Positions 1 to 32,409 of a stretch of DNA of 32,409 nt are shown here, piece after piece. A program made the position numbers and the translations under genes. The first letter of the stretch is position 1. Each line of letters opens with the position of its first letter. The stretch lies in the IMG/VR virus record IMGVR_UViG_3300010885_008273, positions 1-32,409 of that record; one strand, written 5' to 3'. Origin of the DNA: a virus. Below the pieces are notes generated by a model. The model did no database searches and was not told the DNA's origin. It saw only the letters and a program-made list of their open reading frames with translations.

Positions 1-1
1 A

Positions 2-1477
2 GATGGTACAGTTACTTGGTCAAAGACGCTGGACGGTCAACAAAACGACGAAGCTTACGGTATGGGCGTGGGCCCAAGCAGTGAAATAGTAGTTGTTGGA
101 TATGCTGCTAACATTGGTAATTTCACAAACGAAGTCACTGCGCTATATGCTGAGTCAGCACAAAATATTAGATGGGCTAATGCAAGCGGTACAGTAACTG
201 CTGGCGGTGTAACTTTTAATTATACAGTGGACACAGTGGGTATACCTACGTTTACAGTTAGTGCAGATGCTACCGGAGATTGGACTGTAGGCAACACAGT
301 TACAACTATTTTAGGAACATCATTTGGTGTTCTCAGTCCTGACGACGATATGGTGGTTAAAGTTGGTGCAGTATCGGGTGCAGACGCTGGCACAATAGTT
401 GCCAAGTATCAATCCAATGGCACCTTGTTGTGGCAGAAGTTCATACTTAACCGATCATCAGGAAGTAACTGCAGTGGTGCAGATGCTGACATAGACCAAT
501 ACGGTAATGTTTATGTTTGCGGCACATACGGCGGATTTAGTGGCAGTTCCATGTACTTGTCAAAGTTTGACATCAACGGTAATAAACTGTGGACACAGAT
601 AGTAGACGGTACTTGCGATGATATTACTTGCAGCATAGTAGTTGGCGATGACAACTATCTATACATGTCAGGCACTGTTGACCCGTCATCTACCAGCATG
701 TTTGCTGGTAAATTTGATGAAGCGGGTAATGTAGTATGGCAAAGAATACTTACTAATAATTCAGATACTGGTAGTGCCAACTGGCAGTATAATTCAGGAA
801 GTAATATTGCTGTTAAAAACGGATACATAGCAATTGGCGGCGGTGTGTTTTCCGGCACCCTCGGTGCGTTAGTTGTACAACTTGATACTAGTGGTAATGT
901 ATGGTCAGCTGGTGATTATCAATGGCTTGCAGGTAGTTTGTCCATAAGCGGGTATACCCCAACCGTTTACGATGCTAGAAAGACAAGCAGCACTGCTACT
1001 CCCAATGTTACCACACAAACACCAACTGAAGAAGTAAGCATCTTCCTACTGGGTAGACTGACATCAAACGCAGACTTTGCTGGCGTTAGAAGAGCATTTA
1101 CTGATCCAGGTAATCAGAGCAATACGCTAAACGCTAGCCACAACGGTCAGTTTATCTACTACAGTGGCGGTGAAAGTGGGAGTACACTAGTTGTTCCTAA
1201 CAATTCAGCAACTCAATTGCCAATTGGCTACACAGTTAGCTTGGTAGTAGATAATTTTAATAACGGTTATATCTACGTTAATACGGACGGCGACGTGTCC
1301 AACGGATTAATAATTAACGCCGCGGGCTACAGTTACAACTTTGGTGGCGAAGGTGGCAATCATAACGACTGGAGAATTAGTGGCGGTAGCGGGGGCAATA
1401 CAGAAATTTATACACTGCTAAAGGTTGACACTAATCGTTGGATTCTGAGCGGTCCTAGTATTGTAGACAACTGGTAA
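2..1477 (+). CDS. Beta-propeller-like tail/virion structural protein (5' end outside window)
   Basis: The reading frame is open from base 2, upstream of the first ATG at 62, so the gene starts before the window. The visible part contains repeats of the type D-x-x-G-N-x-Y-V-x-G followed by K-F-D-x-x-G-N-x-x-W, for example around bases 500-620 and 650-750. This resembles SBBP/PQQ-like beta-propeller blades. The second half is rich in Gly, Ser, Asn and Thr, as in phage adhesins, and ends in a beta-rich region. It is followed 6 nt later by another likely structural gene on the same strand. The fold is inferred from the repeat pattern; a tail-fibre or adhesin role is inferred from composition and position. 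No catalytic motif was seen. Confidence 0.6.
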   Translation, partial: DGTVTWSKTLDGQQNDEAYGMGVGPSSEIVVVGYAANIGNFTNEVTALYAESAQNIRWANASGTVTAGGVTFNYTVDTVGIPTFTVSADATGDWTVGNTVTTILGTSFGVLSPDDDMVVKVGAVSGADAGTIVAKYQSNGTLLWQKFILNRSSGSNCSGADADIDQYGNVYVCGTYGGFSGSSMYLSKFDINGNKLWTQIVDGTCDDITCSIVVGDDNYLYMSGTVDPSSTSMFAGKFDEAGNVVWQRILTNNSDTGSANWQYNSGSNIAVKNGYIAIGGGVFSGTLGALVVQLDTSGNVWSAGDYQWLAGSLSISGYTPTVYDARKTSSTATPNVTTQTPTEEVSIFLLGRLTSNADFAGVRRAFTDPGNQSNTLNASHNGQFIYYSGGESGSTLVVPNNSATQLPIGYTVSLVVDNFNNGYIYVNTDGDVSNGLIINAAGYSYNFGGEGGNHNDWRISGGSGGNTEIYTLLKVDTNRWILSGPSIVDNW

Positions 1478-1483
1478 GCGTTA

Positions 1484-2158
1484 ATGCCTATCTTACAAAC
1501 AATAGTAGAAAGTGCAAGTAGGAGCTGGGTGCCTATAATTCCACAGGGCTCCTATATTTCTAACAGTGTGTCATATAATTGGTATGACACCAATGCAGGC
1601 CATCAAACATATGGGACAATGACTTATCCTGACGCAACCACCGCTGGCGTACAACGTCTCACCGGACAGGAATACTTGTTAACTTCGCCATTTGGTAGTC
1701 TTCCAAGTTTTAATATCAACTTGTGGTTTTATCCTACCAGCTGGGGTAAAACACTCATAGCTGAACTAGGACAAGCGGTGGAGAACGGAAACTATCACTA
1801 TTCCATGTTAGAAATTAATAGCAGTGGATATCTACGTGGCAGAACATGGGAAATGTCAGCAATATCTGCACTAACTTCCGTAGGTACTGTGGAATTAAAT
1901 GCATGGAATCATCTGTATCTCTACTACAATGCTGCCACTAGTGTGATTGGTATGTCATTGAATAATGAAACGGCGGTTACTGCATCCTCGATTACAAGAA
2001 ATGCACCGCCATCGTCTGTGTTTGGAATTGGCGTAGTTGATTTTACTTCTATAGAAGTAAATGCTAGATACATAGGCAAGTTTGACGCATTAACCATTGA
2101 CACTACTATAACAGGATCAAACTACTCCGCAACTGTGGCCAAGTATACTAGCCCCTAA
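1484..2158 (+). CDS. LamG/concanavalin-like structural protein
   Basis: A 224-aa protein with the look of a Laminin-G/concanavalin A-like lectin domain. It has alternating beta-strand segments, FNINLWFYPTSW near residue 80, then AWNHLYLYYN near residue 145 followed by a short strand with small side chains; this is the usual 'W.HvaltydG' core of LamG_3 domains. Such domains in tailed phages sit on tail fibres or baseplate adhesins and bind glycans. It follows the propeller-like gene by 6 nt and is probably co-transcribed. Its 3' end overlaps the convergent QueC-like gene by 11 bp, so no intergenic terminator is present. The fold is a pattern judgement and the function is inferred. Confidence 0.55.
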   Translation: MPILQTIVESASRSWVPIIPQGSYISNSVSYNWYDTNAGHQTYGTMTYPDATTAGVQRLTGQEYLLTSPFGSLPSFNINLWFYPTSWGKTLIAELGQAVENGNYHYSMLEINSSGYLRGRTWEMSAISALTSVGTVELNAWNHLYLYYNAATSVIGMSLNNETAVTASSITRNAPPSSVFGIGVVDFTSIEVNARYIGKFDALTIDTTITGSNYSATVAKYTSP

Positions 2159-2738
2159 TCCCTGCTTCTCTTAGCTGTACACAGGTCTTACAACGACCAC
2201 AGGGATTAACCTTGGTGTCTGTGTACACGGGTGTACGACAGCTCCAAAACATGTTTCTTAAATTTGCAGGTAACATATCATAAATCTCACGCTTGCTCAT
2301 GTTGAGTACGGGATAGATCTTCTTTACTGGGGTAAACGCAGCAAGTATAGCATCAGCTCGTACACGTCGTTCATTTAGATTGTGATTTTCATCGTTGGCA
2401 TTCATGCCCATTGCCACATGTTTTATGTTGGGGTTTACGGAGCAGATGTAACCTGCAAAAAAGTTAACACTGTCGGTGTCGTACATGAAGCTGCCATTAT
2501 AGGGCTGGGATGCAATTTCACTTTCACTGTAGACAAAATTGTAACCCATACGCTCTAGTTCATTGACTACAAGTTCAACTGCAATAGCTTCCGCACGATT
2601 TCTATTCTCAACATTGCGTTGATGTACGTGATGTACATGCAATGTGTAATCCTTGTACTGGGGATCAGTTAGCAGTTGGTAGATGGTACCGAGACTATCT
2701 AATCCGCCTGAGTACATTACTAGTATTTGTTGTTCCAT
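2148..2738 (-). CDS. queC: QueC-like PP-loop ATPase (7-cyano-7-deazaguanine synthase family)
   Basis: A 196-aa protein with the N-type ATP pyrophosphatase P-loop SGGLDS at residues 10-15 and a C-terminal four-cysteine cluster at C167, C180, C183 and C186 (PCGRCKTC). That layout matches QueC, which uses ATP and ammonia to convert 7-carboxy-7-deazaguanine to preQ0 and binds zinc through such cysteines. In phages, QueC supplies 7-deazaguanine for DNA modification or queuosine. No QueD, QueE, FolE or DpdA is visible in this window, so the pathway would need host or distant phage genes. It is the last gene of the minus-strand operon, and its 5' end overlaps the methyltransferase-like gene by 19 bp. 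Another PP-loop activity is possible. Confidence 0.72.
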   Translation of the reverse strand: MEQQILVMYSGGLDSLGTIYQLLTDPQYKDYTLHVHHVHQRNVENRNRAEAIAVELVVNELERMGYNFVYSESEIASQPYNGSFMYDTDSVNFFAGYICSVNPNIKHVAMGMNANDENHNLNERRVRADAILAAFTPVKKIYPVLNMSKREIYDMLPANLRNMFWSCRTPVYTDTKVNPCGRCKTCVQLREAGIRG

Positions 2739-3169
2739 ATATAAAATGAGTAAACATCGTTTACTTCAATCTCCTGTGGTTGTGGGTCAAGTTCGTGTGC
2801 GCGTGGAAAGTAAACAGCATAACGTGCGGGCCAAGTGGTGCGTAAAAACACACGCGCTACAAAGCAATCACAATGTGCTAGCACAATGGGCAGCAGACGC
2901 GCTGTAAACTCTTGCCCAAATGATAGTGCGCCATCAATGATGATGGTATCATAGTGTGTGTCTAAGGAGAACCAATCTCTAGTCTTAATTTTACTATCAT
3001 CATACACTGGTTCAGTATCCCATGCTTCACTAGCTAGGGGTAGTAGTAAACGGGTACTGCCCATCAGCAGCACTGTACCTTGGCAATGCTGCGCAAACAA
3101 CTCGTAGTCGTTATCGTTGGGGGCGGCCGGCCAAGTTAAGCTGCGCCAGTAGTTGGTATTATCCTGCAT
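2720..3169 (-). CDS. Methyltransferase-like protein (tentative)
   Basis: A 149-aa protein with a Rossmann-like pattern: a hydrophobic strand VLLMGSTRLLLPLA (residues ~33-46), an acidic turn, then YDTIIIDGAL (residues ~73-82), which looks like the strand 4 region of class I SAM-dependent methyltransferases. The classical GxGxG loop is not intact, so activity is uncertain. The ATG sits in the middle of an 18-bp perfect palindrome (3160-3177), and a late-promoter-like ATTAAATA lies 6 nt upstream. It lies between a holin-like gene and the QueC-like gene. With QueC downstream, a nucleic acid modification role is tempting, but this is inference from context only. Confidence 0.4.
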   Translation of the reverse strand: MQDNTNYWRSLTWPAAPNDNDYELFAQHCQGTVLLMGSTRLLLPLASEAWDTEPVYDDSKIKTRDWFSLDTHYDTIIIDGALSFGQEFTARLLPIVLAHCDCFVARVFLRTTWPARYAVYFPRAHELDPQPQEIEVNDVYSFYIWNNKY

Positions 3170-3177
3170 GCAGGATA
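3160..3177. promoter_or_regulatory. 18-bp perfect palindrome over a start codon
   Basis: TATCCTGCATGCAGGATA is identical to its reverse complement, and the minus-strand start codon (3169-3167) lies at its centre. It is immediately downstream of a late-promoter-like box at 3176-3183. It could be an operator or a hairpin that hides the start codon in mRNA. Confidence 0.6.
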
Positions 3178-3183
3178 TTTAAT
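3176..3183 (-). promoter_or_regulatory. T4-type late promoter box (ATTAAATA)
   Basis: Read on the minus strand, ATTAAATA is followed by 6 nt and then the ATG of the methyltransferase-like gene. It resembles the T4 late consensus TATAAATA. Transcription would start at or next to the ATG. Confidence 0.45.
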
Positions 3184-3184
3184 A

Positions 3185-3457
3185 CTACTTGGCTTCGTCC
3201 TTCTTCTTTTGCTCTTCCGCTGCTTTAGCATCAGCTTCAACTGCAGCCGCAGCATCTGCCTTGTTTAGAGAAATACCGCCAAGCAAGCCAACAAACGCGC
3301 CAATCACTGTGCTAAATGCTGGACCAATAATTTCAAAGATTTTGTTGTTGTCTACAATGGGATTAAACAATCCACCCATAAGAACAACAACTACAGCAAC
3401 GACAATGCACGCCAGTGTACCCACTGTTACTTTTAAAATCCAATTTGTTACGGTCAT
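3185..3457 (-). CDS. Holin-like small membrane protein (90 aa)
   Basis: A 90-aa protein with two predicted membrane helices, about residues 10-31 (LVGTLACIVVAVVVVLMGGLF-type hydrophobic run) and 43-64 (a Gly-rich helix), followed by a highly charged Ala/Lys/Glu tail. Size, two-helix topology and a charged C-terminus fit class II holins. It overlaps the 3' end of the GH19/M15 endolysin gene by 4 nt (ATGA), giving translational coupling. A second membrane protein of similar size flanks the endolysin on the other side, so one may be the holin and the other an antiholin or pinholin. The assignment rests on topology and context. Confidence 0.6.
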   Translation of the reverse strand: MTVTNWILKVTVGTLACIVVAVVVVLMGGLFNPIVDNNKIFEIIGPAFSTVIGAFVGLLGGISLNKADAAAAVEADAKAAEEQKKKDEAK

Positions 3458-4575
3458 AGTACAAATCCTGGTTTGTAAACTGTCTTTCCTCCTGCTGTTA
3501 CAGCAGTTAGGATTTGACGACGATTGGTACCTGTAGCCTTATAGCTGCAATGCACCCACCCACTATTTGGTCCCTCTTTGGGATTATAAAACTCTAGTAT
3601 CAACTGATCAAATTCTAAATTCTTACTAACCCACATGGCTAGTTCTGGATTAGATAACTCGTCAATTTCAAAGTCCACAGCTTCACCATTGCAGTGTTGA
3701 CTCTTAGCACTACCGCCCACTGCTTTGTTAAGTGCAGGTCCACGATACGCACTGTTGATGCGTATGGGTTTTTTGTAGTGAGCAAGCACAGGCTCTAATA
3801 TGTTCTTAGCCACAGCTTTAAGTGCTGCAAGATGTGCAGGTGATGGAGTATTGTCTATCTTCTTACGTGTCGCAGTTTCGCTTTTGATGAAGTCTCGTAG
3901 TGCAAAATTTTCACTTAGCATATTACCGCCAGCGGCTGCTGGTGTTGTAGCAGGTGCCGTTTCGCCTTTGAGCCATTCTGCATATTTCTTAGTTCTCTCT
4001 GTACGATCATCTAGTCCATGTGTGCCGCCATTAATCTTTTTAGTTAGTGCGAGTATGGCAGCATCATTAACACCGTGATCACATATAGCCCATAGCTTGT
4101 TCTTGTTAAAGAAGAACATGGCACTATCAAACGCATAGTCGTCTGCTACTAGGTCTGGATCCTGCATGATCTCCTGCTTGCCCAGTGCGTCTGCTAGTGC
4201 TTGATAGTTTTCCTTGCCAGTTAACTGTAGTGCACCACGTCCACGATACTTCCATCCATCGCCGCTAGCCCTATCACCATTGCCCATGCGATTAGCGTAC
4301 ACTACATTGGCAATCTTCTCGGGATTACGTGCGCAAGCAGCAGCACTAGCAGTATCAAAGTACTTGCTAAATGTCTTCAGTAAGCCTTCTGCACTATAGT
4401 TGAGATTTTCGGTGAAACTTTTAAAGCCGCCTGTTTCGTGCCCAACTTGTCCAAAGAAGTGTGCTGCTCGATCAGGTGTTAGCTTGAAATATTTCATAGC
4501 CGCAGTGAGCGTTCCTTTACCAAACGCTCCGTCGGCTGTAACGCCCATTTTTTCTTGTAGTGTACTTAAACTCAT
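3454..4575 (-). CDS. Bifunctional endolysin: GH19 muramidase/chitinase-like + M15 peptidase
   Basis: A 373-aa two-domain lysin. Residues 1-35 look like a short peptidoglycan-binding helix set (LQEKMGVTADGAFGKGT). Residues ~36-204 are a GH19 chitinase/lysozyme-like domain with the catalytic Glu at E47 (GHETGGF) and the GRGALQLTGKENY segment at 112-124. After an Ala/Pro/Thr linker (~205-218), residues ~220-360 form an M15 peptidase_3-type domain with the zinc motif SQHCNGEAVD (H294, D301) and WVHCS (H342). The enzyme would cleave both glycan strands and stem peptides. It has no signal peptide, so holin-mediated release is expected. It is flanked by two holin-like genes with 4-nt overlaps on both sides. 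Domain assignments are confident. Confidence 0.9.
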   Translation of the reverse strand: MSLSTLQEKMGVTADGAFGKGTLTAAMKYFKLTPDRAAHFFGQVGHETGGFKSFTENLNYSAEGLLKTFSKYFDTASAAACARNPEKIANVVYANRMGNGDRASGDGWKYRGRGALQLTGKENYQALADALGKQEIMQDPDLVADDYAFDSAMFFFNKNKLWAICDHGVNDAAILALTKKINGGTHGLDDRTERTKKYAEWLKGETAPATTPAAAGGNMLSENFALRDFIKSETATRKKIDNTPSPAHLAALKAVAKNILEPVLAHYKKPIRINSAYRGPALNKAVGGSAKSQHCNGEAVDFEIDELSNPELAMWVSKNLEFDQLILEFYNPKEGPNSGWVHCSYKATGTNRRQILTAVTAGGKTVYKPGFVL

Positions 4576-4853
4576 GCAATAGTATCTTCTGGTGGAGCTT
4601 CAGGCTTGGGCTCGTCTGGGCTCTTGCCAAACATTATGCCCGACAGTAGACCTGTGAGGAATGTTGCAATTGGAGTTACCAGCTTAAAGAATTCTGCGTC
4701 ATTTGGACTTTGTACACCAATTGGCTGTGTTACAAATATTAGGCTGTACAGTACAACAAACACAATACCAACTAGTGTTAGCGACAGTGTTACGCCAATA
4801 AAAAACTTCAAACGAGCGTGTAGCTCATCGCTTGTATAACGTGGATTACTCAT
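4572..4853 (-). CDS. Holin-like small membrane protein (93 aa)
   Basis: A 93-aa protein with two predicted membrane helices, about residues 15-41 and 57-76, separated by a short polar loop containing Gln-Ser-Pro-Asn-Asp, and with an acidic Pro-rich tail. It overlaps the endolysin start by 4 nt and the upstream lipoprotein gene by 8 nt. The position immediately before the endolysin and the topology suggest a holin or antiholin. The N-terminus is charged and lacks a signal peptide. Which of the two small membrane proteins forms the lethal hole cannot be decided from sequence. Confidence 0.55.
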   Translation of the reverse strand: MSNPRYTSDELHARLKFFIGVTLSLTLVGIVFVVLYSLIFVTQPIGVQSPNDAEFFKLVTPIATFLTGLLSGIMFGKSPDEPKPEAPPEDTIA

Positions 4854-5067
4854 TTACGGGTTCCTCAGTCTTGTGGTGATCGGGGTCTAGTATCTTCTCG
4901 CTGACTCCACCGGTTAGTTCATCGCGGCAATTGCCGTCAACTTCGCAGCGTGGACGCTTGCATTCTGCGTCATTCCAGTGTGCTGGATCTTGGCAAGCAT
5001 AACGATAATGTTCGCTACAGCCCGCAGTTAACAGCACGAACGCAGCAGTTAGTAGTAGTTTTCTCAT
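4846..5067 (-). CDS. Small lipoprotein, possible outer-membrane spanin
   Basis: A 73-aa protein with a lipoprotein signal: MRKLLLTAAFVLLTAGC, lipobox LTAGC with the lipidated Cys at residue 17. The mature part is short, Cys-rich (five further-spaced cysteines in a YRYACQDPAHWND... segment) and acidic at its end. It is the first gene of the lysis operon, with a minus-strand late box and an AGGG Shine-Dalgarno upstream. A lipoprotein beside holins and endolysin suggests an o-spanin (Rz1-like) role, but it is not Pro-rich and no i-spanin partner was recognised. The cysteine pattern could instead indicate a disulfide-stabilised envelope protein. Confidence 0.55.
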   Translation of the reverse strand: MRKLLLTAAFVLLTAGCSEHYRYACQDPAHWNDAECKRPRCEVDGNCRDELTGGVSEKILDPDHHKTEEPVNE

Positions 5068-5082
5068 AAAATGCCCTCTTGT

Positions 5083-5090
5083 TATTTATT
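5083..5090 (-). promoter_or_regulatory. T4-type late promoter box for the lysis operon (AATAAATA)
   Basis: On the minus strand AATAAATA lies 15 nt before the lipoprotein ATG, with a GAGGGC Shine-Dalgarno in between (5073-5078). It is divergent from the plus-strand box at 5122-5129. Confidence 0.6.
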
Positions 5091-5121
5091 TGAATTTTAC
5101 CAAAATAATCTCGCACTGCAT

Positions 5122-5129
5122 GCTAAATA
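5122..5129 (+). promoter_or_regulatory. T4-type late promoter box (GCTAAATA)
   Basis: GCTAAATA followed by a GGGAG Shine-Dalgarno (5133-5137) and ATG at 5146. It forms a divergent late promoter pair with 5083-5090. Confidence 0.65.
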
Positions 5130-5145
5130 ACTGGGAGACATTACA

Positions 5146-6024
5146 ATGGCCGCTAACGGAATTTCGACACTGACAATACCAACTGAAATAACAGCAACTA
5201 GTTTTACTGGCAGTTATCTAGTAGCCGCAGGCACGTTTAACTATGACTCATACGGTGCTGGATTTAGTGTTAGAAAAGACAGTGGCCCAATAGATGCCTA
5301 CATAGCACTAGTACTTGCTCTACCAGCACTATCTGCCAAAGAATATGTATTTGATCAAATTAATCCTCCAGAAGCAAGACCCTTTACCTATGGCCAAGCC
5401 CTAATTAGCTTTACATTGAACGCTAATGGAACTTTTAGCAATGTTGTTTGTACATATGGCGCCGGCGGATATTCGGCTAGTAGTGGCCAACTAACCATGC
5501 TTGGTACGCAACTTCTTGGAGGAGTTTCGCCCGGAAATGACATAGTATGGGACTATGTGTGTGCAGAAGACGATGGTGTTATAACTAGTTTTTCCTACTC
5601 TTCGGGTACACCCCCTGTTGGTAGACTTTGGACATTTGTACCTGCTAACGGACAGCCTAGTTTTATAAGAGCAATGCAAACACCTGCGTCCAATGTTGAA
5701 TTGCCTGCCGAAGTAGTTCCTACTTGGAATATTGCCACAGCCGGCGGCATCAATTTAACTGGTACTGGAATCAACGAACTTAATTCAGCGTTAATACCTG
5801 ACGGGACTTCGTTTGTTATATATGTACCAGGTACAGGTGGGGGAGCAGACAAAGAGGCTAGACAAAAAGCTAAATTAAATTTAGCTGCAACTAATCGTGC
5901 TGCCTCGGGCAATCCACGTGCTACCTATGATATCACACAATTACCCACACAGTATGTGGGTAATACAGTAGTAGACAATCCTAACGTAGGCGGACTAGTT
6001 ACAGGTCGCCCTTGGACAACTTAA
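5146..6024 (+). CDS. Virion structural protein, probable tail-fibre type
   Basis: A 292-aa protein rich in Gly, Ser, Thr and Asn with short beta-strand-like segments. The C-terminal part (~240-292) carries a charged DKEARQKAKLNLAA helix-like stretch and ends in a short Gly/Thr-rich tail, a layout seen in phage fibre proteins. No enzymatic motif is visible. It is preceded by a late box and a good Shine-Dalgarno, consistent with late expression, and is followed 23 nt later by a flavodoxin-like gene with its own late box. A perfect 10-bp inverted repeat (5940-5964) lies inside its 3' part. The function is inferred from composition and promoter class. Confidence 0.45.
   Translation: MAANGISTLTIPTEITATSFTGSYLVAAGTFNYDSYGAGFSVRKDSGPIDAYIALVLALPALSAKEYVFDQINPPEARPFTYGQALISFTLNANGTFSNVVCTYGAGGYSASSGQLTMLGTQLLGGVSPGNDIVWDYVCAEDDGVITSFSYSSGTPPVGRLWTFVPANGQPSFIRAMQTPASNVELPAEVVPTWNIATAGGINLTGTGINELNSALIPDGTSFVIYVPGTGGGADKEARQKAKLNLAATNRAASGNPRATYDITQLPTQYVGNTVVDNPNVGGLVTGRPWTT
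5940..5964 (+). repeat. Perfect 10-bp stem, 5-nt loop hairpin inside a CDS
   Basis: ATTACCCACA (5940-5949), loop CAGTA, TGTGGGTAAT (5955-5964). It lies 60 nt before the stop codon of the structural gene and is not followed by a T-run, so it is not a classical terminator. Confidence 0.7.
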
Positions 6025-6034
6025 ATTAAAGATC

Positions 6035-6042
6035 AATAAATA
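6035..6042 (+). promoter_or_regulatory. T4-type late promoter box (AATAAATA), leaderless geometry
   Basis: AATAAATA is followed by CTCAC and then ATG at 6048. In T4 late promoters the transcript begins about 6 nt after the box, which here is the A of the ATG. No Shine-Dalgarno is present between them. Confidence 0.65.
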
Positions 6043-6047
6043 CTCAC

Positions 6048-6614
6048 ATGCGTATATTAATAGTAGAAGCCAGCTTAAAAGCTGTAAACAAACCCAGCAA
6101 CACACGAGTACTGTGTCGCGTGGCTAAACAAGCACTGGAACGCGAAGGCGCCGATGTTGTAGTACGGTCGCTCAAAGGCATGACTTACGACTTTAGCACA
6201 AACTTTGCAGCAGACGACGGCAGTGCAGATGATATGACGGCATTACTCAAAAGTGTAATTGATATGGACGCTGTTGTTATTGCTACCCCAATTTGGTGGG
6301 GTGTGCATAGCAGTTTAGCCCAAAGCTTTATCGAGCGCATGGACAACTTTGACGATTGGGCTAACGAACACAAAATTAACCCAATGGCTAAGAAAGTATT
6401 TGCTACCATAGTAAGCGGTAGTAGTGACGGCTTCCAACACATACACGGTATACATAACGCATTTGCTAGCTATCTGGGTTTCACAGCGCCACCTAAGAGT
6501 ATGCTAGAAAGCACCATCCAGGATGGTAAGAAGATTGAATCCGATCGGGAACTAGCAGAAAAAGCCAGTAACTGGGCAAAAAATATAGTACGCTGTATCA
6601 ACCAGCTAAATTAA
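6048..6614 (+). CDS. Flavodoxin-fold NAD(P)H-dependent FMN reductase-like protein
   Basis: A 188-aa protein with a flavodoxin-like fold. It has an N-terminal strand MRILIVEAS followed by a Ser/Asn/Thr-containing phosphate-binding region (residues 8-22), then MDAVVIATPIWWGVHSS (residues ~73-90), the typical 'D.vv.aTP.Yw' FMN-binding loop of the NADPH-dependent FMN reductase/quinone reductase family. Such enzymes reduce flavins or quinones, and some act in redox stress. It has its own late box just upstream, so it is probably made late or packaged. Downstream lie an unknown gene and Dps, so an oxidative-stress or iron-handling role is an inference from context. The family call is good; the substrate is unknown. 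Confidence 0.72.
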   Translation: MRILIVEASLKAVNKPSNTRVLCRVAKQALEREGADVVVRSLKGMTYDFSTNFAADDGSADDMTALLKSVIDMDAVVIATPIWWGVHSSLAQSFIERMDNFDDWANEHKINPMAKKVFATIVSGSSDGFQHIHGIHNAFASYLGFTAPPKSMLESTIQDGKKIESDRELAEKASNWAKNIVRCINQLN

Positions 6615-6624
6615 ACATGTGACT

Positions 6625-7257
6625 ATGTTAAAGCGATCTACGGGTGCGGGCTTTTGCGCGGATATTACATGCCGGGGCGAAGCACACAATGTTAGGCGAA
6701 GCGACTTTAACTACTACGACAAAGATGGATTTGAACTTACAGTAGCCGAACGCAAGTTATATCAAGACAACTATTTTGCCTTATCAGACTGCCTCAATCA
6801 TTGGGCGTTTCAGAATCCCTGGCTAGAGCTACTGCCTATTATTAAAAATGGATTACACCTAGATCACTGCATGCTGTTACACCGCTGTGATTTTGCGGAA
6901 GATGCATTAGCCCAAATTAAATGCTATAATCACCCAGGTGCAGCTTTTATGGCACAGACTAAACCTAAATGGGGCTTTGACTTTGCTATGGATCATTTGG
7001 ATGACACCGGCGACGCGGTTGAAGTGCTGCATATTGAGCTAGACGATTATGATCTCAATCGCATCAATGATAAACGCTTGCAAACTGAAAGCTGGTTAAC
7101 TCAACAAGATTGGCAGGATCTTGCACAACAAATACGCAAGCATCAAGGAGAATGGCAGCACCTGCAGGGCTTTGCACAAAACGATTGGAAAGCTAGGTAT
7201 CTCATGGGATGGACCCGTGCAGAGTATACCAAAAAGTCTTTTAACTTCGCTAAATAA
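6625..7257 (+). CDS. Unknown protein
   Basis: About 210 aa, not recognised. An in-frame GTG at 6619 is an alternative start; neither has a convincing Shine-Dalgarno. The protein is Trp- and His-rich (for example LNHWAFQNPWLELLP and HLDHCMLLHRCDF) with several Asp/His pairs, mixed alpha/beta, soluble, with no signal peptide or membrane helix. It lies 10 nt after the reductase gene, and its final codons contain the late box (GCTAAATA) that drives the Dps gene. A link to redox or iron metabolism could be guessed from its two neighbours only. Confidence 0.55.
   Translation: MLKRSTGAGFCADITCRGEAHNVRRSDFNYYDKDGFELTVAERKLYQDNYFALSDCLNHWAFQNPWLELLPIIKNGLHLDHCMLLHRCDFAEDALAQIKCYNHPGAAFMAQTKPKWGFDFAMDHLDDTGDAVEVLHIELDDYDLNRINDKRLQTESWLTQQDWQDLAQQIRKHQGEWQHLQGFAQNDWKARYLMGWTRAEYTKKSFNFAK
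7249..7256 (+). promoter_or_regulatory. T4-type late promoter box (GCTAAATA) overlapping a stop codon
   Basis: The last codons of the upstream gene, GCT AAA TAA, form the box. It is followed by a GGAG Shine-Dalgarno (7268-7271) and the Dps ATG at 7279. Confidence 0.6.
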
Positions 7258-7278
7258 CAACACTAGCGGAGATTGTAT

Positions 7279-7719
7279 ATGGACGAACTAATTCAGCAAC
7301 TTAAGATTGCATTTTCAAACACATTTGTGTTCTATGTTAAGGCCTGGGGATATCACTGGAACGTAGAAGGAGCGGACTTTTACGAATTTCACAAATTGTT
7401 TGAAGAAATTTATTCGGAAGTACAAGGATCTGTTGACCCATTTGCCGAGCATATTCGTCAGCTACAAAGCTACGCACCAGGAACACTAGAGCGATTTAAG
7501 CAGCTCAGTCAAGTGCAAGAAAGCAGCAAGATTCCAAACGCACTTGAAATGGCAAGTGGTCTACTTGCAGAAAACGAAGTAATACTAAATTCTCTGCAAG
7601 CATCATATGATCTAGCAGAAACTAACAAGGAACATGCACTCAGCAACTTCCTCGCTGACAGAATGGAAGCGCACAAGAAGCATGCATGGTTCCTACGCAG
7701 CACACTAAAGACAAGATAA
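7279..7719 (+). CDS. dps: Dps-like ferritin (DNA starvation protection protein)
   Basis: The ATG at 7279 is chosen over the in-frame TTG at 7273 because the GGAG Shine-Dalgarno at 7268-7271 is 7 nt from the ATG. The 146-aa product is a four-helix ferritin-like protein. The Dps intersubunit ferroxidase residues are all present: H26, H38, D53 and E57, with the same spacing (12, 15, 4) as H51/H63/D78/E82 of E. coli Dps. HWNVEG matches the Dps signature. Dps binds iron, consumes peroxide and may coat DNA. No Lys-rich N-terminal tail is present, so DNA binding is uncertain. It has a late promoter, so it may protect new phage DNA or end up in virions. Confidence 0.88.
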   Translation: MDELIQQLKIAFSNTFVFYVKAWGYHWNVEGADFYEFHKLFEEIYSEVQGSVDPFAEHIRQLQSYAPGTLERFKQLSQVQESSKIPNALEMASGLLAENEVILNSLQASYDLAETNKEHALSNFLADRMEAHKKHAWFLRSTLKTR

Positions 7720-7733
7720 GGATTAACTAACTC

Positions 7734-9935
7734 ATGACAACTCAAGAAAACATGAAGAAATGGCTATCGGTAATTAATACACCGTCCACTAAAGAAAAAG
7801 GTATGATTACTGAAGACGTTGAAGGCGCACTAAAAACAATACACTCAGATGTATTAAGTCGCCCCGAGCCTACTGCTACTCCCGATAAGGTTACTGCACG
7901 GGTCGCTGGCGGCATGCGTGGAGTAAGTCATGATGAAGTGAAGAGCGGGTTTGATAGCCTTTCTAAAAAGAACGGATTTGCAGACTTTGCAGATGAATTA
8001 AATTCTGCAAAAGGCGCACACGACGAAGAGACACGTATTGCCGAAAACCTAGTTGACGAAGATGACATGGAAGAAGGCAACGAGTTTAGTGGCGCACTTG
8101 CTGCTGCTAAGATGCAACACAAGAAGTCATTCAAGGTAGATGGCAAGAACTATCAAGTAAAAGAAGGCGAGGATGCTTGCCCAGTGTGTGAAGCAATGCC
8201 GTGCGAATGCGATAATAAGGAAATGGTATCTGAGGAGTGGAGCGTTATATACGATTCTGCTTATGCTAAGAACGTACCGGCTCGTGTTCGTCTGAGTGCT
8301 GGTATGGATGAATCAGCAGTACGCGAATGGTTCAGTAAGGCATTTCAACCTTTGAGTATTCACGAAGTACTAATACGTAAACCAATAGATCCAAAAGATA
8401 AAAGTTTATCACCAATTGTTGAACCAAAGCAAGACACTGATCCATTTGGAGTGTTGAAGCCAAAGCCGAAGCCAAAGCCGAAGCCAAAGCCAGGTAAGAA
8501 GCCCAACAACGAACCCGAAGTGTACATGGGCGAAGAACAAATAGATGAAATTCTTCCAGCATTAGCTGCAGGCGCTGGAGCATTAGCTACAGGTGCTGCC
8601 CGTGTTGGTGGCGCAGTAGTACAGGGTGCAAAGGCTTTGGGCACTGCTGCAGTAAAAGGAGCACAAGCTGTAGGTAACGTAGTAGCTAAAGGCGCACAAG
8701 CTGCAGGTAACGTAGTAGCTAAAGGCGCACAAGCTGCAGGTAATATGGCAAGTAATGCAGTAGTCAAAGGCGCACAAGCTGCAGGCAATATGGCAAGTAA
8801 TGCAGTAGTCAAAGGTGCAAATGTTGCTGGACAAGCAGTTGGTTCTTTTGGTCAAGGTATGGCAAGTCAACAGCAGCCAGCGCCAGGACAACAGCAACAA
8901 CCACAACAAGCGCAACAACAGCAGATGCAGCAGAAACCAGGGCAAATGCCAGGTGCAGGTGGTCAGCAAAAATTCAAACCAGGCCCAATTCAGGTTGATA
9001 CAAAAAAGAAAATAATTATTACCCCAGCAGGTGCAATTCCATTTACTCAGATCATAACCAGAGAAGACCGCGAGCAACGTGGCGAAGACGAAAGTGAAGT
9101 TAAGTCTGCACTATCGGATATTCACGAAAAACTAGGCGGAGACTATGATCTAGACAAGCAGTACGATGCAATTCACGAAGTATCAGAAGAGTCAGGTATT
9201 TCTTATCGCAAGTTGCTAGGAGCATGGGTTACGGATCCGTTGGGCATGAAGGAAGCAATTAGTGCAGCAAAGGATGCTGCAGATGATACAGAAGAAATGC
9301 CAGCAGAGGAACCAGCACCTGCTGCACTACCTGCACCCGGTGACGAAACTGCACAACCTGAGCAGCCAGTACAAGAGTCTAGAAAGAAAAAAGCCAAAGT
9401 TATAAAAGAAGGTCATCAGGTCATGCTAGATGTGAGAGATGATCATGAAGTTCAAATGGCACAGTCACAACTGTACCAGATGGTAAAGAACGCAAGTGAC
9501 TTGCACAACATGCTTGACAGTATGGGCGAGCTAGAAGGTTGGGTACAGGCCAAGATTACTCTGGCAGCCGACTATATCAATCGTGTTAAGGATTATGTTG
9601 AGTACGAAATGGTTCGTGGTTCAACAGAACATCATGGCCATCGTTCACCTAACGACTTCTACGAAGATGATCCATTGCACGAAGCAAAGGATGACGATAA
9701 AGAAGATGATGCGGATGATGACAAGATCCCACACATTGTAATGCAACTACGTAAAGCTAAGGACGTAGATGGTAATCATAAAGTACGTTTTGAAGATGGG
9801 ACATCTCACTACGTATCAATGACAGTTATCAAGAACTTCTTAGAAAAGCATGACAAGCAAAAGCCTGCAGTAAAGGACACAATGGCACGTGACGCAATCA
9901 AGAGCCTCAAGCATCTCAAAGCACGAGCAGAGTAA
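7734..9935 (+). CDS. Large low-complexity virion-associated protein
   Basis: A 733-aa protein built of short conserved patches and low-complexity linkers. It has an N-terminal acidic region, a small Cys cluster CPVCEAMPCEC (residues ~149-159), a (KP)n stretch (~243-253), a hydrophobic Ala/Gly repeat zone with repeated KGAQAAGN units (~308-362), a Gln-rich zone (~377-400), an Ala/Pro/Glu linker, and a C-terminal helical part with LEGWVQAKITLAADYI (~600-615), a segment I associate with virion proteins of marine T4-like phages. The Ala/Gly repeat zone could be membrane-active. The gene follows dps by 14 nt. A capsid- or tail-internal role is inferred, not shown. Confidence 0.55.
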   Translation: MTTQENMKKWLSVINTPSTKEKGMITEDVEGALKTIHSDVLSRPEPTATPDKVTARVAGGMRGVSHDEVKSGFDSLSKKNGFADFADELNSAKGAHDEETRIAENLVDEDDMEEGNEFSGALAAAKMQHKKSFKVDGKNYQVKEGEDACPVCEAMPCECDNKEMVSEEWSVIYDSAYAKNVPARVRLSAGMDESAVREWFSKAFQPLSIHEVLIRKPIDPKDKSLSPIVEPKQDTDPFGVLKPKPKPKPKPKPGKKPNNEPEVYMGEEQIDEILPALAAGAGALATGAARVGGAVVQGAKALGTAAVKGAQAVGNVVAKGAQAAGNVVAKGAQAAGNMASNAVVKGAQAAGNMASNAVVKGANVAGQAVGSFGQGMASQQQPAPGQQQQPQQAQQQQMQQKPGQMPGAGGQQKFKPGPIQVDTKKKIIITPAGAIPFTQIITREDREQRGEDESEVKSALSDIHEKLGGDYDLDKQYDAIHEVSEESGISYRKLLGAWVTDPLGMKEAISAAKDAADDTEEMPAEEPAPAALPAPGDETAQPEQPVQESRKKKAKVIKEGHQVMLDVRDDHEVQMAQSQLYQMVKNASDLHNMLDSMGELEGWVQAKITLAADYINRVKDYVEYEMVRGSTEHHGHRSPNDFYEDDPLHEAKDDDKEDDADDDKIPHIVMQLRKAKDVDGNHKVRFEDGTSHYVSMTVIKNFLEKHDKQKPAVKDTMARDAIKSLKHLKARAE
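8448..8502 (+). repeat. Lys-Pro coding microsatellite (12-nt unit)
   Basis: Alternating AAGCCA/AAGCCG codon pairs repeat several times and encode (Lys-Pro)n within the 733-aa protein. Such units are prone to slippage. Confidence 0.6.
8654..8820 (+). repeat. In-frame tandem repeats encoding KGAQAAGN units
   Basis: Two kinds of unit occur in tandem: a 33-nt unit encoding KGAQAAGNVVA and a 45-nt unit encoding KGAQAAGNMASNAVV. The copies are nearly identical at DNA level, which suggests recent duplication. Confidence 0.7.
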
Positions 9936-9938
9936 CGC

Positions 9939-10733
9939 ATGAAGATACAAGAACTACTGCAAGAGATGAGTCAGAAGGCCGCTGAGAAGATGGGCGTATC
10001 TGTCACACGGGTCACTAAAAAAGACTTTAAAGAAATCAAAGACAAGTTGTCTAAGATACTACTTGCAGTGGGCGTCAAGCATGCCGACTGGACTATGGGC
10101 GGCGCGGGCATATGGGATGAAACACATCCATACTACGACCCAAACAATCGTAAAAAAGATTCTGGCGACATTGACATCATGCTAGATGAAAAAGATGTAC
10201 TAAGTGCATTTTCCGATAAGGACCTTAAAGGTAGCAAGCAGAAGTTGGCACAAGCTCTTACTGAGAAAGGTATCAAAAACAACGGAGCGTCACTTAACTG
10301 TGTTGTGAGATTTGATCAAGACAAGTTTGCACAAGTGGACCTAATTGTTAAACCTGATGCAGCCATTGCAATTAAAGGACATCAGATGGACTACTCCACT
10401 GATCCTACTATGCGCGGCGGAGACCTTTGGTTAGAAATATGGCCCACACTGATCAAGATGACACCTAGTCCCGTTAGCGGCAAGACAGAAATTGTTGACG
10501 CCAAGGGAAAGCCAAACAGTGCGCTACAGCTAAGTCCAGACAAGGGCGTAGTAGATCGTGAAACTGGCAGAGTCTTAGTTAGTTGGGCAGATAAGGATGG
10601 CGTTGCTAAACTTATGGTGGGCACACATGCGAATGGTCGCGACATATCCAGTATCTCAGGTTTGGAACGTGTGCTGAAAGTTGTTCCTAAGAAGTGGAAC
10701 GCAGTCAAGCATCTATTCCCACACAGTAAGTAA
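9939..10733 (+). CDS. Pol-beta-type nucleotidyltransferase, possible packaged protein
   Basis: A 264-aa protein with the hallmarks of the pol-beta nucleotidyltransferase superfamily: MGGAG (residues 53-57), the two-aspartate motif SGDIDIML (D77, D79), and a third Asp in QVDLIV (D134). These residues bind two metal ions for transfer of a nucleotide to a protein, RNA or small molecule. The N-terminus MKIQELLQEMS resembles a T4 capsid-targeting sequence (LLQE site). It starts 3 nt after the preceding stop and is followed 4 nt later by a gene with two more nucleotidyl-transfer domains. The substrate is unknown; a tRNA or protein target is possible. The superfamily call is good. Confidence 0.7.
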   Translation: MKIQELLQEMSQKAAEKMGVSVTRVTKKDFKEIKDKLSKILLAVGVKHADWTMGGAGIWDETHPYYDPNNRKKDSGDIDIMLDEKDVLSAFSDKDLKGSKQKLAQALTEKGIKNNGASLNCVVRFDQDKFAQVDLIVKPDAAIAIKGHQMDYSTDPTMRGGDLWLEIWPTLIKMTPSPVSGKTEIVDAKGKPNSALQLSPDKGVVDRETGRVLVSWADKDGVAKLMVGTHANGRDISSISGLERVLKVVPKKWNAVKHLFPHSK

Positions 10734-10737
10734 CAGC

Positions 10738-12498
10738 ATGAAAATATTTGAAGTATTGCAGCATAAAGCAAAGCGTACGCTGCTTGAAGCAGGTACAGCT
10801 CACATCGAGGACTGGGTCACAGAACCCGATGGTGGCAAGCGAGCGTTAGAAGCATTAGTTAATCTAGAAGCCAATCCGCAAGAACTGTCCATTAAATGGG
10901 ACGGCAGTGTAGGCATTGTATTTGGTCGTGATGCTGCAGGTAAGGTAGTATTTGTTGACCATTATCAATTTGCTAAAGTAGCCAAAGGCCAAGCAGAGTT
11001 TAGTACCATACGTGCATATGACGAACCACGTGGCGCTCAACGTGTAGAATTATGGGAAGCAGAGGACGCAATACGCCCTTTGCTAGAAAAGATTGTACCT
11101 AAGAAAGCAGACCAGTATTGGTTTGGCGACCTCATGTGGTATGGAAAACCAGACACAAAGAATGGCGAATACGTATTCCAGCCACGCACAGTAAAATACT
11201 CTGTGGGAGTGGAAACTCCACTTGGTAAGGACATTGCTCGTAGCAACGGCGGTATTGCTGTACACACATTCTTCCCTAGCTTAACATCGGCTAGTATTCC
11301 TCTACGTGGATTACAAGGGTTACGCGAAGGTGCAGGCATTGTGTTCTTTACGGGTGAGATGAAGGACACACCTAAGGTTACAATCGGCAAGCAACAGTTG
11401 TCCGCAGCCAAACGTACAGTTGCAAGTAATACAGACACTGTTAACAAGTTTATCAATGACCTTGCAGGCATGAAGGCCAAGACTGTGCTTACCGCAATGA
11501 GCAAGTTTATTTCACAAATGATTGACGAGAATGATGTAAGCTCTCGCATTGTGCCTCGCTTTATGGATTATCTCCAAGTACAACTAAGCCCTGCGGCAGC
11601 AAAGAAACTGCTGGGCGAAAACAAAGACGGTTGGCTATATCAAAAAGATGGAGCCAAAGGTCTTGAAGCATTGTGGGAAATGTGGGCTGTACTCACAGAT
11701 CTCAAGCTACATGTTAAACAACAAGTAGACAAGCAGGTAAAGAACAGCGCAGTGCATGCTGAGATCAACGGCGACGCCGGACATGAAGGCTATGTATTTG
11801 GTGGTGGTAATGTCAAGTTGGTAGACCGATTAGGTTTTACACGAGCATTGCGCGCCAAGTTTGCAGTGTCTCCGGAAGAGATTGCAACCAAGAGCACCAT
11901 GCCCAAAGCAGTATTTTGCTTTGGTAGAATGAATCCACCAACACTTGGACACAAGCAATTGATGCAAACTACTGTGGAAGCAGGTGGTGATAAGGCATTT
12001 ATATTCCTCAGCAGTACTGTTGATAATGATGAGAATCCGTTGGATCCACAAACCAAAGCAGAATTTATCAAACAGATCTATCCAGCATACGCAGGGAATA
12101 TTATATCGGGCGCATTCAAAACACCAATTGACGCAGCCAACTATCTATACGAACAGGGTTATCGTAACATGACCTTTGTGGGTGGATCGGATCGAATTGG
12201 TGCGGGACCAAAGAGTATCGAAAAACTACTCAACAGTTGGAACAGTGGTCTGGTGCGTACTACAGACTTTGCTCGTGGTCCAAAAGGACGCGAACATGTG
12301 GTGCTAAACTTTGCCAGCAGCGGCGAACGTGATCCAGACAGCAAGGGCGTAGAAGGTATTAGCGGCAGTAAGGCACGTGAAGCTGCAGCAGCCGGTGATG
12401 AAAAACGCTTCTTCCAATTAACAGGTGTGAACTCAAAACTGAAAGTAAAAGGCCAAACACTTTACCAAGCCACACGCAACGGCTTGGGGCTCAAATAG
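10738..12498 (+). CDS. Fusion: ligase-like nucleotidyltransferase domain + NMN/cytidylyl-type adenylyltransferase domain
   Basis: The start at 10738 is chosen because upstream in-frame codons lie inside the previous gene; the product is 586 aa. The N-terminal half contains KWDGS (residues 53-57), matching motif I (KxDG) of ATP-dependent DNA/RNA ligases and capping enzymes, followed by FGR and a WFGDLMWYG segment. The C-terminal part starts near residue 390 with FGRMNPPTLGH (T402-H405), the TxGH/HxGH motif of the NMNAT-type nucleotidylyltransferase superfamily, and has GGSDR and ISGSKAR (541-547), the ISxSxxR signature. NadM/NadR-like NAD synthesis or cytidylyl transfer is possible. The N-terminus ends in TLLE-A, a possible prohead-protease site. 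The substrate is unknown. Confidence 0.68.
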   Translation: MKIFEVLQHKAKRTLLEAGTAHIEDWVTEPDGGKRALEALVNLEANPQELSIKWDGSVGIVFGRDAAGKVVFVDHYQFAKVAKGQAEFSTIRAYDEPRGAQRVELWEAEDAIRPLLEKIVPKKADQYWFGDLMWYGKPDTKNGEYVFQPRTVKYSVGVETPLGKDIARSNGGIAVHTFFPSLTSASIPLRGLQGLREGAGIVFFTGEMKDTPKVTIGKQQLSAAKRTVASNTDTVNKFINDLAGMKAKTVLTAMSKFISQMIDENDVSSRIVPRFMDYLQVQLSPAAAKKLLGENKDGWLYQKDGAKGLEALWEMWAVLTDLKLHVKQQVDKQVKNSAVHAEINGDAGHEGYVFGGGNVKLVDRLGFTRALRAKFAVSPEEIATKSTMPKAVFCFGRMNPPTLGHKQLMQTTVEAGGDKAFIFLSSTVDNDENPLDPQTKAEFIKQIYPAYAGNIISGAFKTPIDAANYLYEQGYRNMTFVGGSDRIGAGPKSIEKLLNSWNSGLVRTTDFARGPKGREHVVLNFASSGERDPDSKGVEGISGSKAREAAAAGDEKRFFQLTGVNSKLKVKGQTLYQATRNGLGLK

Positions 12499-12502
12499 AA
12501 AT

Positions 12503-12532
12503 TTGACTTAACAGCTCCTAGGCATATATAAT
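12503..12532 (+). promoter_or_regulatory. Sigma70-like early promoter for gene 32 (TTGACT-18-TATAAT)
   Basis: TTGACT at 12503-12508 and TATAAT at 12527-12532, separated by 18 nt. The leader is about 57 nt and ends with AGGAG (12582-12586) 9 nt before the ATG. Confidence 0.8.
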
Positions 12533-12595
12533 AGTGTACATCATGCAGTGGCATGGTGTTACGTAGAAACTAAGGAAAACTAGGAGTTTATTAAA

Positions 12596-13597
12596 ATGGC
12601 AACATTAGCAGAAATTCGTGCGAAACTAGCACAACAAGAGTCAAAGGCCCTCGGCGGCGGTGGTGGTGACAATGCAGTATTCCCGCATTGGAACATCGCA
12701 GAAAACACAACAGCAACAATTCGTTTCCTCCCAGATGGTGATCAAACCAACACTTTCTTCTGGGTAGAGAAGGCAATGATCAAGCTTCCGTTCCCGGGCG
12801 TTGCAGGTGATCCCAGCAGCAAGCCAGTATTGGTGCAGGTCCCATGTGTAGAAATGTGGGGCGAGAATTGCCCAATCCTTGCTGAAGTCCGTACTTGGTT
12901 CAAGGATCCAAGCATGGAAGAAATGGGTCGTAAGTATTGGAAGAAGCGTACTTACTTGTTCCAGGGCTTTGTGGTTGATCCGGCTTCGCTCAAAGAAGAC
13001 AATCTTCCCGAGAATCCAATTCGTCGATTCATTATTAGCCCACAGTTGTTTACCCCAATTAAGGCAGCATTGATGGATCCAGATATGGAGAACTTGCCAA
13101 CTGACTATGTCAAAGGCACAGACTTCCGTGTCAGTAAGACTGTTAAGGGCAAGTTCTCGGACTACAATAGCAGCAGCTATGCACGTCGTGAACGTGCGCT
13201 CAATGACGTTGAGATGGCAGCAATTGAGAAGCACGGACTGTTCAGTCTGCGTGACTTCCTCCCAACCAAGCCAACCGAAATGGCCCTTAAGGTCATGAAG
13301 GAAATGTTTGAAGCCAGCGTAGATGGTAAGCCATATGACGCAGCCAAGTGGGGTCAGTTCTTCCGTCCATCGGGTCTGAGCGTAGGTGGTGATGGTGATG
13401 CTGCTCCGCGCAGTGCCCCAAAGCCAGCGGCGCGTGTGGTTGATGCGGATGATGATATCCCTTTTGAGTCAGCCGGTACGTCTACAGAGTTTGAAGTTCC
13501 AGTCAAACCTGCAGTAACTGCTGCACCGGCAACAACCACAAGCAAGCGAGCAGAAGACATTCTCGCAGCCATCAAGGCACGCCAGAACAAGGCCTAA
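12596..13597 (+). CDS. 32: Single-stranded DNA-binding protein, gp32-like
   Basis: A 333-aa protein matching T4 gp32 in layout. It has an N-terminal basic/helical cooperativity region (ATLAEIRAKLAQQ), an OB-fold core with aromatic DNA-contact residues (FFWVEKAMIKLPFPG, KYWKKRTYLFQGFVVDP), and an acidic tail (DADDDIPFE, ~280-290) that in T4 recruits replication proteins. Only two cysteines are visible in the core (C84, C92), not the His-Cys3 zinc site of T4 gp32. A further ~45 residues follow the acidic patch and end in a basic helix SKRAEDILAAIKARQ. It has a strong promoter and Shine-Dalgarno, and a terminator-like hairpin downstream, consistent with abundant expression. Confidence 0.9.
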   Translation: MATLAEIRAKLAQQESKALGGGGGDNAVFPHWNIAENTTATIRFLPDGDQTNTFFWVEKAMIKLPFPGVAGDPSSKPVLVQVPCVEMWGENCPILAEVRTWFKDPSMEEMGRKYWKKRTYLFQGFVVDPASLKEDNLPENPIRRFIISPQLFTPIKAALMDPDMENLPTDYVKGTDFRVSKTVKGKFSDYNSSSYARRERALNDVEMAAIEKHGLFSLRDFLPTKPTEMALKVMKEMFEASVDGKPYDAAKWGQFFRPSGLSVGGDGDAAPRSAPKPAARVVDADDDIPFESAGTSTEFEVPVKPAVTAAPATTTSKRAEDILAAIKARQNKA

Positions 13598-13607
13598 TAG
13601 CCTTGTA

Positions 13608-13631
13608 GTTGGGGTAGTTACCTACCCCAAC
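13608..13631 (+). terminator. Hairpin between gene 32 and uvsX, probable terminator/attenuator
   Basis: GTTGGGGTAG (13608-13617), loop TTAC, CTACCCCAAC (13622-13631): a perfect 10-bp stem 11 nt after the gene 32 stop. The following bases (GTTCTTAAC) are only weakly T-rich, so it may attenuate transcription or stabilise the mRNA end. Confidence 0.6.
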
Positions 13632-13655
13632 GTTCTTAACATGTGAGTGAATAAT

Positions 13656-14744
13656 ATGGTAAAACCATTTGACATTTCAAAGTTTCGTAAAACTCTAACC
13701 AAGAGTATTCAGGGATTGAGTATTGGCTTTCGTGATCCAGATACTTGGGTCAGCACAGGCAATTATACTCTAAACTATCTTATCTCAGGTGACTTCCATC
13801 GTGGAGTTCCACTGGGTAAGGTAACAGTGTTTGCAGGAGAATCAGGTGCGGGCAAGAGCTTTATCTGCTCAGGCAATCTAATTCGTAATGCACAGGAGCA
13901 GGGCATTTTCGTTGTACTAGTAGACACTGAAAATGCACTGGATGAAACATGGCTTAAGGCCTTGGGTGTAGACACTAGCGAAAGCAAGTTGCTCAAGCTC
14001 AACATGGCCATGATTGACGAAGTAGCTAAGACTATCAGTGACTTCATGAAGGAATACAAGGATACCTACGCTACTACACAGGAAGAAGATCGTCCAAAGA
14101 TTCTGTTCGTAATTGACAGTTTGGGCATGTTGCTTACACCAACCGACGTAAACCAGTTTGAAGCTGGTGACATGAAGGGTGACATGGGTCGCAAACCTAA
14201 GGCACTAACCAGTCTAGTACGCAACACTGTAAACATGTTTGGTGACTGGAACATAGGTATGGTGTGTACTAATCACACTTACGCTAGTCAGGACATGTTT
14301 GACCCGGACGACAAGATCTCAGGCGGACAAGGCTTTATCTACGCCAGTAGCATTGTGGTTGCCATGCGCAAGCTCAAGCTAAAGGAAGACGAAGACGGTA
14401 ACAAGATTAGCGAAGTACGTGGTATCCGTGCAGCGTGTAAGATTATGAAGACACGGTACGCCAAGCCATTTGAAAGCATGCAGATTAAGATTCCATATGA
14501 TACGGGTATGGACCCATACAGCGGCTTGTTCGATATGTTGGAAACTAAGAACATGGTCAAGAAGGATGGCAATCGTTACGTATACACTGACCTTAAGGGT
14601 ACTGAACACAAGTACTTCCGCAAGGCATGGGCGGCTAACGAGAATGGTATCCTAGACTTAGTCATGGACGAGTTTGCTACTAAGAACGCAAAGATCCTGC
14701 CCGTAATCGCTAAGGAAGTTGACACCGAAGATGAAGCTGAATAA
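13656..14744 (+). CDS. uvsX: UvsX RecA-like recombinase
   Basis: The ATG at 13656 is preferred over the in-frame GTG at 13647; neither has a strong Shine-Dalgarno. The ~362-aa product has the RecA core: Walker A GESGAGKS (residues 61-68), VVLVDTENAL (~86-95), where the Glu is the catalytic-type residue, Walker B ILFVIDS (~149-155), and the NHTYAS and SGGQGFIYASS segments near the L2 region. UvsX polymerises on single-stranded DNA coated with gp32 and catalyses strand exchange, supporting recombination-dependent replication. It directly follows gene 32 and precedes a small acidic gene and a UvsY candidate. The length fits T4 UvsX. The identification is secure. Confidence 0.95.
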   Translation: MVKPFDISKFRKTLTKSIQGLSIGFRDPDTWVSTGNYTLNYLISGDFHRGVPLGKVTVFAGESGAGKSFICSGNLIRNAQEQGIFVVLVDTENALDETWLKALGVDTSESKLLKLNMAMIDEVAKTISDFMKEYKDTYATTQEEDRPKILFVIDSLGMLLTPTDVNQFEAGDMKGDMGRKPKALTSLVRNTVNMFGDWNIGMVCTNHTYASQDMFDPDDKISGGQGFIYASSIVVAMRKLKLKEDEDGNKISEVRGIRAACKIMKTRYAKPFESMQIKIPYDTGMDPYSGLFDMLETKNMVKKDGNRYVYTDLKGTEHKYFRKAWAANENGILDLVMDEFATKNAKILPVIAKEVDTEDEAE

Positions 14745-14775
14745 GTAAGCTAGCATTTAGTTTGGAGACTATTTA

Positions 14776-15051
14776 ATGGCTTATAATGATGCACTTAGTG
14801 AAGATGTACTGTTTGAATTGTATGATATCGTATTAGGATACGTTCCCGATAAGGAGCGTGAAGACCTTGCGCAACACGTCTACGATTGGTTGCGAGCATG
14901 GGAAGCCCCTGCTACTGTTTACGACGGATTAAGTGAACATGACAAGTATCTAAATACTCTATCCAAAGACTCTGCTGTCTCTGAGGAATACGAAGAGGAA
15001 GAAGAGGAAGAAGATAGTTACGATTCTAGCGACGACGACGATTACGAATGA
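14776..15051 (+). CDS. Small acidic protein
   Basis: A 91-aa protein with a helical N-terminal part (residues 1-55) and a very acidic C-terminus with runs of Glu (~70-78) and Asp (~83-90). It is preceded by TTTGGAGA (Shine-Dalgarno) 7-8 nt before the ATG. It lies between uvsX and the uvsY candidate. Polyacidic tails of this type can mimic DNA or bind basic surfaces of DNA-binding proteins, for example recombinases or single-stranded DNA-binding proteins. I do not recognise the family, and the link to recombination is from position only. Confidence 0.65.
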   Translation: MAYNDALSEDVLFELYDIVLGYVPDKEREDLAQHVYDWLRAWEAPATVYDGLSEHDKYLNTLSKDSAVSEEYEEEEEEEDSYDSSDDDDYE

Positions 15052-15059
15052 GGTGATGG

Positions 15060-15515
15060 GTGACTTGGTACCATAAAGTAACACGCGACATTTCTACTAT
15101 TCCAGATGCTCTGGACTATTATGAAAATGAATATCAAGTTGCCCGCACCGAAGTACAGCTTCGTGGAGTAGTAGAAAAGCAATCCGCTGAACTGCCCGGA
15201 GTGGTAGAGCAGCGGTTTTGCCAACTACAAGAGATTGAAGCAATATTGGAATATATTAATATCCAATTGCGCAAAATTAAAACCAAACACTATAAAAAGT
15301 TTTTGGAAAGTTATAATCGAGCATTGTCTAGTCGTGATGCAGATAAGTATGCAGACGGCGAGGACGAAGTTATTGATTATGAAACACTTGTTAACGAAGT
15401 CGCACTTATGCGTAACAAATGGCTAGGCATCATCAAGAGTTTGGATGCTAAACAGTTTCAGATAAACAATGTAGTTAAGCTACGTACCGCCGGCATGGAA
15501 GATGCAAAGGTATAA
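15060..15515 (+). CDS. uvsY: Putative UvsY-like recombination mediator
   Basis: A 151-aa, mostly helical, highly charged protein starting at GTG 15060, with an AGGTG Shine-Dalgarno overlapping the end of the previous gene. Size, helicity and position after uvsX fit UvsY, which loads UvsX on gp32-coated single-stranded DNA. The C-terminal pattern F-x-I-x-x-x-x-x-x-R-x-x-x followed by Gly and Ala resembles the end of T4 UvsY. The match is weak and based on memory of the T4 sequence, so another helical replication accessory protein is possible. It ends 3 nt before a glycosyltransferase-like gene. Confidence 0.45.
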   Translation: MTWYHKVTRDISTIPDALDYYENEYQVARTEVQLRGVVEKQSAELPGVVEQRFCQLQEIEAILEYINIQLRKIKTKHYKKFLESYNRALSSRDADKYADGEDEVIDYETLVNEVALMRNKWLGIIKSLDAKQFQINNVVKLRTAGMEDAKV

Positions 15516-15518
15516 CAC

Positions 15519-16289
15519 ATGCGAATTTGTAAAGTAATTTTTTCCACAAACCGTCTCAAATATCTAATACCTACTCTGGAGTCTTTTCATAAGAATTTAG
15601 ACTTTGGAGATCATGAAGTAGATGGAATTTTTATTGACGATTGGCCAACGGGTCGAAATGATACGTTCGTTGAAGCTCTTGCTCAAAAGTATGGATATAC
15701 TCGTATTGTATTGCATGCAGAGAATCAAGGTATATCAACTACTTGGCAACATGTCAATGAGCTATTAAGTGAGAAAGAATACGATTACGTTTGGCATCAG
15801 GAAGACGATGTAGAACTACTGCAGCCGTTGCACATAGATGATCTTATTAAAATAATGAATGAGCTGCCACAGTTATTTCATATTAATCTAAAAAGACAAA
15901 TTTGGTATGCTAGCGATGTTGAAGAGTTTACAAGACCCGACGATGTTATTTTAGATAACTATCGAATTAATTACGAACATACTTATTTTAGTCCGATGGC
16001 ATGTTTTTATCCTTATTGGATATCTCAGATGAATATCAAAGAATCTACTGATATGTGTCCGGGTGAAGGTTTAGTAATGGTAACTGCCAAAGAACGCACA
16101 AACGGAACACAATGTGGATCCACACTTAAGAACACAGACGGCTCTCCCATTGTTAACCATATTGGAGAAGTAACCCGTGGTCGCCGGCTAAATCAGGGCG
16201 AATGGGGATGGGAGAGATTTGCCTGGATGGATACTACTAAGGACTATTGTGCCAAAACTGGTATAGAAAAACCACTGGACCCAAAATAA
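15519..16289 (+). CDS. Glycosyltransferase family 2-like (GT-A fold) protein
   Basis: A 256-aa protein with a GT-A-like layout: an N-terminal strand MRICKVIFSTNR with the start of a nucleotide-sugar site, HAENQGISTTWQHV (~68-81), which looks like the 'N.G...a.N.g' motif of GT2 enzymes, and the acidic triad QEDDVEL (~93-99) in the place of the DxD metal-binding motif. The C-terminal half has Trp/Tyr-rich loops and a GEWGWERF segment. It could glycosylate phage DNA, as alpha/beta-glucosyltransferases do in T4, or a host surface sugar. It is in the early-gene region and is followed by an early promoter. Family call moderate; acceptor unknown. Confidence 0.6.
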   Translation: MRICKVIFSTNRLKYLIPTLESFHKNLDFGDHEVDGIFIDDWPTGRNDTFVEALAQKYGYTRIVLHAENQGISTTWQHVNELLSEKEYDYVWHQEDDVELLQPLHIDDLIKIMNELPQLFHINLKRQIWYASDVEEFTRPDDVILDNYRINYEHTYFSPMACFYPYWISQMNIKESTDMCPGEGLVMVTAKERTNGTQCGSTLKNTDGSPIVNHIGEVTRGRRLNQGEWGWERFAWMDTTKDYCAKTGIEKPLDPK

Positions 16290-16292
16290 AAG

Positions 16293-16321
16293 TTGACACA
16301 ACCCTAGTAACGTATTAATAT
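16293..16321 (+). promoter_or_regulatory. Sigma70-like early promoter (TTGACA-17-TAATAT)
   Basis: TTGACA at 16293-16298 and TAATAT at 16316-16321 with a 17-nt spacer. It begins right after the glycosyltransferase-like gene, and its start site (~16328) falls after the GTG at 16322, which decides the start of the next gene. Confidence 0.75.
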
Positions 16322-16351
16322 GTGCGCTGTTACAGTTATTTGGACTTTGTT

Positions 16352-17032
16352 GTGAAGCGTTCCAAAAAGCAAGTCAAGCATGTATCCAATTTTATCCCTG
16401 CAGAGAATTTCTGGGCTGCAATGGTTTGCGGGCATCGCGTAATTGGAGAACAGTATCCAGACGGGCACTCGCATGTTGATGTGCTCAAACGCCAACAGTT
16501 TGCTCAAGCAGCACTAGCTGATGACTCTCTAATTACAGAGGACGACCGAGCTCTTGCGCAGGAACTGATTGAGTATCAGCGTGGTCGCTTGCTGGATATG
16601 ATTGCAGGCAAGATCAGCAACTATGGCAAGATTGTAGTCACCCTGTTTATGCAGGAAGAAGTTGATGTTAACCAATCTACTAACTTTACGTTTGGGGTTA
16701 ACCAGCCCGGCTACTATATTACACATCGCGAAAATCAGCGTCGTGGCGAGCTGATTGAACGGTCCAAACTGACCTCTCGTTGTGTGGGCAAGCTCAAGGA
16801 CCGTATTGAAGTACGTGGTACTGTGTTGCGTGTATTTCCTTCAAAGAACACAGTATATCAAGAAACCAATGGACATATTTTGCTGGGAGACGATGGCAAT
16901 CTCTACCTCTACTGGCATAGCAAGCAAGATGTTTACGAAGATGATTACGTTTACATACGTGGTACCGTTAAGGCGCACATAGACGGCAACACCACCAAAC
17001 TAAATCGTGTGCTTTATCTTGTTAAGGAGTGA
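16352..17032 (+). CDS. Unknown protein with possible C-terminal OB-fold
   Basis: The GTG at 16352 is preferred: the in-frame GTG at 16322 directly abuts the -10 box and would not be in the mRNA. The ~226-aa product begins MKRSKKQVKHVSN. Its last ~80 residues (GKLKDRIEVRGTVLRVFPS..., ending with YIRGTVKAHIDGNTTKLNRVLYL) show the strand pattern of an OB-fold nucleic-acid-binding domain: two related 'I-x-x-R/I-x-G-T-V' strands. The first half is helical and His/Arg-rich. It stands behind its own early promoter and overlaps the next small gene by 4 nt. A role in DNA or RNA binding is inferred; the family is not recognised. Confidence 0.6.
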   Translation: MKRSKKQVKHVSNFIPAENFWAAMVCGHRVIGEQYPDGHSHVDVLKRQQFAQAALADDSLITEDDRALAQELIEYQRGRLLDMIAGKISNYGKIVVTLFMQEEVDVNQSTNFTFGVNQPGYYITHRENQRRGELIERSKLTSRCVGKLKDRIEVRGTVLRVFPSKNTVYQETNGHILLGDDGNLYLYWHSKQDVYEDDYVYIRGTVKAHIDGNTTKLNRVLYLVKE

Positions 17033-17232
17033 AAAAGAGCGTTATGAAGTCGAAGAATCCCAGCAAGGTTATCAAGCGTAACCCTGTTGCCCGGGCCCTG
17101 CGCGAGGATGACCAATTCAAGCATCGCGTGGAACCATCTGATCACGACTACCGTCGTGCTACTGCTGCAGACCTGCGCAAGTGGCAAAACCAAGTTGATG
17201 ACGATTTAGACGACGATTTTGGGGTAGATTAA
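17029..17232 (+). CDS. Small charged protein (67 aa)
   Basis: A 67-aa protein starting at GTG 17029, whose GTGA overlaps the upstream stop by 4 nt, with a KEGG-like AAGGAG Shine-Dalgarno upstream in the previous gene (around 17020). It is strongly basic at its N-terminus (many Lys/Arg, residues 1-35) and acidic at its C-terminus (DDDLDDDFGVD). This bipolar charge pattern fits a small nucleic-acid- or protein-binding factor. The start could also be the in-frame ATG at 17044. It is not recognised, and translational coupling with the OB-like gene suggests a joint function. Confidence 0.6.
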   Translation: MKKSVMKSKNPSKVIKRNPVARALREDDQFKHRVEPSDHDYRRATAADLRKWQNQVDDDLDDDFGVD

Positions 17233-17266
17233 CCCTAAAAAACGCTCAAAATAGCCCCAGGCTGCG

Positions 17267-17352
17267 TAAGTTGTTGATTTTATTGGGAAAACTAAAATCC
17301 CTGTAGAGTCAATGACTTACGTGCGCCCTTGCTAAGTTATTGATTTTATTAG
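17267..17352. repeat. Three related repeats (TAAGTYRTTGA) in a 191-bp intergenic region
   Basis: Copy 1 is at 17265-17277 (CGTAAGTTGTTGA) and extends to ~17286; copy 2 is inverted at 17309-17321 (CGTAAGTCATTGA on the minus strand); copy 3 is at 17333-17343 and extends to ~17352. Copies 1 and 3 share about 18 of 20 bases including TTTTATT. They lie 5' of the AAA+ promoter and could be operators or iterons. Confidence 0.6.
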
Positions 17353-17373
17353 AATTCTTTCTGCCAAAAAGAG

Positions 17374-17401
17374 TTGCACTGCACCTGGATGGCTGTATAA
17401 T
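17374..17401 (+). promoter_or_regulatory. Sigma70-like promoter of the AAA+ gene (TTGCAC-16-TATAAT)
   Basis: TTGCAC at 17374-17379 and a consensus TATAAT at 17396-17401 with a 16-nt spacer. The start codon at 17424 has an AGGGA Shine-Dalgarno (17411-17415). Confidence 0.75.
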
Positions 17402-17423
17402 ACGACACATAGGGAACAACGAT

Positions 17424-18512
17424 ATGGAGAACAAGCAAATGGCAAATTTCGTTCGTATTACTAGCGGTAAGTATCGCGGTATGCAGATCCGCAATCAGAC
17501 GTTCCGCCTTGTGCAGGATTACAAGGAAGGCGCCAAGGGCGGCTTCGTTACTGTACTTGCTGGCAACGACATGGGCGACTACGCCGGTAAGAACATCCGT
17601 ATTACGGTAGAGAGCATTCGCTCTATCCAGCCCGTTGCTGCTAGCGAAATTCCCAACAACGTGATTGCGTTCACGCCTGCTGTTGTTAACAAGAGCGAGG
17701 ATGACGACGTCATGTACGAGACGCCCGTTGACACTGACGAGACCGACGAGCAGATCATGCAACGTGTGGGTGCCCGCTTTGAGGTGCTCAACGAGATGAC
17801 GATGGCTGCTAAGGAAGGCAACATCCGCGCAATGATTGTGAGCGGTGCCCCAGGCGTGGGCAAGAGCTACGGCGTTGAACAGACGCTAGAGACAGCGAGC
17901 ATGTTTGACAAGCTGATCAAGGTCGTCAAGCACGAAGTGGTCAAGGGTGCGATGACGCCCATTGGCCTCTACAAGAAGCTGTTTGACTTCAGCGACTCCA
18001 ACTGCGTGTTGGTGTTTGACGACTGCGACAGCATCTTGCTTGAAGACCTCAGCCTCAACATCCTCAAGGCTGCGCTCGACAGCAGCAGCCGGCGGCGCAT
18101 TCACTGGAACAGCGATAGCGCATTGCTGCGTCGTGAGGGTATCCCCAACGCTTTCGACTTTAAGGGTTCGGTGATCTTCATTACTAATTTGAAGTTCGAT
18201 AACATCAAGAGCAAGAAGCTGAAGGATCACATTGACGCACTCCAGTCGCGCTGCCACTACTTGGACCTGACCATCCACACCACGCGCGAGAAGCTGCTGC
18301 GGTTGCGTCAGATTGCTGCTACGGGTACGCTGTTCGACGCTGAGAAGTACGGCTTCACTGAAGAGCAGTCGACGGAGATTGTGAATTTCATCACTGAGAA
18401 TGCGAACAAGATGCGCGAGATCAGCTTGCGCGCCGCGCTTAAGGTGGCTGACCTTTACAAGATTAACCCCAACCGTTGGCAGGAGCTGACGCGCATGACC
18501 TGCATGCGCTAA
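17424..18512 (+). CDS. AAA+ ATPase, moron-like gene
   Basis: The ATG at 17424 follows AGGGA by 8 nt; upstream in-frame codons precede the promoter. The 362-aa product has a small beta-rich N-terminal domain (1-70, with KYRGM and GKNIRITVESI strands), an acidic linker (90-112), and an AAA+ core with Walker A GAPGVGKS (141-148), Walker B VLVFDD (195-200) and sensor-1 FITN (N255), with a helical lid at the end. The gene has its own promoter and a strong terminator, and visibly more G+C-rich codons than its neighbours, which suggests recent acquisition or selection for high expression. Its partner and function are unknown; remodelling of a protein or DNA complex is likely. Confidence 0.85.
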   Translation: MENKQMANFVRITSGKYRGMQIRNQTFRLVQDYKEGAKGGFVTVLAGNDMGDYAGKNIRITVESIRSIQPVAASEIPNNVIAFTPAVVNKSEDDDVMYETPVDTDETDEQIMQRVGARFEVLNEMTMAAKEGNIRAMIVSGAPGVGKSYGVEQTLETASMFDKLIKVVKHEVVKGAMTPIGLYKKLFDFSDSNCVLVFDDCDSILLEDLSLNILKAALDSSSRRRIHWNSDSALLRREGIPNAFDFKGSVIFITNLKFDNIKSKKLKDHIDALQSRCHYLDLTIHTTREKLLRLRQIAATGTLFDAEKYGFTEEQSTEIVNFITENANKMREISLRAALKVADLYKINPNRWQELTRMTCMR

Positions 18513-18536
18513 TCAATTCCGCAAGTGCCAACTTGG

Positions 18537-18562
18537 AGCCCCGCCTAGTGCGGGGCTTTTTT
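18537..18562 (+). terminator. Rho-independent terminator after the AAA+ gene
   Basis: AGCCCCGC (18537-18544), loop CTAGT, GCGGGGCT (18550-18557), then a run of T to 18562. It is the only classical intrinsic terminator in the window. The T-run overlaps the stop codon of the convergent gene. Confidence 0.95.
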
Positions 18563-19178
18563 ATAGACCTTTACTCAGTATTCGGTCTACTGCTTGAGCT
18601 TTTCTCATTGGATATATTTTATCCAAAATAGGGTTAGGATTTTTGGCTGCTTGGGCTGCAGCATAATCTCTATCTTGTGTGGGCTCTACCTTTTTGGCAT
18701 CCTTACTGATATCCCAATATACTACGGGATCATTGGTATAAGGATTGGGTTCTACTTCTCGAGTTATATTAGGCCACGCCAACTGTTGTTGCAGGCGTTT
18801 GGCTAGTGCACCATACAGTCGTATTCTGCTGGATGTTTTTTCAGTCTCGCCTTTGTCTGCAGGGGCACTGAAATGAATAGTGTTCACGCTGGGATTATTT
18901 TTGAGGAAATCCATTATGACAGCACCAACTGTAGCAAAGATTCTCTGTGCCTCCTGATAACTATCTTTGGTCTTTCCCAGGTCTAAACCGCGCGTCAGAG
19001 TGTAACGACCAAAACCAACTTCTACACGATTGTCTCCTCGTACATCAAATGATATCTGATAGCGTTTGAGTATACTGTTGGCACGGAACACATATTTTGC
19101 CATAGCGTATTTGGCTCTTGCCTGTCGCCATGGGTAGGGTTTATCAAGTGATTCCGTTATGAATTCTGTTGCCCGCAT
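18561..19178 (-). CDS. Unknown phage protein, possible packaged protein
   Basis: The ATG at 19178 is preferred to the one at 19211, because a minus-strand late box GCTAAATA (19183-19190) ends 4 nt before it. The ~205-aa product begins MRATEFITES, which resembles a T4 capsid-targeting sequence with a possible cleavage after ITE. The middle part has strands and helices (FGRYTLTRGLDLGKTKDS, IFATVGAVIMDFLK, INTIHFSAPAD-like, SSRIRLYGALAKRL), a pattern I associate with a conserved hypothetical family of T4-like phages. The last 40 residues are polar. It is convergent with the AAA+ gene and divergent from uvsW. Function unknown. Confidence 0.65.
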   Translation of the reverse strand: MRATEFITESLDKPYPWRQARAKYAMAKYVFRANSILKRYQISFDVRGDNRVEVGFGRYTLTRGLDLGKTKDSYQEAQRIFATVGAVIMDFLKNNPSVNTIHFSAPADKGETEKTSSRIRLYGALAKRLQQQLAWPNITREVEPNPYTNDPVVYWDISKDAKKVEPTQDRDYAAAQAAKNPNPILDKIYPMRKAQAVDRILSKGL

Positions 19179-19182
19179 GTGG

Positions 19183-19190
19183 TATTTAGC
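19183..19190 (-). promoter_or_regulatory. T4-type late promoter box (GCTAAATA), leaderless geometry
   Basis: On the minus strand GCTAAATA is followed by CCAC and then ATG (19178). The expected start site lies at or one base inside the ATG. Confidence 0.6.
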
Positions 19191-19248
19191 CCAACTATTA
19201 CGGCTATGCATCTTGCTTTAAATACATATACCTAGTACACTTGTATCT

Positions 19249-20691
19249 ATGACAGTAAAAATCATTATCCGCGACGAAGTCAACATTAAGATTGAAGGAC
19301 TTGAGCCCATGATGCGGCGCAAGTTAGTCAGCAAGTTCAAATACCAAGTGCCGTATGCACGACATCTACCCGCTGTAAGATTGGGACGTTGGGACGGGTG
19401 TATTCAGTTCTTTGCCGCTAGCGGCACAACCTATCTCAAACTTCTGGAAGAAATCCTTCCTGAGATTGAACATCTAGATATTGAAATTGAAGACTACAGG
19501 CAGGGGTGGGAACTAGAGTTCGAATCAGTAACTGAACAAAGCCTAGCTCATATATCCTGGCCCGAGAATCATACTTCTGCTGGTACTCCTGTAACGCTGC
19601 GTGACTATCAAGTGGAAGCAATCAATGCATTTCTCGCGGAGCCACAGAGCATACAAGAGATTAGCACAGGTGCGGGCAAGACCATAATGACTGCTACACT
19701 GTGCAGCCGCGCAGAGAAGTATGGGCGTACCTTAACCATTGTACCCAACGTGGACTTGGTTAAACAAACACTCAAAGACTATCAGCTAATTGGTCTAGAT
19801 GTGGGGGTTTTCTATGGTAGTCAGAAAGAATATCAAAAGACACATACCATTTGCACATGGCAAAGTCTGAATAGTCTCGGCAAGAAAACCAAAGACGGTA
19901 CAGCACCTGTTGAGTGGCCGGAGTTTGCTCAAGGTGTTAACTGCATCATTGTAGACGAAGCCCACATGGCCAAGGGCGATGTACTCAAAGCCATGCTAAG
20001 TGGGCCGTTTGCGCAAGTGCCAATTCGTTGGGGGTTGACAGGAACCATTCCCAAAGAAGAGTTTGAATGGCGTTGTTTACATGTGGGAATTGGTGCTGTA
20101 GTAAACAAGATCCGTGCAGCAGATCTGCAGGATCAGGGCGTACTTGCACAGTGTAAAGTTAATATTGTACAGATACAGGACCAACGCACCTTCTCCAACT
20201 ACCAAAGCGAACTCAAGTATCTACTAACAGATACTAAACGAATAGATTACATGTCCAAACTAGTCAAGCAAATCAGTGCGCAAGGCAATACACTAGTACT
20301 TGTAGACCGCATCGAAGCAGGACAAGAATTGGTAGATCGTATACCCAACGCAGTGTTTATTTCGGGCGGTGTTAAAAGTCAGGACAGGCAAGAACACTAC
20401 GACGAAGTAGCTACAGCAGAAGGTAAGGTAATTGTTGCGACATATGGTGTAGCAGCAGTGGGCATTAACTTACCACGCTTGTTTCACATTGTACTAGTAG
20501 AGCCAGGCAAGAGTTTCGTGCGCACTATACAGAGCATCGGACGTGGATTACGCAAGGCGCAGGACAAGGACAGTGTAGAGATTTGGGATGTGACTAGCAG
20601 TTGCAAGTTCAGCAAGCGACACATGACCAAACGCAAACAGTTTTATAACGATGCAAATTATGAATGGGAACTACAAAAGGTAAACATTTGA
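19249..20691 (+). CDS. uvsW: UvsW-like superfamily 2 helicase
   Basis: A 480-aa SF2 helicase. An N-terminal T4-UvsW-like DNA-binding region (residues 1-110; KFKYQVPYARHLPAVRLGRWDG) precedes motif Ia/Q LRDYQ (117-121), motif I STGAGKT (139-145), motif II DEAH (236-239), motif III LTGT (263-266) and motif VI QSIGRGLRK near residue 425. UvsW unwinds branched DNA, R-loops and stalled forks and controls origin use in T4. The gene heads an operon with an unknown gene, a gp62-like gene, a zinc-finger gene and the DnaE-like gene, with stop/start overlaps of 1 nt. The length is close to T4 UvsW. Identification is secure. Confidence 0.93.
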   Translation: MTVKIIIRDEVNIKIEGLEPMMRRKLVSKFKYQVPYARHLPAVRLGRWDGCIQFFAASGTTYLKLLEEILPEIEHLDIEIEDYRQGWELEFESVTEQSLAHISWPENHTSAGTPVTLRDYQVEAINAFLAEPQSIQEISTGAGKTIMTATLCSRAEKYGRTLTIVPNVDLVKQTLKDYQLIGLDVGVFYGSQKEYQKTHTICTWQSLNSLGKKTKDGTAPVEWPEFAQGVNCIIVDEAHMAKGDVLKAMLSGPFAQVPIRWGLTGTIPKEEFEWRCLHVGIGAVVNKIRAADLQDQGVLAQCKVNIVQIQDQRTFSNYQSELKYLLTDTKRIDYMSKLVKQISAQGNTLVLVDRIEAGQELVDRIPNAVFISGGVKSQDRQEHYDEVATAEGKVIVATYGVAAVGINLPRLFHIVLVEPGKSFVRTIQSIGRGLRKAQDKDSVEIWDVTSSCKFSKRHMTKRKQFYNDANYEWELQKVNI

Positions 20692-21191
20692 TGAATATTC
20701 TCACAATTGAAAACATTAGTATGAGCATGCTAGAACTACCTGCAGAGGTAGACGACTTGCGTTTTGCAGTACTAGACAACAGCGATCCAAACGATCCGGA
20801 TTACTTTTTTATTCCCTTGATCTTTCTAGAAAGCTTTACTGCCCCTGCTGCAATACTAGAAATAGGTAAACATACAATTAAGATGCCATTGGACTGGCAG
20901 GTAATGATAGGTGATCCTGAGATTGGCGATCTAGAAGTTATACCGCTTACTAGTATCAGCGAGCGTGGGTTCGAAACACTAACAGTAAATCCACTAACTG
21001 GTTTCCGTCCTCTCTTTGAGAAGATTGATATTGTAGATGTATATCCCGAAGTCAAGTGGTACTTCCCCAAGCTTAAATCGGGGCATCTATTAGCAGTACC
21101 ACTTACAGAAGGAAGTAATCCCAATTGTGTGTTCTTTGCTCGAGAGATTAGTCGTACACAACAGATTGTGAAGATTGACGAGCTTTGGTAA
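20691..21191 (+). CDS. Conserved T4-like phage protein of unknown function
   Basis: The ATG at 20691 overlaps the uvsW stop codon by one base (TGATG), so translation is coupled. The 166-aa product begins MNILTIENISMSMLELP. It has recurrent segments KMPLDWQVMIGDPEIGDLEVIPLTS (residues ~63-87), GFRPLFEKIDIVDVYPEVKWYFPKL and HLLAVPL, which I associate with a conserved hypothetical family beside uvsW in marine T4-like phages. It is soluble, beta-rich and acidic, with no catalytic motif recognised. Position suggests a replication or transcription accessory role. Confidence 0.7.
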   Translation: MNILTIENISMSMLELPAEVDDLRFAVLDNSDPNDPDYFFIPLIFLESFTAPAAILEIGKHTIKMPLDWQVMIGDPEIGDLEVIPLTSISERGFETLTVNPLTGFRPLFEKIDIVDVYPEVKWYFPKLKSGHLLAVPLTEGSNPNCVFFAREISRTQQIVKIDELW

Positions 21192-21637
21192 TGGCTGCTA
21201 AGTTAGATATATTCCGTATATTGGCTGCAGTAGACCGCAGAGATAAAACGTTCTACGATAACCTAACCGACGATGAGCGTAAGGCATTTAGCCCTTACAT
21301 CATGCTACGTTGGGTTAGCACAGTTAATAGTAATCCTGTGCTGGAATCCTGGTACGTGGAGGAAACCAACCGCATGGTTAATATCAACTACTTTACACTG
21401 GCTAGGTATCCCAAGTTTATGTGGTTGATGTATTCCCAAGTGGGCAGTACACAACGTATTAAACATGAGTATCTTGGGCGCGAGTTTAAAAAGAAAAACA
21501 AGAAGCTAGATGCACTACTACGATTGTATCCCGCAGCCAAACAAGCAGACTTAGAACTACTGTCAGAAACAGTTTCTGATCAGGAGCTAGAGGTAATAAA
21601 TGATGAATACAGAGAATTTGAGTCAGACTTTGAATGA
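21191..21637 (+). CDS. 62: Putative clamp-loader small subunit (gp62-like)
   Basis: The ATG at 21191 overlaps the previous stop by one base. The ~148-aa product has the general order of T4 gp62: an N-terminal helical LDIFRILAAVDRRDKTFYDNL, PYIMLRWVSTVN (~37-48) matching the 'pyiinr.ls' element, a central ARYPKFMWLMYSQVG part, a Lys-rich helix KKKNKKLDALL and the final LLSETVSDQELEVI element similar to 'YLSLLTEDQI' endings of gp62. With gp44 it would load the gp45 sliding clamp; gp44 and gp45 are not in this window. It is slightly shorter than T4 gp62. The assignment is moderate and rests on pattern memory plus context. Confidence 0.6.
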   Translation: MAAKLDIFRILAAVDRRDKTFYDNLTDDERKAFSPYIMLRWVSTVNSNPVLESWYVEETNRMVNINYFTLARYPKFMWLMYSQVGSTQRIKHEYLGREFKKKNKKLDALLRLYPAAKQADLELLSETVSDQELEVINDEYREFESDFE

Positions 21638-22304
21638 CTTTGCTTGCGAGTTTTGCAAGCGTGAATTCAAACGTGAACGTACATTACTATCGCATACTTG
21701 CAGGCAGAAGTTACGCCATCAAGAAGGACAAACTGCCGATGGTAAATTAGCATTTACTGTATACGACAAGTTCTATCAACAGACTCAACGCAAGAGTAAA
21801 ACATGGGAGCAGTTTGCCGACAGTCCATACTACAACGGCTTTACTAAGTTTGCCAAATACATTCGCAGTATGGATGTGGTCAATCCCATGTTGTTTGTAG
21901 ATTGGGTAATTAAGAATAATATCAAGTTAGAGTATTGGTCCCGCGACACCACATACGAACGCTATCTCACACAACTGCTAGCAAACGAATCAGCAGAGAA
22001 TGGTATCGAACGAACATTCCATCATATGCAGGAATGGGCTGAACAGAATAAATTAACATTGGATCAATATCTATATCATGCAAATACTAACAAGATTGTG
22101 CATGATATTATCAGCGGTAGGGTTAGTCCTTGGCTGTTGTACGGCACTAAGACTGGACAAGAACTGCTATCAAGGTTCAACGACGATCAGGTGCATCTGA
22201 TTATCCGTTATATTGATCCAACTGTGTGGTATAATAAGATCAAAGAAGAAACAGATCAGATAGAGTTTGTTTGCAGCATATGTGAACAGGTAGGCATTAA
22301 CTAA
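21600..22304 (+). CDS. Zinc-finger protein of unknown function
   Basis: A 234-aa protein overlapping the end of the gp62-like gene by 38 nt (ATGATG; the second ATG at 21603 is also possible). It has an N-terminal C2HC-type zinc finger: CEFCKREFKRERTLLSHTC (residues ~16-34), where C16, C19, H32 and C34 can bind zinc. The rest is helical with conserved-looking FADSPYYNGFTKFAKYIRSM and GRVSPWLLYGTKTG segments, known to me from hypothetical proteins of T4-like marine phages. It is probably a DNA- or protein-binding factor in early gene expression or replication. It ends one base before the DnaE-like gene. Confidence 0.7.
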   Translation: MMNTENLSQTLNDFACEFCKREFKRERTLLSHTCRQKLRHQEGQTADGKLAFTVYDKFYQQTQRKSKTWEQFADSPYYNGFTKFAKYIRSMDVVNPMLFVDWVIKNNIKLEYWSRDTTYERYLTQLLANESAENGIERTFHHMQEWAEQNKLTLDQYLYHANTNKIVHDIISGRVSPWLLYGTKTGQELLSRFNDDQVHLIIRYIDPTVWYNKIKEETDQIEFVCSICEQVGIN

Positions 22305-22885
22305 TGGACGTTGATATCGATCTAGGTGATCGAACACAGTTAATGGAACTGGTACGACACGTTCCGGCTAGTAGTATCAAAGATGGAATAGCGGGTAAGC
22401 ACCCTACTGGGGTATATTTTCAATACATTCCCACTGATCCATTAACTAGATTGTCTGCAGTAGATTATCATACAGCAGAGGAGTTGGGCTTCTTTAAGAT
22501 AGACTTACTTAACGTACACGTTTATCAGCAGGTGCGGGATGAAGAACATTTGATTCAATTGATGAATCAAGAACCCTTGTGGGAACTATTGGAGAATTGT
22601 GAATTTGTAGACCAAGTGATCCACATCCATGGGCACTATGATTCAATCCGTGCTATGCCCGAGCCCATCACTAGCATCAAACACCTTGCTATGTTCTTGG
22701 CTATACTCCGCCCCGCAAAGCGACACCTGACAGGACAGCTCTGGGCAGAAGTTGAAAAGACTGTTTGGTTGAAGTCCAATGATGGCAAGTTTGGATTCAA
22801 ACAATCGCACAGCATTGCTTACGCTCATCTTGCGGCAGTCCATATGAACCTCCTATGCGAGCAGTTACTTAACCCGCTTGACTAG
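22304..22885 (+). CDS. Miniature DnaE-like (C-family DNA polymerase III alpha) palm protein
   Basis: A 193-aa protein whose order of motifs follows bacterial DnaE. DVDIDLGDR (residues 2-10) matches the PDxDxDF strand that carries two catalytic Asp (D4, D6 here). KHPTGVYFQ (32-40) matches the HxxGVV element. DYHTAEELGFFKIDLLN (54-70) matches the third catalytic Asp region (D67). LRPAKRHLTG (135-144) corresponds to the 'ALYRPGP' region, and FKQSHSIAYA (165-174) to FNKSHSAAYA. It lacks the PHP exonuclease, the tau- and clamp-binding parts and most of the fingers. It is either a catalytic minimal polymerase or nucleotidyltransferase, or a remnant recruited as a regulator. It overlaps the preceding stop by one base. 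Confidence 0.6.
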   Translation: MDVDIDLGDRTQLMELVRHVPASSIKDGIAGKHPTGVYFQYIPTDPLTRLSAVDYHTAEELGFFKIDLLNVHVYQQVRDEEHLIQLMNQEPLWELLENCEFVDQVIHIHGHYDSIRAMPEPITSIKHLAMFLAILRPAKRHLTGQLWAEVEKTVWLKSNDGKFGFKQSHSIAYAHLAAVHMNLLCEQLLNPLD

Positions 22886-23242
22886 TTGAACACTGCGTCG
22901 TTTGATACGCTTCTTAAAGAAATCGTGTAAACTAACCATATGTCCCGCAATAATTTTGATTTCTTTGGTGCTGAACGTTTTAAGACAGGGTCTGAATGGG
23001 TGGAAATCGTCCTTTAAGAACAAGTTGATGGGGATTATTCTATTACTTTCCCACCACCATTGTTCTCCCATTCTGAGGAAGTATGTTTTTAGATCGTCTG
23101 ACTCTATTGCTTGGAAATCATAAAAGTTTATAAAATTACCGTCACTGTTTTGTGTTATTCCCACATATTCTTCTCCACAGTAGCTGACTACTGCTAGAAA
23201 GGGAAACTTTTTTAATAGTTCTGGTAGTTTAGGTGTTGTCAC
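22865..23242 (-). CDS. Conserved hypothetical phage protein
   Basis: A 125-aa protein starting at GTG 23242. It has beta strands with VVSYCGEEYVGITQNSD and a Trp-rich segment WWWESNRIIPINLF, then a basic C-terminus (KKRIKRRS). It resembles small conserved proteins in T4-like phages but is not assigned. Its 3' end overlaps the DnaE-like gene by 21 bp in convergent orientation. A recognisable promoter is missing; the region upstream is occupied by the plus-strand late box TATAAATA of the next gene. Confidence 0.55.
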   Translation of the reverse strand: MTTPKLPELLKKFPFLAVVSYCGEEYVGITQNSDGNFINFYDFQAIESDDLKTYFLRMGEQWWWESNRIIPINLFLKDDFHPFRPCLKTFSTKEIKIIAGHMVSLHDFFKKRIKRRSVQLVKRVK

Positions 23243-23245
23243 GGG

Positions 23246-23253
23246 TATAAATA
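23246..23253 (+). promoter_or_regulatory. T4-consensus late promoter (TATAAATA), leaderless geometry
   Basis: Exact TATAAATA followed by CTCTT and ATG at 23259. The predicted start site is the A of the ATG, with no room for a Shine-Dalgarno. Confidence 0.8.
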
Positions 23254-23258
23254 CTCTT

Positions 23259-23690
23259 ATGCAAATTACAGCTTATTTATTCAACCCAGAAGTGATGGCA
23301 AGGTTTAACAAACCAAATACTGTGCGTAACACAGTTATGTGGAACAAGCCACTGCGAGTGTACAAGGGTGCAGACAATTTCATTGATATTGTAGTCAATG
23401 ACTTTGATTTACAGCCAACTACTGTTAACCTTTACACTTTCAACTTCCGTGTGCGAGACAGAGAGCAGACTCTCTTATTAGATAAAGATATTGCTATCAA
23501 AACTGGATTTACCAATCGCCTAGCACTTAATATTCTAGAAGCAGATCTAGCAGATGTAAACATTGGAATGTATACTTGGGGCATAAGTCTCACAGATGAA
23601 AATGGGTTAAAACGTCCTCTGTACCTAGAACTTAACGGTAACGCAGAGGGTTCAATACAGGTTGCAAGATGGTTCTTTGGCGCGGTGTAA
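23259..23690 (+). CDS. Virion structural protein, tandem paralogue 1
   Basis: A 143-aa protein, first of three tandem paralogues. After a 26-residue N-terminal extension, the body starts MWNKPLRVYKGADNFIDIVV, nearly the same as the start of paralogue 3; an alternative start is therefore ATG 23337. The body is a single beta-rich domain with shared positions: KG.DN.(I/F)D, FxFxVRDRE, (L/I)xLDK, FTNRLALNI, GMYTWGIS and RPLYLELNG. This looks like an immunoglobulin-like or baseplate-type beta sandwich. It has an exact T4 late promoter. A baseplate or tail role is inferred. Confidence 0.6.
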   Translation: MQITAYLFNPEVMARFNKPNTVRNTVMWNKPLRVYKGADNFIDIVVNDFDLQPTTVNLYTFNFRVRDREQTLLLDKDIAIKTGFTNRLALNILEADLADVNIGMYTWGISLTDENGLKRPLYLELNGNAEGSIQVARWFFGAV

Positions 23691-23693
23691 CCC

Positions 23694-24038
23694 ATGTCTA
23701 GAAGTATAAAAGTGTTTAAGGGCGTGGATAATTTCATCGACGTTGCAGTAAAAGACCAAGAACAACAATCCTTGTCTGTTAGCGAATACTCTTTTCATTT
23801 TAAAGTTAGAGATCGAGAAGCTAACATAATTATAGACAAAGCACTAGGTTTCGTTGAAGGGTGTACAGATAAGCTAGCAGTAGATTTACTAGTTGCCGAT
23901 CTAGACAGTATCGACCTAGGGTCATATGTTTGGGGCATTACCGTAGTAGATGAGGACAACAAAACTCGTCCTTTATTCCTAGCATTAAACGGCGACATCG
24001 AAGGTACACTTCAAGTTGAAAATAGTCCAATCTCATAA
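23694..24038 (+). CDS. Virion structural protein, tandem paralogue 2
   Basis: A 114-aa protein, the shortest paralogue, starting 3 nt after the previous stop. MSRSIKVFKGVDNFIDVAV aligns with paralogue 1, as do HFKVRDREANIIID, GCTDKLAVDL, GSYVWGITV and RPLFLALNGDIEGTLQV. It consists of the beta domain only, without N- or C-terminal extension. Tandem duplication followed by divergence is clear at protein level. It is presumably assembled with its neighbours as a hetero-oligomer in the tail or baseplate, though this is inference. Confidence 0.65.
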   Translation: MSRSIKVFKGVDNFIDVAVKDQEQQSLSVSEYSFHFKVRDREANIIIDKALGFVEGCTDKLAVDLLVADLDSIDLGSYVWGITVVDEDNKTRPLFLALNGDIEGTLQVENSPIS

Positions 24039-24049
24039 GGTGAACAAGC

Positions 24050-24754
24050 ATGTGGAATAAACCTATAAAACTATTCAAAGGTGTAGACAACGTATTTGAT
24101 ATACAAGTGCAGGACTTTGATCAACAGCCTATACCAGTTAGAACATATGTGATACGATTCCGTGCAGTGGACTTCAATGAAATTCCTGTACTCAGTAAAG
24201 AGCTCAACTTTCGAGAAGGCTTCACTAACAGACTAGCGTTAGACATTAGTCGTCACGAGATTGCGGATCTTGAACCTGCATTATACAAATGGGGTTTAAG
24301 TATTGATGACGGTGAAGGACTAGAGCGTCCACTATACCTAGAACAAAACGGTGCAACCGAAGGTTCACTTGAGATATCAGATTGGAGCTACGCAGATGAC
24401 GCACTAGTATCTGCAGTATTGGACACATGGACATTGGACGCAAACACTACCAATGTTACCAATGACATACTAAGTGGCGTAGTCACATTAGATGCGCTAA
24501 CAGGTAGCCAACTCAGTCCCATGCATACCATTGCAGTATTCAAAGATGCAGGAGCAGACGGTAAACTAACTGTTGAAGTATCAAACAACATGACCAACGC
24601 AACATGGGCAACAGCATATACCATAACGCTCACTGCGGGAACAACAAACAGTTACAACAATTTTTATGGTATCTATGAACGCCTTCGTTTCCGTTTTACA
24701 CCGTCCATTTATAGCAGCGGCACTATCCAAACTTTATACTATAGATTGTTTTAA
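24050..24754 (+). CDS. Virion structural protein, tandem paralogue 3 with extra C-terminal domain
   Basis: A 234-aa protein preceded by an AAGGTG Shine-Dalgarno. Residues 1-113 are the shared beta domain (MWNKPIKLFKGVDNVFDIQV, GFTNRLALDI, ALYKWGLS, RPLYLEQNGATEGSLE). Residues ~125-234 form an additional beta-rich, Thr/Asn-rich domain with repeated hydrophobic strands (LTVEVSNNMTNATWATAYT, FYGIYERLRFRFTP), like carbohydrate-binding or discoidin-type modules on phage fibres. This extra module suggests it is the outermost of the three. It ends 40 nt before the primase gene, where transcription switches to an early promoter. Confidence 0.62.
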   Translation: MWNKPIKLFKGVDNVFDIQVQDFDQQPIPVRTYVIRFRAVDFNEIPVLSKELNFREGFTNRLALDISRHEIADLEPALYKWGLSIDDGEGLERPLYLEQNGATEGSLEISDWSYADDALVSAVLDTWTLDANTTNVTNDILSGVVTLDALTGSQLSPMHTIAVFKDAGADGKLTVEVSNNMTNATWATAYTITLTAGTTNSYNNFYGIYERLRFRFTPSIYSSGTIQTLYYRLF

Positions 24755-24758
24755 AAAC

Positions 24759-24788
24759 TTGATTTTGACCAGCATTTAAGTATACAAT
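24759..24788 (+). promoter_or_regulatory. Sigma70-like early promoter of the primase gene
   Basis: TTGATT at 24759-24764 with TATACAAT at 24781-24788 (TATACA at 16 nt, or TACAAT at 18 nt). The expected start site is at or a few bases before the primase ATG (24795), so the leader is very short or absent. Confidence 0.55.
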
Positions 24789-24794
24789 ACATGT

Positions 24795-25793
24795 ATGACT
24801 AATGCCTTAACACAAACTGTAGTTGATCTTTGGAGACAGGGTAGGAAAACCAAACTTAGTCCAACAGGTTGGATTAGTGGTAACGCTGTGTGCTGCGATG
24901 ACCGCAGAGGGCGAGGCGGTCTGCGATCAGATGTTGACGGATCTTGGAATTGGCATTGTTTTAATTGCCAGTTTAAAACTGGTTGGATGCCCGGTCGATT
25001 ACTGTCAGTTAAGAATAGAGACTTCATACATAAACTTGGTGCAAGTGATGACCAGTTGTCTCAACTGTCAATGATAGCATTGAGACTAAAAGAGGACATA
25101 CCTCTTTTAAACACGCGAGACACCGTAGCAGCAGCATTTCCCCTTCACGATTTGCCCGAGCAAGCAATTCCTATCGCACAAGCACTAGTTGAACATGCTG
25201 ATAATCAACAACTCGTCGAAGTATGCAATCGCATACTAGCAAGACAACTGGATCTCGGCAAGTATTACTGGTCGCCGGACATGCCCAATCGCTGGATTAT
25301 TCCGTTTACATGGCATAATAAAAACGTAGGATGGACTGCGAGAAGTATAGGAAAAACAAAACCAAAGTATCTTAGTTATGTGCCTAACGGATATGTATAT
25401 GGGCTAGATCATCAGCACCCAGACTGGACAGTGATGATTGTGTGTGAAGGTGTACTCGATGCTGATATAATAGGTGGTGTTGCTGTACTAGGTAGTTCAA
25501 TGTCTAATAAACAGCGAGAACATATTGAACGATCAGGTAAACAGATTATATGGGTAGCCGACCAAGACGAAACTGGGCTTAGGGTAGCCGAGCGAGTGTT
25601 AGCATGGGGATGGGGATGGGCTATTAGTATCCCGCACTGGCAAGACTGCAAAGATATTAATGATGCCGTAGTCCGATATGGTCGGGAAGCCACTTTACTA
25701 AGCATAATTACATCAGCAACTCGCAATAAAGTATCCGCTACTTTGCGAATCAAACAATTAAGGCACAAGCTCAAGCATGAAAGAACAAATTAA
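24795..25793 (+). CDS. 61: DNA primase, gp61-like
   Basis: A 332-aa protein. An N-terminal zinc-binding region has CC (33-34) and HCFNC (H54, C55, C58). The TOPRIM fold shows the conserved Glu in CEGVLDADI (E219, D222) and the double-Asp motif ADQDETG (D256, D258). This matches T4 gp61, which synthesises RNA primers on the lagging strand in complex with gp41. The following gp41-like gene overlaps it by 17 bp, as expected for a primosome pair. The length is close to T4 gp61. A 9-bp hairpin (25087-25109) lies within the coding region. Identification is secure. Confidence 0.92.
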   Translation: MTNALTQTVVDLWRQGRKTKLSPTGWISGNAVCCDDRRGRGGLRSDVDGSWNWHCFNCQFKTGWMPGRLLSVKNRDFIHKLGASDDQLSQLSMIALRLKEDIPLLNTRDTVAAAFPLHDLPEQAIPIAQALVEHADNQQLVEVCNRILARQLDLGKYYWSPDMPNRWIIPFTWHNKNVGWTARSIGKTKPKYLSYVPNGYVYGLDHQHPDWTVMIVCEGVLDADIIGGVAVLGSSMSNKQREHIERSGKQIIWVADQDETGLRVAERVLAWGWGWAISIPHWQDCKDINDAVVRYGREATLLSIITSATRNKVSATLRIKQLRHKLKHERTN

Positions 25794-27207
25794 AAACTAC
25801 GATATAGATATCCAAAAACTGTATCTGCAGATGCTGTTGCATGATGCCGAAACCTTTGTGCGTGTACAAAGTATCTTTGATCCAGAAAGCTTTGATCGTA
25901 ATCTGCGACCCACTGCAGAATTCATTAACACCCACGTTAGCGAATACAAGGTACTGCCCACACTAGAACAGATACAGGCTACTACTAATCAAAAGTTTGA
26001 TCGAATTGAGGGTATTACTCCCGCTCACCTTGACTGGTTGATGGATGAGTTTGAAACCTTTGCAAGGCATAAGGCATTAGAGCGAGCAATCATTGCCAGT
26101 GCAGATATGTTGGAAAAGGGACACTATGGCGATGTAGAAAACAAGATCAAAGCCGCAGTACAGATTGGGCTTACCAAGGATATTGGTACCAATTACTTTG
26201 AAGACCCCCGCGCTCGACTGACTGGATTGCGAGACGGTAACGGACAGATCAGCAGCGGTTGGACCGATATTGACCATGCACTGTATGGTGGACTAAATCG
26301 CGGCGAGCTTACTATTTGGGCAGGTGGCTCAGGTTCAGGCAAGAGCTTGCTTATGCAGAACCTCAGTCTCAACTGGGTACTAGCAGGATTAAACGGCATT
26401 TACTTTACACTGGAACTTAGCGAAGCACTGTGCAGCATGCGACTGGACAGTATGGTTGCAGAAGTCAGTTCGCGCGATGTATTTAAACGTATCGACGACG
26501 TTGAGCTTAAGGTGCGTATGGCGGGCAAGCGGTCAGGAGCACTTCAGATCAAGTACATGCCATCAGGCAGCAGTTGTAACGACTTCCGCAGTTACATCAA
26601 AGAATACACCACACGCACAGGGCACAAACCAGACTTTGTTGCTATTGACTATCTGGACTTGTGCAGTCCCAATAGCAAGACTATAGACCCAGGTAACTTG
26701 TTCGTGAAGGACAAGTACGTAAGTGAAGAGATGCGCAACTTGGCCAAAGAACTGAACGCTATTTGCATTACTGGCAGTCAGCTTAACCGTGCAGCAGTTG
26801 AGGAAGTGGAGTTTGACCACAGTCATATTGCAGGTGGTATGAGTAAGATTAACACTGCAGACAACGTGATTGGTATCTTTACCAGTAGAGCCATGCGTGA
26901 GCGTGGGCTGTATCAGGTACAGTTTATGAAAACACGCAGCAGTAACGGGGTAGGACGCAAGGTTGAACTTGAGTTTGACACAGAAACACTGCGTATTAAG
27001 AACAGCACTAACAGTAACAATCAACCCGCATCTACAGCATTATATCAGAATATCAAAACACGTAGTACAATTGCTGCAGATCCAGGTACAACATTTAATA
27101 CTGGGTCAGATTCACCTAGTGCAGCATGGGACGAACCCGTTGGGAAGATTACAGCAAACACCAGTAGCAGTCGTCTCAAACAGATGCTGGGCAATTTGAA
27201 TCAATAA
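25777..27207 (+). CDS. 41: Replicative DNA helicase, gp41/DnaB-like
   Basis: A 476-aa DnaB-family helicase. An N-terminal helical domain (1-130) is followed by the RecA-like core with Walker A GGSGSGKS (183-190), YFTLELSE (~209-216), Walker B-like FVAIDYLDL (~286-294) and the SQLNR (~327-331) H3-like motif. It would form a hexamer translocating 5' to 3' on the lagging strand and stimulate gp61. Residues after ~415 are Ser/Thr/Asn-rich and probably flexible, ending in a helix SSRLKQMLGNLNQ. The start ATG overlaps the primase gene by 17 bp. Identification is secure. Confidence 0.94.
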   Translation: MKEQIKNYDIDIQKLYLQMLLHDAETFVRVQSIFDPESFDRNLRPTAEFINTHVSEYKVLPTLEQIQATTNQKFDRIEGITPAHLDWLMDEFETFARHKALERAIIASADMLEKGHYGDVENKIKAAVQIGLTKDIGTNYFEDPRARLTGLRDGNGQISSGWTDIDHALYGGLNRGELTIWAGGSGSGKSLLMQNLSLNWVLAGLNGIYFTLELSEALCSMRLDSMVAEVSSRDVFKRIDDVELKVRMAGKRSGALQIKYMPSGSSCNDFRSYIKEYTTRTGHKPDFVAIDYLDLCSPNSKTIDPGNLFVKDKYVSEEMRNLAKELNAICITGSQLNRAAVEEVEFDHSHIAGGMSKINTADNVIGIFTSRAMRERGLYQVQFMKTRSSNGVGRKVELEFDTETLRIKNSTNSNNQPASTALYQNIKTRSTIAADPGTTFNTGSDSPSAAWDEPVGKITANTSSSRLKQMLGNLNQ

Positions 27208-27221
27208 TTGATTGCAGCCTT

Positions 27222-27229
27222 GCTAAATA
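27222..27229 (+). promoter_or_regulatory. T4-type late promoter box (GCTAAATA)
   Basis: GCTAAATA in the 44-nt gap after gene 41, followed by a GGAG Shine-Dalgarno (27240-27243) and ATG at 27252. It separates the early primosome genes from the late virion block. Confidence 0.7.
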
Positions 27230-27251
27230 AAGCAATGCTGGAGTTAATCTA

Positions 27252-28088
27252 ATGAAGATTTCTGAATTTGCTGTTAAAGAACAAGAATTTCTCGATGAGA
27301 TAGGTGCAGTGCCGCTATGGAAGCGAGGCTTATATAAGCTAGGCGCAACACTTGGCAGTCAGAAAGCCTTAGGTAAGCTAGATGTAGCGCACGAAGCTAA
27401 CAATCTATACAAGCAGGTAAAGAAATGGATGGGGCAATCGGGCGAACGGGCCGTAAGCGCCAATGATCTCGTTAATGTAGTTAGCATCCAGCAAGGTAGA
27501 TTTGATCAGGGCATAATGAATACTGCTATACAGAAAGCAGGAATTGACGGTGATGCAAAATTAAGCATGCGCCAGCTGGGTAAAGTACTAGTTGGATATT
27601 TACAGCAGTCTTCTCGTAGAGATGCTGTAGCAAATCCACAAAGTGGAGGCAATCAGCAAGCTGCACAGGACCAGCCACAAACCGCTGCTCCCCAAGTACA
27701 ACCTACACCACAACTACAACCTACACCTCAGCAAGCAGCACCTGAACCACAACCTGCTGCACCTGCCCCGCAACCACAACCAGCACCCGCTGCGCCTGAA
27801 CCACAACCACAACCAGCACCTGCTGCACCTGCCCCGCAACCACAACCAGCACCCGCTGCGCCTGAACCACAACCACAACCAGCACCCGCTGCGCCTGAAC
27901 CACAACCAGCTGCTCCTAAACCCGAACGCCAAACAATTGCACAACGCGGGCAAGCAGCACAAGCAAGACAAGCTACACAAAAGGCAGGCGGCATGAAGAA
28001 ACTTGGCCCGCAGCAGGTTAAAATTGTCAAAGAAAGTATTGACGATCAAATTCTAAGTGAATTTGCTCAGAAACTAGATAACATCTAA
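27252..28088 (+). CDS. Pro/Gln/Ala-repeat virion protein, possible packaged protein
   Basis: A 278-aa protein. The N-terminus MKISEFAVKEQEFLDEIG resembles a T4 capsid-targeting sequence with a possible LDE site. Residues ~18-120 are a helical, charged domain (WKRGLYKLGATLGSQKALG). Residues ~135-222 are Pro/Gln/Ala-rich with four or five copies of the 11-aa unit AAPxPQPQPAP (169-222). The last 55 residues are basic, then end in ESIDDQILSEFAQKL, an ending seen in T4-like virion proteins. The late promoter and the low-complexity linker support a structural or internal head role. Function unknown. Confidence 0.6.
   Translation: MKISEFAVKEQEFLDEIGAVPLWKRGLYKLGATLGSQKALGKLDVAHEANNLYKQVKKWMGQSGERAVSANDLVNVVSIQQGRFDQGIMNTAIQKAGIDGDAKLSMRQLGKVLVGYLQQSSRRDAVANPQSGGNQQAAQDQPQTAAPQVQPTPQLQPTPQQAAPEPQPAAPAPQPQPAPAAPEPQPQPAPAAPAPQPQPAPAAPEPQPQPAPAAPEPQPAAPKPERQTIAQRGQAAQARQATQKAGGMKKLGPQQVKIVKESIDDQILSEFAQKLDNI
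27756..27917 (+). repeat. 33-nt tandem repeats encoding AAPxPQPQPAP
   Basis: About five copies of a 33-nt unit (GCACCTGCCCCGCAACCACA-type) in frame within the 27252-28088 gene. Copies are nearly identical, alternating Ala or Glu codons at one position, indicating a 66-nt higher-order unit. Confidence 0.75.
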
Positions 28089-28099
28089 GAGTAACATAT

Positions 28100-28402
28100 A
28101 TGAAGCGTAAAACTCGCAGCATACTTGAAGAGATTAATGACTTGGTACCAAATAAGAGTCGCCAGGAAGTAATCAATAGCCGTGCCAGTCACGTGCTGAG
28201 TAGTTTTATTAATTTTCTTGATAGCATTCACGAATCTTACGACCGCGAAACTGCAGAAAACCTAGAACGCAAGTTACTAAATGCAGTACGTGCGCGAGAT
28301 GCTAGTAAATTTACTAACAGTCTTCGTCGTATAGAAGAACAAGCAAGTGATGTCAGTGATACTGACCTTACTGAGTTCATTAAGAGTATTAAAAAGCTAT
28401 GA
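28100..28402 (+). CDS. Conserved hypothetical helical protein
   Basis: A 100-aa, strongly helical protein (MKRKTRSILEEINDLVP...). It has the run ESYDRETAENLERKLLNAVRARDASKF (given here in part: DRETAENLERKLLNAVRARD, residues ~50-69) and ends in a charged helix. I recognise it as a common small hypothetical in cyanophages and pelagiphages. The N-terminus contains ILEE-I, which could be a prohead-protease site. It overlaps the next gene by 4 nt (ATGA), so the two are coupled. Function unknown. Confidence 0.65.
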   Translation: MKRKTRSILEEINDLVPNKSRQEVINSRASHVLSSFINFLDSIHESYDRETAENLERKLLNAVRARDASKFTNSLRRIEEQASDVSDTDLTEFIKSIKKL

Positions 28403-30399
28403 GACTACACGATATACAAGTTAACGAGAATATGGCCAGCCGCGACCGCAATCATGGCGTAGAACATGAAGTAAACAATTTTGAAATACGTATCGACGGT
28501 CAACCTTGGAAGATATTGCCAGGTAAAGGTCCGGATGACAGTCCCGAACAGGTGCGTGAGGAAAATCGTATAGCAGGCATGTGCCAACGCAAAACTGCAG
28601 AGAGCGGCAAAGTATGGTCATGGCGATCAACTTCTCAGGAACCAAATGATACTATTACCCCTTCAGCTTCGACTGCGGTAACTACAAACTTTCAAGTCTT
28701 TATTAACGGTCGTTCGTGGCGAGTATTTAAGGGTGCAGGCCCAGACAATAGCCTTGCACAACGTAGTGAGATGGATAGATTAGAAAAAATGTGCAATCGA
28801 AAGAGTGTACAAACTGGGCGCAAATGGGAAGTCAAGCCAACTAAGGCAGAGCCAACTCCTGCTGGCCCACGCCCTCATATTACGGAAAAACAAATAAACA
28901 TGCCTGCACGTTTTAGTCCAGGTGATGAAGTCAGAGTCAAAGGTCATCCAGAACTATATGGCGTGCTAGTAAAGCTATTAGCCGACAATGCTGCGCTAGT
29001 AGATTTTGAAATTGATGATGGCCATGAGCCTGTTGGATCAGAAGTTGATCTAGCAGACCTAGAGCCAGCTACAGTACATGAAAGCAAAATGTCAAGACTT
29101 GACGCCGAGCTAGACAACCCAGAAATTGACGACGACATACATGATCCCAACATAAGTGACGAAGAGTTTGAAGACAAGTACGGCATGAGCAAGGAAATAG
29201 CTAAAATGTTCCGCGATGCTGCTATTAACGACAAACCCATTTTTGATCCAAAACACGACCGTTGGACTGAATATGGTGATCCAATACACGAACAGGATGT
29301 AGAAGAAAATACCGGTAATCAGATAGGCGGAGCGTTTGGTGCTATGGGTGCTGGATTTAGCGATGCTAAACTAGCCAAAGCAATAGTGTATTTTATGCAA
29401 GGTAGACACCAAGAAGGTGAACAATTTATCAGCATAGCACTTAGCAAAGCTGATCCAGCAGTTAAAGGAAAGATTCTGTCACAATTGAAATCCTTGCCTA
29501 AACTAAAGCCTGGGGTAGACCCTAACGATGATCCTGCTGCACAAAAGTATATTAACGATACAGTAATACCATGGATTAAAAAGCAACTAGGACAACGTGT
29601 GTCTGAAAAACTAGACGCTAATCAACGTCGTGCAGGACAAGCTGGACCAATGGAAGAGGGAACAGGAAACTCAGCAGATCCTAAATGGCATGGTAGCAAT
29701 GCTGACATGGAATGGTATGATGCTTACAAAGATCAGCCAATTCGTGTTAAAGTAAAGAATCACTCTGGTATTGGCGATGGCATATCTGGGACCTTCCTCG
29801 TCATAAAGTTTGAGAAAATTGATGCCACTAAAGCAACACTTACAATAAAATCACGCGACGGTGAGATGACAGCAACAGTAAACCTGGATAAGCCAGAGAC
29901 TGTATTAACTAAGCAGTATGACAGAGTCCCTGCAATGAAATTCTACATCGGTAGCATGCCAGCAACAGCTCGTCAAGCATTCAATCTGTTTCAACACAAG
30001 AATAACAAGAGTGAAGATGTATCCGAAGGCGACGTATTCTTTATTGAAATGGGCAACACACTGATCGAAACCACAGTGCTACGTGCCAATCACGACACTG
30101 TACTACTAGCTGCAGACAACGCAACAATGGCCATGCTAGATGCTTCCTCTATCATGGAAGCTGAATATCACGGACACAAGGTGCAATTGGGTAAACCCAT
30201 GCAGGGCGATGTTAAAAAATTTAAGGTCTATGTGAAGGATCCCAAGACTGGCAACATTAAGAAAGTAAACTTTGGCGATCCTAACATGCGCATCAAGAAG
30301 AGCAATCCTGCCCGCCGTAGAAGCTTCCGCGCACGTCATCACTGCGAAACTCCGGGACCAAGAACCAAAGCTCGTTATTGGTCTTGTAGGAAGTGGTAA
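28399..30399 (+). CDS. Large virion protein with duplicated N-terminal module and conserved C-terminal domain
   Basis: A 666-aa multi-module protein. Two ~50-aa repeats occupy residues ~27-75 and ~96-144: each has NF(E/Q)(I/V), a G(Q/R)(P/S)W, a G-x-GPD(D/N)S and an MC(Q/N)RK element. Then comes a linker, a small beta domain (FSPGDEVRVKGHPELYGVLVKL, ~170-200), an acidic segment, a helical middle with WHGSNADMEWYDAYK, and the last ~80 residues, containing KKFKVYVKDPKTGN, NFGDPNM and RARHHCETPGPRTKARYWSC. That C-terminal domain recurs in many T4-like marine phages. It is basic and could bind DNA. The stop codon abuts the next ATG. Role inferred as virion-internal. Confidence 0.58.
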   Translation: MRLHDIQVNENMASRDRNHGVEHEVNNFEIRIDGQPWKILPGKGPDDSPEQVREENRIAGMCQRKTAESGKVWSWRSTSQEPNDTITPSASTAVTTNFQVFINGRSWRVFKGAGPDNSLAQRSEMDRLEKMCNRKSVQTGRKWEVKPTKAEPTPAGPRPHITEKQINMPARFSPGDEVRVKGHPELYGVLVKLLADNAALVDFEIDDGHEPVGSEVDLADLEPATVHESKMSRLDAELDNPEIDDDIHDPNISDEEFEDKYGMSKEIAKMFRDAAINDKPIFDPKHDRWTEYGDPIHEQDVEENTGNQIGGAFGAMGAGFSDAKLAKAIVYFMQGRHQEGEQFISIALSKADPAVKGKILSQLKSLPKLKPGVDPNDDPAAQKYINDTVIPWIKKQLGQRVSEKLDANQRRAGQAGPMEEGTGNSADPKWHGSNADMEWYDAYKDQPIRVKVKNHSGIGDGISGTFLVIKFEKIDATKATLTIKSRDGEMTATVNLDKPETVLTKQYDRVPAMKFYIGSMPATARQAFNLFQHKNNKSEDVSEGDVFFIEMGNTLIETTVLRANHDTVLLAADNATMAMLDASSIMEAEYHGHKVQLGKPMQGDVKKFKVYVKDPKTGNIKKVNFGDPNMRIKKSNPARRRSFRARHHCETPGPRTKARYWSCRKW

Positions 30400-32409: not shown

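Follow-up and report, generated by a model that had tools for sequence, protein, structure and literature searches.

Two adjacent genes in the 32,409-b stretch of viral DNA analysed here (the window) encode three different nucleotidyl-transfer domains, and together may constitute a module for nucleic-acid repair, delivered from the head in T4-like and other jumbo phages, in which a PolX-like polymerase and a ligase mend gaps and nicks in the entering genome or in RNA. The chances that this reading is correct are judged to be about even. The module would combine a minimal family-X-like polymerase, P0001, with a covalent-lysine nucleotidyltransferase, DUF6267, which is fused here to an NMNAT-like adenylyl- or cytidylyl-transferase in a single protein, P0002. 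The two genes are separated by 4 nt (Table 1). The open reading frames, the Pfam and PHROG matches and the conserved motifs agree with the initial annotation on the adjacency, the spacing and the three domains, and the alignments, in which a loss of catalytic residues was looked for, show these residues intact in all three.

Table 1. Features of the two genes, with coordinates in the window; a slash marks the putative cut.
Feature	Coordinates	Strand	Basis
P0001, PolX/Polbeta-like nucleotidyltransferase, 264 aa	9939..10733	+	AF2 model, Foldseek
Putative capsid-targeting N-terminus of P0001, MKIQELLQE/M	9939..9965	+	Comparison with T4 gp24, IPII/IPIII
PolX-type catalytic motif SGDID (S75-D79)	10161..10175	+	At least 90% conserved in alignment
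Third catalytic acid D134	10338..10340	+	At least 90% conserved in alignment
P0002, fusion protein of DUF6267 ligase-like and NMNAT-like domains, 586 aa from ATG at 10738	10738..12498	+	Pfam and PHROG matches
Capsid-targeting-type N-terminus of P0002, MKIFEVLQHKAKRTLLE/A	10738..10788	+	Pattern match, LLE/A after residue 17
DUF6267 domain, covalent nucleotidyltransferase (ligase)-like	10738..11865	+	AF2, PDB matches, KxDG profile
Motif I, K53-W-D-G56	10894..10905	+	Invariant in 61 sequences
Motif IV, E350-G351	11785..11790	+	Invariant in 61 sequences
Motif V, K360-L-V-D-R364	11815..11829	+	K360 invariant, R364 nearly so, in 61 sequences
NMNAT-like (HIGH superfamily) nucleotidyltransferase domain	11866..12495	+	PHROG cytidyltransferase, E 3e-33
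GRMNPPTLGH motif	11923..11952	+	Most positions invariant in 24-sequence alignment
ISGSKAR motif	12358..12378	+	S166 and R171 (alignment numbering) invariant

Genome setting of the gene pair

The window corresponds almost letter for letter to a section of a 265,892-b IMG/VR record (100% and 99.96% over the pieces), referred to below as the 266-kb genome. It also encodes gp32-like, UvsX-like and other replication proteins, and the neighbourhood of the pair consists of DNA replication and recombination genes such as gp32, UvsX and gp41. An ordinary DNA ligase gene is located elsewhere in the 266-kb genome, separate from DUF6267, which would thus be a second, specialised ligase.

Other features of the window lie around these genes. 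Three nucleotides upstream of the pair, 7734-9935 encodes a 733-aa low-complexity protein with alanine-rich repeats and a proline/lysine tract, and some DUF6267 relatives are likewise preceded by a long, apparently low-complexity protein. Just upstream, 6048-6614 and 7273-7719 encode an FMN-reductase-like flavoprotein and a Dps/ferritin-like DNA-binding protein, perhaps forming a stress-protection neighbourhood. The product of 2148-2738 on the minus strand has a PP-loop/QueC-like N-terminus, MEQQILVMYSGGLDSLG, and possibly represents a deazaguanine-pathway gene. Within the gene 27252-28088, a 98-bp stretch (27745-27908) matches itself at a shift of 66 bp with 92.9% identity. The T4-type late promoter TATAAATA has a single chance-level match, away from the two genes, and the PADLOC defence models gave no meaningful match.

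The PolX-like protein P0001

P0001 had been annotated as a pol-beta-type enzyme. It is indeed Polbeta-like, and the description can be refined, as its structure model resembles the core of a family-X polymerase rather than a generic nucleotidyltransferase. Its motif SGDIDIM supplies S75-G76-D77-x-D79, and these residues and D134 are at least 90% conserved among P0001 relatives in a 21-row alignment. Compared with the PDB by Foldseek, the AF2 model (pLDDT 76) has DNA polymerase lambda, mu or beta as all 50 of the 50 matches listed (prob 0.95-1.00, TM 0.3-0.44), a count to be read with the heavy representation of these three polymerases in the PDB. The palm DxD, the third acid and the PolX fold match, as in family X DNA polymerase, are therefore all present in P0001.

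Sequence comparisons are less informative. A profile of the sister alignment gave just four PDB matches, all to DNA polymerase beta (E about 0.8-1), and phmmer searches of the PDB with P0001 and with P0002 found none. P0001 has nothing above the Pfam cut-off, DNA_pol_B_palm lying below it at E 0.1, and the PolX-like family matches no PHROG at E<=0.01. Phage records held no match to P0001 and plasmid records only matches at E>=0.2, and single-protein searches of IMG/VR for close relatives retrieved no record but the 266-kb one to which the window belongs. Since there is no significant sequence or Pfam match, P0001 is called PolX-like and not a member of the family X DNA polymerases.

The ligase-like domain DUF6267 and the related KxDG family

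Residues 1-376 of P0002 correspond to Pfam DUF6267 (PF19782; aligned 22-370, E 5e-25, 89 bits against a cut-off of 27). In addition to the motifs in Table 1, H22, E24, D131, Y154, H176 and K323 are invariant among the 61 DUF6267 members. Motifs I, III (the acidic D131), IV and V of the ligase superfamily are all found, on or beside strands of the AF2 model, which covers the DUF6267 half alone (pLDDT 90, pTM 0.87). About 40 of the 50 PDB matches listed for this model, including ranks 1-6, are DNA, RNA or tRNA ligases; an archaeal RNA ligase is the nearest, and the others include the Thermococcus and AsfvLIG DNA ligases, T4 Rnl2 and tRNA ligases. The best match is weak (E 0.047, TM about 0.2), and hhalign comparisons of DUF6267 with T4 Rnl1, Rnl2, gp30 and other ligases were not significant; one DUF6267 member matches RNA_lig_T4_1 at E 0.01. 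The initial annotation placed the KWDGS region in a ligase-type fold. The fold neighbours are in keeping with this, although no single structural match is significant. The matches are singly weak yet consistent, and DUF6267 is accordingly predicted to be a ligase-superfamily domain.

A second, distant family of ligase-like proteins, named here for its KxDG motif, is also linked to Polbeta genes of the same family. A search with a Polbeta relative reached Flavobacterium phage immuto and the jumbo phages PA5oct, Atu_ph07 and Phosso, in all three of which the Polbeta gene has a KxDG protein gene adjoining it or near it. Twelve further IMG/VR loci were added, giving 15 in total. A Polbeta gene is near the KxDG gene in 14 of these, mostly with overlapping or touching ends; the exceptions are L115, where no Polbeta was found, and PA5oct, where two genes stand between. 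By profile, the KxDG family and DUF6267 match each other at E 2e-10, calculated for one comparison, and with a probability of about 97%; they have in common H..ED, KxDG, PNxIxY, EGxV and KxVD, and the DUF6267 model matches the PA5oct KxDG member in BFVD (E 8e-5, prob 1.00). Pfam RNA_ligase is matched by 5 of 12 KxDG members, the best at E 0.002, below the cut-off. The Polbeta gene of immuto precedes the gene for a 907-aa protein (L105:5908-8631), which joins another Polbeta domain to a weakly matched CTP_transf_like domain.

Several of these matches bear on RNA repair, in which the Polbeta enzyme would re-add nucleotides and the ligase mend tRNAs or other RNAs cleaved by the defences of the host, as has been proposed for RlaP with its RNA ligase. 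This explanation is judged unlikely, though it keeps appreciable weight. Its support comes from the archaeal RNA ligase as the nearest PDB structure, the RNA ligase matches of the KxDG relatives and of one DUF6267 member, and the RlaP-RNA ligase pairs known in jumbo phages, which likewise join a Polbeta enzyme to a ligase-type enzyme (PMC7824862). The pair in the window differs from the RlaP pairs, however, in that neither P0001 nor its relatives match the Pfam model of RlaP at E<=1, the fold neighbours of P0001 are gap-filling family-X DNA polymerases, and the ligase half is DUF6267; the location among DNA replication and recombination genes also argues against RNA. Because of the PolX-like fold and this setting, DNA is favoured as the substrate. 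Nucleic-acid repair, which was initially suggested for the pair, is the likely pathway.

Recurrence of the gene pair and its fusions

A search with the DUF6267 alignment yielded 80 IMG/VR loci, over whose open reading frames HMMs were iterated; the window brought the set to 81. A Polbeta gene stands beside DUF6267 or is fused to it in 25 of the 81, the window included, and seven of these are Polbeta-DUF6267 fusions (L022, L024, L027, L029, L032, L035 and L054). In most cyanophage-type loci the NMNAT-like gene comes after DUF6267, the two halves of P0002 thus being separate genes there; fusions of the two occur in the window, S-PM2, L067 and L072. The window and L042 are the only loci with all three domains. 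As short contigs account for many of the loci, gene absences are weak evidence.

The DUF6267 tree separates a polymerase-associated clade of 40 rows, in which the window occupies a long branch, from a second clade of 43 rows, whose loci commonly carry the NMNAT-like gene. By a quick method, the polymerase state changes 9 times and the NMNAT state 7 times on this tree, indicating that both associations recur; polymerase fusion requires about 3-4 changes on it. The gene layout recurs in dozens of loci, which excludes chance, and the repeated adjacency and fusions support the functional link that had been proposed for the domains.

Capsid-targeting-type N-termini

The internal proteins of T4 possess a conserved N-terminal capsid-targeting sequence, by way of which they are injected (PMC3012670). 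A fixed pattern, a hydrophobic residue-x-E followed by A, S, G or N near the N-terminus, was applied with internal positions as background; in T4 it matches IPI, IPII, IPIII, gp22, gp23 and gp24 but not Alt. Among relatives of the three domains, the pattern occurs in 30 of the 64 distinct DUF6267 N-termini (4.4% at internal positions, p 9e-24), 13 of 23 for the NMNAT-like domain (8.6%, p 7e-9) and 7 of 20 for Polbeta proteins (5.8%, p 9e-5), the p-values ignoring sequence relatedness. The whole proteome of the 266-kb genome, with heuristic start codons, has no significant excess (9.1% versus 6.8%, p 0.12). Packaging-type N-termini, which the initial annotation attributed to both proteins, are clear as sequence matches in P0002 and in relatives of both its domains, whereas the site in P0001 is imperfect, having M after the cut instead of A, S or G, and is close to MAKINELLRE/S of T4 gp24. 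Cyanophage DUF6267 proteins have no targeting sequence, while their NMNAT-like neighbours do.

A prohead protease gene is present in the 266-kb genome. In the PA5oct record the Polbeta homologue is annotated as 'structural protein, ESI-MS/MS', a mark that neither the KxDG protein nor a hypothetical protein at the place expected for the NMNAT-like gene carries; ribonucleotide reductase, too, appears among the proteins listed by that mass spectrometry, and cellular carry-over is therefore possible. No virion proteome covering cyanophage DUF6267 was present in the literature searched. Targeting-like N-termini also occur elsewhere in the window, at 18561-19211 on the minus strand (MRATEFITE/S), 27252-28088 (MKISEFAVKEQEFLDE/I), 28399-30399 (MRLHDIQVNE/N), 30400-31356 (MRAHELTEQTLEE/A) and 31376-32356 (TTQLDE/A), and these are perhaps more head-packaged proteins.

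Alternatively, the proteins might belong to the virion and use their folds for scaffolding, for binding DNA or for modifying small molecules, sugars or proteins, and not for joining nucleic acids. The sole PHROG label is 'cytidyltransferase', the activity of the module is a prediction, and some NMNAT-like homologues have long extensions with no recognised ligase or polymerase function, all of which would fit such proteins. The strict conservation of the catalytic residues of all three folds across large divergence makes this explanation rather improbable.

The NMNAT-like domain

Residues 377-586 of P0002 match PHROG 'cytidyltransferase' over 385-584 with the E-value given in Table 1, and GRxNPPxxGH and SxxxxR are kept in 24 NMNAT-like sequences. 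The (H/T)xGH and ISxSxxR motifs of NMNAT and NadM/NadR enzymes are present as TLGH and ISGSKAR, and the closest sensible PDB profile matches are NMNATs and NadR, the best (E 0.04) not being significant. An NMNAT-like protein at L065:1768-4320 carries in addition a P-loop kinase (Zeta_toxin/AAA_33) and DUF5824, an extension that recalls NadR or polynucleotide kinase. The idea that this domain makes NAD against NAD-depleting defences with the other two domains assisting, a form of the NAD synthesis or counter-defence suggested initially, draws on these motifs and weak profile matches, but it is unsupported and very improbable, as no recognisable NAPRTase or NAMPT is found in the 266-kb record, most polymerase-DUF6267 pairs have no such domain beside them and the profile matches fall short of significance.

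Relation to known systems

Among the closest known arrangements is the DUF6267/'cytidyltransferase' pair of T4-like cyanophages (T4-GC 71 and GC 190), in which the same two domains are neighbours near gp41 and uvsX; in Synechococcus phage S-PM2 they are fused as in the window. The window differs in having a PolX-like gene directly upstream and a DUF6267 of the other main clade. UniProt A0A6J5L7B8, a 599-aa protein of an uncultured Caudovirales phage, is 51% identical over DUF6267 and annotated as cytidyltransferase-like, and is therefore probably the same fusion. African swine fever virus uses a small PolX and a dedicated ligase as a repair pair. AsfvLIG is among the top fold matches of DUF6267, but this virus is unrelated and its pair has no demonstrable sequence homology to that of the window. 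T4 IPI-IPIII have an N-terminal targeting sequence ending in L or I, then x-E/A or similar, as in P0002. They are small, unlike the proteins in the window, and IPI* is an inhibitor of a restriction enzyme and not itself an enzyme (PMC3012670).

DUF6267, the cytidyltransferase label, their pairing in annotated cyanophages and the fusion architecture in databases are already known. The PolX-like family, its link to two ligase-like families, the reading of DUF6267 as a ligase and the head-targeting signal appear undescribed in the literature searched, which contained no paper mentioning 'DUF6267' and none on phage PolX.

Proposed function and implications

In the proposed head-delivered repair, N-terminal capsid-targeting sequences would draw the module proteins into the prohead, where the prohead protease would trim them; they would then be packaged together with the genome and enter the cell by injection. 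Short gaps would be filled by the PolX-like enzyme, and the ligase would take AMP on Lys53 and seal the nick. The target would most likely be incoming phage DNA bearing damage, packaging nicks or restriction cuts. Enzymatic activity, a DNA substrate, packaging in this phage and the action of the NMNAT-like domain are what we infer; for that domain, adenylate supply would be a guess. A broader proposal, put forward tentatively and with less than even prospects, is that in many T4-like and jumbo phages a PolX-like polymerase and a ligase of the DUF6267 or KxDG family, ready-made in the head, come in together with the genome and patch it before phage genes are expressed, while an NMNAT-like partner provides the adenylate donor or regenerates it.

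DUF6267 is found in hundreds of marine and jumbo phages with no assigned function, and its ligase reading and pairing with a PolX-like protein make that function accessible to direct testing. Should the enzymes be packaged in the head, phages might mend their DNA as soon as it enters, with a bearing on how they survive damage by sunlight in surface waters and evade restriction. Such a capsid-delivered gap-repair system, if true, would be one previously undescribed in phages.
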